DNA from: Aquificota bacterium
GTDB taxonomy: Bacteria; Aquificota; Aquificia; Aquificales; Aquificaceae
Assembly (NCBI GenBank): GCA_013154375.1
Contig: JAADCR010000013.1
Span: 1-61,814, forward strand
Reading direction: 5' to 3'
Length of the DNA stretch: 61,814 nt
Made by a program: the position numbers and the translations under genes. Positions within the stretch are counted from its first letter, which is position 1, and every line of letters begins with the position of its first letter. The notes below the pieces were generated by a model. The model saw only the letters and a program-made list of their open reading frames with translations, was not told where the DNA came from and searched no databases. Positions 1-61,814 of the stretch are shown here, one piece after another.

Positions 1-347
1 GTGTCGCGTATGGGAACGTGCTCGGTGACGATGTATATGAGCTTTATCCCGGCGTCTATGAGCTCTATGACCGCGTCCTTTACCGAGGCGGGAGGAACGT
101 AGACGAGGCCCGTGTTGACGTCTTTCCCTTCGGGCGAGGAGAGGGCCTCTTTGACGGTGTTAAAGACGGGAACGCCGGCTACCTCGGTGCCGCCCTTGCC
201 GGGCGTGACGCCCACCTTTATGAAGCCCGGGTAGAGGGCTTCGCTCTCGGCCACCACCTGGGAGGCTTCTCTGCCGGTTATGCCTACGACGATGAGGCGC
301 GTCTTGTCGTTGAGGTACTTAGTCCCTACGCTCCAGTTTCTCTCCAT
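1..347 (-). CDS. succinyl-CoA synthetase alpha subunit-like protein, 3' end outside the window
   Basis: N-terminal part (about 115 residues) of an ATP-citrate lyase/succinyl-CoA ligase alpha-type subunit. The CoA-binding Rossmann start reads VVGITGREASQVV, followed by the family signature VTPGKGG and then VPVFNT and VYVPP. Such subunits bind CoA and carry a phosphohistidine in a later part not seen here. The stretch before the signature (YPGFIKVG) differs from common SucD (YGT-VVGG type), so this could be the small subunit of citryl-CoA synthetase of the reductive TCA cycle. The start is either ATG at 347, placed 8 bases after a TATAAT (356-361), or ATG at 353, which would add two residues and lies 12 bases after a GAGGA in the end of fabF. 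The gene follows fabF on the same strand. Confidence 0.8.
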   Translation of the reverse strand, partial: MERNWSVGTKYLNDKTRLIVVGITGREASQVVAESEALYPGFIKVGVTPGKGGTEVAGVPVFNTVKEALSSPEGKDVNTGLVYVPPASVKDAVIELIDAGIKLIYIVTEHVPIRD

Positions 348-355
348 GGGCATTT

Positions 356-361
356 ATTATA
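356..361 (-). promoter_or_regulatory. -10-like TATAAT just before the SucD-like gene
   Basis: Perfect TATAAT on the minus strand directly after the TGA stop of fabF (362-364). It ends 8 bases before ATG 347, so a transcript from here would begin at or very near that ATG. No clear -35 box was found. Confidence 0.45.
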
Positions 362-1609
362 TCAGTCCTCGGGCTTTTTAAAGACTAAGGTGGCGTTGGT
401 GCCGCCGAAGCCGAAGGCGTTGGAGAGGGCGACCCTGACGGGTGCTTTTACGGCTTTGTTGGGAACGTAGTCGAGGTCGCACTCGGGGTCGGGGTTCTCG
501 AGGTTTATGGTAGGAGGTATAACGCCCGTCTCTACGGTCTTTACGGTGGCCACGGCCTCCACGGCGGCGGCTGCGCCCAGCAGGTGCCCTATCATGGACT
601 TGTTGGACGAGACTTTAAGTCTGTAGGCGTGCTCGCCGAAGAGCTGCTTTATGGCCAGCGTCTCTATCCGGTCGTTGAGGGGGGTGGAGGTGCCGTGGGC
701 GTTTATGTAGTCCACCTCTTCGGGCTTTAGGTTTGCGTCCTCGAGGGCTTTTTTCATGCACTCGTAGGCGCCCTCGCCGCACTCGTGGGGGGAGGTGATG
801 TGAAACGCGTCGTCGGTGGCGCCGTAGCCGACGAGCTCCGCGTAGATTTTAGCGCCGCGGGCCTTTGCCTTCTCGTAGTCTTCTAAGACGAGTATGCCGG
901 CTCCTTCGCCCATGACGAAGCCGTCGCGGTCCCTGTCAAAGGGGCGGGAGGCCTTCTGAGGCTCGTCGTTGCGCGTAGAGAGGGCCTTCATGGCGGCAAA
1001 GCCGGCCACGCCTAAGGGAGTTACGGCGGCCTCCGTGCCGCCTACCACCGCGGCGTCTATGTCTCCTTGCTGAATGAGCCTAAAAGCGTCCCCTATGGCG
1101 TGGTTGCCGGTGGCGCAGGCGGAGACGACCGAGTAGTTGGGTCCTTTAAAGCCCCACTTTATGGCTACAAGACCGCTGGCCATGTTGGATATGCCGTAGG
1201 GGATGAAAAACGGCGAGACTCTACGGGCGCCTCTCTGCGTGAGAACGAGCGTCTGCTCTTCGATGTCCCTCAGGCCGCCTATGCCCGTACCTATGATGAC
1301 GCCTACCTTGTACGGGTCGTAGCCTGCTTCGAGGAGACCGCTGTCGCGGAGGGCCTCGGCAGCGGCGGCTATAGCGAACTGGATGAAGCGCGAGACTTTA
1401 CGGGCCTCTTTTCTGTCGAGGTACTCCTCGGGGTTAAAGTCTTTAACCTCGGCGGCTATCTTGACCGTAAGGCCGTACTCGTCGGGGTTGAAGCTTTTAA
1501 TGTAGTCCACGCCGCTTACGCCGGCGGTAAGGTTCTCCCAGAACTTCTTAACGCCGGTGCCGACGGGGCTCACGACGCCGAGCCCCGTTACTGCAACGCG
1601 TCTTTTCAT
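362..1609 (-). CDS. fabF: beta-ketoacyl-ACP synthase II
   Basis: Condensing enzyme of type II fatty acid synthesis that extends acyl-ACP with malonyl-ACP in the cytoplasm. The 415 residues match the usual family length. It starts [13 protein letters not shown] and has the nucleophile Cys at about residue 165 ([10 protein letters not shown]). The two catalytic histidines lie in [11 protein letters not shown] (about 305) and [10 protein letters not shown] (about 342), with the conserved C-terminal [10 protein letters not shown]. Its ATG overlaps the acpP stop by 4 bases (ATGA), so the two are translationally coupled. Order fabG, acpP, fabF on the minus strand is the standard fatty acid cluster. 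Confidence 0.97.
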
Positions 1610-1842
1610 TCGCCTACCTTTTCCTGCAGGTACTTAATGACGTCGCCGACGGTCTGTATCTTCTCGGCGTCCTCGTCGGGAATCTCTATACCGAACTCCT
1701 CTTCGAACTTCATGATGAGCTCTACCACGTCGAGCGAGTCGGCCCCGAGGTCTTCGACGAACTTAGCCTCGGGCGTTATCTTCTCGGGCTCGACGCTGAG
1801 CTGCTCGGCGATAATCTCTTTAACCTTTTCTTCTAAGCTCAT
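1606..1842 (-). CDS. acpP: acyl carrier protein
   Basis: Small acidic 78-residue carrier that holds growing acyl chains on a phosphopantetheine arm. The attachment serine is in [10 protein letters not shown] at about residue 36. Length, acidity and the four-helix pattern are typical. A strong Shine-Dalgarno (GGAGG, 7 bases before ATG) sets the start. It lies between fabG and fabF, 20 bases after the fabG stop, and overlaps fabF by 4 bases. Confidence 0.98.
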
Positions 1843-1862
1843 AGCCCTACCTCCTTTGAGGT

Positions 1863-2609
1863 TTAGTACATACCGCCGTTTACGTGAACGACCGTACCCG
1901 TTACGTAGGAGGCCAGCTCGGAGCAGAGGAAGAGCACCGCCCCGGCCACCTCCTCGGGCCGGCCGAACCTGCCTAAGGGAATCTCCTCGAGGTAACGCTT
2001 CTTAAGCTCTTCCGGCAGCCCCGCCGTCATGTCCGTCTCTATAAAGCCGGGGGCTACGGCGTTGACGAGGACGTTCCTCGGTGCCAGCTCTTTGGCCAAG
2101 GACTTGGTAAAGCCTACGAGTCCGGCCTTAGAGGCCGCGTAGTTGGTCTGGCCCGCGTTGCCCGTGAAGGCTACCACGGAGGTGAGGTTAACGATGCGCC
2201 CCCAGCGCTGCTTTATCATCTTCTTTACCGCGCGCTTGGTCACCAGAAAGGTGCCCGTAAGGTTTACCCTTATAACCTCTTCCCAGTCTTGCTCGCTCAT
2301 CCGTAAAAAGAGCTTGTCGCGCGTAATGCCGGCGTTGTTTATAAGAACGTCAACACCGCCGAAGGCGGTCTCTATCTCTTTAAACGCCTCGTCTATGGAC
2401 GGAGGGTCCGAGAGGTCGAGCCTGAGGCCTAAGGTTTTAGCCCCCGTCTCGTCGGCTATGCTCTGGGCGGTTCGGCGTGCGCGCTCGGCGTCGGTGCCCG
2501 TAACCACTACGGTAGCTCCCGCCCGCGCGAGGGCGTAAGCTATAGCCCTGCCTATGCCGCGCGTAGAGCCCGTAACGAGGGCCGTCTTACCCTCAAGGCG
2601 TATTTCCAT
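1863..2609 (-). CDS. fabG: 3-oxoacyl-ACP reductase
   Basis: NADPH-dependent short-chain dehydrogenase for the first reduction of fatty acid elongation. The 248 residues contain the dinucleotide motif [12 protein letters not shown], the NNAG motif, the catalytic Ser in [10 protein letters not shown], and YxxxK as YAASK. The C-terminal VVHVNGGMY is typical of FabG. The start is ATG 2609, giving [14 protein letters not shown]; an upstream in-frame extension runs antisense-like through the argF end and does not look like protein. There is no Shine-Dalgarno; a perfect TATAAT ends 12 bases before the ATG. Confidence 0.96.
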
Positions 2610-2621
2610 TATGCTTTCGTA

Positions 2622-2627
2622 ATTATA
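2622..2627 (-). promoter_or_regulatory. -10-like TATAAT before fabG
   Basis: TATAAT on the minus strand, 12 bases before the fabG ATG and 7 bases after the argF stop codon. It implies a leader of only a few bases. The -35 region (inside argF) is not recognisable. Confidence 0.45.
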
Positions 2628-2634
2628 CCAAACT

Positions 2635-3543
2635 TCAGGCGCTTCTGCCCAGCAGGTGCTCGAGAAGGGCCATCTGGGCCCAGAGCCGGTTCTCGGCCTG
2701 ACGGAACACCGTTTCGGCTTGCTCTTCGAAAAGCTCCCGCTCAACCTCTTGGCCCTTACGGGCGGGCAGGCAGTGAAGCAGCAGGGCGGGTTTACCGGTT
2801 TTTTCTACAAGCTCACGCGTAACGCGGTACGGCTCGAAGGCGGAGAGCTCTTTCTCCTGCTGGCCCATGCTTACCCAGACGTCGGTGTAAAGAGCGTCGG
2901 CGTCTTTTACGGCCTCTTCGGGGTCGTGCGTGAGCTCTATCCGGGCACCCGTCTCGCGGGCTATGCGGCGGGCTTTCTCGTAGTAGTAGGCGTTAGGCTC
3001 GTGTCCGAGGGGCGTGGCTACGGTGAGGTCTACGCCGGCCATGGCGCAGCCTACCATGAGGCTGTTACAGACGTTGTTCCCGTCGCCGAGCCAAGCGAGC
3101 TTAAGCCCTTCGAGCCTACCGAAGGTTTCTTTAAGCGTAAACAGGTCGCTTAGCGTCTGGCACGGGTGGGAGAGCTCCGTAAGGGCGTTTACGACGGGTA
3201 TAGAGGCGTAGAGGGCGAGCTCTTTAAGCGCGGCGTGCGAGTGGTTACGGACCACGAGCGCGTCGACGTAGCGCGAGAGGGTACGGGCCGTGTCGGCCGT
3301 CTCTTCGCCGCGCGAAGACTGCAGTTCTTTCTCGTGTAAAAACAGGCTTTCGCCGCCGAGCTTCCGGACGCCCACCTCGAACGAGACGCGCGTACGCGTG
3401 GAGGGCTTGGTAAAAAGCAGGGCCACCACTTTACCCTTTAGCGCGTCGCTCCTTGCTCCTCTCTTAAACTCTTCGGCCCGTTTAAGCAGGTAAAAAAGCT
3501 CGTCGCGCGTTATATCCCATAAGTCTAAAAAGTCCCTTTTCAT
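2635..3543 (-). CDS. argF: ornithine carbamoyltransferase
   Basis: Arginine synthesis enzyme that joins carbamoyl phosphate and ornithine to citrulline. It has the carbamoyl phosphate motif KPSTRTRVSFE, HPCQ (LSHPCQTLSDL), and the ornithine-side motif HCLPARKG. About 302 residues, the normal length. ATG 3543 gives MKRDFLDLWD, the usual N-terminus; a TTG 21 bases upstream would overlap pilD and is less likely. The ATG lacks a Shine-Dalgarno. Instead TAAAAT, whose TAA is the pilD stop codon, ends 7 bases before it. argC is far away at 52937-53959. Confidence 0.95.
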   Translation of the reverse strand: MKRDFLDLWDITRDELFYLLKRAEEFKRGARSDALKGKVVALLFTKPSTRTRVSFEVGVRKLGGESLFLHEKELQSSRGEETADTARTLSRYVDALVVRNHSHAALKELALYASIPVVNALTELSHPCQTLSDLFTLKETFGRLEGLKLAWLGDGNNVCNSLMVGCAMAGVDLTVATPLGHEPNAYYYEKARRIARETGARIELTHDPEEAVKDADALYTDVWVSMGQQEKELSAFEPYRVTRELVEKTGKPALLLHCLPARKGQEVERELFEEQAETVFRQAENRLWAQMALLEHLLGRSA

Positions 3544-3550
3544 AGAGAAT

Positions 3551-3556
3551 ATTTTA
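3551..3556 (-). promoter_or_regulatory. -10-like TAAAAT built on the pilD stop codon, before argF
   Basis: Minus-strand TAAAAT ends 7 bases before the argF ATG. Its first three bases are the TAA stop of pilD. Predicted to give a leaderless argF mRNA; AT-rich coincidence is the alternative. Confidence 0.4.
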
Positions 3557-4312
3557 GACGCCAAGCAGGAGGGCCGTAAGCTCGTCTTTAAAGAGCGTGC
3601 CTAAAAAGGCGCCTAAAGCCAAAAACGGGCCGAAAGGGAGAACGAACTGCGTGCTTCTGTGCTTTACAAGAAGCGGGAGGGCGTAAAGCAGGCCCGTAAC
3701 GCTGCCTATAAGAAGCGCGTAGAAAACCAGAAGCGGGCCGCCGAAAGCGCCCACGGAGGCAAGAAGCAGCCCGTCGCCGAGGCCTATACCCTCTACTTTT
3801 CTTACGAGCCTGTAGTAGGCGTATATAAGGAGCACCAGCCCGAGGCCGAGGGCGGCACCCGTAAAAGCTTGTGCGGGCGTAACGGAAGGCCTGAAGAACG
3901 AGAGGAGCAGGAATAGAATCGTGCTGCCTACGCTTAAGACGGGCGGGATGACGAAGTACAGCCAGTCGGTGAGCGCTACTATAAGTAAGTACGAGAAAAA
4001 CAGATAGTGATAGACGGCCTCAAGGGTGAGGCCGTAGAGGTAGCACGAGAGGACGGCCAGCAGGCCCGAGCCGAGCTCGACGAGCGGGTAGCGCAGGGAT
4101 ATAGGGCCCGAGCAGAAGCGGCACTTCCCTTTAAGAAGAACGAAAGAGATTAAAGGCAGGTTGTCGTGCCACGGGATGGTACGGCCGCAGTGAGGGCAGC
4201 GCGAGCGGGTAAAGACCACCGGCTCGCCGCGCGGCAGCCGGTAAATAAGAACGTTGTAAAAGCTACCGAGAACGAGCCCGACGAGGAAGGCCGCAAGGTA
4301 GCAGAGCTCCAT
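3554..4312 (-). CDS. pilD: prepilin peptidase (type IV leader peptidase, A24 family)
   Basis: Inner-membrane aspartic protease that cleaves, and often N-methylates, type IV pilins and type II secretion pseudopilins. The 252-residue protein is highly hydrophobic with about 8 membrane segments. The cytoplasmic N-terminal domain has two CxxC pairs (CPHCGRTIPW and CRFC), typical of bifunctional enzymes. The first catalytic Asp lies in ALTDWLYF and the second in the GxGD motif GIGLGDGLLL. Its ATG overlaps the secF stop by one base (TAATG). With pilM and pilN at 33877-35381 it supports a pilus or type II secretion machine in this organism. Confidence 0.93.
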   Translation of the reverse strand: MELCYLAAFLVGLVLGSFYNVLIYRLPRGEPVVFTRSRCPHCGRTIPWHDNLPLISFVLLKGKCRFCSGPISLRYPLVELGSGLLAVLSCYLYGLTLEAVYHYLFFSYLLIVALTDWLYFVIPPVLSVGSTILFLLLSFFRPSVTPAQAFTGAALGLGLVLLIYAYYRLVRKVEGIGLGDGLLLASVGAFGGPLLVFYALLIGSVTGLLYALPLLVKHRSTQFVLPFGPFLALGAFLGTLFKDELTALLLGV

Positions 4313-5163
4313 TAAACCCTCCCGAGGAGCCTCTGCGCGTCGAGGACGAAGGCCGAGGCTACGAAGACCGAGGAGAAGGTACCCACGATAACGCCCACGA
4401 CGAAGGCGAACATTATGTTAGACAGCGCGTAGCCGCCGAGGATAAAAAGCGTGAAAGCGGTAATAAAAGTCGTTAAAGAGGTCATTAAGGTTCTCGAGAG
4501 GGTCTGGTTTACCGAGAGGTCCATAACCTCTTCTAAGGTCATGTCTTTCCGCTTACGGAGGTTCTCGCGTATACGGTCGAAGATAACGACCGTGTCCGAG
4601 ACGGAGTAGCCCGCCACGACGAGGATGGCCGAGACGACCTCGAGGTTCACCTCCCGGTAGGTAAGCGCGTAAGCTCCCAGAACGGTAATAACGTCGTGCA
4701 GGAGAGCCAGCACCGCCCCTAAACCCCAGAGAAGCTTAAACCTGAATCCTAAGTAAAGCAGGATACCCGCAAGAGCCGTAAGCACGGCAAAGAAGGCCTT
4801 CTTTTTAAGCTCCTCGCTTACCACCCCGCTTATCTTCTCTTTTCTTAAAAGCTCGTACTCTCCGAAGCGTCTAAAGGCACGCTCTACCTTCTCCTCGGGC
4901 TGGCCGCGCCGTACTTTTACGATAAAGCTGCCCTCGCGCGTCTCTTGGATGAGAAAGCCCGTTAGACCTTCTTCTTTTAGCGCCCTCCTTAACTCCTGAG
5001 GGGAGACCTTTTTAGCAAAGCGGACCTCGTAGAGCGTCCCGCCGGTAAAGTCGAGGCCGAGGTTTAAGCCCCGGAAGAAAAGAAGCAGCAGACTGGCCAG
5101 AACTAAAAAGGCCGAGACGGCGTAGGCGAGCTTCCGGTACTTTAAAAACCGGAACCGTATCAC
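4312..5163 (-). CDS. secF: protein translocase subunit SecF
   Basis: Membrane subunit of SecDF, which uses the proton gradient to help pull proteins across the inner membrane. The 283 residues show six membrane segments: one near the N-terminus and five after residue 120. Family motifs are [13 protein letters not shown] in the first periplasmic entry and [12 protein letters not shown] between later helices. Unusually, the upstream gene is hpf rather than secD, and secD is nowhere in the window. The start overlaps hpf by 4 bases, so SecF and Hpf appear co-translated. Confidence 0.95.
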
Positions 5164-5753
5164 AGGTACTTACACCCCGTGCTCAGAAGCCCGAGCTTGC
5201 CCCCGCGCTTCCGGTAGAGAATCTTAAGCTCGCCGTCCTGAACGTCGACGAAGGGTAGAAAGTACGCGTGCGTCTCTTCCAGCTCGGCTACGGCGTCTTC
5301 TAAGCTCATGGGCTTGTCCACCACGAGCTCTTCCTCTTCTACTTTGGGTACCTCTTCCAGACCGAGCTCGAGCTCGTGGAGCTTCTCTTTAAACTTACGG
5401 GCTTCTCTAATCTGTTCGTGCCTACGCTCTTTAAGCTTGACGAGCTGCTTCTCGAGCTCGTCGAGGGCTTTGTCTATGGCCGTAAAGACGTCCGTGTCTT
5501 CTTCCCAAGCGTGCAGAGCACCGTGAGGGAGGTTTTTAAGGTACAGGTGCAGGTCCACGCGGTAAAAAGTCGGGAGGCTGTCGCCGGCAAAGTCGCGCTG
5601 GCGGGCACGCGTGGAGGATATGGCCACCACCGCCTCCACCTCGTCCTCGCCGACCTCTTTTAAGTACCGCTTAAAGCGGTTAAGCTTACTCTCTATAAGC
5701 GCCTTCATGGCGTCGCTAATCTCAACGTCTACGCCCCTGTACTCAACGTTCAT
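5160..5753 (-). CDS. hpf: ribosome hibernation promoting factor, long form
   Basis: Binds idle 30S subunits and promotes 100S ribosome dimers. The N-terminal S30AE domain (about 1-105) begins [21 protein letters not shown] charged helical linker follows, rich in Glu and Lys (about 110-150). The C-terminal domain starts at [14 protein letters not shown] and ends [10 protein letters not shown], matching the dimerisation domain of long-form Hpf. Length 197 fits. The ATG overlaps the stop of the small lipoprotein gene upstream (TAATG), and its stop overlaps secF. Confidence 0.93.
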
Positions 5754-6025
5754 TACTTCTCCTCCGAAAGCTTAAGCTCTCTCAAGACCCTATTATCCAG
5801 CACCAGAACCAGCTTTTCAACGTCGCGCTCCACTTTCAAGGGCTTGAGTGTGACGACCTGAGGACAGAACCGGGCGGTCCGCTTTAGGTACAGATACAGC
5901 ACCTGACCCTTACGCTCTTTCTTCTCTACCGCGTAGCAGGGGGAAGGGAGCTCGACGGTTACGGTTTTGTAAGGCCCCGAGCAGCCTATAAGGCCGCTTA
6001 GAAACAGAATACCCAGCTCGTTCAT
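5753..6025 (-). CDS. small predicted lipoprotein of unknown function
   Basis: I do not recognise this 90-residue protein. It begins with a short hydrophobic stretch ending in a possible lipobox (LIGC, Cys at about 15), so it may be a lipoprotein, although the N-terminus has Glu and no Lys or Arg, which is unusual for an export signal. The rest is beta-prone with alternating hydrophobic residues (VLYLYLKR, KLVLVLDNRVL) and two more cysteines. It is the first gene of the run to hpf and secF and is divergent from trxB. No Shine-Dalgarno; TACTTT lies 7 bases before ATG. Confidence 0.55.
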   Translation of the reverse strand: MNELGILFLSGLIGCSGPYKTVTVELPSPCYAVEKKERKGQVLYLYLKRTARFCPQVVTLKPLKVERDVEKLVLVLDNRVLRELKLSEEK

Positions 6026-6060
6026 AACTATTAAAGTATGTTCTATAGGAGGTCGAGGCG

Positions 6061-7032
6061 ATGGAGTTCACCCTGACGGAGAAGCCCGACGAGCTGTACG
6101 ACGTGGTGATAATAGGAGCCGGGCCCGCGGGCACCACCGCGGCCATATACACCGCCCGCGCCGGCTGGAAGACGCTCGTTCTTTACCGCGCGGAGGCCGA
6201 CGGCGCTTTGGGCATAACGCAGAAGATAGAGAACTACCCGGGCGTGCCCGGCCCCATATCGGGTTACGAGCTTCTAAAGCGTATGCGCGAGCAGGCCAAG
6301 AGCTTCGGCGCTAAGTTCGTAAGGGGTAAAGTTATCGCCACGGAGCTTAAGACCGACCCTAAAAAGGTCTACACGATAGACGGAAGGGAGTTTAAGGGTA
6401 AGGTGGTTATCGTCGCCTCGGGTGCCATGGAGCGGGCGCACAAGTTTAAAGGCGAGGAGGAGTTTTTAGGTAGGGGCGTCTCGTACTGCGGCGTGTGCGA
6501 CGCGGCCTTCTTTAAAGACCAGCCGGTGGCCGTTATAGGCGACGACGACTACGCCATAGAGGAAGCGCTCTTTATAGCCCGCTTTGCGAGCAAGGTCTAC
6601 TTTATCGTCCCGGGTAGTAAGATAAAGGCACCGCCGGAGGCGGTCGAGGAGCTCAAAAAACAGCCCAACGTGGAGATACTGCTTCACCACCGCGTGCTCG
6701 AGATAGTGGGCGACCAGACGGTAAAGGGGATAAGGCTTAAGGACCTCGAGACGGGGGAGGAGAAGTTTTTAGAGGTTAACGGCGTGTTTATATTCTTAGG
6801 CGGCACCAAACCCTCGGTAGACTTTCTGATGGGTCAGGTGGAGATGACGGACGGGGAGTGCATCGTGGTAAACGAGGAGATGATGACGTCCGTGCCGGGC
6901 GTCTTTGCCGCCGGGGACGTGCTCTGTAACGAGGTTAAGCAGGCCGTGGTGGCCGCGGCCATGGGCTGTAAGGCGGCGCTGGCGGCAGACAAGTTTTTAA
7001 GCGGGAAGAGAAAAATAGTGCCGCAGTGGTAG
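6061..7032 (+). CDS. thioredoxin reductase-like flavoprotein lacking the NADPH motifs
   Basis: Thioredoxin reductase fold of 323 residues. The FAD motif VVIIGAGPAGTTAA is at about 15-28 and the redox pair CGVC at 143-146, followed by DAAFF as in TrxB. The C-terminal FAD motif is VPGVFAAGDVL. The nucleotide half is odd: the usual GGGNSA-type motif reads GDDDYA (160-165), and the HRRxxxR signature that grips the 2'-phosphate of NADPH is replaced by VPGSKIK. Known reductases without these motifs use other donors, such as reduced ferredoxin. GGAGG 8 bases before ATG sets the start. Confidence 0.85.
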   Translation: MEFTLTEKPDELYDVVIIGAGPAGTTAAIYTARAGWKTLVLYRAEADGALGITQKIENYPGVPGPISGYELLKRMREQAKSFGAKFVRGKVIATELKTDPKKVYTIDGREFKGKVVIVASGAMERAHKFKGEEEFLGRGVSYCGVCDAAFFKDQPVAVIGDDDYAIEEALFIARFASKVYFIVPGSKIKAPPEAVEELKKQPNVEILLHHRVLEIVGDQTVKGIRLKDLETGEEKFLEVNGVFIFLGGTKPSVDFLMGQVEMTDGECIVVNEEMMTSVPGVFAAGDVLCNEVKQAVVAAAMGCKAALAADKFLSGKRKIVPQW

Positions 7033-7034
7033 GC

Positions 7035-7063
7035 TTGACGGGCAGTAAGTAACCCCTTACATT
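7035..7063 (+). promoter_or_regulatory. promoter of the hemerythrin gene (TTGACG-17-TACATT) with an overlapping inverted repeat
   Basis: TTGACG (7035-7040), 17-base spacer, TACATT (7058-7063). The start codon begins at 7070, only 6 bases after the -10, so the mRNA should be leaderless. A perfect 6-bp inverted repeat CCCTTA-CAT-TAAGGG (7054-7068) is centred on the -10 box and could be a repressor site. Confidence 0.65.
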
Positions 7064-7069
7064 AAGGGT

Positions 7070-7465
7070 ATGCTCATAAAGCCGGGCGACGTACAGAAGG
7101 TGGGAAACCTGTTTATCGACTCGGTCCACGAGGAGGAGATAAGGCTCATTAACGAGCTCTACGAGGCATTAACTAAAGAAGACAAAAGTAAGGCCGACGA
7201 GCTTATGGACGAGCTGCTCGTGGACCTCGAGGACCACTTTACGACGGAAGAGGAGCTTATGCGCGAGTTTGAGTTTTTCGCATACCCGATGCACAAGGCC
7301 GAGCACGACCAGATGCGCCAGCGCTTTAAAGAGGTCTACGACGCGTGGAAAAAAGACAGAAACTGCGCCGCGGTCGTCTCTTTCTTAAAAGACGAGTTCG
7401 TACCTTGGATTAAGAGCCACGTGGCGCGCTGGGACTCGACCACCGCTCAGCACCTCGGAGATTAA
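7070..7465 (+). CDS. bacteriohemerythrin
   Basis: Small cytoplasmic protein (131 residues) with a four-helix bundle holding a non-haem di-iron site that binds oxygen. The ligand set is complete: His20, His56 and Glu60 (DHFTTEE), His75 and His79 (HKAEHD), His117 and Asp122 (SHVARWD). Probable roles are oxygen sensing, scavenging or delivery, useful in a microaerophile or anaerobe. It follows trxB by 37 bases but has its own promoter. The last 56 bases overlap maf on the other strand. Confidence 0.93.
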   Translation: MLIKPGDVQKVGNLFIDSVHEEEIRLINELYEALTKEDKSKADELMDELLVDLEDHFTTEEELMREFEFFAYPMHKAEHDQMRQRFKEVYDAWKKDRNCAAVVSFLKDEFVPWIKSHVARWDSTTAQHLGD

Positions 7466-8018
7466 CAACGCCGAGCTTCTTTAGCTCTTCGTAAAGCCTG
7501 TGGACGGGAAGACCCATTACCGTGTAGAAGTTACCCCTAATCTTCTCCACCAGCGTGGCCCCGAAGCCCTGAACGCCGTAAGCGCCCGCCTTGTCGAGAG
7601 GCTCGCCCGTCTTTACGTAGTAAAGCGCCTCTTCTTCGTCAAACGGCCGGAACTTCACGCGGGCCGTATCGTGGAAAACCACTTTACCCTTAGGCGAGTA
7701 AACGGCAACGCCCGTAACTACGGTGTGCCAGCGGCCCGAGAGGGCCTTTAGCATCTCAAGCGCCTCTTGCTCGTCTTTGGGCTTGCCTAAGACGCGGCCT
7801 TTAAAGTAGACCACAGTGTCGGCGCCTACTACGGCCGCGTTGCGGTGCTTTTTAAAAACGCTTAGGGCCTTTTTACGCGCCAGCCGCCGGGCCAGCGCTA
7901 CGGGGTCTTTAAGAGGCTCGTCCTCGTCGGCCTCGGGCGCTACGACGGAGAAGGGTACGCGGAGAAGAGAGAGAATCTCCCTCCTCCGCGGCGAGGTAGA
8001 GGCCAGAATAAGCTCCAT
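7410..8018 (-). CDS. maf: Maf family nucleotide pyrophosphatase
   Basis: House-cleaning nucleoside triphosphate pyrophosphatase that removes modified or non-canonical nucleotides. Motifs are ILASTSPRRREIL at the N-terminus, GADTVV (catalytic Asp, about residue 67), GKP, and GAYGVQGFG. It has 202 residues, about 12 to 15 longer than usual; the extra C-terminal tail (rich in Ser, Pro, Arg) lies where the gene overlaps the hemerythrin gene by 56 bases on the opposite strand. Last gene of the mglA operon, directly after the 76-residue protein (TGA then ATG). Confidence 0.93.
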   Translation of the reverse strand: MELILASTSPRRREILSLLRVPFSVVAPEADEDEPLKDPVALARRLARKKALSVFKKHRNAAVVGADTVVYFKGRVLGKPKDEQEALEMLKALSGRWHTVVTGVAVYSPKGKVVFHDTARVKFRPFDEEEALYYVKTGEPLDKAGAYGVQGFGATLVEKIRGNFYTVMGLPVHRLYEELKKLGVVNLRGAERWSSPSAPRGS

Positions 8019-8249
8019 TCAGTTACCGCGAGCCTTAAGCTCCCTTATCTGCGTCTTTATAAAGGTAAGTATGAAGGGTATCTGGCGCTTTAGCTGCTCC
8101 TCCGTAAGGTTTTCCTTGTGAAGCTCCTCTTCAAGGAGCTTAATCACGTCCAGAAGACCGAAGTAGAACTCCTTCGTGGATATCTGACCCGCTTTCTTCT
8201 TCTCTTCCAGCTCCTTAAGAGCCTGTTGAACCTTGTCACTTGCCATCAT
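8019..8249 (-). CDS. small helical protein of unknown function in the MglA/Roadblock operon
   Basis: A 76-residue, highly charged, almost wholly helical protein that I do not recognise. It starts MMASDKVQQALKELEEKKKA and contains an IKLLEEELHKENLTEEQ stretch. It has no membrane segment, signal or cysteine. A Shine-Dalgarno (GAGGGG, about 8 bases before ATG) supports the start. It lies 13 bases after the Roadblock gene and directly before maf, so it may be a partner of the GTPase module, or just a co-transcribed gene. Confidence 0.7.
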   Translation of the reverse strand: MMASDKVQQALKELEEKKKAGQISTKEFYFGLLDVIKLLEEELHKENLTEEQLKRQIPFILTFIKTQIRELKARGN

Positions 8250-8262
8250 GTACCGACCCCTC

Positions 8263-8631
8263 TTAGACTTTTTCCAGAAAGTCCTCGACTTCCTTGGCTA
8301 TGAGCCTGAGTATGCCGAGCTTCGTCTCCTTAGGCGTTATTATCCCGAGCACGAACTCGCCTTTTATGGGTACGAAGACGAGGTAGCCGTCTTCCGTGTC
8401 GATGATTATCTCGTTAAGACCGCGCTTTTTAGCGTCGCCGGCGGTAATGAGTCCGGCCGAGAGGATGGCCGCGGACGAGGCGGCTATCGTCTCCTCGTCC
8501 ACGTCCTCGTCGAGGTACGAGACAAGGGGCAGACCTTCCGTGTCGGCCAGCAGTATGCCGTCGAGGTTGTTCTCCCTGACGACCTGCTTAAAACGCTCCC
8601 TAATCTCGTCTTGCTTCTTTAAAATGCTCAT
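8263..8631 (-). CDS. Roadblock/LC7 domain protein (MglB-like)
   Basis: A 122-residue Roadblock/LC7 fold. The core reads LDGILLADTEGLPLVSYL, then a helix with AASSAAILSAG, then beta strands (EIIIDTEDGYLVFVPI) and a last helix. Proteins of this type dimerise and act as activators or scaffolds for small Ras-like GTPases; MglB is the GTPase-activating protein for MglA. Its ATG overlaps the GTPase gene by 4 bases, strong evidence that the two proteins work together. A strong reading frame and typical length make the call firm, while the exact role is inferred. Confidence 0.88.
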   Translation of the reverse strand: MSILKKQDEIRERFKQVVRENNLDGILLADTEGLPLVSYLDEDVDEETIAASSAAILSAGLITAGDAKKRGLNEIIIDTEDGYLVFVPIKGEFVLGIITPKETKLGILRLIAKEVEDFLEKV

Positions 8632-9191
8632 GGGCTAACCTCCCGGGCTCCTACCAGAGCCTCCTTTTGCTGCCGCACTTCCTCCACCAGTACGTTTAAT
8701 AACTGTTTTACCACATCTTTGTCCGTGGCTATGCAGGGTAAAACCTTTACGCCCGGCTCGAGGTCGAGCGCCTGACGCACCTCTCGGACGCTACGGGCGT
8801 CGGGCAGGTCCTGTTTGTTGGCAAGGACGATGTAAGGCGCCGGGTTCTCGGCCATGAAGAACCTTATCTGCTCGAGCGTCTTGTCCCAGAGCTCGGGCTT
8901 CGTGCTGTCGAGGAGGAAGACGTACCCGTCGGTCCCTTTAGAGAGAATGGGCCACATGAACGAGAAGCGGTCTTGGCCGGGGATGCCGAACACGGCGAGT
9001 TTGGTCTGCTCCTCTTCGTAAAAGGTCTCGCCGAAGTCCATGGCTACCGTAGTGTTACGCTTGTAAGCGCGCTCCCTCTCGTCGGTGGTCTTCCGCTCGA
9101 GCGAGAGCGCCTCCTTCTCCGAAGCGTTTTTGACGAAAGTGCTCTTCCCCGCCCCAAAGTGGCCCGCAACTAATATTTTTAACTTCTTCAC
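8628..9191 (-). CDS. MglA-like small GTPase
   Basis: Ras-like GTPase of 187 residues from the prokaryotic MglA group. P-loop GHFGAGKST (10-18), switch I threonines in RNTTVAMDFG (45-54), G3 motif PGQD (71-74), G4 NKQD (125-128) and a G5-like CIATD. Known relatives set cell polarity in gliding or pilus-driven motility, and others act in signalling. The start is GTG with AGGAGG 7 bases upstream. It leads an operon with Roadblock, a 76-residue protein and maf. Several similar short GTPases exist outside motility, so that role is not certain. Confidence 0.88.
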   Translation of the reverse strand: MKKLKILVAGHFGAGKSTFVKNASEKEALSLERKTTDERERAYKRNTTVAMDFGETFYEEEQTKLAVFGIPGQDRFSFMWPILSKGTDGYVFLLDSTKPELWDKTLEQIRFFMAENPAPYIVLANKQDLPDARSVREVRQALDLEPGVKVLPCIATDKDVVKQLLNVLVEEVRQQKEALVGAREVSP

Positions 9192-9373
9192 GGTAGACCT
9201 CCTTTCCTTCTGAGGAGGGGGACGCTTCCCTCTCCCTTTTAAAAGTTTTTATAACAAAAGTCTACGACGCCCTACGGGCGTTGTCAATAATAGAAGTGTT
9301 AATAGTTTTTATTTAATGCTCTTATAATCTCGTTAAACGCGTATCGGAAAGTTTTAAAATAGGAGGGCACCTT
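9192..9373. other. intergenic region between the GTPase operon and nadA
   Basis: About 180 bases, one of the largest gaps. It holds the minus-strand promoter with dyad (9259-9287) and an AT-rich plus-strand part with TATAAT at 9323-9328, a likely -10 for nadA. No open frame or RNA gene was seen. Confidence 0.6.
9259..9287 (-). promoter_or_regulatory. promoter of the GTPase operon with an inverted repeat filling the spacer
   Basis: Reading the minus strand: TTGACA (9282-9287), 17-base spacer, TAGACT (9259-9264). The spacer holds a perfect inverted repeat ACGCCC-TAC-GGGCGT (9267-9281). A dyad between -35 and -10 is the classic place for a repressor or for a MerR-type activator. A leader of about 60 bases with an AGGAGG site follows, so this unit is not leaderless. 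Confidence 0.6.
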
Positions 9374-10309
9374 ATGGCGGATGCGGCCGTAAAGGAGCTT
9401 CAAGAAGAGATTAAGAGGCTGGCCGAAGAGAAGAACGCGGTAATACTGGCGCACTACTACCAGCGGCCCGAGGTGCAGGAGGTGGCTCACTTCGTGGGCG
9501 ACTCGCTCGAGCTCGCCCGCAGGGCCGCCGAGACGGACGCGTCGGTCATCGTCTTTTGCGGCGTTAGGTTTATGTGCGAGACGGCTAAGATAGTAAGTCC
9601 TTCTAAAAAGGTGTTACACCCCAACCCCGAGAGCGGCTGTCCCATGGCCGACATGGTAAAGCCCGAGGACGTAAAGAGGCTCCGCGAGCAGCACCCCGAC
9701 GCCGAGTTCGTCGCTTACGTAAACACCACCGCCGAGGTTAAAGCCCTCGTGGACCTCTGCGTCACCTCCGCCAACGCGCCCAAGCTCATTAAGAAGCTGC
9801 CGGCTAAAAAGGTCGTCTTCCTGCCCGACAGGGCCTTAGGCAGCTGGATAGCCAAGCAGGTGCCCGAGAAGGAGTTCGTCCTGTGGCAGGGCTTCTGTCC
9901 CCCGCACTACGAGTTTACGTACAAAGAGCTTTTAAAGCTTAAAGAGCGCTACCCCGACGCACCCGTGGCGGCGCACCCCGAGTGCCACCCGAAGGTGCTC
10001 GAGATGGCCGACTTCGTAGGCTCGACCTCACAGATTCTCCGTTACGCCACCTCCGTAAAAGCTCCCAGAGTTATAGTCGTTACCGAGGTAGGTCTTAAGT
10101 ACACGCTCCAGAAGGTAAACCCCAATAAAGAGTACGTCTTTCCCGAGAGCATGAACTACTGCGGGAGCGTCTACTGCTGCAGCATGAAGGGGATAACTTT
10201 AGAGCACGTGTACGAGACGCTTAAAGAGGAGAAGAACGAGGTAAAGCTCGACGAGGAGCTTATAAAGAAGGCCGAGAGGCCTTTAAGGAGGATGCTCGAG
10301 CTTAGCTAA
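9374..10309 (+). CDS. nadA: quinolinate synthase
   Basis: Iron-sulfur enzyme that condenses iminoaspartate with dihydroxyacetone phosphate to quinolinate for NAD synthesis. The 311 residues start with ILAHYYQRPEVQEVAHFVGD, the substrate-binding motif. Candidate ligands of the 4Fe-4S cluster lie in VFCGVRFMCE, GFCPPHYEF and the C-terminal NYCGSVYCCSMK. A Shine-Dalgarno (AGGAGG, 8 bases before ATG) fixes the start. Single gene, convergent with rlmB with a 4-base overlap; nadB and nadC are not in the window. Confidence 0.96.
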   Translation: MADAAVKELQEEIKRLAEEKNAVILAHYYQRPEVQEVAHFVGDSLELARRAAETDASVIVFCGVRFMCETAKIVSPSKKVLHPNPESGCPMADMVKPEDVKRLREQHPDAEFVAYVNTTAEVKALVDLCVTSANAPKLIKKLPAKKVVFLPDRALGSWIAKQVPEKEFVLWQGFCPPHYEFTYKELLKLKERYPDAPVAAHPECHPKVLEMADFVGSTSQILRYATSVKAPRVIVVTEVGLKYTLQKVNPNKEYVFPESMNYCGSVYCCSMKGITLEHVYETLKEEKNEVKLDEELIKKAERPLRRMLELS

Positions 10310-11025
10310 AGTATGGGCTTGGCCGTCTCCCACATGGCTATGGCCCCCGCCGAGCCGACGTTAAGCGAGCTTACGCGGCCTTTCATGGGTATGGTGACCA
10401 CGAGGTCCGCCATCTCGAGCAGGCTCTTAGAGACGCCCTTGTCCTCGGCCCCGAGCACGAGCGCCGTAGGTAGCGGAATCTCAACCTCCCTGAGGTCTTT
10501 CCCGCCCTTCTCCACCGCCACCAGCCACCCGCCCGCTTTCTTCCACTCCTTAAGTGCGTTTTTTAGACTGCTTACCTTTGAGAGCGTAAGGTAGAAAACG
10601 GCACCGCTCGAGGCCTTAACCACCGTCTCGTTTACGGGAGCGCTCCGGTCTTTAGGCAGCAGAGCCCCGACCCCGCCGAGCACCTCGCAGGTTCTAAGCA
10701 GGTTGCCCACGTTCTGCGGGTCGGTAATGTGGTCGAGAACTAGAAAGAAACTGCCCCTCTCGAGCGTCTTTTTAAAAAGCTCCTCCGGCGGCGCGTAAGA
10801 GACGGGACTAAGGAGCGCCACCACGCCCTGCGTCTTCTTCGTTCCCGCCAGCTCCTCGACTTTCTTCCGCGAGACGCGCTGCACCTTCACGCCCCGCTCT
10901 TTAGCCAGCTTTAGAAGCTCTTTAGGTACGCGGCTGTCGTGGGCGACGAGAATCTTCTCGAGCGAGCGGCCCGACCTTAGGGCCTCCATTACGGGATTCC
11001 TTCCCCAGACGACGAACCTCTCCAT
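10306..11025 (-). CDS. rlmB: TrmH/RlmB family 2'-O-ribose RNA methyltransferase
   Basis: SPOUT methyltransferase of about 239 residues that probably methylates a ribose in 23S rRNA using S-adenosylmethionine. An N-terminal substrate-binding domain (GRNPVMEALRSG ... TQGVVALL) is followed by the knotted catalytic domain: DHITDPQNVGNLLRT, LGAEDKGVS and SSLNVGSAGAIAMWE. The start is ATG 11025, the conserved N-terminus; a longer in-frame start would run into the peptidase gene. It has no Shine-Dalgarno and carries TAACAT 7 bases upstream. The exact target cannot be read from sequence. Confidence 0.9.
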   Translation of the reverse strand: MERFVVWGRNPVMEALRSGRSLEKILVAHDSRVPKELLKLAKERGVKVQRVSRKKVEELAGTKKTQGVVALLSPVSYAPPEELFKKTLERGSFFLVLDHITDPQNVGNLLRTCEVLGGVGALLPKDRSAPVNETVVKASSGAVFYLTLSKVSSLKNALKEWKKAGGWLVAVEKGGKDLREVEIPLPTALVLGAEDKGVSKSLLEMADLVVTIPMKGRVSSLNVGSAGAIAMWETAKPIL

Positions 11026-11032
11026 AAGTTCT

Positions 11033-11038
11033 ATGTTA
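11033..11038 (-). promoter_or_regulatory. -10-like TAACAT built on the stop codon of the M28 peptidase gene
   Basis: Minus-strand hexamer whose TAA is the peptidase stop codon; it ends 7 bases before the rlmB ATG. Same geometry as at argF, the JAMM gene and the solute-binding protein gene. Confidence 0.35.
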
Positions 11039-12127
11039 GAGCCGGTGTAGCCTCCGCAGAAAGAACGCCAGCAGCTCAAACCAGAGCTTTACCGCCTCCC
11101 AGTCGACGGCGTGCGGGTCGTCTAACCGCGTGTGCCGGAGCGGGTAAGGGTGGGAAGAGAGAAAGAGCGTCTCTACGCCCTTCTCTTTAAAAGGGGCGTG
11201 GTCGCTCGAGGCGGTACTGCTCTCTACAAAGGGTATCTCCGTTTTAGTCTCGAGCAGGTGCCGGTAGAACTTCTCGTTAACGACGGGCCCGTTGGGCCCG
11301 TGGTAGTCGCGGTATATAACCGCCGGGTGGCTGCCGCCCAGACCGTCGAGGTTAACCGCGTAGAGAACGTTTTTAGACCGCCCGGCGTGGAACCGGGCCC
11401 CCTCGAGCCCCAGCTCCTCGCAGTCGGTAAAGACGGCCCTTACCCGCATAGGCAGCTCGTAAAACTCCCTAAGGTCTTCAAGAAGCAGAAGTAGTAAGGC
11501 CACCGAGACGCAGTTGTCCACCGCCCCGCAGACGAAGGGCTTCGTGTCGTAGTGAGCCAGCAGAATAAGGTACGGCCCGCGGCCGAACTCCACCACCACG
11601 TTCGTCCCTTTTATCTCTTTCTCTTTACTCTTTATCCTCAGCTCGACGGTTTTACCCGCCAGCGCGAGTAGCTCGTCGCGCGGTCCCGAGGCGAAAGGGA
11701 AAGAGGTCTTCCCTACCGTACCCGCGTAAGGTACGCCCGGGCTCTTTAGGTACGACAGGGCCGCCAGCGCCCCGCGCCTTTTAAGCTCCTCGGCCTTCTC
11801 CTCGTCGCGCTTCCCGCCGTAAGGCAGAAGCGCTATCTTATCCTTAACGGCGCTCAGGTCCGTCGTAAGCTCGGCCTTAAGCTCTACCGGCGGGCTCCCA
11901 ACGAAAGGGAGAAGCTCGAGCTTCTTCCCGTTAGCCTTAAGCCGTCCCGAGACGGGGATGAGCTTGTGGCAGCTGAAGTGCTCGAGACGGTACTTAAAGC
12001 CCTTCTCCGACAAGAAAGAGGTTATGACCTTTAAAGCTTTGCGGTGGGAGGAGGTGCCGCTCAGCCGCTCGAGCCAGCAGAGCTGCTCGACGAGCCTCTG
12101 GAGCTCTTTTAGCTTAGAGGGTCTCAT
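11036..12127 (-). CDS. M28 family zinc aminopeptidase-like protein
   Basis: 363 residues with the co-catalytic metal set of M28 peptidases: LLAHYDTKP (His, Asp), VDNCVSVA (bridging Asp), TDCEELGLEG (catalytic Glu pair), NLDGLG, and LRHTRLDD (last His). A protease-associated-like insert lies before the catalytic domain (about 85-150). There is no signal peptide, so it probably works in the cytoplasm on peptides. Its ATG overlaps the ilvE stop by 4 bases. The substrate is unknown. Confidence 0.85.
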   Translation of the reverse strand: MRPSKLKELQRLVEQLCWLERLSGTSSHRKALKVITSFLSEKGFKYRLEHFSCHKLIPVSGRLKANGKKLELLPFVGSPPVELKAELTTDLSAVKDKIALLPYGGKRDEEKAEELKRRGALAALSYLKSPGVPYAGTVGKTSFPFASGPRDELLALAGKTVELRIKSKEKEIKGTNVVVEFGRGPYLILLAHYDTKPFVCGAVDNCVSVALLLLLLEDLREFYELPMRVRAVFTDCEELGLEGARFHAGRSKNVLYAVNLDGLGGSHPAVIYRDYHGPNGPVVNEKFYRHLLETKTEIPFVESSTASSDHAPFKEKGVETLFLSSHPYPLRHTRLDDPHAVDWEAVKLWFELLAFFLRRLHRL

Positions 12128-13038
12128 CCGTAAACGGGCGTAAGCCAGCGGCGGTAGCGCTCGAGCTTACCCCTAACGGCGTTAAAGTACAGCTCCTGAA
12201 GCTTACGCGTAACTGGGCCGGCCTTCCCGTCGCCGACCTTCCGGTCGTCTATCTCGACCACGGGCGTTATCTCCGCCGCCGTGCCCGTAAGGAAGACCTC
12301 GTCCGCCCGGTACAGCTCGCTGCGGGCCACGGGCCTCTGGACGACTTTAACGCCGAGCTCCTTCTCTAAAAGCTCTATAACCGCCTTGCGCGTTATGCCT
12401 TCGAGGATGTGCTGGTCGGGAGAAGGCGTGACGGCTACGCCGTCTTTTATTAAAAAGATGTTCTCGCCCGAGCCCTCGGCTACGAAACCGTGGGCGTTTA
12501 GCAGTATGGCCTCCTGATAGCCCGAGAGGAGCGCCTCCGTCTTTGCCAGCGCGCTGTTTACGTAAGCCCCCGCCACCTTCCAGTGGGAAGGTATGGCGTT
12601 GTCGTCGTTTCTGCGCCACGAGGAGACTTTAGCCCTTATCCCGTCGGAGGTGTTCAGGTACCTGCCGAAGCGGTACAGGTATATGGCCAGCTCGGGCGTA
12701 TAGTCGATAAGCTTAGGCGTGAGCTTTAGGTCCTTAAAGTAGGCTATGGGACGGACGTAAACGTCTTCTTGAATGCCGGACCGGCGGAGCAGCTCTTTGG
12801 TAACCTCTACCAGCTCGTCGGCCGAGTAAGGTAGGTTCATAAACAGGGCCTTGGCGTTTCTTAAAAGCCGCTCGTAGTGCTCGCGGGCGAAAAGCAGGTA
12901 CAGCTGTCTCTCCTCTTCGTTCCAGTAAGCCCTTATACCTTCAAAGACGGCCGTGCCGTAGTGGAAGGAGTTGGTCATTATGCTTATCTTGGCTTCCTCG
13001 ACGGGAACTATCCGGCCCTCGAAGAAGGCGTAATCCAT
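12124..13038 (-). CDS. ilvE: branched-chain amino acid aminotransferase
   Basis: PLP class IV aminotransferase that carries out the last step of valine, leucine and isoleucine synthesis. 304 residues; N-terminus FHYGTAVFEGIRAYW is the family signature, the PLP lysine is in SHWKVAGAYVNSALAKTEAL's start, and EGSGENIFLI follows. The C-terminal LTGTAAEITPV is typical. ATG 13038 is chosen over GTG 13056, because TAAAAT ends 8 bases before that ATG and it gives the normal N-terminus. Divergent from the porin gene, 50 bases apart. Confidence 0.94.
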   Translation of the reverse strand: MDYAFFEGRIVPVEEAKISIMTNSFHYGTAVFEGIRAYWNEEERQLYLLFAREHYERLLRNAKALFMNLPYSADELVEVTKELLRRSGIQEDVYVRPIAYFKDLKLTPKLIDYTPELAIYLYRFGRYLNTSDGIRAKVSSWRRNDDNAIPSHWKVAGAYVNSALAKTEALLSGYQEAILLNAHGFVAEGSGENIFLIKDGVAVTPSPDQHILEGITRKAVIELLEKELGVKVVQRPVARSELYRADEVFLTGTAAEITPVVEIDDRKVGDGKAGPVTRKLQELYFNAVRGKLERYRRWLTPVYG

Positions 13039-13046
13039 GGGAAAAG

Positions 13047-13052
13047 ATTTTA
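13047..13052 (-). promoter_or_regulatory. -10-like TAAAAT before ilvE
   Basis: Minus-strand TAAAAT ends 8 bases before the ilvE ATG, with no Shine-Dalgarno in between. Predicts a leaderless ilvE mRNA. Confidence 0.45.
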
Positions 13053-13088
13053 GCACAGGGGGTTAAGATATACCTCGGAGGTGGGCAG

Positions 13089-14327
13089 ATGAGAAAGGGC
13101 TTAAGCCTGCTTTTCCTCTCGGGAGCGCTGTTTACCGCTCTCGCGGCGGGCTACCGCATACCCGAGCAGTCGCTCCGCTCCACCGCCACCGCCGCCGCTT
13201 ACGGCGCTTGGCCCGAAAGCCCCGACGCGCTCTTTTACAACCCCGCGGCCCTGAGCTGGCTTAAAGACGGCTGGCTGTTTGAGGGCGGTGCCCGTTACAT
13301 ACTCCTGCCGAGGATAACCTACGAAGGGCTCGTCTACGACCCCGTGTTAAAAACCTACGTTTACGCGCGCGTAAAAAGCTCCAAAGAGGAGTTTATAGCC
13401 CCTTACTTCTTTCTGGCGACGCCCAAGGTGGGTAAGCTCCGCTTCGGGCTTTCCTTTACCACGCCGGCGGGTCTTGCTAAAAAGTGGGGCAGCTACCCGG
13501 CCTCGGCTTACGCACGCGAGTTTACGCTTAAGGTCTTTGAGCTTAGCGCCTCGTTCTCGTACGAGCTTACGCGCTACCTCTCGGTCGGCGGCGGCCTTAG
13601 GGGCGTTTACGCGGAAGGACGGGCGGGAGCGAGCTACCCCGGCGTCTACTCGATAACCATGGACGGCAACACGGACGTCCGCCCGGGCTGGCACCTCTCG
13701 GTGGCACTAAAGCCGACCGAGAGCCTCCGCTTCTCGGCTCTTTACCGCTCAAAGGTGCCTTTAAAGCTCTCGGGCTACGGCTGGGGCTACGCGGTCCTAC
13801 CTACGGCCTTAGGACCGGTTAACTACCCTATAAAGACGGGCGGGAGCGTACGCGTCCCTCTCCCGGCCGAGCTGAGGCTCTCGGCTGCTTGGCGCTGGCG
13901 CTCCACCACCTTCGAGTTTAGCTTTGAGCGCGTCTACTGGTCTTCTTACGAACAGCTCGACTTCGACTACGACGACCCGACGGCCGAGGCCCTCTTCGGC
14001 AGCCCCCGCCCGAAAAACTGGGAGGACGTAAACGCCTACCGCTTCGGCGTCCGGCACACCATTAACAAGCTCGAGCTTAACGCCGGCGTAGCCTACACCG
14101 AGTCGCCCATACCTACGAGCAGCCTCGGGTTCGAGCTGCCCGAGCCTAAGTACGCGTGGGTGCTCTCGGGCGGTTTAGCCTACAAGCCGTCGCCCAACGC
14201 GGAGCTGGGTCTGGGCTACCTCTACCTCGTCTCGGGCAGCAGGAAGGTAACCAACGCACTGCTTAGGGGCGAGTTTACCGACGTGAGTGCCCACATACTG
14301 ACGCTCTCGCTCGGGCTGAGGTTTTAG
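13089..14327 (+). CDS. FadL/TodX-type outer membrane transport protein
   Basis: Outer-membrane beta-barrel (412 residues) of the family that imports hydrophobic compounds. A signal peptide (MRKGLSLLFLSGALFTALAA) is followed by the family N-terminus GYRIPEQSLRSTATAAA, then ALFYNPAAL. Alternating hydrophobic strands run through the rest and the chain ends in Phe (LGLRF), as barrels inserted by BamA do. GGAGG 8 bases before ATG sets the start. Single gene followed at once by the tRNA promoter. The substrate is unknown. Confidence 0.9.
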   Translation: MRKGLSLLFLSGALFTALAAGYRIPEQSLRSTATAAAYGAWPESPDALFYNPAALSWLKDGWLFEGGARYILLPRITYEGLVYDPVLKTYVYARVKSSKEEFIAPYFFLATPKVGKLRFGLSFTTPAGLAKKWGSYPASAYAREFTLKVFELSASFSYELTRYLSVGGGLRGVYAEGRAGASYPGVYSITMDGNTDVRPGWHLSVALKPTESLRFSALYRSKVPLKLSGYGWGYAVLPTALGPVNYPIKTGGSVRVPLPAELRLSAAWRWRSTTFEFSFERVYWSSYEQLDFDYDDPTAEALFGSPRPKNWEDVNAYRFGVRHTINKLELNAGVAYTESPIPTSSLGFELPEPKYAWVLSGGLAYKPSPNAELGLGYLYLVSGSRKVTNALLRGEFTDVSAHILTLSLGLRF

Positions 14328-14330
14328 CCC

Positions 14331-14359
14331 TTGCCCCTTTTAAGTTTTTTCGGTAAATT
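14331..14359 (+). promoter_or_regulatory. promoter of tRNA-Thr
   Basis: TTGCCC (14331-14336), 17-base spacer, TAAATT (14354-14359), beginning 3 bases after the porin stop codon. The tRNA starts 12 bases after the -10. Confidence 0.55.
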
Positions 14360-14370
14360 ATTAAAGACGC

Positions 14371-14446
14371 GCCGGCGTAGCTCAGTCGGTAGAGCGCGGG
14401 CTTCGTAAGCCTGAGGTCGCGGGTTCAAGTCCCGCCGCCGGCTCCA
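14371..14446 (+). tRNA. tRNA-Thr (anticodon CGT)
   Basis: 76-base cloverleaf. The acceptor arm GCCGGCG pairs with CGCCGGC, the D arm is GCTC/GAGC, the anticodon stem is CGGGC/GCCTG with loop TTCGTAA (anticodon CGT at 14404-14406, reads ACG), and the T arm is GCGGG/CCCGC with loop TTCAAGT. The CCA end is encoded (14444-14446). The discriminator base is T. Confidence 0.97.
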
Positions 14447-14534
14447 GCCTTCCCTTGTAGCCTCTATCTTCCCGCCTATCTTAATAATTAGCCGCTCAAC
14501 TTTTGTGAAGAAGCGTTTTTAGGAGGTGGGAGCG

Positions 14535-14972
14535 ATGGCCCTATTTGACGAGTGGTACCACAAGGGACACCAGATAGTTCACGAGGTTATGAAGGAGCTG
14601 GGCATAGAGGACGAGCACAAGGCTTACCGTCTGCTAAGGGCGGTGCTCCAGACGCTCAGGGACCGCCTGCCCGCCAGCGAGGGTAAAGACTTCGCCGCTC
14701 AGCTTCCCATGCTCCTTAAAGCCGTCTGGTGCGACGGCTGGGACCCTACGAAGGTGCCCGACAAGAGCATTAAAAAGAAAGAAGACTTTTTAGAGCGCGT
14801 TATGAACCACCCGGGCCTGAGAAGGCCCGCCGACGTCTCTTCTCTCGAGGAGGCCGAGAGGGTGGTTAAGGGCGTCTTCCGCGTGCTAAAGCGCCACGTC
14901 TCGGAGGGTGAGATAAAGGACGTCCTTAGCGAGCTGCCCGAGGACATAAGGAAGCTCTTTGAGGAGGCGTGA
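14535..14972 (+). CDS. DUF2267 domain protein
   Basis: 145-residue helical cytoplasmic protein matching the DUF2267 pattern: AYRLLRAVLQTLRDRLPASE, then FAAQLPMLLKAVWCDGW, and a second helical half with FLERVMNHPG and VLSELPEDIRKLF. The function of the family is not established. The start is ATG 14535, with AGGAGG 8 bases upstream; a GTG 9 bases earlier sits inside the ribosome-binding site. It is followed after 2 bases by the MEMO1 family gene, so the two form an operon. Confidence 0.85.
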   Translation: MALFDEWYHKGHQIVHEVMKELGIEDEHKAYRLLRAVLQTLRDRLPASEGKDFAAQLPMLLKAVWCDGWDPTKVPDKSIKKKEDFLERVMNHPGLRRPADVSSLEEAERVVKGVFRVLKRHVSEGEIKDVLSELPEDIRKLFEEA

Positions 14973-14974
14973 GG

Positions 14975-18898
<3,924 letters not shown>

Positions 18899-18915
18899 AA
18901 CTTTATACCTTTCTT

Positions 18916-18976
18916 GTCAGAAAACCTTAGTCTGACCTTCCCGCGGCCTTGAAAAGCGGTCGGAGAATTCTATCTT
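18916..18976 (+). promoter_or_regulatory. clpC promoter with an upstream dyad
   Basis: TTGAAA (18949-18954), 16-base spacer, TATCTT (18971-18976). Just upstream lies an inverted repeat GTCAG-11 bases-CTGAC (18916-18936), a possible heat-shock regulator site. It matches neither the CIRCE nor the CtsR box known to me. Confidence 0.45.
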
Positions 18977-19000
18977 AATAAAGACGGCGAGGTAAGAGGC

Positions 19001-21433
<2,433 letters not shown>

Positions 21434-21450
21434 GCGCCCCCTTCTCCCGC

Positions 21451-21456
21451 TATAAT
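21451..21456 (+). promoter_or_regulatory. -10-like TATAAT before bamA
   Basis: TATAAT ending 8 bases before the GTG start of bamA. There is no Shine-Dalgarno. Predicts a leaderless mRNA starting at GTG. Confidence 0.5.
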
Positions 21457-21464
21457 TATCTCTT

Positions 21465-23804
21465 GTGATAAGAAGGCTGTTAGCGGGGGGCCTTCTGGCC
21501 GTCTCGGCCGCCTTTGCTCAAGAGACGGTAGAGAAGGTTCTCGTAAAAGGCAACAAGTACCTGCCCGAAGAGGTTATAAAAAGCCTCCTCCGGACTAAAG
21601 AAGGCGAGCCCTTCTCTTTAGAGAAGGTCCGCGAGGACGTCCGGCGGCTCTTCCGCACGGGCCTGTTTAAGCGCGTAGAGGTTTACAAGCAGGACCAAGA
21701 CGGCGACGGCATGCCCGAGGTCGTCTTCGTCGTAGAAGACCTACCGGTCATATACAAGATAGAGTTTGAGGGCAACAGAGAGCTCAGCGACGAGACGCTG
21801 AAAGAGCGTCTGGGCATAGAGACCGAGCTGGGCGAGGTGGAGGTGGAAGAGACGGTCCAGACGCTTACGGCCAGCCCCGCCATAGAGGAGCGTCTGGCGC
21901 TTTTAAGGAGGATGAAGCTCGGCCGCGTCTTGACCTACGACGAGATAGAGAGCTTGCGCAAACGGATAGAAGAGATATACAAGCGCGAGGGCTTTGAAGG
22001 CACGCGCGTTACTTACCGGATAGTTCCAAAAAAGGGTGCCTCTAAGCTCGTCTTCGTCATAGAAGAGGGCGAGAAGAAGTACGTGGGCGAGATAAAGATA
22101 AAGGGCAACAGAACCTTCTCGGACAAAAAAATCAGGAGCGTTATGCAGCTAAAGCCCAAAAGCCTCTGGCTCCTTAGGTGGAAGCCCGCTTTCAGCCGCG
22201 AGCTGCTCGAGGAGGACCTCGAGAGCATCCGACGCTTTTACGAGAGCGAAGGCTTCTTTGAGGCCGAGGTAACGGCTAAGGTAAAGAAGAGAGGCGCCCG
22301 GCACGACGTAGAGGTCTGGGTAAAAGAAGGCCCGCGCTACAAGCTCGAGAAGCTCGAGATAACGGGTAACACCCTTTACGCTTACAGTGAGCTCGTGGGT
22401 GACCTTCTTAAAAAGAACGCCAAAAAGGGCGGCTATTATCGGAAAGAGCTAATAGAGAAGATAAAGCAGAACATAAAAGAGAAGTACGCCGAGATAGGCT
22501 TTCTCAAAGTGCGCGTAAAAGAAGAGCTTAAGCTCGACAGAGAGAACAAAAAGGTAAAAGTGACCCTTCGGGTGGAGGAAGGAGAGCCCGTCTACGCGGG
22601 ACGGATAGAGGTAAAGGGCAACTACGAGACGCGCGACTACGTTATAAGACGGGAGATGAGGGTCCAAGAGCACGAGCTTATGGTCAAGAAAAAGATTGAG
22701 CGCTCGCGGACGCGGATAATGAACCTCGGCTACTACGAGTCGGTGGACATAGAGCCCGTACCCCGCGGGGCTAAGTGGGACCTGCTTGTTAAGATACGCG
22801 AGCGCTTCACCGGCCAGTTCTCGGTAGGCCTGTCTTACAACGAGGTTACCGGTCTAGCGGGCTTTATCGAGCTCAGAAAGGGTAACTTCCGCGGCACGGG
22901 CGACATAGCCGCTATAAGCGTAAGCTACGGTACGCAGTACCGTAACAACGCCATAAGCTACGTCCGCAAGTGGTTTTTAAAAAAGCCCATGGACCTCGAC
23001 CTGTCTCTTTTCGACCGGCGGATTGAGTACACCACCTACACCGTTACGCGCGTAGGCTTCTCCACGGCCCTCTCTAAAGAGTTCGGCGAGTACTGGCGCG
23101 CCTCTATAGGTACGAGCATACAGCGCGTCCGCTACAGCGACATCTCGCCTTACGCCGTCTCGTACATAAAGCTCATGAGCGGGACGCGCGACTCGCGGAA
23201 GCTCTTCTTTACGCTAAGACGCGACACGCGCGACTGGTTTATCCTGCCCACGCGCGGCTCGCTGCTCAGCCTAAAAAACACGCTCGGGGTGGGCCTGCTC
23301 GGCGGCGACGAGAAGTTTTACAAGCTCCAGCTCGAGGGCGCCAAGTACCTTAAAGACCCCCTCTTCGACACGGGCGTTATCTTCTCGCTCCGGGCGCTCG
23401 CGGGCTTCGTCCAGCCTTACGGCGGCTCCATAGTACCCATAGACGAACGGTTCTTCGTAGGCGGCGACTTTACCATAAGAGGCTACAAGTACGGCTACGC
23501 CGGCCCGCTGGACCCGGCCACGAACGAGCCCATAGGCGCTACGCGCATGGCCATGGTGAGCACGGAGCTTATGCTCCCGCTTTACAAACGCATGATTTAC
23601 GGCGCCCTCTTTTTCGACTACGGCTTAGGTGCCAACAGCTGGAGCGACTTTAAGCCCTCAAACCTCTTAGGCGGTTACGGCGTGGGCCTTAGGCTCATAA
23701 CGCCCTTCGCACCCATCCGCGTCGACTGGGCGTTTAAGACCAAAACGGTCCCGGGCGACCAGAACCGCTCGCGTCTGCACTTCGTTTTAGGGACCTTCTT
23801 TTAA
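21465..23804 (+). CDS. bamA: outer membrane protein assembly factor BamA
   Basis: Omp85 protein that inserts beta-barrels into the outer membrane. A signal peptide ([20 protein letters not shown]) is followed by about five POTRA domains with repeated I-x-GN motifs ([50 protein letters not shown]). The C-terminal barrel has the conserved [12 protein letters not shown] (the RGF/RGY loop motif) and ends in Phe. Length 779 is usual. GTG start, 8 bases after TATAAT. Its last 18 bases overlap trpB on the other strand. Confidence 0.97.
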
Positions 23805-24980
23805 CAGGCGCATAACGTGAGCCGTGTCCTTGTCGCCGCGGCCCGAGAGGTTAACCACGATAAGGCCGTCTCTACCCAGCTCCTTAGCCAGCTCCGCGAC
23901 CTTAGCCAGCGCGTGCGCACTCTCGAGGGCCGGGATAATGCCTTCCGTACGCGACAGCAGCTTAAACGCCTCGAGGGCCTCCTCGTCCGTAACGGCGCAG
24001 TACTCGGCCCTCCCCGTCTCTTTTAAGTAAGCGTGCTCCGGACCCACGCCCGGGTAGTCGAGGCCCGCCGAGACGGAGTGCGTGGGCCTAATCTGCCCTT
24101 CCTCGTCTTGGAGGAAGTAGCTCTTCATCCCGTGCAGCACGCCCACCTCGCCCGCGCAGAGCGAGGCCGCGTGGCGGCCCGTCTCGAGCCCTTCTCCACC
24201 GGCCTCTACGCCCACGAGCCTGACCCCTTCGTCGTTAATAAACGGGTAGAACATGCCTATGGCGTTCGAGCCGCCGCCTACGCACGCCACCACCGCGTCG
24301 GGCAGACGGCCCTCCTTCTCGAGTATCTGCCTCTTCGTCTCCTCTCCTATAACCTTCTGGAAGTCGCGCACTATCTTAGGAAAGGGGTGAGGGCCTACAG
24401 CCGAGCCGAGCACGTAGTGCGTCGTCTCTACGTTCGTCACCCAGTCCCTTAGGGCCTCGTTTATGGCGTCCTTTAGCGTCCTGCTGCCGCTTTTAACTAT
24501 CCGTACCTCCGCCCCGAGAAGCTTCATCCTGAAGACGTTAAGCTCCTGCCTCCGCGCGTCCTCCTCGCCCATGTAGACGACGCACTTAAGGCCGAAAAGC
24601 GCTGCCGCCGTGGCCGTGGCAACGCCGTGCTGGCCCGCTCCCGTCTCGGCTATAACGCGCTCTTTGCCCATAAAGCGCGTAAGCAAGCACTGGCCTACGG
24701 TGTTGTTTATCTTGTGCGCACCCGTGTGAAGCAGGTCCTCGCGCTTTAGGTAAATCTTGGCTCCGCCCAAGTATCTCGTCAGCCGCTCGGCGAAGTAAAG
24801 CGGCGTGGGCCGGCCCGCGTACTCGCGCAGGTAGAGCTCGAGCTGACGGTTAAACTCCTCGTCCCTTTTTAGCCTCTCGTACGCCTCGTCGAGCTGCTCG
24901 AGCGCGTACATAAGCGTCTCGGGGACGAACCGGCCGCCGTAAGGGCCGAAGTAGCCCTTCTCGTCGGGAAGCTCCTTCAT
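23787..24980 (-). CDS. trpB: tryptophan synthase beta chain
   Basis: PLP enzyme that joins indole and serine to tryptophan. 397 residues. It starts [20 protein letters not shown], the normal N-terminus of TrpB1. The PLP lysine is in HTGAHKINN and the phosphate-binding loop is [12 protein letters not shown]. Sequence motifs [13 protein letters not shown] and AETGAGQHG are typical. ATG 24980 is chosen; an open extension of 73 codons upstream runs antisense through dapF and is not protein-like. TAGAAT ends 7 bases before the ATG. trpA is not adjacent. Confidence 0.97.
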
Positions 24981-25007
24981 AGGGTCTATTCTATAATTCT
25001 TAAGGCT
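24981..25007. promoter_or_regulatory. bidirectional promoter between trpB and dapF
   Basis: Only 27 bp separate the two start codons. Plus-strand TATAAT (24992-24997) ends 10 bases before the dapF ATG. Minus-strand TAGAAT (24988-24993) ends 7 bases before the trpB ATG. The two hexamers overlap by 2 bp in the palindromic core ATTCTATAAT. There is no room for a Shine-Dalgarno on the minus side. Confidence 0.55.
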
Positions 25008-25850
25008 ATGGAACTGTGGAAGCTCCAAGCCACGGGCAACGACTTTATCCTCGTCGACGACCGGCTCGACTGCTTTACGCGCTTCGCGCGTCAGTTGAAC
25101 CTCTCTAAAGAAGAGCTCGTAAGACGCGTCTGCGACCGCCACAGGGGCGTAGGCGCCGACGGCCTTATACTTATAAAGCCGCCTAAAGAGAGTAGCCACT
25201 GCTTTAGCTGGGAGTTTTACAACGCCGACGGCTCTACGGCCGAGATGTGCGGGAACGGTGCCCGCTGCGCCGCCCGGTTTGCCTACGAGAAGGGGCTGTG
25301 TGAGAGCGAGAGCTTTACCTTCGAGACGCTGGCCGGCCCCGTAGAGGTGCGCGTGCTCGACCGCGGTAGGCGCGTCCGCGTAAAGCTAACGCCCCTCTCC
25401 AAGCCCCGGAAGATTAAGCTGGAGCTTGAGGAGGGAGCCTTAGAAGGCGTCTTTATAACCGCGGGCGTGCCCCACTTCGTGGTAAAGGTTAAAGAGCTCG
25501 GGCGGCTGCCCGTGGTCCGCCTCGGGAGGGCGGTCAGGTTCCACCCGGCCTTCGAGCCTAAAGGCACTAACGTAAACTTCGTCGAGCCCGTAGGCGAGGA
25601 CGCGCTCCGCATAAGAACCTACGAGCGGGGCGTGGAGGGCGAGACGCTCGCCTGCGGCACCGGCGCCACGGCCTCGGCCGCGGTGGCCTACCTCGAGGGC
25701 TGGGTAAAAAAGAGGCCCGTCCGCGTGATTACGAGAAGCGGCGAGGAGATACTAGTGGAGTTTGACGACGAGCTTAAGGAGGTTTACCTTACCGGGCCCG
25801 TAAGGAAGGTCTTAACGGGCTCGCTTGAGGACGAAGCGGTCAAGTATTAA
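25008..25850 (+). CDS. dapF: diaminopimelate epimerase
   Basis: Cofactor-free racemase converting LL- to meso-diaminopimelate for lysine and cell wall. 280 residues. It starts [16 protein letters not shown] (family motif GNDF). The two catalytic cysteines are in MCGNGARC (first Cys of the pair) and [10 protein letters not shown]. Starts at ATG 25008 close to a TATAAT. Its 3' end overlaps lspA on the other strand by 39 bases. Confidence 0.97.
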
Positions 25851-26291
25851 ATAGAGGCCGCCGAGCGTTATAAACGCGTCCGCGAGGTTAAAGGCCGGCC
25901 AGTGGAGCTCCCGCCAGTGGAGGTGTATAAAGTCGCGCACCTCGCCGTAAAGCAGCCGGTCGTAAAAGTTACCCAGCGCCCCGCCGGCTATAAAGCCCAG
26001 CGCCGCGGCTTCCGGCAAGCTGCGCGCTTTTAGAGCAAAAGCCAAGGTTATGGGCACGGCCAGCAGGGGCGGGATTAGCAGCAGGGGCATCCGCTTCTCG
26101 TCGGGCAGCTCGGCAAGGAAGCCGAAAGCCACCCCCTTGTTCGTTATTAAGTAAAAGTAAAGAAAAGGGAGAGCCCTTACGGGCTCTTTAAAGAGCTCCT
26201 CGGCAAGCTCTTTAGTAACGAGGTCCAGCGTCAGGACCGTAAGGGCCGACGCGAGGTAGGTCAGAAGTAAGGCTTTAGTGCTTCTTGCCAT
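25812..26291 (-). CDS. lspA: lipoprotein signal peptidase (signal peptidase II)
   Basis: Inner-membrane aspartic protease that removes the signal peptide of prolipoproteins. 159 residues with four membrane segments. Motifs in order: ITNKGVAFGF, GGALGNFYDRL (catalytic Asp) and FNLADAFITLG (second catalytic Asp). It begins inside the end of purL (31-base overlap) and ends inside dapF. Lipoproteins it could process here are the OmpA-type protein at 35375 and perhaps the small protein at 5753. Confidence 0.96.
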   Translation of the reverse strand: MARSTKALLLTYLASALTVLTLDLVTKELAEELFKEPVRALPFLYFYLITNKGVAFGFLAELPDEKRMPLLLIPPLLAVPITLAFALKARSLPEAAALGFIAGGALGNFYDRLLYGEVRDFIHLHWRELHWPAFNLADAFITLGGLYLILDRFVLKRAR

Positions 26292-28489
26292 AAGCGCTTA
26301 AGCTCCTTTACCGGCTCGTTTAGCAGCTCCTCACCGTTGTAGTAAAGCTTAAAGACGGGCTCGGGCACCGTACGGCCCAGATACATCCAGCCCAGACCCG
26401 TAGACTCGACGAGCTCTTTAAAGCTCTCGCTCTTTTCCGGCAGCACGCCCGCCACCACGCGCGTAGGATTCTCGCTAAAAAGAAAGAAGTCGGGCCTCTC
26501 CTCGCGGTACAGCTCGAGCTCCGCTCCCAGCTCCTCGGGAAAGAGCATCTCCAGCAGCGCCACCGCCAGACCGCCCACCGAGACGTCGTGAAGCGCCACC
26601 ACGAGCTCCTGCCTTTTAAGCTCTAAAAGAAGCTCTATGAGCTTCCTCTCCTTCTCGAGGTCCACCTTAGGCGGCTCGCCCGCCACCTTGCCGTGCACCG
26701 TCTTGAGGTACTCACTCCCGGCCACCGAGGATGGGCTCTCGAGGTCGCCCACGAGGTACAGCTCCGCCTCGCCCTCGAGGTAGCCCGGCGTAGGGTCCTC
26801 GGCCTTCTCGAGCAGACCCACCGCCACGACCACGGGCGTGGGGTAGACGCTTCTCACCTCGCCGCCTTTAACCGTCTCGTTGTATAGCGAGACGTTACCG
26901 CTAACCACGGGCACGCCTAAAGCCTTACAGGCCTCGGCCATGCCCTCTACGGCCTTTACGAACTGCCACATAACCTCGGGCCGCTCGGGGTTACCGAAGT
27001 TCAGACAGTCCGTGAGCGCTAAAGGACGGGCGCCCACGCAGGCGAGGTTACGGCACGCCTCGGCCACCACGAGCTTGGCCCCCTCAAACGGGTCGAGGTA
27101 GACCATCCGGCCGTTACCCTCCGCGCTTACGGCTACGCCCTTCTCGGTTTTTACGCGCGGCTTTAAAGGCCACTTAAGCCTAAGAACCGCCGCGTCGAAG
27201 CCCGGGACCACCACCGTGTTGGTGCCCACCTGATAGTCGTACTGCTCGTAAACGACGGCCTTAGAGGCCACGTTGGGCGAGCTTAGCACCTTCCTGAGAA
27301 CCTCCTTAAGCGGCGGCTGAGGGAGCTCCTCTTGTTTAAAAGCCCTGAGCTCTTTAAGGTACTCGGGCTCGCGCACGGGCCGCTCGAGCACGGGCGCACC
27401 TTCTACTATAACCGAGACGGGGAGCTCCGCCACGGGCTTACCCGCGTAGTAGGCCCTAAAGTAGCCGTCGCCCGTAAGCCGGCCCACCACCTCGCCGTGC
27501 AGGTGCCAGAAGCGCGCTATCTTTTTAAGCTCCTCCACCTTGTCCTCTTCGGCCACCACGAGCATCCGCTCCTGACTCTCCGACAGGAGAATCTCGTAAG
27601 GCGTCATGCCCTCTTCCCGTAGAGGGACGCGCTCTAAAAAGAGCTCCACGCCCATGCCCGACTTGTGCGCCAGCTCCGAGGCCGCGCCCGCAAGCCCGGC
27701 CGCTCCTAAGTCCTGAAGACCCACCGCCAGATTACGCTCCACTATCTCGAGCACCGCCTCGAGGAGCTTCTTACCGAAGTACGGGTCGCCTATCTGGACG
27801 CTGGGGCGCTTCTCCTGCGCGTCCTCTCCGAACTCGCCCGAGGCCATAACCGCACCGTGAACGCCGTCCCTACCCGTAGCCGAGCCTATAAGAAAGAGCA
27901 CCTGACCCTCCGCCGTGCCGCGGGCCCGCATCATCCTGCCCGCGGGCAGCACGCCCAGACAGAAGGCGTTTACGAGGGGGTTCGTGTCGTAAGGCGCTTC
28001 GAAAAAGACCTCACCCGCCACCGTAGGCACGCCTATGCAGTTACCGTAAAAGCTTATCCCCTTTACCACGCCTTTAGAGATGCGCTTAGTTTCTCTATAA
28101 GACGGCTCGCCGAAGCGGAGGCTGTCGGCCAGCGCCACGGGACGGGCACCCATAGAAAGCACGTCTCTGATTATCCCGCCCACGCCCGTGGCCGCACCGT
28201 GAAACGGCTCTATGTACGACGGGTGGTTGTGGCTCTCGACCTTAAACGCCACCCAGACCTTCTCGTCGAGCTCCACCACGCCCGCGTTCTCCCCCGGGCC
28301 CTGAACCACCCACGGGGCTTTAGTCGGCAGCTTCTTAAGGTGGACCTTACTCGACTTGTACGAGCAGTGCTCGGACCAGAGGGCGCCTATTACGCCAAGC
28401 TCCACCTCGTTGGGCTCCCGGCCCAGAAGCTTTTTAAGCCGTTCGTACTCCTCGCGCGTCAGTCCGCACGCTTGCCACGCTTCACCCAT
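26261..28489 (-). CDS. purL: phosphoribosylformylglycinamidine synthase subunit PurL
   Basis: Small-type PurL (742 residues) that works with PurS and PurQ to make FGAM in purine synthesis. Motifs include ALWSEHCSYKSSK near the N-terminus, the ATP/metal region ESHNHPSYIEPFHGAATGVG, and DLGAAGLAGAASELA; the second half repeats the fold (CLNFGNPERPE, VSGNVSLYNE). Starts at ATG 28489 with TATAAA 7 bases upstream and no Shine-Dalgarno, divergent from a ParB-like gene. purM lies at 41337. Confidence 0.97.
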   Translation of the reverse strand: MGEAWQACGLTREEYERLKKLLGREPNEVELGVIGALWSEHCSYKSSKVHLKKLPTKAPWVVQGPGENAGVVELDEKVWVAFKVESHNHPSYIEPFHGAATGVGGIIRDVLSMGARPVALADSLRFGEPSYRETKRISKGVVKGISFYGNCIGVPTVAGEVFFEAPYDTNPLVNAFCLGVLPAGRMMRARGTAEGQVLFLIGSATGRDGVHGAVMASGEFGEDAQEKRPSVQIGDPYFGKKLLEAVLEIVERNLAVGLQDLGAAGLAGAASELAHKSGMGVELFLERVPLREEGMTPYEILLSESQERMLVVAEEDKVEELKKIARFWHLHGEVVGRLTGDGYFRAYYAGKPVAELPVSVIVEGAPVLERPVREPEYLKELRAFKQEELPQPPLKEVLRKVLSSPNVASKAVVYEQYDYQVGTNTVVVPGFDAAVLRLKWPLKPRVKTEKGVAVSAEGNGRMVYLDPFEGAKLVVAEACRNLACVGARPLALTDCLNFGNPERPEVMWQFVKAVEGMAEACKALGVPVVSGNVSLYNETVKGGEVRSVYPTPVVVAVGLLEKAEDPTPGYLEGEAELYLVGDLESPSSVAGSEYLKTVHGKVAGEPPKVDLEKERKLIELLLELKRQELVVALHDVSVGGLAVALLEMLFPEELGAELELYREERPDFFLFSENPTRVVAGVLPEKSESFKELVESTGLGWMYLGRTVPEPVFKLYYNGEELLNEPVKELKRLWQEALKPYF

Positions 28490-28511
28490 TTTAGTCTTTA
28501 TATTTAATACT
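28490..28511. promoter_or_regulatory. symmetric bidirectional promoter between purL and the ParB-like gene
   Basis: The two ATGs are 22 bp apart. Plus-strand TATATT (28499-28504) and minus-strand TATAAA (28497-28502) overlap by 4 bp, and each ends exactly 7 bases before its own start codon. No Shine-Dalgarno fits on either side. This is the clearest symmetric case in the window. Confidence 0.6.
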
Positions 28512-29291
28512 ATGCCGACGCTTAAAGAGCCCCTGAAGGGCTACGAGCTCCGCGTAGAGCTCCTGCCCGTGGACCGGATTAAGGTCCCTTCCTACCAGCG
28601 CGAGCTGTCCGAGACGCTGGTCCGCCGCCTTATGTCGAGCATAGAGAAGGTGGGCTTCGTCGAGCCCATACTCGTGGTCGAGGGAGAGGACGGGTACGAG
28701 GTGGTTAACGGCCAGCACCGTCTCCGGGCCGCGGAGATGCTCGGCATTAAAGAGCTGCCCGCGGTAATACTGCCCGAAGAGGCCCGCGACTTCGTCATAG
28801 CCCTGAACACCGAGAAAGCCCCTAACCTCAAGGACAAGGCTCACCAAGCTTACGAGCTTTTTACGCGCTATCTGGCCCAGAGCCCCGAGACGAACGAGGA
28901 AGAGCTCGCCCCCATGGTCGAAGAGCCTTACTTCCTGACGGTGGGCTTTATAACCGACTACTTCGGCGACAAGCGTTTTCCGGCTTACGCTTTTGAGAAG
29001 GTGCTTAAAAAGGTCGACGAGTTTCTGCCCTTGCCGCTCGAGCAGGCTCAGCAGGAGCGCATAAGGCGGGCCGAGCTGCTCCGAGAGGTCCGCGAGGTGC
29101 TCGACGAGCGGTACCGCGAGCTCGGGCTTACCAACGCTCTGCACAAAGAGGCGCTCGTAACCAAAGCCTTCCAGTCGGTCTACGGTAAGCGCGTAAGGAA
29201 AGTCGACGACGACTTTTACGGCGTCTTTACCAAGCTCAAAGAGGCTCTAAAGACCGTCTCGCTGACCGAAGAGGAGCTGGAAGAGTTCTAG
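28512..29291 (+). CDS. ParB N-terminal-like domain protein
   Basis: 259 residues with a ParB/sulfiredoxin-type domain at about 15-100: the strand VDRIKVPSYQRE, a helix with LVRRLMSSIEKVGFVEPILV, then the signature VNGQHRLRAAEMLGIKELPA. The rest is helical and charged and lacks the clear helix-turn-helix and dimer domain of chromosome-partition ParB. No parA is nearby. It may be a nucleotide- or DNA-binding regulator. ATG 28512 is set by the divergent promoter; an upstream extension runs antisense to purL. Confidence 0.75.
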   Translation: MPTLKEPLKGYELRVELLPVDRIKVPSYQRELSETLVRRLMSSIEKVGFVEPILVVEGEDGYEVVNGQHRLRAAEMLGIKELPAVILPEEARDFVIALNTEKAPNLKDKAHQAYELFTRYLAQSPETNEEELAPMVEEPYFLTVGFITDYFGDKRFPAYAFEKVLKKVDEFLPLPLEQAQQERIRRAELLREVREVLDERYRELGLTNALHKEALVTKAFQSVYGKRVRKVDDDFYGVFTKLKEALKTVSLTEEELEEF

Positions 29292-29297
29292 CTGTGT

Positions 29298-29303
29298 TAA
29301 AAT
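29298..29303 (+). promoter_or_regulatory. -10-like TAAAAT before glyS
   Basis: TAAAAT ending 10 bases before the glyS ATG, just after the stop of the ParB-like gene. There is no Shine-Dalgarno. Confidence 0.4.
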
Positions 29304-29313
29304 CCTAAAACGG

Positions 29314-31323
29314 ATGAACCGGCTTCTGGTTGAGATAGGTACGGAGGAGCTCCCCGCCTCCTTCATCTTACCCGCCCTTAAGTACTTAAAGGAGCGCTTT
29401 ACCGAGCTCTTTAAGCCCGAAAAGGTGAGCCTTTACGGCACGCCGCGCCGTCTTACCGTATACCTCGAAGGGTTTAAAGACGAAGAGACCGAGCGCGAGG
29501 AGCTCGTCTTCGGACCGCCCAAGAGCGTAGCCTTCGACGAAGAAGGCAAGCCCACGAAAGCCCTAACGGGCTTTTTAAAAAAACAGAACGCCTCGCCGGA
29601 AGAGGTCCGCGTCTTAAAAAAAAACAAGGGCGAGTACGTAGCCCTCGTCCGTAAGGTAAAAGAGAAAAGACCCAGCGAGAAGCTTGTAGAGCAGTTCGAG
29701 GAGATACTCCTCTCTATACCTTTCCCGAAGCGGATGCGCTGGACCTCCTCGCGTAGGATAACCTTCGCCCGCCCGGTCCGCTGGATAGTGGCCCTGCTAA
29801 ACGGCCGCGTCCTACCCCTCTCGTTCGGGCCGGTAAAGGCGGGCGAGTTTTCGCGGGGACACCGCTTCTTAGCTCCCGAGCCGTTTAAAGTAGAGCCCGG
29901 GCGCTACGAAGAGCAGCTAAAGGAGCGGTTCGTGCTGGCCGACCCTATAAAGAGGCTTGAGGAGGTAAAAAGGGGCGTAGAGGAGCTGGCGCGTAAGCAT
30001 AACGCCCGTCCCGTCTACCCGGAGGGTCTCTTAGAAGAGGTCAGTAACCTCCTCGAGTGGCCCTTTCCCGTCCTCGGGAGCTTTCCCGAGAAGTACCTCA
30101 AGCTCCCGCCGCGCGTAATAACGACGGTGCTTGCCCACCACCAGCGGTTTTTCTGCCTCGAGCGCGACGGCAAGCTTACGAACCTCTTTATAGGCGTCAG
30201 CAACAACGAGCCCACGCCGGCGGTAAGGGAAGGCTACGAGCGCGTTGTTAAAGCGCGTCTGGAGGACGCGCTCTTTTTCTTCGAAGAAGACCTAAAGAGG
30301 CCGCTAAAAGAGCTCGTGCCCGAGCTTAAGGGCGTGCTGCTGCACCCTAAAGCCGGTACGCTCTACGACAAGACACTCCGCCTCCAGAAGCTTATTAACG
30401 AGCTGTGCGGAGCGGTAAGCTGCGACGAAGAGACGCGCAGGCACGCGCTGGAAGCGGCTTACCTCTCTAAGGCAGACCTGCTTACGCAGATGGTAAGGGA
30501 GCTCGACGAGCTTCAGGGCTACATGGGAGCCGTCTACGCGCGGGCGCAGGGCTACCCCGAGCCCGTGGCCAGAGCCATAGAAGAGCAGTACAGGCCCGTC
30601 TCGGCCGACGACGAGCCGCCCGAGAGCTTACCGGGCACGCTGCTGGCTCTGGCGGACAAGATAGACGACCTGTTTACCTTCTTTAAAGCCGGGGAGCTGC
30701 CCACGGGCAGCTCGGACCCCTACGGCCTGAGACGGAAAGCCTTCGGCCTTATAAAGATTCTCGACCGGAAGGGCATAGACCTCGACCTCGAGCGCTTTAC
30801 CGAGCTCTACGGCCGGTTTGACGAGCTGGAGCAGCTGAAAGAGTTTATAGCCCAGCGGCTTTACTCGTACTTAGAGGGCGTGCCTACGGAGTTCGTGCGT
30901 GCGGCTTTAAGAGCGCACGGCCCCGCAAGACCCTACCGCGTGGTGCGGTCGGTGAGGAAGCTGCTCGAGAGCGCAAAAGACGAGCGGTTTAAGAAGGTGG
31001 TTGAAAGCGGACGGAGAGTCCATAGAATTATACCCAAAGGGTGGACGGAGACGCGCGTGCGTCCCGAGCTGTTTAAAAAGGAAGAAGAGAGGAAGCTCTA
31101 CGAGCTTATAAAGGAGCTCGAGGGGAGGGAGCTCGAGAGCCCCCTCGAGCTTACGCCTCTGGCCGAGGCGCTCGTACCCTTTTTCGAGAGGGTAAAAGTC
31201 ATGGAAGAGGACGAGGCCCTCAGGAGAAACCGTCTGGCGCTTTTAAAGAGGGCCGAGAACCTCTTCCACCGCTTTGCCCACTTTGACGAGCTCGTTCTAA
31301 AGGAGGGCGGCGATGTCTCGTAG
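29314..31323 (+). CDS. glyS: glycyl-tRNA synthetase beta subunit
   Basis: 669-residue beta subunit of the tetrameric bacterial GlyRS; it binds tRNA and includes an HD-like and an anticodon-binding region. It starts LLVEIGTEELPASFI, the family signature, and contains TTVLAHHQRFFCLE, FIGVSNNEPTP and LALADKIDDLFTFF. The alpha subunit (glyQ) is not next to it, unlike in most bacteria. Its stop overlaps ppsA by 11 bases, which ties it to the ppsA-pilM-pilN run. Confidence 0.96.
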   Translation: MNRLLVEIGTEELPASFILPALKYLKERFTELFKPEKVSLYGTPRRLTVYLEGFKDEETEREELVFGPPKSVAFDEEGKPTKALTGFLKKQNASPEEVRVLKKNKGEYVALVRKVKEKRPSEKLVEQFEEILLSIPFPKRMRWTSSRRITFARPVRWIVALLNGRVLPLSFGPVKAGEFSRGHRFLAPEPFKVEPGRYEEQLKERFVLADPIKRLEEVKRGVEELARKHNARPVYPEGLLEEVSNLLEWPFPVLGSFPEKYLKLPPRVITTVLAHHQRFFCLERDGKLTNLFIGVSNNEPTPAVREGYERVVKARLEDALFFFEEDLKRPLKELVPELKGVLLHPKAGTLYDKTLRLQKLINELCGAVSCDEETRRHALEAAYLSKADLLTQMVRELDELQGYMGAVYARAQGYPEPVARAIEEQYRPVSADDEPPESLPGTLLALADKIDDLFTFFKAGELPTGSSDPYGLRRKAFGLIKILDRKGIDLDLERFTELYGRFDELEQLKEFIAQRLYSYLEGVPTEFVRAALRAHGPARPYRVVRSVRKLLESAKDERFKKVVESGRRVHRIIPKGWTETRVRPELFKKEEERKLYELIKELEGRELESPLELTPLAEALVPFFERVKVMEEDEALRRNRLALLKRAENLFHRFAHFDELVLKEGGDVS

Positions 31324-33880
31324 GGACAACTCCCTCGTGCTCTGGCTCGACGAAGTTACCATAGACGACATACCCATCGCCGGCGGTAAGAACGCTTCTC
31401 TGGGCGAGATGATACGCAACCTCTCGCCCCTCGGCGTTAAAGTCCCTTACGGTTACGTGGTAACTTCCGAGGCTTACTACTACTTTCTCGACTACAACAA
31501 GCTCCGCGAGAAGATTAAGAAAGTCTTAGAAGGGCTTAACGTCGACGACATTAAAGACCTCCAGCGGAGAGGCTACGAGATAAGGGAGCTTATAAAGGGG
31601 GGCGAGTTCCCGCCCGACCTCGAAGAGAAAATTAAGGAGTACTACAGAAAGCTCTCGGAAAAGTACGGCACGCACGCGGTGGACGTGGCGGTCCGCTCCT
31701 CCGCCACGGCCGAGGACCTGCCCGAGGCTTCCTTTGCCGGCCAGCAGGAGACGTACCTTAACGTCGTAGGCGCCGAGAACGTTCTCGTGGCCATAAAGAA
31801 CTGCTTCGCCTCCCTCTTTACCGACAGGGCCATCGTTTACCGCGAGAAGTTCGGCTTCGACCACTTTAAGGTAGGCATAGCCGTAGGCGTCCAGAAGATG
31901 GTCCGCTCCGACGCGGGCGCCTCGGGCGTTATGTTCACCTTAGACACCGAGACGGGCTTTAAAGATGTAATTGTTATAAACGCTACCTACGGTCTGGGCG
32001 AGCTGCTGGTCAGGGGCGAGGTGACGCCCGACGAGTACCTCGTCTTCAAGCCCACGCTTAAGCAAGGCTACTCGGCCATTATAGAGAAGAAGCTCGGCCG
32101 GAAAGACCGGAAGATGGTCTACGGCTCGGGCGACGAGCGGGTAAAGATAGTAAACGTTCCTAAGGAAGAGCAGAAGAAGTTCGCCTTAACGGACGACGAG
32201 ATTCTCCAGCTTGCGCGCTGGGGCCTGCTTATAGAAGAGCACTACTCTAAAAAGAAGGGCCGCTGGATGCCCATGGACATAGAGTGGGCTAAAGACGGGA
32301 TACTTAACGAGCTGTTTATCGTCCAAGCCCGTCCCGAGACGGTCCACTCGAGAAAAGAAGAGAAAGTTATACGCGTTTACAAGATAAAAACGCCCGAGGA
32401 GGAGCGGAGAAAGCGCATCATCACCAAAGGCATCGCCGTAGGCGACAAGATAGCAAGCGGTAAAGCCCGCGTCCTTTTCGACCTTAAAGAGGCCGAGCAG
32501 TTTCAGGAGGGCGAGATACTCGTTACCGACATCACCGACCCCGACTGGGAGCCTATAATGAAGAAAGCCGCCGCCATAGTGACCAACCGCGGCGGTAGAA
32601 CCTCCCACGCGGCCATAGTGGCCCGGGAGCTCGGCATACCCGCGGTGGTGGGCACGGGTAACGCCACCGAGAAGATAAAAACCGGCGACGAGATAACCGT
32701 CTCGTGCGCCGAGGGCGAGACGGGCTACGTCTACGCGGGCAGACTCGACTACGAGGTAGAAGAGATAGACCTCAGGGACCTACCCCGCCCCAGAACCAAG
32801 ATAATGATGAACATAGGTAACCCCGAGACGGCCTTTAAGCACGCTTCTATACCCAACGACGGCGTAGGCTTAGCCCGCGAAGAGTTCATCATAGCCAACT
32901 ACATAAAAATTCACCCCCTCGCGCTCCTTCACTACAACGAGCTAAAACAGCTTTACGAGCGGCTTAAAGCCGAGAACCTCGTAGACGAGAAAGGCTTCGT
33001 CCCGTTCCGCCTTATATACAACTACGCACCGCCCGCCCTTAAGGAGAAACTCGCTAAAGGTAAAGAGAAGCTGCGCGTAAACCTGAGAAGGATTATAGAA
33101 GACATAGAGAACCTGACCTTCGGTTACGAGGACAAGGCTACTTACTACATAAAGAAGCTCTCGTACGGGATAGCTAAGATAGCGGCCGCCTTCTACCCGA
33201 ACCCCGTCATAGTACGCTTCTCCGACTTTAAGTCCAACGAGTACGCCAACCTAATAGGGGGCGTGCTCTTCGAGCCGGAGGAAGAGAACCCCATGCTCGG
33301 CTGGCGCGGAGCCTCGCGTTACTACTCGCCCGTCTTTAAAGAGGCCTTCGGGATGGAGTGCAAGGCAATCTTGAGGGTCCGCAACAAGATGGGCCTTACC
33401 AACACGAAGGTGATGGTCCCCTTCTGCCGTACGCCCGAAGAAGGGCAGCGCGTCCTCGAGGTTATGGAAGAGTACGGCCTTAAGAAGGGCGAGAACGACC
33501 TCGAGGTCTACGTCATGGCCGAGCTGCCCAGTAACGTCGTGCTGGCCGACAAGTACGCCGAGATATTCGACGGCTTCTCCATAGGCTCGAACGACCTAAC
33601 GCAGCTAACCTTAGGTCTGGACCGCGACTCGGAGCTCGTGGCTCACCTCTACGACGAGCGGAACGAGGCGGTCAAGCGCCTTATAGCCCAGCTTATAAAG
33701 ACGGCTAAAGAGCACGGGAAGAAGGTAGGCATATGCGGCCAAGCTCCCTCCGACTTTCCGGAGTTTGCACAGTTTCTGGTTGAGCTGGGCATAGACAGCA
33801 TATCGCTTAACCCCGACTCGGTGCTAAAGACCCTTCTGGCCGTGGTAGAGATGGAGAAGAAGCTGGGGGTTCTTAAATGA
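31313..33880 (+). CDS. ppsA: phosphoenolpyruvate synthase (pyruvate, water dikinase)
   Basis: Makes phosphoenolpyruvate from pyruvate and ATP, the first step of gluconeogenesis from fixed carbon. 855 residues. The N-terminal nucleotide-binding domain opens LVLWLDEVTIDDIPIAGGKN; the phosphohistidine is in GGRTSHAAIVARELG, as in PpsA; the C-terminal barrel has SIGSNDLTQLTLGLDRD and the Cys motif GICGQAPSD. PPDK has different N-terminal motifs, so PpsA is preferred. It starts inside glyS and overlaps pilM by 4 bases. Confidence 0.95.
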   Translation: MSRRDNSLVLWLDEVTIDDIPIAGGKNASLGEMIRNLSPLGVKVPYGYVVTSEAYYYFLDYNKLREKIKKVLEGLNVDDIKDLQRRGYEIRELIKGGEFPPDLEEKIKEYYRKLSEKYGTHAVDVAVRSSATAEDLPEASFAGQQETYLNVVGAENVLVAIKNCFASLFTDRAIVYREKFGFDHFKVGIAVGVQKMVRSDAGASGVMFTLDTETGFKDVIVINATYGLGELLVRGEVTPDEYLVFKPTLKQGYSAIIEKKLGRKDRKMVYGSGDERVKIVNVPKEEQKKFALTDDEILQLARWGLLIEEHYSKKKGRWMPMDIEWAKDGILNELFIVQARPETVHSRKEEKVIRVYKIKTPEEERRKRIITKGIAVGDKIASGKARVLFDLKEAEQFQEGEILVTDITDPDWEPIMKKAAAIVTNRGGRTSHAAIVARELGIPAVVGTGNATEKIKTGDEITVSCAEGETGYVYAGRLDYEVEEIDLRDLPRPRTKIMMNIGNPETAFKHASIPNDGVGLAREEFIIANYIKIHPLALLHYNELKQLYERLKAENLVDEKGFVPFRLIYNYAPPALKEKLAKGKEKLRVNLRRIIEDIENLTFGYEDKATYYIKKLSYGIAKIAAAFYPNPVIVRFSDFKSNEYANLIGGVLFEPEEENPMLGWRGASRYYSPVFKEAFGMECKAILRVRNKMGLTNTKVMVPFCRTPEEGQRVLEVMEEYGLKKGENDLEVYVMAELPSNVVLADKYAEIFDGFSIGSNDLTQLTLGLDRDSELVAHLYDERNEAVKRLIAQLIKTAKEHGKKVGICGQAPSDFPEFAQFLVELGIDSISLNPDSVLKTLLAVVEMEKKLGVLK

Positions 33881-34770
33881 AGCTTCTGGAGAAGCTAAAG
33901 CTCACCAAGGGAGGGGGCCTCTCGTTGGGCCGTTCCCGGAAGACCTCCCTCTCGGTCTACGCCTCGCCCGAGGTGATGCGGCTGCTCGAGCTCGCTTCCG
34001 ACCGAAAGCCCACCTTCGAGCCCGTCGAGGAGCTCTGGCACGACAGGTCCGAAGACGAGAAGCTCCACACGCTCCGCCGCTACGTCTACGAGAAGGGCCT
34101 AAAGGGGAAAAAAGCCCACACGGTAATACCGGCAAGAAGCGGGATACTAAAGATACAGCGCTTCCCCGCCTCGCTCCCTAAAAAGGACCTAAACGAGGCG
34201 ATAAAGACCTTCGTAGAGGTCGAGAAGGCCAACATAAAGGAAGAGAGCGTCCACGACTACTTTATGTGGGAAGACGACGAGGGACGCTTCCGCATAGTGG
34301 CGCTCGTGCTGGTACGCAAAAGCACCTTTGACAAGCTTAAGGAGCTTATAGAGGGCGCCGGGCTCGAGCTCGGGATAGTAGACTACGAGATAACCGCCAT
34401 CGTAAACGGCGGTCTTTACTTTAACCTCAAAAAGCCCTTTGCCGTTCTATACATCGACTTTCACGAGAGCGTCCTCGTCTACTACACGGGCCAGAGCATC
34501 GTATACAATCTGCTTAACTTCACCCTTAAAGACTACCTGCAGACCAAGGACGACTTTTACTTAGAAGACCTTCTGGTAGAGGTAAGAAACATTCTCACCG
34601 TGAACGAGATAAACGCCGTGCATCTGGCGGGTAAAGCTATAGAGCATCAAGAGCTTTTAGAGATTCTCATGACGAACCTGCCCATCCTGTCGCTGCTCGA
34701 GCCCGAGCACGTACGCCCCTCGTTCTTTATCCCTTATACTCTATGTTTAAGGGGGCTCGAAGAGGGATGA
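33877..34770 (+). CDS. PilM-like pilus assembly protein (actin-fold)
   Basis: 297 residues with a divergent PilM/GspL-cytoplasmic pattern: KAHTVIPARSGILKIQRFPA and a second half with VDYEITAIVNGG and AVLYIDFHESVLVYY, as in the ATP-binding actin fold. No signal peptide or membrane span. The call leans on context: a PilN-like gene overlaps its stop by 4 bases, the common pilM-pilN order. PilM is the cytoplasmic part of the type IV pilus alignment complex. It starts 4 bases inside ppsA, so it is co-expressed with that metabolic gene. Confidence 0.72.
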   Translation: MKLLEKLKLTKGGGLSLGRSRKTSLSVYASPEVMRLLELASDRKPTFEPVEELWHDRSEDEKLHTLRRYVYEKGLKGKKAHTVIPARSGILKIQRFPASLPKKDLNEAIKTFVEVEKANIKEESVHDYFMWEDDEGRFRIVALVLVRKSTFDKLKELIEGAGLELGIVDYEITAIVNGGLYFNLKKPFAVLYIDFHESVLVYYTGQSIVYNLLNFTLKDYLQTKDDFYLEDLLVEVRNILTVNEINAVHLAGKAIEHQELLEILMTNLPILSLLEPEHVRPSFFIPYTLCLRGLEEG

Positions 34771-35381
34771 AGGACAGACTCATAAGGATAAACCTTAACC
34801 GTAAAGAGAGCTTTATAAAGAAGCTTCTCACGGCCGACCTTACGGCCCTGCGCGAGGACGCGCTTAACACCTTCTTAGCTTTAGCTTTCGTAGGCGGCAT
34901 ACTCCTTATACCGCCCGCCGTCTTTTACTACTTCACGCTCAAGTCCGACGTGGAAGAGCTTAAAAGGAAAGTTGAGCAGGAGAGAAAAAGACGCGAAGCG
35001 TTAATGGCTCAGATAAGACGGCTCCAAGAGCAGGTTAGGCGGGCTAAGCTCAGGAAAGAGGTTTACGAGCGGGTTCACCGCTACAACTTAGCTCTTTTAG
35101 AGGCACTTAAAGAAAAGCCCCTACCCGTAGGCGTAAGCCTGCAGAACTTCTCGGCGTGCGCCTTCGAGGGTAAGCGCTGCTCGCTTAAAGAGCTGAAGAG
35201 CCCGTTTGAGCTTAAAAATCCGGCCCTACAGATGGACCTCGTGCTTCTAAGAGACGGGGTTCTGGAGGAGCTTAAGGCGGACGCTATAAAGAAGCAGACC
35301 TACGTAGAAGTGGCCGGCGTTCCTATAAAACGCGTCTGCGTGGTAAAAGAAAAGAAGGAAGAGGAGCAGAAGGCTCAGTAG
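34767..35381 (+). CDS. PilN-like membrane protein
   Basis: 204 residues. A short cytoplasmic N-terminus (MKDRLIRINLNRKESF, the INL motif seen in PilN, which binds PilM) is followed by a membrane helix at about 36-58 (LALAFVGGILLIPPAVFYYF), a coiled coil of about 60 residues and a beta-rich periplasmic domain with two Cys close together (SACAFEGKRC). The start is ATG 34767, which shares ATGA with the PilM-like gene. It ends with a Lys/Glu-rich tail. pilO, pilP and pilQ do not follow. Confidence 0.72.
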   Translation: MKDRLIRINLNRKESFIKKLLTADLTALREDALNTFLALAFVGGILLIPPAVFYYFTLKSDVEELKRKVEQERKRREALMAQIRRLQEQVRRAKLRKEVYERVHRYNLALLEALKEKPLPVGVSLQNFSACAFEGKRCSLKELKSPFELKNPALQMDLVLLRDGVLEELKADAIKKQTYVEVAGVPIKRVCVVKEKKEEEQKAQ

Positions 35382-35971
35382 AAGACGATAACGTCCACGG
35401 CCCTCTGCTCGGGGTAGGTCTCACCCACGAGGTCTGCTATCTCTTCACCGTAGGAAGCTTGGTGAATCTTCTCTACGGGTATGCCGTTCCTAACGAGGTA
35501 AGCGCTGACGACCTGTGCCCTCTTCATGGAGAGCTCGAGGTTGTAACCCCTCGTGCCGGGCTTGCTGGCGTAACCGACGACGAGAACCATCTTGATGTCC
35601 TTGTCGCTTACGGCCTCTATAAGCTCGTCGAGAGCGGCCTTAGCGTCTTCTCTGAGGTAGAACTTACCGCTGTCGAAGTAGACGCGTACCTGCTCTTTAC
35701 CCGTAATCTTGAGGGCGTTGAGCTCTTCCTTGATGCTCTCGACGTCGCTCTTAAGCGCTTCTACGTCGGACTTGAGCGTAGAGACGTCGCTCTTAAGCTG
35801 AGCTATGTCGGTCTTGTTCTTCTCAATCTGCTCGAAGTAGTGGCCGTAGCACTTCTCTACGAGGTACTTCGAGAGGGCGGCGTTGGGGTCTTCGCACGGG
35901 TCTTCTACCTTGGTGCCGCATCCGGCCACAAAGAGGCTTCCCGCCAGTCCGAGGAGAAGCGTTTTCTTCAT
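35375..35971 (-). CDS. OmpA-domain lipoprotein (Pal-like)
   Basis: 198-residue outer membrane lipoprotein. The signal peptide ends in lipobox FVAGC (Cys18). A coiled coil with seven-residue repeats (LKSDVSTLKSDVEALKSDVE) follows at about 58-85, as in Lpp. The C-terminal OmpA domain (from about 95) contains VYFDSGKFYLREDAKAALDE and ELSMKRAQVVSAYLVRNGI, which bind peptidoglycan. It thus ties the outer membrane to the wall. SD GGAGG before ATG; its promoter is at 36008-36036. Its stop overlaps pilN by 7 bases. Confidence 0.92.
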   Translation of the reverse strand: MKKTLLLGLAGSLFVAGCGTKVEDPCEDPNAALSKYLVEKCYGHYFEQIEKNKTDIAQLKSDVSTLKSDVEALKSDVESIKEELNALKITGKEQVRVYFDSGKFYLREDAKAALDELIEAVSDKDIKMVLVVGYASKPGTRGYNLELSMKRAQVVSAYLVRNGIPVEKIHQASYGEEIADLVGETYPEQRAVDVIVFY

Positions 35972-36007
35972 CTCTTTCCACCTCCCGGTTTAGAGTAACT
36001 ACTATTA

Positions 36008-36036
36008 ATTATCGTAAACTTTCCCTCCGCTTGCAA
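36008..36036 (-). promoter_or_regulatory. promoter of the OmpA lipoprotein gene
   Basis: Minus strand TTGCAA (36031-36036), 17-base spacer, GATAAT (36008-36013). A leader of about 30 bases with GGAGG follows, so this is a normal leadered unit. Confidence 0.6.
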
Positions 36037-36125
36037 GCTAAATAGACGGTAAGTAAACGCTTCCCTTGATGTACGCCGGCTTTGAGCTTAACTTAAAAGT
36101 GAAGGCGGGATACTCTACCCTTGCC

Positions 36126-36154
36126 TTGACAAAGGGATACTCAAGAAATATTCT
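36126..36154 (+). promoter_or_regulatory. clpB promoter
   Basis: Consensus TTGACA (36126-36131), 17-base spacer, TATTCT (36149-36154), then a short leader with GGAGGT before ATG 36182. It looks like a housekeeping promoter and no CIRCE element is seen. Confidence 0.7.
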
Positions 36155-36181
36155 TATCAGGTAATAAAGAGGAGGTGGAGT

Positions 36182-39100
36182 ATGATAAGCGAGAACCTGT
36201 TCTCGGCCAAAGCGCTCGAGTACCTCGAACGGGCTAAAGAGGTAGCTAAGGAGTACAAAGACAGTAAGGTAGACACGGACCACCTGCTTATAGCGCTCCT
36301 CTCGGACGAGAAGTCGCCCCTCTCGAAGTTTATAGAGAAGCGGGGCGTAGACCGTAAGGAGTTTTTAAAGAAAGTCCGCGAGTATCTGGACAACCTTCAC
36401 AAACAGCTCGAGAAAGCCGTCGAGGCCGAGGCCCAGAACCTCATCCAACTCAGAACGCAGATAATGGAGGTTAAGTCGAGCATAGGGAACGTTCAGGCCC
36501 AGCTGAGGGAGATTCAGGAGGCTAAAAAGAGGCTCTTAAGGGAGCTGGAGCTGGCGCGCCGCTACGGCGATTGGTGGACCGTCGAGAGCCTCGAGGTAGA
36601 GCTCAGGAGCCTCGAAGCTACCGAGCGCAACATCCGCCGCCAGCTAGCTCAAGTAGAGCAGTCACTCAGCGGCGTCTTCCCTCCCGAGGACGTTAAGGCG
36701 TTTTTAGAGAACAAGCTCACCATAGACGGGCTTATAAGGAAAGCCCTCGAGCGCTCCCCGCTGGTCGAGCAGGCCAAAGAGCTCGGCATATCGCCCGACA
36801 GGATAATAGACAAGCTGGCGGAGAAGGTCTTCGGTAAAAAGCCGGCTTTTGACTACAGCCAGTACCTTATAAAGGTTTTAGAGAAGGCTCAGGACAAAGC
36901 CGTAAGTGAAGGTGAGTCTCAGGTCCAGCCCTCTCACGTCTCCGCGGCTCTTATAGAGGCCAAGGAGACGATAGGGGGCAAGCTTATAAATCAAGTGGTA
37001 GGAGGTGAGAAGGAGATGAAGAAGGACGTCACGCAAGAGCTTAAAGAGGAAGAAAAGTCGGCCCTCGAGCGCTTCGGCATTAACCTAAACCAGCTGGCCA
37101 AAGAGGGCAAGCTCGACCCCGTCATAGGTAGGGAGAAAGAGATTAATCAGGTCATAGAGATTCTCCTCAGGCGCACCAAGAACAACCCCGTCTTAGTGGG
37201 CGACCCGGGCGTAGGTAAGACGGCCATAGTGGAAGGTCTGGCCCAGAGGATAGTCAACAAAGAGGTGCCGCCCGAGCTTCAAGACAAGGAGATATGGTCC
37301 ATAGACATGGCCTCGCTGCTTGCAGGCTCGAAGTACCGCGGCGAGTTTGAAGAGCGGCTGAAGGCCCTCCTTGACGAGGTAAAAGAGAAGGGGAACGTGA
37401 TACTCTTTATCGACGAGATTCACACCGTCGTGGGCGCCGGAGCGGCCGAGGGTGCGGTGGACGCGGCCAACATTATGAAGCCCGCCTTAGCACGCGGCGA
37501 GATTAGGGTCATCGGCGCCACCACCGTGGACGAGTACAGGAAGCACATAGAGAAGGACCCGGCACTCGAGCGGAGGTTCCAGCCCGTCTTCGTGGAAGAG
37601 CCTACCGAGGAGCAGACGATAGAGATACTCAAAGGTCTCAGGCCCAAGCTGGAGCAGTTCCACAAGGTTAAGATTTCCGACGAGGCGATAGAGGCGGCGG
37701 TAAAGCTCACCAAGCGCTACGTTACCTTCCGTAAACTGCCCGACAAGGCCATAGACGCGCTCGACCAAGCGGCCGCCAGAAAGAAGCTCAAAGTTATAGG
37801 CACGCCCCCCGAGATTCAGGAGATTGAGCGTAAGATTAAGGCGCTTGAGGAGGAGATTATCCAAGCTAACCTGAAGGGCGACTACGAGAAGGAGGCCCAA
37901 CTCAAGATTAAGAAGGCTCAGCTGGAGAAAGAGAAGCAGGAGCTTATGAAGAAGCTGGGTAACGTGGAGGCCAAGATTTCCGAGCTTAAGAAGAAGATTG
38001 AGGAGCTGGAGGAGAAGATTAAGGAGGCGGCCGAGAAGGGCGACTACGAGAAGGAAGCGGAGCTGAAGATAGAGAAGGTTAAGCTCGAGAAAGAGCTTAA
38101 GGCCCTCGAGCAGCAGAAGGCTCAGGAGCTGGTGGTAACTTGGGACGACGTGGCCGAGGTGGTCTCGGAGTGGACGGGTATACCGGTCCAGCGGCTGAAA
38201 GAGGAAGAGATGCAGAAGCTGCTTAAGCTGGAAGAGGAGCTTCACAAGCGCGTGGTAAACCAAGAGCACGCGGTAAAGGCGGTGGCCGAGGCGGTAAGGC
38301 GTGCGAGGGCGGGCCTTAAGGACCCCAAGCGTCCTATAGCCAGCTTCCTCTTCTTAGGTCCCACGGGCGTGGGTAAGACGGAGCTCTCCAAAGCTCTGGC
38401 GGAGCTGCTCTTCGGCGACGAGGACGCGCTTATAAGGCTCGACATGTCGGAGTTTAAGGAAGAGCACTCGGTGGCCAAGCTCATAGGCGCTCCTCCGGGC
38501 TACGTGGGCTACGAGGAGGGCGGTAAGCTTACCGAGGCGGTCCGCAGGAAGCCCTACTCGGTTATCCTGCTCGACGAGATAGAGAAGGCTCACCCGAGGG
38601 TGTTGGACCTCTTCCTGCAGGTGCTGGACGAGGGCCGTCTTACCGACTCGCACGGCCGTACCGTGGACTTCCGTAACACGGTTATCATCATGACGTCCAA
38701 CATCGGCAGCCAGTACCTGCTCAACATACCCGTCGACGCGGACGAGAAGACGCTTAACACGGAGTTCGAGAAGGCCCGCGAGAAGGTCATAGAGGAGCTT
38801 AAGAACTACATGAGGCCGGAGTTTATTAACCGGATAGACGAGACGATAGTGTTCAAGCCGCTTACGATGAAAGAGCTGTCGAAGATTATCGACCTGCTTA
38901 TAGCCAACGTTAACCGCCGTCTGGCCGAGCGGGGCATAAAGATAGAGCTTACGGAAGAGGCCAAGAAGGAGCTGGTACGCCGCGGCTACGACCCGGCCTT
39001 CGGTGCGCGTCCGCTTAAGCGTACGGTACAGAAGTACATAGAGACGCCGCTGGCGGACAAGATTATCCGCGGAGAGATAAAGGAAGGTATGACGGTGCTG

Positions 39101-39199
39101 GTGGACTTCAAGGACGGCGAGTTCGTCTTCACGCCTAAAGAGGAGAAAGAGGAGAAGAAGGAAGAGAAGAAGGAAGAGGCCGCGGCTAAGCAGTCGTAA
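36182..39199 (+). CDS. clpB: chaperone ClpB (long form)
   Basis: AAA+ disaggregase that rescues aggregated proteins with DnaK. At 1005 residues it is about 140 longer than E. coli ClpB. A Clp N-repeat (about 1-68) is followed by an inserted coiled coil (about 70-165) before the second repeat (about 225-262). First ATPase [15 protein letters not shown] (340 on), then a long middle coiled coil with an internal duplication, second ATPase [17 protein letters not shown], and a Lys/Glu-rich tail. There is no ClpP loop. I recall Aquifex ClpB being of similar length. A strong terminator follows. Confidence 0.96.
37876..38083 (+). repeat. internal duplication in the ClpB middle coiled coil
   Basis: Two copies of a segment encoding GDYEKEAxLKIxKxxLEKE start at 37876 and 38038, 162 bases (54 residues) apart. 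The protein copies are nearly identical and the DNA is close, which points to tandem duplication that lengthened the middle domain. Confidence 0.7.
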
Positions 39200-39204
39200 G
39201 CTTT

Positions 39205-39230
39205 ACCGCCCCCTACGGGGGCGGTCTTTT
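39205..39230 (+). terminator. intrinsic terminator of clpB
   Basis: Perfect 9-bp stem ACCGCCCCC-TAC-GGGGGCGGT (39205-39225) followed by CTTTTG and more T-rich sequence. It lies 5 bases after the clpB stop and is the best terminator in the window. Confidence 0.9.
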
Positions 39231-39331
39231 GTTCTCTTTTAAGAAGTACTTACTCTCCTTGAGGCTCTCGGTAGAAAATCGGTAAGGTGAGGGCTTTGAG
39301 GAGGGTAAGGGCGGGGGGATAATCGTGGTTA

Positions 39332-40480
39332 ATGGAGCTGTCGGGGCTCGTTAAGGCGCTTAAGCGTCTGGACGCGGAGGCGGAGCGGCTTCTGTCGAGG
39401 TTTGAGGTCGTAAAGCGGGGAGGGAAGCTGGCGCTCGTGGCTCCTTCGGCGGAGCTTAAGTCGTGGCTGGAGTTTCTGCTTCAGGAGGCGGAGCTCGAGA
39501 GCGAGGTGCTCGTCAGCGTCCGTCCGGAGGGGCTTAAGAGGGAGTTTACGTTTGAGAGCTTCGTGGTGGGGCGGGCTAACGCGCTGGCGTTTGAGGCTGC
39601 CCGGGAGGTGGCGCGTAGACCGGGCGGGAGCTTTAACCCGCTTTTTATCTACGGCGGGGTGGGGACGGGTAAGACGCACCTGCTTCAGGCTATAGGTAAC
39701 GAGGCGGTTCTGTGGGGCTACCGCGTCGTTTACGTCTCGACGCCGGAGTTTGCCGAGGAGATGGTGGAGCAGCTTAAGAAGGGGAGGATATCGGTCTTTA
39801 GGCGGAAGTACCGGAGTGCGGACTTTCTGCTTTTAGACGACGTTCAGTTTCTGGCGGGTAAGGAGCGGACGCAGGCGGAGCTGTTTACGCTGTTTAACGC
39901 GCTTTACCTCAGGGGCGGTCAGGTGGTGCTGGCGTCGGACCGTCCGCCGGAGGAGCTTAAGGGGGTCTCGGAGCGGCTGGTAAGTAGGTTTGAGGGCGGT
40001 CTTGCGGTGGAGGTGGGTCTGGACGAGGAGGTTAAGAGGGAGCTGGCGGTAAGGCTTCTGAAGGAGGCGGGGCTGGAGCCGGACGAGGAGCGCGTTGCTT
40101 TTTTGGTGGAGAGCGGTAACGCCCGCCAGATGGCGGGTAAGGTTAAGCTGCTTAAGGTTAAGGGTAAGGAGGCTCTGGTAAGAAAGGCGGGCGGCTCGCC
40201 GGAGAGGCTGGTGGCGTTCGTGGCGGGCTACTACGGGCTCGGTGCGGCGGAGCTGCTTTCGGAGAGGCGGAGCCGTAGGGTGAGCGAGGCGAAGCAGGTG
40301 GCGATGTATCTGTGCCGTAAGGTGCTGGGTGCGAGCGTTATAGAGATTGGGAGGGTTTTCGGGAAGAACCACTCTACGGTGGTTCACGCGATAAAGCGCG
40401 TGGAAGAGCGGCGGAAAAGAGACCGCCGGTTTGACCGCCTGGTGGCTTTTTTGGAGAAGCAGGCGGGCGAGCGGCTGTAG
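39332..40480 (+). CDS. dnaA: chromosomal replication initiator DnaA
   Basis: AAA+ initiator of replication, 382 residues, short because domains I and II are compact (about 75 residues). Domain III: Walker A GGVGTGKTHLLQAIGNE, Walker B LLLDDVQFLAGKERTQ, sensor ASDRPPEEL and the arginine-finger region SERLVSRFEGG. Domain IV ends with the DNA-binding helix-turn-helix GKNHSTVVHAIKRVEE. Codon choice differs from neighbours: Ala GCG, Gly GGG and Pro CCG or CCT replace GCC, GGC and CCC. No dnaN follows and no DnaA-box cluster is seen. It ends 2 bases from yicC. Confidence 0.96.
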   Translation: MELSGLVKALKRLDAEAERLLSRFEVVKRGGKLALVAPSAELKSWLEFLLQEAELESEVLVSVRPEGLKREFTFESFVVGRANALAFEAAREVARRPGGSFNPLFIYGGVGTGKTHLLQAIGNEAVLWGYRVVYVSTPEFAEEMVEQLKKGRISVFRRKYRSADFLLLDDVQFLAGKERTQAELFTLFNALYLRGGQVVLASDRPPEELKGVSERLVSRFEGGLAVEVGLDEEVKRELAVRLLKEAGLEPDEERVAFLVESGNARQMAGKVKLLKVKGKEALVRKAGGSPERLVAFVAGYYGLGAAELLSERRSRRVSEAKQVAMYLCRKVLGASVIEIGRVFGKNHSTVVHAIKRVEERRKRDRRFDRLVAFLEKQAGERL

Positions 40481-40482
40481 TT

Positions 40483-41331
40483 CTACTCGACGTTGGCTAC
40501 CTGCTGTTTTATCTTGTCTATCTCGCTCTTTATCTCGACGACGAACTCGGAGAGCTCGGGTATCTTGTTGCCGAGGGTGGTTATCTCGCGGTGCATCTCT
40601 TGAGCTAAAAACTCGAGCTTTTTACCTACTTCCCCTTCTTGCTCTAAGAGCTGGCGGAAGCGGCTGAGGTGCGTCTTTAGCCGCGTAATCTCTTCGTTAA
40701 CGTCGTACTTCTCGAGGAGAAACAGAAGCTCGTTAATGACGGTGGGGTGCTCCTCGGGGAGGTTGAGCGCACGGGCGCGCTCGAGGACTTTCTGCTTTAT
40801 CTTCTCGGCTACGCGGTCTTTCTCTTGCTCTATTTTAGCCAGTATCCGCTCTATCCGCTCGACGCGCTCGAGAAGGTCCTGTTTTAGGGCCTCGCCCTCT
40901 CTCTTTCTGCTCTCAACCAGCTCGCGGAGGGCCTGCTCGAGGGCTTTAAGGAGCGTCTGCTTTAGCTCCTCGTCGGGCTCGGTCTGCGCTTTCTCCGAGT
41001 AGCGCCACGCGTAGTCGAGGAGCTTGTCGTCGGTGGGGCTCAGGCCGAGCTCCCGCGTGAGGCTTTTAAGAAGCTCTACCGTGGCCTTGAGCTTTTCCGG
41101 GTCTACGGGCGGTCTTACCTGCTTGCTCTCGACGTCGAGGAAGACGGTCACGGTGCCGCGCTTTACGAACTTCTTTATAAGGTCTTTAATGTCTTTCTCT
41201 AAAGGAAGGAGGTAAGGCGGTAGACGGAGAGAGACGTCGAGGCCTTTGCCGTTGAGCGAGCGGAGCATTACCGTGACGCGCCAGTTCTCGCTCTCGGCCT
41301 CCCCTTTCCCGAAGCCTGTCATGCTGCGCAT
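40483..41331 (-). CDS. yicC: YicC/YloC family endoribonuclease
   Basis: 282 residues matching the YicC family, which has been described as RNA-cleaving. It begins MRSMTGFGKGEAE, the near-invariant start, with DVSLRLPPYLLPLEKDI and RGTVTVFLDV next. The C-terminal DUF1732 part reads KLEFLAQEMHREITTLGNK and ends in a helix. There is no Shine-Dalgarno; TAGAAT ends 7 bases before the ATG and overlaps the purM stop by one base. Confidence 0.93.
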   Translation of the reverse strand: MRSMTGFGKGEAESENWRVTVMLRSLNGKGLDVSLRLPPYLLPLEKDIKDLIKKFVKRGTVTVFLDVESKQVRPPVDPEKLKATVELLKSLTRELGLSPTDDKLLDYAWRYSEKAQTEPDEELKQTLLKALEQALRELVESRKREGEALKQDLLERVERIERILAKIEQEKDRVAEKIKQKVLERARALNLPEEHPTVINELLFLLEKYDVNEEITRLKTHLSRFRQLLEQEGEVGKKLEFLAQEMHREITTLGNKIPELSEFVVEIKSEIDKIKQQVANVE

Positions 41332-41336
41332 GGCTT

Positions 41337-42344
41337 TTATTCTATCACCACGGCACGTTTGCCCTTCTCGAGCCGGCCGAGCTCGAAAGCCTCGGGTAGC
41401 AGCTCCTTTACGCGTCCGAGCTCGCTCTCGTCTACGAAGAGGATAAACCCGACGCCCATGTTAAAGGTTTTAAAGAGCTCCTCGTCGGGCAGGCCCGTAA
41501 GCTCGCGCACCCAGTTAAAGAGCTCGCTCTCGGGTAGGGCTTCTTTGTAGACGCGGGCCCTGAGGTTCTCGGGCAGAAGACGGCGGACGTTCTCGGGTAT
41601 GCCGCCGCCGGTGACGTGTGCCATAGCCTTTAGCTTAACGCCCGCCTCTTTGAGCTTTTTTACCTCTTTGGCGTATATCCGCGTAGGCTCGAGGAGCACC
41701 TCCCAGACGCGCTTGCCCAGCTCGGGCAGGAAGTGCTGGTAAGAGAGGCCTTTCTGTCTTAAGACTTTTCTTATTAAAGAGAAGCCGTTACTGTGTAGGC
41801 CCGAGGAAGGTAAGCCGACGAGGAGGGTCCGCTCGTCGAGCTCTTTAGGGAGCAGCTCCTCTTCTTCGGCTACGCCTACGCAGAAGCCGGCGAGGTCGTA
41901 CCGGCCGGGAGGGTAGAAGTCGGGCATCTCGGCCGTCTCGCCGCCGGCGAGTACCACCCCGGCCTCTTTACAGCCTTTTATCATGCCCTCTAAAAGCTCT
42001 TTAAAGACCTCCGGCTCGAGCTTGCCCGTGGCTACGTAGTCGAAGAACATAAGCGGGCGGGCGCCGGTGGTGATAAGGTCGTTTACGTTCATGGCAACGA
42101 GGTCTATCCCGACGGGGCGGTGGACGTTTACGGCCTGAGCTACGAGGAGTTTGGTCCCTACGCCGTCGGCGGTGGCCAGCAGGCGGGGCCGCTTAAAGCC
42201 TTCCAGCGGCAGCCCGGCGGCAAACCCGCCTATCTGGTCAAAGCCGAAGGCTTTCTTTACTTTCTCTTTAATAAACTCGGTAAGCTCCTGAGCTTTCTCT
42301 TGGTCTACGCCGGCGTCTCTGTAAGTAAGCTTTTTATCCTTCAA
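41337..42344 (-). CDS. purM: phosphoribosylformylglycinamidine cyclo-ligase
   Basis: AIR synthetase, the step after PurL in purine synthesis. 335 residues. It starts LTYRDAGVDQEKAQELTEF, then GGFAAGLPLEGF and LLATADGVGTKLLVAQ; later motifs are GGETAEMPDFYPPGRYDLAG, GLPSSGLHSNGFSLIRKVL and THVTGGGIPEN-like (HVTGGGIPENVRR). The start is TTG 42344, supported by GGAGGAG 7 bases upstream inside the thpR end. It overlaps thpR by 11 bases. Confidence 0.96.
   Translation of the reverse strand: MKDKKLTYRDAGVDQEKAQELTEFIKEKVKKAFGFDQIGGFAAGLPLEGFKRPRLLATADGVGTKLLVAQAVNVHRPVGIDLVAMNVNDLITTGARPLMFFDYVATGKLEPEVFKELLEGMIKGCKEAGVVLAGGETAEMPDFYPPGRYDLAGFCVGVAEEEELLPKELDERTLLVGLPSSGLHSNGFSLIRKVLRQKGLSYQHFLPELGKRVWEVLLEPTRIYAKEVKKLKEAGVKLKAMAHVTGGGIPENVRRLLPENLRARVYKEALPESELFNWVRELTGLPDEELFKTFNMGVGFILFVDESELGRVKELLPEAFELGRLEKGKRAVVIE
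41339..41344 (-). promoter_or_regulatory. -10-like TAGAAT before yicC
   Basis: Minus-strand TAGAAT ends 7 bases before the yicC ATG; its last T is the first base of the purM stop codon. Confidence 0.4.
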
Positions 42345-42888
42345 GGTAGAACTCCTCCACTATAGAGTAGACGGGCCCTACGGCCGTCAGCGTGCTCGAG
42401 ACGAGCGCCAGCTTGTTTACCTCTTCCTCGGCAAACTCCACGCTCCGGTACTTGGTCATAAGGTGGTTAAGCGTTTTACGGTCGTACGACTTAAGTCTGC
42501 AGAGCGTGACGTGCGGGACGAAGGCTTTAGAGGAGGGTTTTATCCCGTAACGGGCGTTTTTTCTCTCTATCTCTTTAGCCAAAGCCTTTAGACGGTTTGC
42601 GCCTTTAGAGACGCCCATCCAGAGCACGCGGGCCTTCCGGGCGTCGGGGAACACGCCGAGCCCTTTGTAGGTTATCGTAAAAGGGGCGAAGCTACGCGCC
42701 ACCTCCTGAAGGGCCTTTATAACGTCGATTAGCTGCGGGCGCGACACCTCGCCCAGAAACTGGAAGGTAAGGTGTAGGTTGTGCGGCTCTACCCACTTGC
42801 CGTTAAGCTTGGGGGTGGCTTCGCGCCTTATCCGCTCGGCCGCCTCTTGTACGCGCCGCGTGGTGAAAAACCCTATAAAAGCCCGCAC
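42334..42888 (-). CDS. thpR: RNA 2',3'-cyclic phosphodiesterase (2H family)
   Basis: 184 residues with the two HxTx motifs of 2H phosphoesterases: HNLHLTFQFLGE (first) and HVTLCRLKS (second). It starts MRAFIGFFTT, typical of ThpR. The enzyme opens 2',3'-cyclic phosphate ends of RNA (and can ligate tRNA halves in vitro). GTG start at 42888, 7 bases after TAGAAT (42896-42901). It overlaps purM. Confidence 0.92.
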   Translation of the reverse strand: MRAFIGFFTTRRVQEAAERIRREATPKLNGKWVEPHNLHLTFQFLGEVSRPQLIDVIKALQEVARSFAPFTITYKGLGVFPDARKARVLWMGVSKGANRLKALAKEIERKNARYGIKPSSKAFVPHVTLCRLKSYDRKTLNHLMTKYRSVEFAEEEVNKLALVSSTLTAVGPVYSIVEEFYLEG

Positions 42889-42893
42889 CTTTT

Positions 42894-43712
42894 CTATTCT
42901 ATCAGCTCCACGGGCGCCGACTGGGCTACGAGCCTGAGGCCTAAAAAGTAAGGCCCGAGACGGAGCCGGTAAGCGTAAACGGCCACCGAGTATACGCCCG
43001 GCTCGCGGACCTGCGTGACGACGCTTCTCTCCTCGTAAGCCCTGTAGGGCCTCCCGTTTCTGTAGATAATAATGAGGCTCTTAGGCTCGTTGCTCCGCAC
43101 GAAGAGCTTAAACGGGTAGACGGTCCGCTCACCCGGGAAGTAAAAGCTCATGGGCGAGTAGGCGTAAACCTCGAGCTTCCTCTCGGAGGCGTAAAAGCTC
43201 GAGCGGCCGAGCTTTACCGGCTCGGTGTAGCGCTTGTAGACGGCGTTTCTGGCCGCGTTTAGGGCAAAGTCTTTAAAGACGGGAGGGAGGGTCTCGGTAA
43301 AGAGGAGGTTGCAGCGCGTCCGCGACGGCTCTAAGCGGTGGTGGTGCGCGTAAGCCCGCCCGCCTACGAGCTTAAAAGGGAGGTAGTCGGCCAGAAAGAC
43401 GGCGAGCTTTAAAGGCACGGGCAGCTCGTCGGGAAATAGGAAGCGGCACGCAGGCACCGTCCTTATCCGGATTAGGGGCGGCTCGTCGCGCTCGAAAAAG
43501 CCTAAAACGAGCGTCACGCCCCGCCGTTTAGCCTCCACGGCTAAGGAAGGGTCGCGGGCACCGAAGTAAAAGAAGACTTTGCGGGCAAAAGGGCGCGGGG
43601 CGAGCTTCTCTTTAGGTGCGTACAGCTCCGGTGCGGCGTAAGGAAGCAGGTTAAACGCTACGAAAAACCAGACGAGCAGGGTAAGCAGCTCAGTAGCCCT
43701 TCGGCGCTTCAT
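42894..43712 (-). CDS. membrane-anchored protein of unknown function
   Basis: 272 residues. One N-terminal membrane helix (about 8-28, LLTLLVWFFVAFNLLPYAAP) then a domain I do not recognise, rich in Arg, Tyr and Phe, with GGRAYAHHHRLEPSRTRC (three His in a row). The last 90 residues look beta-rich, with IIIYRNGRPYRAYE and REPGVYSVAVYAYRLRLG, which resembles the beta tail found after some secreted PHP-domain phosphoesterases. That resemblance is by eye only. It starts 23 bases inside the glycosyltransferase gene, so the two are likely coupled and may share an envelope role. Confidence 0.6.
   Translation of the reverse strand: MKRRRATELLTLLVWFFVAFNLLPYAAPELYAPKEKLAPRPFARKVFFYFGARDPSLAVEAKRRGVTLVLGFFERDEPPLIRIRTVPACRFLFPDELPVPLKLAVFLADYLPFKLVGGRAYAHHHRLEPSRTRCNLLFTETLPPVFKDFALNAARNAVYKRYTEPVKLGRSSFYASERKLEVYAYSPMSFYFPGERTVYPFKLFVRSNEPKSLIIIYRNGRPYRAYEERSVVTQVREPGVYSVAVYAYRLRLGPYFLGLRLVAQSAPVELIE
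42896..42901 (-). promoter_or_regulatory. -10-like TAGAAT before thpR
   Basis: Minus-strand TAGAAT ends exactly 7 bases before the GTG of thpR; its last T is the first base of the upstream TAG stop codon. Confidence 0.4.
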
Positions 43713-45132
43713 AAAACGCCCCAGAGAAGCCCCTCAGCTTAAAAATATAAAACTCGCGCACCTTTTTACCCCGCCAGTAGACGGGCACTTTCTTTAAAAA
43801 CTCTTTACTTTTAAAGCTCTTAAGGACGGCGCGCGGAGGCGCGCCGTAACTAACGAAAATGGCGTCCCTGCCTTTGTAACGCTTAAGCTCGTCGCGCCAC
43901 AGGTAGTACTGCGTCATCCTGCTTACGTGAAAGACGAAAGTCCTCGGGTGGCCCTCTACGTAAAAGGCCAGCTCCGCGGCTATCTGGTAGCGGTCGGAAA
44001 ACACAAGCTCCTTACCCGTGTAAAACCGGCTCACCTCCCGCCCGAGCTTCTCCCACCCTACTAAAAACTTCGTCGGGTCGCGCTCGGGAGGCAGCAGCTT
44101 CGTAAGACCTAAGTAGTCCAAAAGAGGCGTAAAGTGGAGAAGGAGCGTAAACAGCAGCGCAGAGCCGACGGCGGAGAGTTTTAGCGCCCGGCCCGCCCGG
44201 GCCAGCCTCTCGGCAAGTAAGAAGTTGGCCGCAAAGTAAGAGAAGCCGGCCCAGTTGGCGTAAACGCGCTTTTTAACCGACAGAAGCAGGAAAAAGAGAA
44301 ACGGCGGGAGCGAGAAGCTCGTAAAGTAGCGCTCCCGCTCGCCGCCCGAGCGTAAGCTCTTAATCCAGAGCCCGACGGTAAGCACGAAGGCCACGGGCCC
44401 GGTAAGCAGCGCCTGCCCGCCTATAAACTCGAGAAGGCTCGCCCAGTTAACCCCGCTCCCTTTCCCCGAGGCTAAAGACGAGACGTGAAGAAACGAGACG
44501 AAACCGTGCTTTGCGTTCCAGACGAGCACGGGCAGACCGAGAGAGAAAGCCACCGCCAGAGCCAGAAAGAAGCCCTTAGGCGGCCTTTTCCCGCTCCAGA
44601 GGAAGTAGATAAGGGCGCACGGCAGCAGGAAGACCGCCGGGTACTTACTCAGAAAGGCAAGGCCGGCAAACAGACCCGTAAGCAGCCAGTAGCGCAGACG
44701 GTCCGTCTTTACGGCCATAAAGCCGCTCATAACGCTGAGGCCCCAGAAAAAGAGAAGCGGCGAGTCGGTGGTAAAGAGGACGGAGTTTAGCGCGTACCCG
44801 AGCGTAGCGTGCGGAAAGAGTGCGGCCCAGAGCGCTACGCGCCCGTTAAAAACCCTGCGGGCAAACGCGTAAACGGCTACAGACAGTACGGCCGACAGGA
44901 GCACGGCGTTAATTCTCACGCCCAGCTCCGTGTTACCTAAGAGGGCCGTCGAGACGGCGTTAAAGTAAGCCACCAAAGGCGGTTTGGAGTAGTAGCTAAG
45001 GTCGAGGCGGCGCGACCAGTCCCAGTACTGCGCCTCCTCGGGCGAGAGGTCGATAGGGTAAAAGAGAACGTAGAGAATCCTAAAAAAAACCAGCAGGGCG
45101 TTAAGGCCGAGCACCCAGAGAAAGGAGCTCAC
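43690..45132 (-). CDS. GT39/ArnT-type integral membrane glycosyltransferase
   Basis: 480 residues with about 10 to 12 membrane helices. The first loop holds the family signature DLSPEEAQYWDWS followed by LDLSYYSKPPLVAY, as in ArnT and protein mannosyltransferases (acidic catalytic pair and the KPP motif). A hydrophilic C-terminal domain (about 370-480) faces the periplasm. It probably moves a sugar from a lipid carrier to lipid A or another envelope target. GTG start sharing GTGA with plsY. The acceptor is unknown. Confidence 0.88.
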   Translation of the reverse strand: MSSFLWVLGLNALLVFFRILYVLFYPIDLSPEEAQYWDWSRRLDLSYYSKPPLVAYFNAVSTALLGNTELGVRINAVLLSAVLSVAVYAFARRVFNGRVALWAALFPHATLGYALNSVLFTTDSPLLFFWGLSVMSGFMAVKTDRLRYWLLTGLFAGLAFLSKYPAVFLLPCALIYFLWSGKRPPKGFFLALAVAFSLGLPVLVWNAKHGFVSFLHVSSLASGKGSGVNWASLLEFIGGQALLTGPVAFVLTVGLWIKSLRSGGERERYFTSFSLPPFLFFLLLSVKKRVYANWAGFSYFAANFLLAERLARAGRALKLSAVGSALLFTLLLHFTPLLDYLGLTKLLPPERDPTKFLVGWEKLGREVSRFYTGKELVFSDRYQIAAELAFYVEGHPRTFVFHVSRMTQYYLWRDELKRYKGRDAIFVSYGAPPRAVLKSFKSKEFLKKVPVYWRGKKVREFYIFKLRGFSGAFYEAPKGY

Positions 45133-45704
45133 ACGCGGTGCTCCTTACCCTCGAGCAGCCGCTGGACGTTAGGCATGTGTTTGTAGAAGATAAGAAGCGT
45201 AATAAGGATAAAGCTAAACAGGTGAGACGGCGGTGCGGGCTTAAGCGCGAGCAGAAGCAGCGCAGAGAGCGTAGCCGTCAGGGAGCCTAAAGAGACGTAG
45301 CGCGTCTTTTTAACTACCAAAAGCCAGACGAGCGCGCTTAAAGCCGCCGCGTCCGGGTATAGGGCCGCCAGCACGCCGAAGGCCGTAGCCACCCCCTTAC
45401 CGCCCTTAAAGCCGAAAAAGACCGGGTACATGTGTCCGAGCACCGCCGCAAGCGCGCTCAGGCCCGTGCACCAGCTGTTAAAGCCGCAAAGCACCGCGGC
45501 CAGCTTTACCGGGATAAAGCCCTTAAGCGCGTCGAGGAGAAACACCAGCGCGCCCGCCTTCTTCCCGAGGGCGCGGCTCACGTTCGTAGCGCCCACGTTC
45601 CCGCTGCCTACGCTCCTTAAGTCGACGCCCTTTAGACGCGCTAAAAGCTCGCCGGAAAGCACCGAGCCTGACAGGTAAGAAAGGAGCACCAGAAGGGCCT
45701 CCAT
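45129..45704 (-). CDS. plsY: glycerol-3-phosphate acyltransferase PlsY
   Basis: Inner-membrane enzyme that acylates glycerol-3-phosphate from acyl phosphate, the first step of phospholipid synthesis. 191 residues with five or more membrane helices. The three family motifs are SYLSGSVLSGELLAR, VGSGNVGATNVSRALG and GHMYPVFFGFKGGKGVATAFG. First gene of the minus-strand run to the glycosyltransferase. Its ATG is 21 bp from the ychF ATG. Confidence 0.95.
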   Translation of the reverse strand: MEALLVLLSYLSGSVLSGELLARLKGVDLRSVGSGNVGATNVSRALGKKAGALVFLLDALKGFIPVKLAAVLCGFNSWCTGLSALAAVLGHMYPVFFGFKGGKGVATAFGVLAALYPDAAALSALVWLLVVKKTRYVSLGSLTATLSALLLLALKPAPPSHLFSFILITLLIFYKHMPNVQRLLEGKEHRV

Positions 45705-45725
45705 AGGGAGATATATTAAAACCTT
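45705..45725. promoter_or_regulatory. symmetric bidirectional promoter between plsY and ychF
   Basis: Plus-strand TATATT (45712-45717) and minus-strand TAATAT (45713-45718) overlap almost completely in the core TATATTA, and each ends 8 bases before its own ATG. No Shine-Dalgarno fits on either side. Confidence 0.55.
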
Positions 45726-46826
45726 ATGGGTATGCAGGTAGGTATAGTAGGGCTACCTAACGTCGGTAAGTCAACCCTCTTTAACGCCCTTACGCAGACT
45801 ATGAAGGCCCAAGCGGCTAACTACCCCTTCTGCACCATAGAGCCCAACGTAGGCGTCGTAGAGGTGCCCGACGAGCGGCTCTACGAGATAGCAAAGGTAG
45901 AAGGCTCCCAGAAAGTCACGCCCACCTTTATAAAGTTCGTCGACATCGCCGGCCTCGTAAAAGGGGCCAGTAAAGGCGAGGGTCTGGGCAACCAGTTTTT
46001 AGCCCACATACGCGAGGTAGACGCCGTAGCCATGGTACTGCGGGCCTTTAAAGACGAGAACGTGGTACACGTCGAGGGCTCGGTAGACCCCGTAAGGGAC
46101 AAAGAAATTATAGAGCTCGAGCTTATAGCCAAAGACCTCGAGACCGTCAAGAAGAGGAAAGAGAAAGTAGAGAAGACCGCCAAAGGCGGTGACAGAGAAG
46201 CTAAAGAGGAGCTGGAGAAGCTAAGCCTGCTGGAAGAAAAGCTCGAGAAGCTCGTGCCCCTTAGGAGCGCGGAGCTGCCCGGAGAGGTTCTTAACTACGC
46301 CCGCGATAAGCTCTTTCTTTTAACGGCAAAACCGTTACTGCTCGTAGCCAACGTAGGCGAGGAGGACCTGCCCGAGGGCAACGAGCACGTAGAGGCTTTA
46401 AAGAAGCTGGCCCGGGAAGAAGGGCTGCCGCTCGTGGTTATAAGCGCCGAGCTCGAGGCCCAGATGGCGGGCCTGCCCGAAGAGGAGAGAAGGGAGCTGC
46501 TACGAGCCTACGGGCTCGACGAGCCGGGACTGAACAAGCTCATCCGCGAGGGCTACCGTCTGCTCGAGCTTATAACCTTCTTCACGGCCGGCCCTAAAGA
46601 GACGCGCGCGTGGACCGTAAAGCGCGGCACCAAGGCACCGCAGGCCGCCGGGAAGATACACTCGGACATGGAGCGGGGCTTTATAGCCGCCGAGGTCGTC
46701 CCGTGGGACGAGCTCGTTAAAGCCGGCTCGTGGCAGAAGGCAAAAGAGCAGGGCCTCGTAAGACTTGAAGGCAGAGACTACGAGATAAACGACGGCGACG
46801 TGGTTTACTTCCGCTTTAACGTCTAA
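45726..46826 (+). CDS. ychF: ribosome-binding ATPase YchF
   Basis: Obg-family P-loop protein that prefers ATP. 366 residues. P-loop GLPNVGKSTLFNALT, switch region NYPFCTIEPNVGVVEVPDER, G3 DIAGLVKGASKGEGLGNQFL. The G4 motif is ANVGE instead of NKxD, as expected for YchF. A coiled insert (about 125-180) precedes the C-terminal TGS domain (ending GDVVYFRF). Linked to translation and the oxidative stress response. It heads the ychF-thrC run. Confidence 0.96.
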   Translation: MGMQVGIVGLPNVGKSTLFNALTQTMKAQAANYPFCTIEPNVGVVEVPDERLYEIAKVEGSQKVTPTFIKFVDIAGLVKGASKGEGLGNQFLAHIREVDAVAMVLRAFKDENVVHVEGSVDPVRDKEIIELELIAKDLETVKKRKEKVEKTAKGGDREAKEELEKLSLLEEKLEKLVPLRSAELPGEVLNYARDKLFLLTAKPLLLVANVGEEDLPEGNEHVEALKKLAREEGLPLVVISAELEAQMAGLPEEERRELLRAYGLDEPGLNKLIREGYRLLELITFFTAGPKETRAWTVKRGTKAPQAAGKIHSDMERGFIAAEVVPWDELVKAGSWQKAKEQGLVRLEGRDYEINDGDVVYFRFNV

Positions 46827-46844
46827 AATATTATTTACCAAAGC

Positions 46845-46854
46845 CCTCCGGAGG
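46845..46854 (+). promoter_or_regulatory. palindromic ribosome-binding site of thrC
   Basis: CCTCCGGAGG, a perfect 10-base palindrome whose right half is the Shine-Dalgarno (6 bases before ATG). The left half could partly mask the site. A -10-like TATTAT lies upstream near 46829. Confidence 0.4.
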
Positions 46855-46860
46855 AAGTGA

Positions 46861-48093
46861 ATGGCAAAGGTAAAAGGCCTCAGGTGCAGAGAGTGCGGCC
46901 GCGAGTACCCGGCCGAGCCCATCCACGTCTGCGAGTTCTGCTTCGGCCCGCTGGAGGTCGTCTACGACTACGAAGAGATAAAGAGAAGCATAAGCCGGGA
47001 GAAAATCGAGAAGGGCCCTAAAAGCCTCTGGCGCTACTTAGACCTACTACCGGTAGAGAAGCCCACGGTAGGGCTCACGGCCGGATTTACGCCCCTAAAG
47101 AAAGCCGAGAAGCTGGGCGAGGTCCTCGGCCTTAAAAACCTCTACATTAAGGACGACAGCGTAAACCACCCCACGCTCTCGTTTAAAGACCGCGTGGTCT
47201 CGGTAGCCCTCTCAAAGGCAAAAGAGTTCGGCTTCGACACGGCCGCCTGCGCCTCGACGGGTAACTTAGCCAACTCCGTAGCCGCCCACTCGGCCCAAGC
47301 CGGGATGAGCTGCTTCGTCTTTATCCCGGCAAACCTCGAGAGCCAGAAGATAATAGGCTCGCTCGTCTTCGACCCTACGGTGGTGGCCGTAGAGGGCACC
47401 TACGACGACGTAAACCGGCTCTGCTCCGAGATAGCCAACGACCTCGGCTGGGCCTTCGTCAACATAAACATCCGCCCTTACTACGCGGAAGGCTCCAAGA
47501 CGCTCGCCTTCGAGGTGGCCGAGCAGCTCGGCTGGCGGGCGCCCGACGTCGTCGTAGCCCCCGCGGCCTCGGGCTCGCTTTACACGAAGATATGGAAAGG
47601 CTTTAAAGAGCTCGAGCTTTTAGGGCTCATACCCGAGGTCCGGACGCGGATGCTCGGCGCTCAGGCCGAGGGCTGCTCTCCCATAGCCCAAGCTTGGCGC
47701 GAAGGCCGCGACTTTATAAACCCCGTAAAGCCCAACACCATCGCCAAGTCCATAGCCATAGGTAACCCCGCCGACGGCATTTACGCCCTTCAGGTGGCCC
47801 GCGAGAGTAACGGCGCGTGGGAGACGGCTACGGACGAAGAGATTATCGAGGGGATAAAGCTTCTGGCGCGCACGGAGGGCATCTTTACCGAGACGGCGGG
47901 CGGGACCACCGTAGCCGTCCTAAAGAAGTTCGTCGAGAAGGGCCTCATATCGCCCGAGGAGACGGTGGTGGTTTACGTAACGGGTAACGGCTACAAAACC
48001 ATGGAGGTGCTCGAGGGCAAGCTCCGCGAGCCCGTCCGCATAAAGCCCACCTTAAAGGACTTTAAAGAGAAAGTGTTAGCGAGGGTAGGCTGA
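46861..48093 (+). CDS. thrC: threonine synthase
   Basis: PLP enzyme that turns O-phosphohomoserine into threonine. 410 residues. A zinc-ribbon-like N-terminus (CRECGREYPA and CEFCFGPLE) is typical of this ThrC class. The PLP lysine is in HPTLSFKDRVVSVAL; SGN-type loop CASTGNLANSVAAHSA and the C-terminal ETAGGTTVAVL and VYVTGNGYKTM complete the fold. SD GGAGG 6 bases before ATG. Its stop overlaps the CopD-like gene by 1 base. Confidence 0.95.
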   Translation: MAKVKGLRCRECGREYPAEPIHVCEFCFGPLEVVYDYEEIKRSISREKIEKGPKSLWRYLDLLPVEKPTVGLTAGFTPLKKAEKLGEVLGLKNLYIKDDSVNHPTLSFKDRVVSVALSKAKEFGFDTAACASTGNLANSVAAHSAQAGMSCFVFIPANLESQKIIGSLVFDPTVVAVEGTYDDVNRLCSEIANDLGWAFVNINIRPYYAEGSKTLAFEVAEQLGWRAPDVVVAPAASGSLYTKIWKGFKELELLGLIPEVRTRMLGAQAEGCSPIAQAWREGRDFINPVKPNTIAKSIAIGNPADGIYALQVARESNGAWETATDEEIIEGIKLLARTEGIFTETAGGTTVAVLKKFVEKGLISPEETVVVYVTGNGYKTMEVLEGKLREPVRIKPTLKDFKEKVLARVG

Positions 48094-48515
48094 TGAGGGA
48101 GCTGCTGCTGTTTCTCCACGTTCTGCTCGCCACCTTCTGGGTGGGAGGGATGATATTCCTCTCGCTCGTGGTCGTGCCTTACCTTAAAGACAAGCCCCAG
48201 ATAAGGGACGAGGCTTTCCAAGAGGTGGGACGCCGCTTCTCCTTCTACGGCACCTTCCTCTCTCTGGCGCTTCTCTTTATAACGGGTATGGGCATTACGC
48301 ACCTCATCCAAGGCGGCTTTAGGCCTTCCATACTGTTTAAGCTCGCCCTTTTTTTCGTAGTCGTTGCCGTCTCGCTCCTGCACGACCTGTGGGCGGGTAA
48401 AAAAGCCGTGGAGTCCGAGACGCACCGTCTCTGGGCCCGCAGGCTCGGGATAGCGAATCTGGTACTAAGCGTTCTATTGGTGCTTCTAGGCGTGCTTATA
48501 AGGCTGGGTTACTAA
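48093..48515 (+). CDS. CopD-like four-helix membrane protein
   Basis: 140 residues with four membrane helices. The first carries the motif FLHVLLATFWVGGMIF, in which His and Trp-x-Gly-Gly are shared by the CopD copper-resistance family and relatives that bind haem or copper. A second His is in LLHDLWAG of the third helix. The exact ligand is unknown. It starts at the last base of thrC and is followed 2 bases later by the first SurA-like gene. Confidence 0.7.
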   Translation: MRELLLFLHVLLATFWVGGMIFLSLVVVPYLKDKPQIRDEAFQEVGRRFSFYGTFLSLALLFITGMGITHLIQGGFRPSILFKLALFFVVVAVSLLHDLWAGKKAVESETHRLWARRLGIANLVLSVLLVLLGVLIRLGY

Positions 48516-48517
48516 CC

Positions 48518-49327
48518 GTGCTGTTTCTTCTGCCCGCGCTTGCTCTTGCGGGCGTGCTCGCCACCGTAAACGGAGAGGCCGTAACGAAAGACGAGTTTGA
48601 GAAGCTCTTTAACGCCTACTGGGAGCGCGTAAAGCACCTCTCTAAGGCCCGTCCCACTAAAGAAGACAAGAGGACCTTTCTGCTCGACTACGTACGGAGT
48701 CTAATAGTTCTAAAAGAAGCCGAGAAGATGGGCATAACCGTAACCGAGGAGGAGCTAAAGGAGTTTATAAACGAGCGCATAGGCCGCACAGACATAAAAA
48801 ACGGTAGCCTGAAAAAGCTCCTTAAGGCCGAGCTGGTGACGCAGAAGCTCGCCGAGAAGCTCTTTAACGAGAAGAGCTACAAACCCACCGAGGGCGAGCT
48901 TAAGGCTTACTACCTCGTTTACCAGCGTGCGTTTTACTACCCGGCGAGCGTTAAGCTCGCCTTTTACCGCGTAAAGACGCGCAAGGAGGCCGAGCGCGTA
49001 AGGGAGGCACTGCTTTTAGGCCGCCGGCCCGAAGGAGCCGAGGGGCCGCGCGTTATGTGGTACTCGATAGCCGCCCTTCCCAGACAGCTTAAAAGTAAGC
49101 TCGGGCTGATAAGACCGGGCATTGTATCCGAGCCCGTTAAAGTTAAAGACGGGTTCGTCGTGGTAAAGGTGCTCGAGCGGAGAAGCGGCGGCGTTCTGCC
49201 CTTCGAGAAGGCCCTTCCGCTGGTAAAGCAGCGGTATCTGAAGTACAAACGGCAGGAGGTGTTTAGAAAATGGTTCCGGGAGGTCTTAGAGCGTTACGAG
49301 GTAAAGTTTTACTGGGAGCGCTTGTAG
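48518..49327 (+). CDS. SurA-like periplasmic peptidyl-prolyl isomerase/chaperone
   Basis: 269 residues. Signal peptide MLFLLPALALAG then the SurA start VLATVNGEAVTKDEFEKLF. An N-terminal helical chaperone domain (about 15-130) is followed by a parvulin-like domain, whose conserved end LIRPGIVSEPVKVKDGFVVV is clear although the earlier part is shortened. It likely escorts outer-membrane proteins to BamA. GTG start with a weak ribosome site, so coupling with the upstream gene is probable. A second SurA-like gene begins inside it. Confidence 0.8.
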   Translation: MLFLLPALALAGVLATVNGEAVTKDEFEKLFNAYWERVKHLSKARPTKEDKRTFLLDYVRSLIVLKEAEKMGITVTEEELKEFINERIGRTDIKNGSLKKLLKAELVTQKLAEKLFNEKSYKPTEGELKAYYLVYQRAFYYPASVKLAFYRVKTRKEAERVREALLLGRRPEGAEGPRVMWYSIAALPRQLKSKLGLIRPGIVSEPVKVKDGFVVVKVLERRSGGVLPFEKALPLVKQRYLKYKRQEVFRKWFREVLERYEVKFYWERL

Positions 49328-50145
49328 CGCTCTTAGCCTTCGGCGCTCAGCTTATAGACCGCGTGGTGGCCTCGGTGAACGGCGAGCCCATCTTAGAGAG
49401 CGACCTGAGGCTGGCCCAGCTTTACTACGGCATAAACGACCGGAGAGAGCTTCTCCAGAAGCTGATTGAGGTTAACCTCGTCTACCAGTACCTTAGGGCC
49501 CGGGGCGTGGACGTACCCGACGACAAGATTGACGCGCTCGTGCTCGAGCTTGCGCACATGAACGGCATGACGCTCGAGGAGCTCCGTAAAGAGTTTGAGA
49601 AGAGCGGGCTTACGCTGAAAGACTTTAAACGCTTCTTAAAGAAAGACCTCATGGCCTCGCGCGTTATATGGGACTTTCTCGCGCGGGAGCTGAGCGTCTC
49701 GGAGCTTGAGCTCGAGCTGGCACGCCTGAAAGAAGGGCCCGTTAAGCTTAAAAAGCAGCTCGAGCTGCTTGTACTTCCTAAAGAGGCGGGGGAGGAGCTG
49801 CTTAAGGAGCTCGAACGGAACCCAGAGCCCGACCTTAAAGAGCTGGCCGGGAAGCTGGACGGCGAGTACGAGCTTCTAACCGTCGAGAAGGGAGACCTGC
49901 TTCCCGAGCTCGACGCGCAGGTCTGGCGCGCACGCGAGGGCGAGCTCGTCTTTGCCGAAGACGGGGAGCACCTGTACGTAGCGCGCGTGCTTAAAACCGT
50001 TAAGGAGACGGTGGAAGGTGACGAAGAGGAGCTAAAAAGGGCGCTGTTTGAGAAGAAGCTGAAAGAGAAGTACCAAGAGCTTCTTAACGAGCTTAGTAAA
50101 AAGAGCGTGATAGTTATAGTTGAAGAAGCTCCCGGAGCTTCCTAA
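49270..50145 (+). CDS. second SurA-like periplasmic chaperone
   Basis: 291 residues. Signal peptide region LRGKVLLGALVALLAFGAQ then IDRVVASVNGEPILESDLRL, the SurA N-terminal pattern, and a long helical domain (MNGMTLEELRKEFEKSGL). The C-terminal half is only weakly parvulin-like (ARVLKTVKE), so it may be chaperone only. It starts 58 bases inside the previous gene in another frame, an unusually long overlap that encodes its signal peptide. The end overlaps the uracil-DNA glycosylase gene by 32 bases on the other strand. Confidence 0.8.
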   Translation: MVPGGLRALRGKVLLGALVALLAFGAQLIDRVVASVNGEPILESDLRLAQLYYGINDRRELLQKLIEVNLVYQYLRARGVDVPDDKIDALVLELAHMNGMTLEELRKEFEKSGLTLKDFKRFLKKDLMASRVIWDFLARELSVSELELELARLKEGPVKLKKQLELLVLPKEAGEELLKELERNPEPDLKELAGKLDGEYELLTVEKGDLLPELDAQVWRAREGELVFAEDGEHLYVARVLKTVKETVEGDEEELKRALFEKKLKEKYQELLNELSKKSVIVIVEEAPGAS

Positions 50146-50770
50146 AGTCTTCCCTTAAAACCGGCTCGGCGGAGGGGTTTCTTAACACGTAGGCCGGGTG
50201 GAAGGTAAGGAGCACCTTTATTTTAGGGTCGTACGGGTAGGTAAAGACCTGACCGCGGGCCTTCGTGATTTTTAAACTCTTACCCAGCACGCCCTCGCCC
50301 GCCGTAGCTCCTAAACAGCAGATAACCTTGGGCTTAACTATCTCAATCTCCTTTCTCAGGTAAGGGTTACAGGCTTGAATCTCTTCGCGCGTGGGTTTCC
50401 GGTTGCCCGGCGGACGGCACTTACAGACGTTGGTTATGTAAACGTCCTCACGCTTAAGCCCCAGCTCTTCTTCTATTAGACGGTTAAGCAGCTGGCCCGC
50501 CCGGCCTACGAAGGGCTTGCCTTGGCGGTCTTCTTCCTCGCCCGGGGCCTCGCCTACGAATACGACGGGCGAGTACGGGTTCCCGTCGCCGGGCACGACC
50601 TGCGTACGGCTCTCGTGAAGCGGGCAGCGCGTACAGCTTTTCAGCTTCTCAAAAAGCTCTTTAAGCTTTTTAACCTTCTCGTCCTGCGGCACGCCTCCGT
50701 CTCCTTCGGTAAAGTATAGCTCGGTAAAGCCTATGGCCTGCAACGCTAACAGCGTCTCTTTTAGTCCCAA
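50114..50770 (-). CDS. type-4 uracil-DNA glycosylase
   Basis: Fe-S base excision repair enzyme of thermophiles that removes uracil from DNA. 218 residues. The catalytic motif is FVGEAPGEEEDRQGKPFVG. Four cluster cysteines are in SCTRCPLHE, KCRPPGNRK and ACNPYL (with a further Cys pair near VICCLG). The C-terminal motif LTFHPAYVLRNP is typical. About 20 N-terminal residues precede the usual start. Its ATG overlaps the JAMM gene by 10 bases. Confidence 0.92.
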   Translation of the reverse strand: MGLKETLLALQAIGFTELYFTEGDGGVPQDEKVKKLKELFEKLKSCTRCPLHESRTQVVPGDGNPYSPVVFVGEAPGEEEDRQGKPFVGRAGQLLNRLIEEELGLKREDVYITNVCKCRPPGNRKPTREEIQACNPYLRKEIEIVKPKVICCLGATAGEGVLGKSLKITKARGQVFTYPYDPKIKVLLTFHPAYVLRNPSAEPVLREDFRKLRELLQL

Positions 50771-51177
50771 ACGAGCACCTCCTCCTCTTTAAACGCCTCG
50801 TTCTCGAGCTCCCAGCTGCGGTAAGAGACGGCCTTACCGTCCCGGACCGAGACTATAAGGTACGACAGCTCGGGGAAAGCCCGCTCGAGGTCGAAGCGGG
50901 AGGGCCGGTCCGGGTGGTCGGGGTGAGAGTGGTAAACGCCGACAATCTCGAGCCCTTTCTCAAGCGCGTAGTCTTCGGCCTTAAGGTAGTCGTGCGGGCT
51001 TATCTCGTAGCGGTCGCGGCGGCGCTCTTTGTTGGCGTTGGGCGTCTCAAAGACTTCGTATACGACGCGTGCGTCTCCTTCGCGTCTGCCTAAAAGCAGA
51101 CCGCACGTCTCGTAAGGGTAGTCGCGTTCGGCCTGACGGAGCAGCTTCTCCAGCTCCGAGCGCTTTATCTTAAGCAT
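50761..51177 (-). CDS. JAMM/MPN metalloprotease (Mec-like)
   Basis: 138 residues. Catalytic set: Glu in YETCGLLLGRR (about residue 22), then HSHPDHPDRPSRFDLERA with the HxH...SxxD zinc motif complete. Prokaryotic relatives remove a C-terminal cysteine or extension from ubiquitin-like sulfur carriers such as CysO or MoaD-like proteins. No sulfur carrier or thiF gene is near, so the substrate is unknown. No Shine-Dalgarno; TAAAAT ends 6 bases before ATG. Confidence 0.9.
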   Translation of the reverse strand: MLKIKRSELEKLLRQAERDYPYETCGLLLGRREGDARVVYEVFETPNANKERRRDRYEISPHDYLKAEDYALEKGLEIVGVYHSHPDHPDRPSRFDLERAFPELSYLIVSVRDGKAVSYRSWELENEAFKEEEVLVWD

Positions 51178-51183
51178 AGTTAC

Positions 51184-51189
51184 ATTTTA
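51184..51189 (-). promoter_or_regulatory. -10-like TAAAAT built on the stop codon of the solute-binding protein gene
   Basis: The TAA stop (51187-51189) is the first half of the hexamer, which ends 6 bases before the ATG of the JAMM gene. Confidence 0.4.
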
Positions 51190-52926
51190 GTCGCGGACGA
51201 AAAGCCTTAAAGGCTCGTACCAGCCCCAGACGGTGGGGAAGGCGTTTTTAAGCCGGCTGTTTACGGCTATCATGCTCCGCGGTGCGGCTATAAAGAGCAT
51301 GGGCTGCTGCTCGGTTATAATCCTGAAGGCTTCTTTGTAAAGCTTTACGCGCTTCTCGTAGTTAAGCTCCGAAGCCGCGCGGTCGAAAAGCTCGTCTACC
51401 TTCCTCTCCCACTCGGTGGAGGGCTTTTTCTGGCGCGGGTACCACATGTGGAGGCTGCCCGAGGAGTGCCAGACGTTCCGCCCGAAGTGGGGGTCCACCG
51501 AGCCGGTAAGACCGATAATAACGGCTTCCCAAGCGTAGGGCGGTGAGGTGAGACGCGTAACGAGGCTGTTAAAGTCCACGGGCTGGAAGTGCACCTTTAT
51601 CCCGAGCTTTTTAAAGTCTTCCTTAATTATGGCGCCTATGAGCTCGCGCTCGCGGTTGCCCGCGTTGGTAAGGAGCGTGAAGCTCACCTCGTTACCCTCG
51701 GGGTCTTCGAGCCAGCCGTCGCCGTCGCGGTCGGTAAAGCCTGCTCGTCGCAGAAGCTCGCGGGCTTTTTTAAGGTCGTAAGGAAACTTAGGGTAGTAGC
51801 TCTCGTCGTAGTAAGGACGGTTGGCCGGCGTTACGGGCGTGTAGAGCGGCTCGGCAAGACCGTTGTAAACGAGCCTTACTATTCCTTCCCGGTCCACCGC
51901 GTGCGAGAGGGCGACGCGGAAGAGCCGGTTTCTGAACCACTTTATCTTGTACTTAGGCACGGACGACTCGGGGTTCTGGTTAAACACTAAAAAGGTCGTC
52001 GAGGGCGTGGCACCGAGGTCGTAAACGACGAAGTTCTTCTCTTTCTGTGCGGCTAAAAACAGAAGGTCCTGCGCCCTTACGCCGAGGTAGTCGAGCTCGC
52101 CGCGGATAAAGCGCAGCAGCGCCGTCTCGGGGTCGGGCACTATGAGACCTACCTTTCTCTTAACGTAAGGCAGGGGACGGCCCTGCTCGTCACGCCGGTA
52201 GTAAAGGGGGTTACGCTCGTAGAGCACGCGCTGCCCTTTCTCGTACTTTACGAGCTTGTACGGGCCCGTCCCGACTATCTCGGACGGCGGCGCGTTGACG
52301 GTCCAAGCGGTGGTAAAGGTACCGCTTTTTACGAAAGGCTCGAGCTTGTGCTTGGGTAGTATCTCGGCCGAGAGGGCGCTTAAGAAGGGGGCGAAAGGCT
52401 CGGGCAGTACGAACTCCACCGCGTAGCGGTCTACTTTTCTTACCTCAATTTTCTTCCCTTTAACCTTCAGTACGTCGCCTACGGAGGTGGGTATCTCGTC
52501 GTTAAGGTAGACCTGCCGGTAGGTAAAGACCACGTCGTCCGCGGTAAAGGGCTTCCCGTCGTGCCAGTAGACGCCCTTTCTTAGGTAGAAGCGCCACCTC
52601 TTGCCGCCGTCGAGCACCTCCCACCGCTCGGCCAGCGCGGGCTCGGGCCTTAAAGTCTTAACGTTTAAACGCGTAAGGCCTTCAAAGAGGTCCGCCAGCA
52701 CGGCCGTGGAGCTCGTCTCCATGGCCAGCGCCGGGTTTAAGGTCTTCGGGTCGGACGAAAGGTGGAACCTTATAGTCCCGTCGGTAAGGCTTCCGGGGCT
52801 CTCGGGCTTAAACGCCTCGGGGCTTAGCTTAACTACCGTTATGCCTCCGGGCGAAGGGGAGGTGGCGAGGTGGAAAGGCAGGAAAGAGAGAAACAAGACC
52901 GCTAACGCGGTAAGAAAGGGACGCAT
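51187..52926 (-). CDS. extracellular solute-binding protein family 5 (oligopeptide-type)
   Basis: 579 residues. Signal peptide PFLTALAVLFLSFLPFHLA, then the family 5 pattern: FHLSSDPKTLNPA, WRFYLRKGVYWHDGKPFTAD and DVVFTYRQVY. The C-terminal half has the two-lobe pattern with ALSHAVDREGIVRLVY and KKARELLRRAGF. It should bind peptides or similar compounds in the periplasm for an ABC importer, but no permease or ATPase gene is near. No Shine-Dalgarno; TAAATT, whose TAA is the argC stop, ends 7 bases before ATG. Confidence 0.9.
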   Translation of the reverse strand: MRPFLTALAVLFLSFLPFHLATSPSPGGITVVKLSPEAFKPESPGSLTDGTIRFHLSSDPKTLNPALAMETSSTAVLADLFEGLTRLNVKTLRPEPALAERWEVLDGGKRWRFYLRKGVYWHDGKPFTADDVVFTYRQVYLNDEIPTSVGDVLKVKGKKIEVRKVDRYAVEFVLPEPFAPFLSALSAEILPKHKLEPFVKSGTFTTAWTVNAPPSEIVGTGPYKLVKYEKGQRVLYERNPLYYRRDEQGRPLPYVKRKVGLIVPDPETALLRFIRGELDYLGVRAQDLLFLAAQKEKNFVVYDLGATPSTTFLVFNQNPESSVPKYKIKWFRNRLFRVALSHAVDREGIVRLVYNGLAEPLYTPVTPANRPYYDESYYPKFPYDLKKARELLRRAGFTDRDGDGWLEDPEGNEVSFTLLTNAGNRERELIGAIIKEDFKKLGIKVHFQPVDFNSLVTRLTSPPYAWEAVIIGLTGSVDPHFGRNVWHSSGSLHMWYPRQKKPSTEWERKVDELFDRAASELNYEKRVKLYKEAFRIITEQQPMLFIAAPRSMIAVNSRLKNAFPTVWGWYEPLRLFVRD

Positions 52927-52933
52927 GGGTTTT

Positions 52934-52939
52934 AATTTA
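52934..52939 (-). promoter_or_regulatory. -10-like TAAATT built on the argC stop codon
   Basis: Minus-strand hexamer whose TAA is the argC stop; it ends 7 bases before the ATG of the solute-binding protein gene. Confidence 0.35.
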
Positions 52940-53959
52940 AGGGACGCAGGGCGTCTGGTACAGACCCTCGTCCTCGTCGAGGTTAAACATAACGTTGGCG
53001 TTCTGGAGAGCTTGCAGGGACGCCCCCTTACCGAGGTTGTCTATAGCGCTTATCACCACGGCCGTAGAGCTTCTCCCGTCGTAGTGAGGGTATATAAAGC
53101 AGTGGTTCGTGCCCGCGGCCCACTTGGCGTGAGGCGGCTCGTTTACTACCGAGACGAAGGGCTCGCCGTCGTAGAACGCCTCGTAGAGCTCCCTAAGCTC
53201 TACCTTAGGGATGCGGGCGTGTGCTATACAGACCATGCCGCGCGAGCTTGGCAGTACGGTAGGCGTGAAGCGGAGATTAAGCGCGCCTCCCGACAGCTCG
53301 CTTAGAACCTGCTCCATCTCGGGCACGTGGCGGTGCTTCTCTACCGCGTAAGGGAAGAAGTCCTGAGCCATCTCGGGAAAGTGGTACTCCTGACGGGGCT
53401 TTCTGCCCGCGCCGCTGACGCCCGAAAGACCGACGACCGCGGGCGGCTCGTTTAGAAGCCCTTCTTTTGCAAGCGGAGCCAGAGCCAAGAGGGCGGCGGT
53501 GGGGTAGCAGCCGGGGTTGGCCACGAGACGGGCGTCTTTTATCTGCTCCCGGTACAGCTCGGGCAGGCCGTAGACGGCCTGACTGAGCAGCTCGGGGTAA
53601 GGGTGCGTAAAACCGTAGTACTCGGGGTAAAGCGAGGCGTCTTTCAGCCGGTAGGCGGCCGAGAGGTCCACGACTCTTTTACCTTCCTCGAGGAGCTTCG
53701 GGACGAGCTCGAGCGAGACCTCGTGCGGCAGACAGAGAAAAGCCAGCTCGAACTCCTCTCTTGGCTCCTCGGTAAGCGGGAAGTCGGCCAGATACGTAGG
53801 GCCGAAAAAGGGGAAGACCTCTTTTAGCGTCTTGCCGGCGTGAGAGGAAGAGACTAAGGCCGTAACCTCGAAAACGGGATGGAGAAGCAAAGCACGCAGG
53901 AGCTCGAGACCGGTGTACCCGGTAACGCCGTATACGGCGACCTTTACCGTTTGCTCCAC
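52937..53959 (-). CDS. argC: N-acetyl-gamma-glutamyl-phosphate reductase
   Basis: Third step of arginine synthesis. 340 residues. NADPH motif VYGVTGYTGLELLRALL at the N-terminus, catalytic Cys in ANPGCYPTAALLAL (about residue 150), and a His-rich active-site region EKHRHVPEMEQ. VDLSAAYRLKD is typical. GTG start, overlapping the rpsI end by 16 bases, so expressed with ribosomal protein genes. Confidence 0.95.
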   Translation of the reverse strand: MEQTVKVAVYGVTGYTGLELLRALLLHPVFEVTALVSSSHAGKTLKEVFPFFGPTYLADFPLTEEPREEFELAFLCLPHEVSLELVPKLLEEGKRVVDLSAAYRLKDASLYPEYYGFTHPYPELLSQAVYGLPELYREQIKDARLVANPGCYPTAALLALAPLAKEGLLNEPPAVVGLSGVSGAGRKPRQEYHFPEMAQDFFPYAVEKHRHVPEMEQVLSELSGGALNLRFTPTVLPSSRGMVCIAHARIPKVELRELYEAFYDGEPFVSVVNEPPHAKWAAGTNHCFIYPHYDGRSSTAVVISAIDNLGKGASLQALQNANVMFNLDEDEGLYQTPCVP

Positions 53960-54390
53960 CTGTACTTTGCCCTCGCGCCCATCTGGCCGTACTTTTTACG
54001 CTCTTTCTTGCGCGCGTCGCGCGTAAGAAGGCCTGCCTTTTTAAGCGTAGGCCTTAGCTCGGGGTTGTAGCTCACGAGGGCTTTAGCCACGCCGTACATA
54101 ATGGCCTCGGCCTGAGCCGAGACGCCGCCGCCCCTTACCGTGGCGTATATGCCGAACTTACCTTCCTGCCCGGTGAGCTTAAAAGGGTACATAACTTTGT
54201 TAAAGAGCGTCTCCCGTCTAACGTAGTCCTTAAGCTCGTACTCTTTCTTCGTCTTGTCGGAGCGGACGATGAACTTACCCGGCTGGTCGCGCAGGAGCCA
54301 GACGCGGGCCACCGCCTCTTTTCTTTTCCCGGTACCGTAGTAAGAGTTCTCGGGCGTTATGCGGAAGTCTTTAAGTTTCTGAACTATCAT
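53944..54390 (-). CDS. rpsI: 30S ribosomal protein S9
   Basis: 148 residues. The S9 pattern begins at [16 protein letters not shown] after an extra N-terminal 18 residues; the C-terminal tail [17 protein letters not shown] reaches the P-site tRNA, with the invariant KR end. ATGA overlap with rplM, the usual L13-S9 operon. Confidence 0.97.
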
Positions 54391-54821
54391 GCCTTAACCT
54401 CCAGAGGTTGAGGGTTCTGGGCCTTGTGAGGGTGCTCGGGCCCGCGGTAGACCTTAAGCTTTTTCAGCATCCGGTGGCCGAGCCGGTTTTTAGGGAGCAT
54501 CCGCTTTACCGCGAGCCTTATAACCTCTTCGGGCTTGTTCTCGAGCATCCACCTAAGGGGCCGGGCCTTAAGACCGCCCGGGTAACCGCTGTGGCGGTAG
54601 TATATCTTCTGGTCGAGCTTCTTGCCCGTCACCCTTATCTTCTCGGCGTTTACGACGATAACGAAGTCACCGCAGTCGACGTCGGGCTGGTAGTAAGGCT
54701 TGTGCTTCCCGCGCAGAATCTTAGCTATCTCGCTGGCGAGCCGTCCCAGCGTCTTACCCGTCGCGTCGACGACCCACCACTTTCTCTCAACCTCGTGCGG
54801 CTTTATGCGGTAAGTCTTCAT
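54387..54821 (-). CDS. rplM: 50S ribosomal protein L13
   Basis: 144 residues, with [21 protein letters not shown] at the start split by the usual turn, then [16 protein letters not shown] and [14 protein letters not shown] lies 6 bases before ATG, and TAAAAT at 54849-54854 after the LysM gene stop is a likely -10, so this is a leadered unit with its own promoter. Confidence 0.98.
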
Positions 54822-54854
54822 GGTTACCTCACCCCGTGCAGGCGAGTTATTTTA

Positions 54855-55874
54855 CTACTTAGAGCGCACGTATTCAAGGGGGTTAAGCAGGCTGCCCTCG
54901 GGGCTTCTTACCTCAAAGTGTAGCGCACACCTGCCCTCGTCGGGCTTTATGCCCACGCGGGCTATCTCTTGACCCTTACGCACCCTCTGGCCTACCCGTA
55001 CGAACGACCTCGCCGCGTAAGCGTAAAGGCTTACGAAGCTCCCGTGGTCCACGATAATGACGTTCCCGAAGGCGCTAAGGTCGTCTCCGCTGTAAACCAC
55101 CGTACCGTCCTCTACGGCTTTTACCGGCCTCCCGCAGCCGGCGTATATTAACACGCCGCGCTTGTTCCTAACCACCCTACCCTTTACCGGGAAGAAGTCT
55201 ATCTTAGGCTTAGGCGCCCTTAAGGGTCTGCGCTCGTAAACCACGCGCGTAACCGGTATCCTCAGCCTCTGGCCTACGTATATTCTGTCGGACCTGAGGC
55301 GGTTAGCCCGCTTTATGGCCTTCACGGTGGTACCGAACTTACGCGCTATCTTTATAAGCGTGTCGCCGCGCTTCACGCGGTAGGTAATGTAGACGGTCTT
55401 ACGGACGCGGACCTTTACGTAGCGCGAGCGCGTCCGCTTGCGCTCTTCCCTTTTTACGGCGACTTTCTTTTTAACGGGGATGCGGAGCTTCTGGCCTACG
55501 TATATTCTGTCGGACCTGAGGCGGTTGGCCCGCTTTATGGCCTTCACGGTGGTGCCGAACCTGCGGGCTATCTTTGCAAGCGTGTCGCCGCGCTTCACGC
55601 GGTAGGTAACGTAAGAAGTTTTATAGGCGTAGCGCGTAGCGCTCTTTTTTCTTTTCTTAACGGGTTTGTAGGCGACGCAGATGCGCTGTCCGGGTCTTAG
55701 GTACTTCTGTCTTTTTAGACGGGGGTTCAGGCGGTAGAGCTCCTTTACCGAGAGGTTGAACTTTCTGGCTATGGCCCAGAGGCTGTCGCCTCTTTTAACC
55801 GTGTAGTAGATGTGACACTCGGCGGAGAAAAGAAGAGCGCTAATACCTAATATCAAAACCGTAAAGAGGCTCAT
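54855..55874 (-). CDS. LysM and LytM-domain protein with a degenerate M23 active site
   Basis: 339 residues, exported by an N-terminal hydrophobic helix. Three LysM domains at about 21-66, 86-130 and 160-204 bind peptidoglycan; the second and third are almost identical. The C-terminal M23/LytM domain keeps the fold (YAGCGRPVKAVEDGTVVYSG, ALHFEVR) but the first zinc pair (HxxxD) is replaced by RNKRG and the usual YxHL by YAYA. It is therefore probably an EnvC/NlpD-like activator of an amidase, not a peptidase. It starts inside the acylphosphatase gene (35-base overlap). Confidence 0.88.
   Translation of the reverse strand: MSLFTVLILGISALLFSAECHIYYTVKRGDSLWAIARKFNLSVKELYRLNPRLKRQKYLRPGQRICVAYKPVKKRKKSATRYAYKTSYVTYRVKRGDTLAKIARRFGTTVKAIKRANRLRSDRIYVGQKLRIPVKKKVAVKREERKRTRSRYVKVRVRKTVYITYRVKRGDTLIKIARKFGTTVKAIKRANRLRSDRIYVGQRLRIPVTRVVYERRPLRAPKPKIDFFPVKGRVVRNKRGVLIYAGCGRPVKAVEDGTVVYSGDDLSAFGNVIIVDHGSFVSLYAYAARSFVRVGQRVRKGQEIARVGIKPDEGRCALHFEVRSPEGSLLNPLEYVRSK
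55269..55610 (-). repeat. two near-identical direct copies coding LysM domains 2 and 3
   Basis: About 120 bases at 55269-55388 and again at 55491-55610 (222 bases apart, 74 residues) differ at only a few positions. They encode the same LysM core (RANRLRSDRIYVGQ). This shows recent duplication or gene conversion. Confidence 0.9.
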
Positions 55875-56109
55875 CGGGCTGCTCCTTTATAACCTCGAGC
55901 TTGTCTACGCGGGCGGCGGGAGGGCCTTTAAGGAGGTCTTTAAGGAAGTAACCTATAAGCTCGTCGTCGCCTTCTACGAGCACCTCGACCCTACCGTCGG
56001 GGAGGTTGCGTACCCATCCGCTCAGACCGTAGCTGTCGGCGACGCGCTTGGCGTAAGCCCTGTAACCTACCCCCTGAACGATGCCCTCCACGAATATCCT
56101 CAGTCTCAT
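55840..56109 (-). CDS. acyP: acylphosphatase
   Basis: 89 residues. Signature GIVQGVGYRAYAKRVA with the catalytic Arg (about 17) and GWVRNLPDGRVEV with the catalytic Asn. Hydrolyses acyl phosphates such as acetyl or carbamoyl phosphate. First gene of the minus-strand run; start codon only 17 bp from the divergent gene's ATG. Confidence 0.95.
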   Translation of the reverse strand: MRLRIFVEGIVQGVGYRAYAKRVADSYGLSGWVRNLPDGRVEVLVEGDDELIGYFLKDLLKGPPAARVDKLEVIKEQPDEPLYGFDIRY

Positions 56110-56126
56110 GTTTAAATAATAATATC
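56110..56126. promoter_or_regulatory. 17-bp bidirectional promoter between acyP and an unknown gene
   Basis: Only 17 AT-rich bp separate two outward ATGs. Plus-strand TAAATA (56113-56118) ends 8 bases before its ATG; minus-strand TATTAT (56119-56124) ends 9 bases before the acyP ATG. No leader or Shine-Dalgarno is possible if transcription starts here. Confidence 0.5.
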
Positions 56127-56537
56127 ATGGAAGGCGTGGCGCTTTTCCTGCTTAATCCTTTAAAAGACAAAAGGGTGTGGGCGGTTTTAACGCCCGACGG
56201 TGAGCTTATGGACGACGTAATGTCGGTAAAGCGGGCCCGCGCTTGCATGGCGGGCGAGATGGAGTTCTGGCTTAACCCCTTCGGCGGTGCTTACGAGTGG
56301 GACACTAAGGTAAGCGAGCCGCACGAGGAGGAGTTCGTCCGGTTTAAAAAGGAGGCGGCGCAGTACATGTGCGTATTTGACCTTACGGAGGCCGACCTCC
56401 AGTACATAGACTACTCGCCCATAAGCGGGGAGCTGCTCTTTGACAAGCCCGAGCTGGTTAAAAAGCTCGGCGAGAAGAAGTTTAAAGAGTTCGAGCGGTT
56501 TATGAAAGAGCTCTGGGAGTACGTTAAGGAGGACTAA
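56127..56537 (+). CDS. conserved-looking protein of unknown function
   Basis: 136 residues, soluble and acidic, not recognised. It opens MEGVALFLLNPLKDKRVWAV and has aromatic-rich parts (FWLNPFGGAYEWD, LQYIDYSPISG) and a charged C-terminal helix (KKFKEFERFMKELWEYVKED). Two cysteines. Codon use matches neighbours, so it is a real gene. Single gene; its stop overlaps the ferredoxin gene by 4 bases. Confidence 0.65.
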   Translation: MEGVALFLLNPLKDKRVWAVLTPDGELMDDVMSVKRARACMAGEMEFWLNPFGGAYEWDTKVSEPHEEEFVRFKKEAAQYMCVFDLTEADLQYIDYSPISGELLFDKPELVKKLGEKKFKEFERFMKELWEYVKED

Positions 56538-56821
56538 TCGCTCTCGATAACTATCTCGTCGCAGTCTTCTTTAACGATAACTAGCTGGCAGACGAGCCGC
56601 TGCTCCTCGTCCGAGGCTCCTATCCGCCAGAGCGTCTCCTCCTCTTCGGGCGAAGGCTCGTTAAGACACTCGAGACCCTTAACTACGCGCGCGACGCACA
56701 CCCCGCACTGCCCGTCCGTACAGCCGAACTCTATACCTGCTTTCTCTATAAGGTGAGCCAGCTCGGAGAACTTCACGCCGGGGGGTATGTCGAACACCTT
56801 ACCGTTAATGACCACCCTCAT
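56534..56821 (-). CDS. 2Fe-2S ferredoxin
   Basis: 95 residues of the plant/adrenodoxin-like fold. Cluster cysteines in FGCTDGQCGVCVA (CxxxxCxxC) and LVCQL near residue 78. Acidic C-terminus. An electron carrier in the cytoplasm; the partner is not shown by context. No Shine-Dalgarno; TAGAAT (56829-56834) ends exactly 7 bases before ATG. Confidence 0.9.
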   Translation of the reverse strand: MRVVINGKVFDIPPGVKFSELAHLIEKAGIEFGCTDGQCGVCVARVVKGLECLNEPSPEEEETLWRIGASDEEQRLVCQLVIVKEDCDEIVIESD

Positions 56822-56828
56822 GCCTTAC

Positions 56829-56834
56829 ATTCTA
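56829..56834 (-). promoter_or_regulatory. -10-like TAGAAT before the ferredoxin gene
   Basis: Minus-strand TATAGAAT motif, ending 7 bases before the ATG, with no room for a ribosome site. Confidence 0.5.
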
Positions 56835-56850
56835 TACCTTTCCCGAGGCC

Positions 56851-56856
56851 TATAAT
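56851..56856 (+). promoter_or_regulatory. -10 TATAAT of infB
   Basis: TATAAT 23 bases before the TTG start; a normal GGAGGT lies between. It contrasts with the leaderless type next door on the other strand. Confidence 0.5.
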
Positions 56857-56879
56857 AATACTTCTTAGGAGGTAAGAGC

Positions 56880-59195
56880 TTGACCAAGACGAAGCGCGTC
56901 TCCGACGTAGCTAAAGAGCTCGGGCTCAAGACGAAAGAGCTTATTAACTTTCTTAACGACTTTTATCCGAGACCCGACGGCAAGCCGTGGAAAGCCTCCC
57001 ACGGTCTGGACGAGACGGCCCTTACGCTTATATACGACGCTTACGGCCGGCCTAAGCAGGAAGAAGAGCAGCCCGCCCCGGCCGAAGAGGTAAAGGCTCA
57101 ACAGCCCGAGGTAGTGGAAGAAGTAGTAGAAGAAGTCGTAGAAGAGACCGTAGAGCCCGAGCCTAAAGAAGAAGAGAAGCCGGCTAAAGAAGAGCTGCCC
57201 CAGAAGTCGGCCGAGGAGCTTATAAAAGAGATTCTCGCGCGAAAGGAGCTCGAGGAGAAGAAGCGCCAACAAGAGCAGAAGCCTAAAAAAGAGGAGAAGC
57301 CGGCCGAGAGACGCGAGAAGCCTAAGGTAAAGATGTCTAAAAAAGAGAAAGAGACGCTCCGGAAGCTCGAGCACAAAGTAGAGAAAGAGAAAAAGAAAGA
57401 AGAGAAGAAGACCCAGCAGAAAAAGAAGAAGAAAGAAGACGAGGTAAAGATTATTTACATACCCGAGGTTATTACGGTACGGGAGCTTGCCCAGCTTCTG
57501 GACGTACCGGCAAATCAGGTAATAGCGGAGCTTATGAAAAGGGGCGTGCTTGCTACCATAAACCAGCCGGTCCCGCCCGAGGTGGCCGTAGAGGTAGCCG
57601 AGCAGTTCGGCTATCTGGCCGAGGTTAAAAAAGAAGAGGAAGAAGAGCCCGTTTTAGTGGAGCAGGAAGAGGCGGCGGAGGAAGAGCTCGAGCCGAGACC
57701 GCCCATAGTGGTGGTTATGGGCCACGTAGACCACGGCAAGACGACGCTGCTCGACTACATAAGAAAGACCAACGTTGCGCAGAAGGAGAAGGGCGGGATA
57801 ACGCAGCACATAGGTGCCTCGCAGGTCGAGCTGCCCGACGGACGGAAGATAACCTTCCTCGACACGCCCGGACACGAGGCGTTTACCACGCTCAGGGCCC
57901 GCGGGGCCAAAGTGACGGACATAGCCGTGCTCGTGGTAGCCGCAGACGACGGCGTTATGCCTCAGACGGTAGAGGCCATAAACCACGCCAAAGCCTTCGA
58001 CGTACCCATCATAGTAGCGGTGAACAAGATAGACAAGCCCAACGCGGACCCCATGAAGGTCCGCCGCGAGCTCTCCGAGCACGGGCTTATCCCCGAAGAG
58101 TGGGGCGGTGACACGGTTTTCGTCGACATCTCGGCAAAAACGGGCCAGAACGTAGACCAGCTGCTCGAGATGATACTGCTGCTGGCCGACATCCTCGAGC
58201 TTAAGGCTAACCCGAAAAAGAAAGCCCGCGGGACCATTATAGAGTCCAAGCTGGACCGTAAAAGGGGCCCCGTAGCTACGGTTATAGTAGAGGACGGGAC
58301 GCTCCGCGTAGGAGACCACTTCGTGGCGGGCACCACCTACGGCCGCGTAAGGGCCATGTTTGACGACAAGGGCCGGCCCGTCAAAGAAGCGCCTCCCTCT
58401 ACGCCCGTGGAGGTGCTCGGGTTTGAAGAGCTGCCCGAGGCGGGGGACGAGCTTATCGTCGTTAAAGACGAGCGGACGGCCCGCGAGATAGCCGAGAAGC
58501 GGAAAGAGAAGAAAGAACGCGAGGAGAAGCTCCAGACCATAAGACTCGAAGACATCTACAAAAAGATACAGGCCGGCGAGACGAAGGAGCTCCGCATCGT
58601 TCTCAAGACCGACACCATGGGCTCGCTCGAGGCTCTAAAGAAGTCGCTCGAGGAGCTCTCGACGGACAAAGTGAAGGTGAGAATCATCCACGGTGCGGTG
58701 GGCGGCATAACCGAGAACGACATTATGCTTGCGAAAGCTTCGGGCGCCATAGTAATAGGCTTTAACACCCGTCCGGACCCCAAGGCCCGCGAGCTTATGG
58801 AGAAAGAGAAAGTAGACGTCCGGCTCTACGGCGTTATATACGACGCCATTAACGACGTTAAAAACGCCCTCGTGGGCCTGCTCGAGCCTATAAAGAAGGA
58901 AGAGCTTCTGGGTACGGCCGAGGTACGCGCCACCTTCAAGATAAAGCGCGTAGGCACCGTAGCCGGCTGTTACGTGCTAAACGGCAAGCTCGTGCGCGGA
59001 GCAAAAGCCCGTTTAGTGCGCGAGGGCGTGGTCGTCTACGACGGGGAGATAGAGTCTCTAAAGCGGTTTAAAGAAGACGTTCAAGAGGTGACGGCGGGTT
59101 ACGAGTGCGGCGTGAAGCTGAAAGACTACAACGACGTAAAAGTAGGCGACGTTATAGAATGCTACGAGATACGCTACGAGAAGCCGACCCTCTAA
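56880..59195 (+). CDS. infB: translation initiation factor IF-2
   Basis: GTPase that brings initiator tRNA to the 30S subunit. 771 residues. A helical N-terminal domain ([19 protein letters not shown]) is followed by a Glu/Lys-rich linker (about 60-190) and the second N-domain ([18 protein letters not shown]). G domain: [23 protein letters not shown] and NKIDKP. C-terminal domains end with [12 protein letters not shown] start set by GGAGGT 7 bases upstream. queE starts inside its 3' end. A leaderless-rich genome makes its IF-2 of special interest. Confidence 0.97.
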
Positions 59196-59808
59196 TAGCG
59201 CTGTCCGAGCTGTACGAGAGCGTTCAGGGGGAAGGGCTTCTCGTAGGCACGCCCGCCGTCTTTATACGCTTAAAGGGCTGCAACCTCCGCTGCCCGTGGT
59301 GCGACCAGCCCGAGGCGCTACCTTTCGGCGAGAAGACCGTAAAGCTTTCTGAGCTTATAAAGCGTGCCAGAAGCCTTACGCCCCGTCACGCGGTCGTTAC
59401 CGGGGGTGAGCCCGTGGCCCACCCCGAGCTACCCCGCCTCGTAAAAGCCCTTACGGACGCAGGCTTCTCCGTCCAGATTGAGACCAACGGGACGCTCTGG
59501 CAAGAAGAGCTTGCCCGCTACAAGCTAATTCTATCCGTCTCACCCAAAGCGCAAGCCCGTTACGAGGTAAGACCCGAGGTCTTAAAGCGGGCCTTCGAGC
59601 TTAAGTTCGTCGTAGACGAGGAGCTCAGTTTTGAAGTTCTAAAAAAGACGGCCTTCCGGCCGTTTTTCTTAAAAGAGCGCGTGGTGCTCCAGCCCGAGTC
59701 GAACAGGCCCGAGATGGCACGGAAGGCCTTCGAGCTCCAGAAAAAGCTGCTAAAAGAAGGGCTTAAAGCCCGTCTCATACCTCAGGCGCACAAGTGTTTA
59801 GCCCTGCC

Positions 59809-59812
<4 letters not shown>
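59159..59812 (+). CDS. queE: 7-carboxy-7-deazaguanine synthase
   Basis: Radical SAM enzyme of the queuosine precursor pathway. About 217 residues. [20 protein letters not shown] is the family start; the 4Fe-4S motif is [11 protein letters not shown] with the usual CxxxCxxC spacing; TGGEP follows. The true start is not certain: ATG 59159 lies 37 bases inside infB and gives an N-terminal extension of about 16 residues. It is coupled to the following membrane protein gene through GTGA. Confidence 0.9.

Positions 59813-61814
<2,002 letters not shown>

Follow-up and report, generated by a model that had tools for sequence, protein, structure and literature searches.

Can an intergenic spacer of 22 bp act as the promoter of both genes that diverge from it? 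This question is raised by a locus within 61,814 nt of contig sequence (the whole stretch that was analyzed, hereafter the window) from the genome of a heat-loving bacterium of the genus Aquifex (1.19 Mb, 58% GC). Here, the start codons of a ParB-like gene (ATG at 28512, + strand) and of purL (ATG at 28489, - strand) are separated by the sequence tttagtctttatatttaatact at 28490-28511, which is 86% A+T compared with a mean of 0.77 for the other compact spacers of the genome (Table 1). A preliminary description had reported two outward-facing ATGs 22 bp apart, with 7 bases between the end of each hexamer, TATATT (+) or TATAAA (-), and its own start. Both statements are correct: the distance is exact by sequence, the hexamers lie as described, and both starts match the N-termini of homologues (MGEAWQACGL vs. 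MERVWEAYGL and MEKVWELHGL; MPTLKEPLKG vs. MYTLKEPLKG and similar sequences). The spacer is probably a minimal bidirectional sigma-70-type promoter for two leaderless or nearly leaderless mRNAs, with the order of events proposed below.

Table 1. Features of the purL/ParB-like locus, in coordinates of the window.
Feature	Position	Strand	Basis or remark
Proposed shared promoter core	28490..28511	none	Sequence and A+T comparison
-10-like box TATATT	28499..28504	+	7 nt upstream of the ParB-like start codon
TATAAA, final T missing	28497..28502	-	7 nt before the purL ATG; box of the preliminary description
TTAAAT, alternative purL -10 box	28502..28507	-	12 nt before the purL ATG; leader of ~5 nt
ParB_N-domain protein, 259 aa	28512..29291	+	PF02195, 39.9 bits (cut-off 26.3)
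glyS, then pyruvate-phosphate-dikinase-like gene	downstream of the ParB-like gene; glyS from 29314		Names read from translations
purL, phosphoribosylformylglycinamidine synthase subunit	26261..28489	-	NF002290, 954.7 bits (cut-off 648)
lspA, after purL on the same strand	25812-26291	-	

The two sides of the spacer differ in the quality of their candidate boxes. On the ParB side, TATATT reaches a score of 9.6 under the -10 model built from this genome, ranks 42nd among 284 divergent upstream regions and is the best -10 hit within 200 nt of the start; at 7 nt it also has the form and approximate position (TANNNT, ~7-12 nt before the start) expected of a leaderless, TA-led gene. A Shine-Dalgarno (SD)-like motif was sought before both genes and was found neither in tttatatttaatact (+) nor in aatataaagactaaa (-). 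The purL side contains no strict TANNNT at 5-12 nt and offers only TATAAA, TAAATA and TTAAAT. The first of these lacks the conserved final T (-7T), with a combined score of 5.0, and TTAAAT, the best purL hexamer once position is ignored (4.3 bits), has no A at -11. Four Aquifex relatives (G001, G002, G004 and G005) have an intact purL 5' end, and in each of them TAAAAT occupies the box position 12 nt before the ATG, where TTAAAT is found here. Since TATAAA is without its final T and lies off this conserved position, the purL mRNA may keep a leader of ~5 nt rather than zero; alternatively, TATAAA may have replaced TTAAAT as the purL box after the latter lost its -11 A. The proposal that both mRNAs are leaderless is thus best backed for the ParB-like gene, whose TATATT sits at the modal position without an SD, and is less certain for purL.

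With TATAAA ranking only 207th of 284 and TTAAAT missing its -11 A, the purL-side boxes are weak enough to suggest a one-directional arrangement, in which the ParB-like gene alone would have a functional leaderless promoter and purL would be read weakly, or through an SD-less leader that begins within the ParB-like gene. This is nevertheless unlikely, given that there is no usable minus-strand -10 elsewhere within 200 nt and no SD, that near-start -10 boxes, present before purL in many Aquificaceae, are kept across the family, and that expression of purL is expected from its biosynthetic role. Across 28300-28700 no sigma-70 promoter-like hexamer pair was detected, and no other good -10 was found within 200 nt of either start.

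The geometry of the spacer departs from the symmetric core that had been proposed. Only 10 of the 22 positions are self-complementary, and the boxes are offset by +2 for TATATT/TATAAA and by -3 for TATATT/TTAAAT, compared with -1 for a reciprocal register; the +2 offset also falls outside the common registers of the genome (-1 or +4). TATATT overlaps either purL candidate by 3-4 bp, and the predicted start-to-start distance is 23 bp if both mRNAs are leaderless or ~18 bp if purL has a 5-nt leader. Shuffling the same 22 letters places AT-rich hexamers starting with TA precisely 7 nt from each of the two starts in 2.5% of cases, and two-sided TANNNT at 5-12 nt in 26%. The latter frequency fits an AT-rich spacer devoid of promoter activity, with chance hexamers and both genes read from elsewhere. 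Such an inactive spacer is very improbable, as the ParB-side box scores well at the modal position of the genome and nothing else in the vicinity resembles a promoter. Still, the coincidence of two boxes at this single site is barely beyond chance and weak evidence alone, so that the evidence for the promoter reading comes from the genome-wide pattern.

This pattern was assessed with 1057 genes called in 1.036 Mb of the assembly using a simple dicodon model that is blind to upstream sequence; the genome-wide counts rest on the starts from this simple caller, and the pair and box statistics cover the genome itself, a 400-kb sample of G001, and G010. Among the 284 genes with a divergent upstream neighbor, TANNNT peaks at 7, 8 and 9 nt before the start (17, 14 and 12%, respectively, vs. 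~3% after shuffling), and a motif model recovers tTAwAAT-like boxes (T92 A93 ... T90) in ~84% of their upstream regions. An SD-like motif accompanies 1% of genes with a box at 6-10 nt but 51% of the rest, and ATG is the start codon in 93% and 80%, respectively. The combination of box, SD absence and ATG preference matches the leaderless-gene signature of Zheng et al. (2011; PMC3160421), who predicted leaderless genes for Aquificae at 20.7-32.4%, with A. aeolicus as an example. Judged from these upstream sequences, the commonest promoter among genes that face a divergent neighbor is a TANNNT box situated 7-9 nt ahead of the start codon.

Of the 142 divergent pairs in the genome, 60 are 12-30 bp apart. 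Among these compact pairs, 42 have TANNNT at 5-12 nt on both strands, compared with 11.2 +/- 3.0 after shuffling (maximum 19 in 300 trials). Two-sided leaderless starts, which the preliminary description considered unusual, therefore appear to be ordinary in this genome. The divergent gaps have a floor at 12 bp, with six pairs at 11 bp or less and 38 at 12-23 bp; 12 bp just accommodates one hexamer ending 7 nt before the ATG, provided that it borrows its first T from the opposite CAT. In G001, 10 of 15 compact pairs carry two-sided boxes, and five of eight testable compact pairs in the sample are still divergent neighbors. In G010, which belongs to another genus, leaderless signals are present, close pairs number only three and none of the three is conserved as divergent neighbors. 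For comparison, seven divergent pairs without an intervening RNA gene within 50 kb of E. coli K-12 sequence are ~90-240 bp apart according to the annotation. Convergent genes are also tightly packed at their 3' ends and mostly overlap, with a median gap of -14 bp and 144 of 169 pairs at 0 bp or less, as called by the same simple caller.

The purL/ParB-like pair is typical of this genome in its layout and, ranking 44th among the 60 compact pairs by its weaker side, is a below-average example of its class. Three other compact divergent pairs with two-sided -10 boxes are found in the window, at 24981-25007 (trpB/dapF, 27 bp), 45705-45725 (21 bp) and 56110-56126 (17 bp), and all of them outrank it by the weaker side.

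The abundance of two-sided boxes could also reflect pairs of independent promoters that lie close together only through genome compactness, with no functional sharing. The number of two-sided pairs at 12-30 bp (42) closely matches that expected from one-sided rates (41.6); hence, there is no sign of extra coupling, and sharing follows from closeness. The paired-box registers of -1 and +4 form real peaks, but with 20 of 44 pairs (45%) vs. 34 +/- 16% in shuffled sequences they are only modestly, and not clearly, above the shuffle. An apparent excess of 17-bp and 27-bp gaps was likewise set aside, as the numbers are too few. At the purL/ParB-like spacer, however, the boxes overlap within 22 bp and two polymerases cannot fit together, so that competition would be forced whatever the origin of the boxes, and two functionally separate promoters seem quite improbable. 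A shared AT core for two opposing, leaderless or nearly leaderless starts remains the best reading of the sequence and fits a class of ~40 pairs in the genome.

A further feature of this class concerns the -35 element. In an alignment of 95 leaderless divergent promoters on their -10 boxes, no TTGACA or TTGAAA was evident at spacings of 15-19, wide gaps included (5/6 matches in 1%, shuffled 2%). The alignment likewise shows no TG extension; an extended -10 (TG) was considered and rejected, as only 4-14% have one. As an internal control, among 11 tRNA promoters from this genome 4 have TTGAAA-like -35 boxes (Fisher p = 0.0003), leadered genes display a mild -35 excess (15% vs. 3%), and sigma region 4 is encoded in the genome. 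In several tRNA promoters, the TTGAAA-like box lies ~15-17 nt before TAAAAT or TATAAT (L134:11074-11130 (-), L139:12150-12210 (+), L147:2776-2830 (-) and L149:9117-9170 (-)). These comparisons, made on small samples with a simple consensus, support a reading of the leaderless divergent promoters as putative -10-only promoters. On balance, we lean towards the view that an AT core of 12-30 bp without a -35, in which two -10 boxes overlap and each give rise to a leaderless mRNA, is the default divergent promoter in this Aquifex lineage and, given the 12-bp floor between ATGs, approaches the lower size limit for a bidirectional promoter between two genes, and that promoters with longer leaders and those of tRNAs still use a -35.

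Comparison with relatives provides clues to how the two genes came together. The ParB_N match spans residues 15-87 of the ParB-like protein, and the full canonical ParB/Spo0J family model is matched only below its threshold (TIGR00180, 35.8 bits; cut-off 58.45). By sequence, the protein is a member of a ParB-like family that is common in Aquificaceae, with relatives in 37 of 61 genomes, and not a canonical ParB. Genomes of the genus Aquifex that have the family contain one or two copies each; the ParB_N domain of the protein includes the motif NGQHRLRAA, and it shows weak similarity to SerK and Noc. In relatives, the ParB-like gene has either an SD-led start (G001, G003 and G006) or a near-start box (G004, perhaps G005). 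Its leaderless state is not conserved, since the gene has an SD and a leader in several relatives (loci L003, L006 and L007).

A conserved pairing of purL with the ParB-like gene was ruled out, as purL was adjacent in none of 29 loci surrounding the ParB-like gene in relatives. In G001, purL is instead divergent to a copy of rpsL, and by a partial match the same applies to G005; taken together with the 29 loci, this indicates that the purL/ParB-like junction is probably recent. G001 has two rpsL copies, one of them divergent to purL (L035, G001:C1 ~1,288,900-1,289,400). This latter copy starts with ATGCCGACG, the nine bases with which the ParB-like gene also begins. A leftover of rpsL at this position was considered and is treated as a coincidence, because codon 3 is Thr in some relatives of the ParB-like protein and the genome's own rpsL starts with ATGCCTACC. 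The 18 purL-proximal bases of the spacer match G005, G001 and G002 at 15, 14 and 14 positions, respectively (shuffle p <=0.0015), whereas the sequences next to the ATG of ParB-like genes in relatives show no comparable match to the spacer. For this reason, most of the spacer seems to be purL's own ancestral promoter, the other strand of which apparently serves the ParB-like gene.

Both components of this arrangement have precedents. Bidirectional promoters with near-symmetric -10 elements, in which two divergent transcription start sites lie 7-25 bp apart, were reported by Warman et al. (2021; as described in PMC10268837). According to that description, the modal start-to-start distance is 18 bp, reciprocal pairing of -7T and -11A is the commonest, though not the only, arrangement, and the antisense RNA is often non-coding. 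Similar to these promoters, the opposed -10 elements at the Aquifex locus overlap in one AT core, with predicted starts at most 23 bp apart and hence within the 7-25 bp range. Unlike in the promoters described there, the register is +2, or -3 with TTAAAT, instead of the reciprocal -1, so that the -7T/-11A pairing is absent from this spacer, and both predicted RNAs are mRNAs that would start at or near the AUG. The other component corresponds to the TA-led genes of Aquificae, with a TAtaaT-like box ~10-12 bp before the start and no SD (Zheng et al., 2011; PMC3160421); such genes account for 28% of called genes here and 31% in 400 kb of G001, in line with the 20.7-32.4% given there for Aquificae. 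Divergent pairs and core sharing are not treated in that study. Set against these sources, the genome-wide class joins two features that are already known, namely leaderless genes and opposed -10 boxes that overlap. No paper on their combination was found in the open-access literature, which in itself is weak evidence.

The transcription starts, two-way activity, leaderless translation and evolutionary order that we infer can be assembled into one model. RNA polymerase would open the same AT core either way, guided by a -10 box alone and without a -35. On the + strand, TATATT would set the transcription start at the A of the ParB-like ATG or next to it, yielding a leaderless mRNA that may be read by 70S ribosomes or another form of leaderless initiation. 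The purL mRNA, with a leader of 0-5 nt, would arise on the - strand from a weaker box that overlaps TATATT, either TTAAAT at 12 nt or TATAAA at 7 nt. The ParB-like gene would have come to adjoin the old promoter of purL in this lineage, using its other strand.

The genome-wide habit is more interesting than this locus. If the combination is indeed the usual layout of divergent genes, it would reveal the size to which a bacterial promoter between two genes can shrink. Two further questions would become testable, namely whether housekeeping genes, purL among them, can be served at high temperature by -10-only promoters lacking a -35, and whether a neighbor can take over a gene's promoter via the opposite strand. 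The dozens of natural variants in one genome would represent a ready test set.
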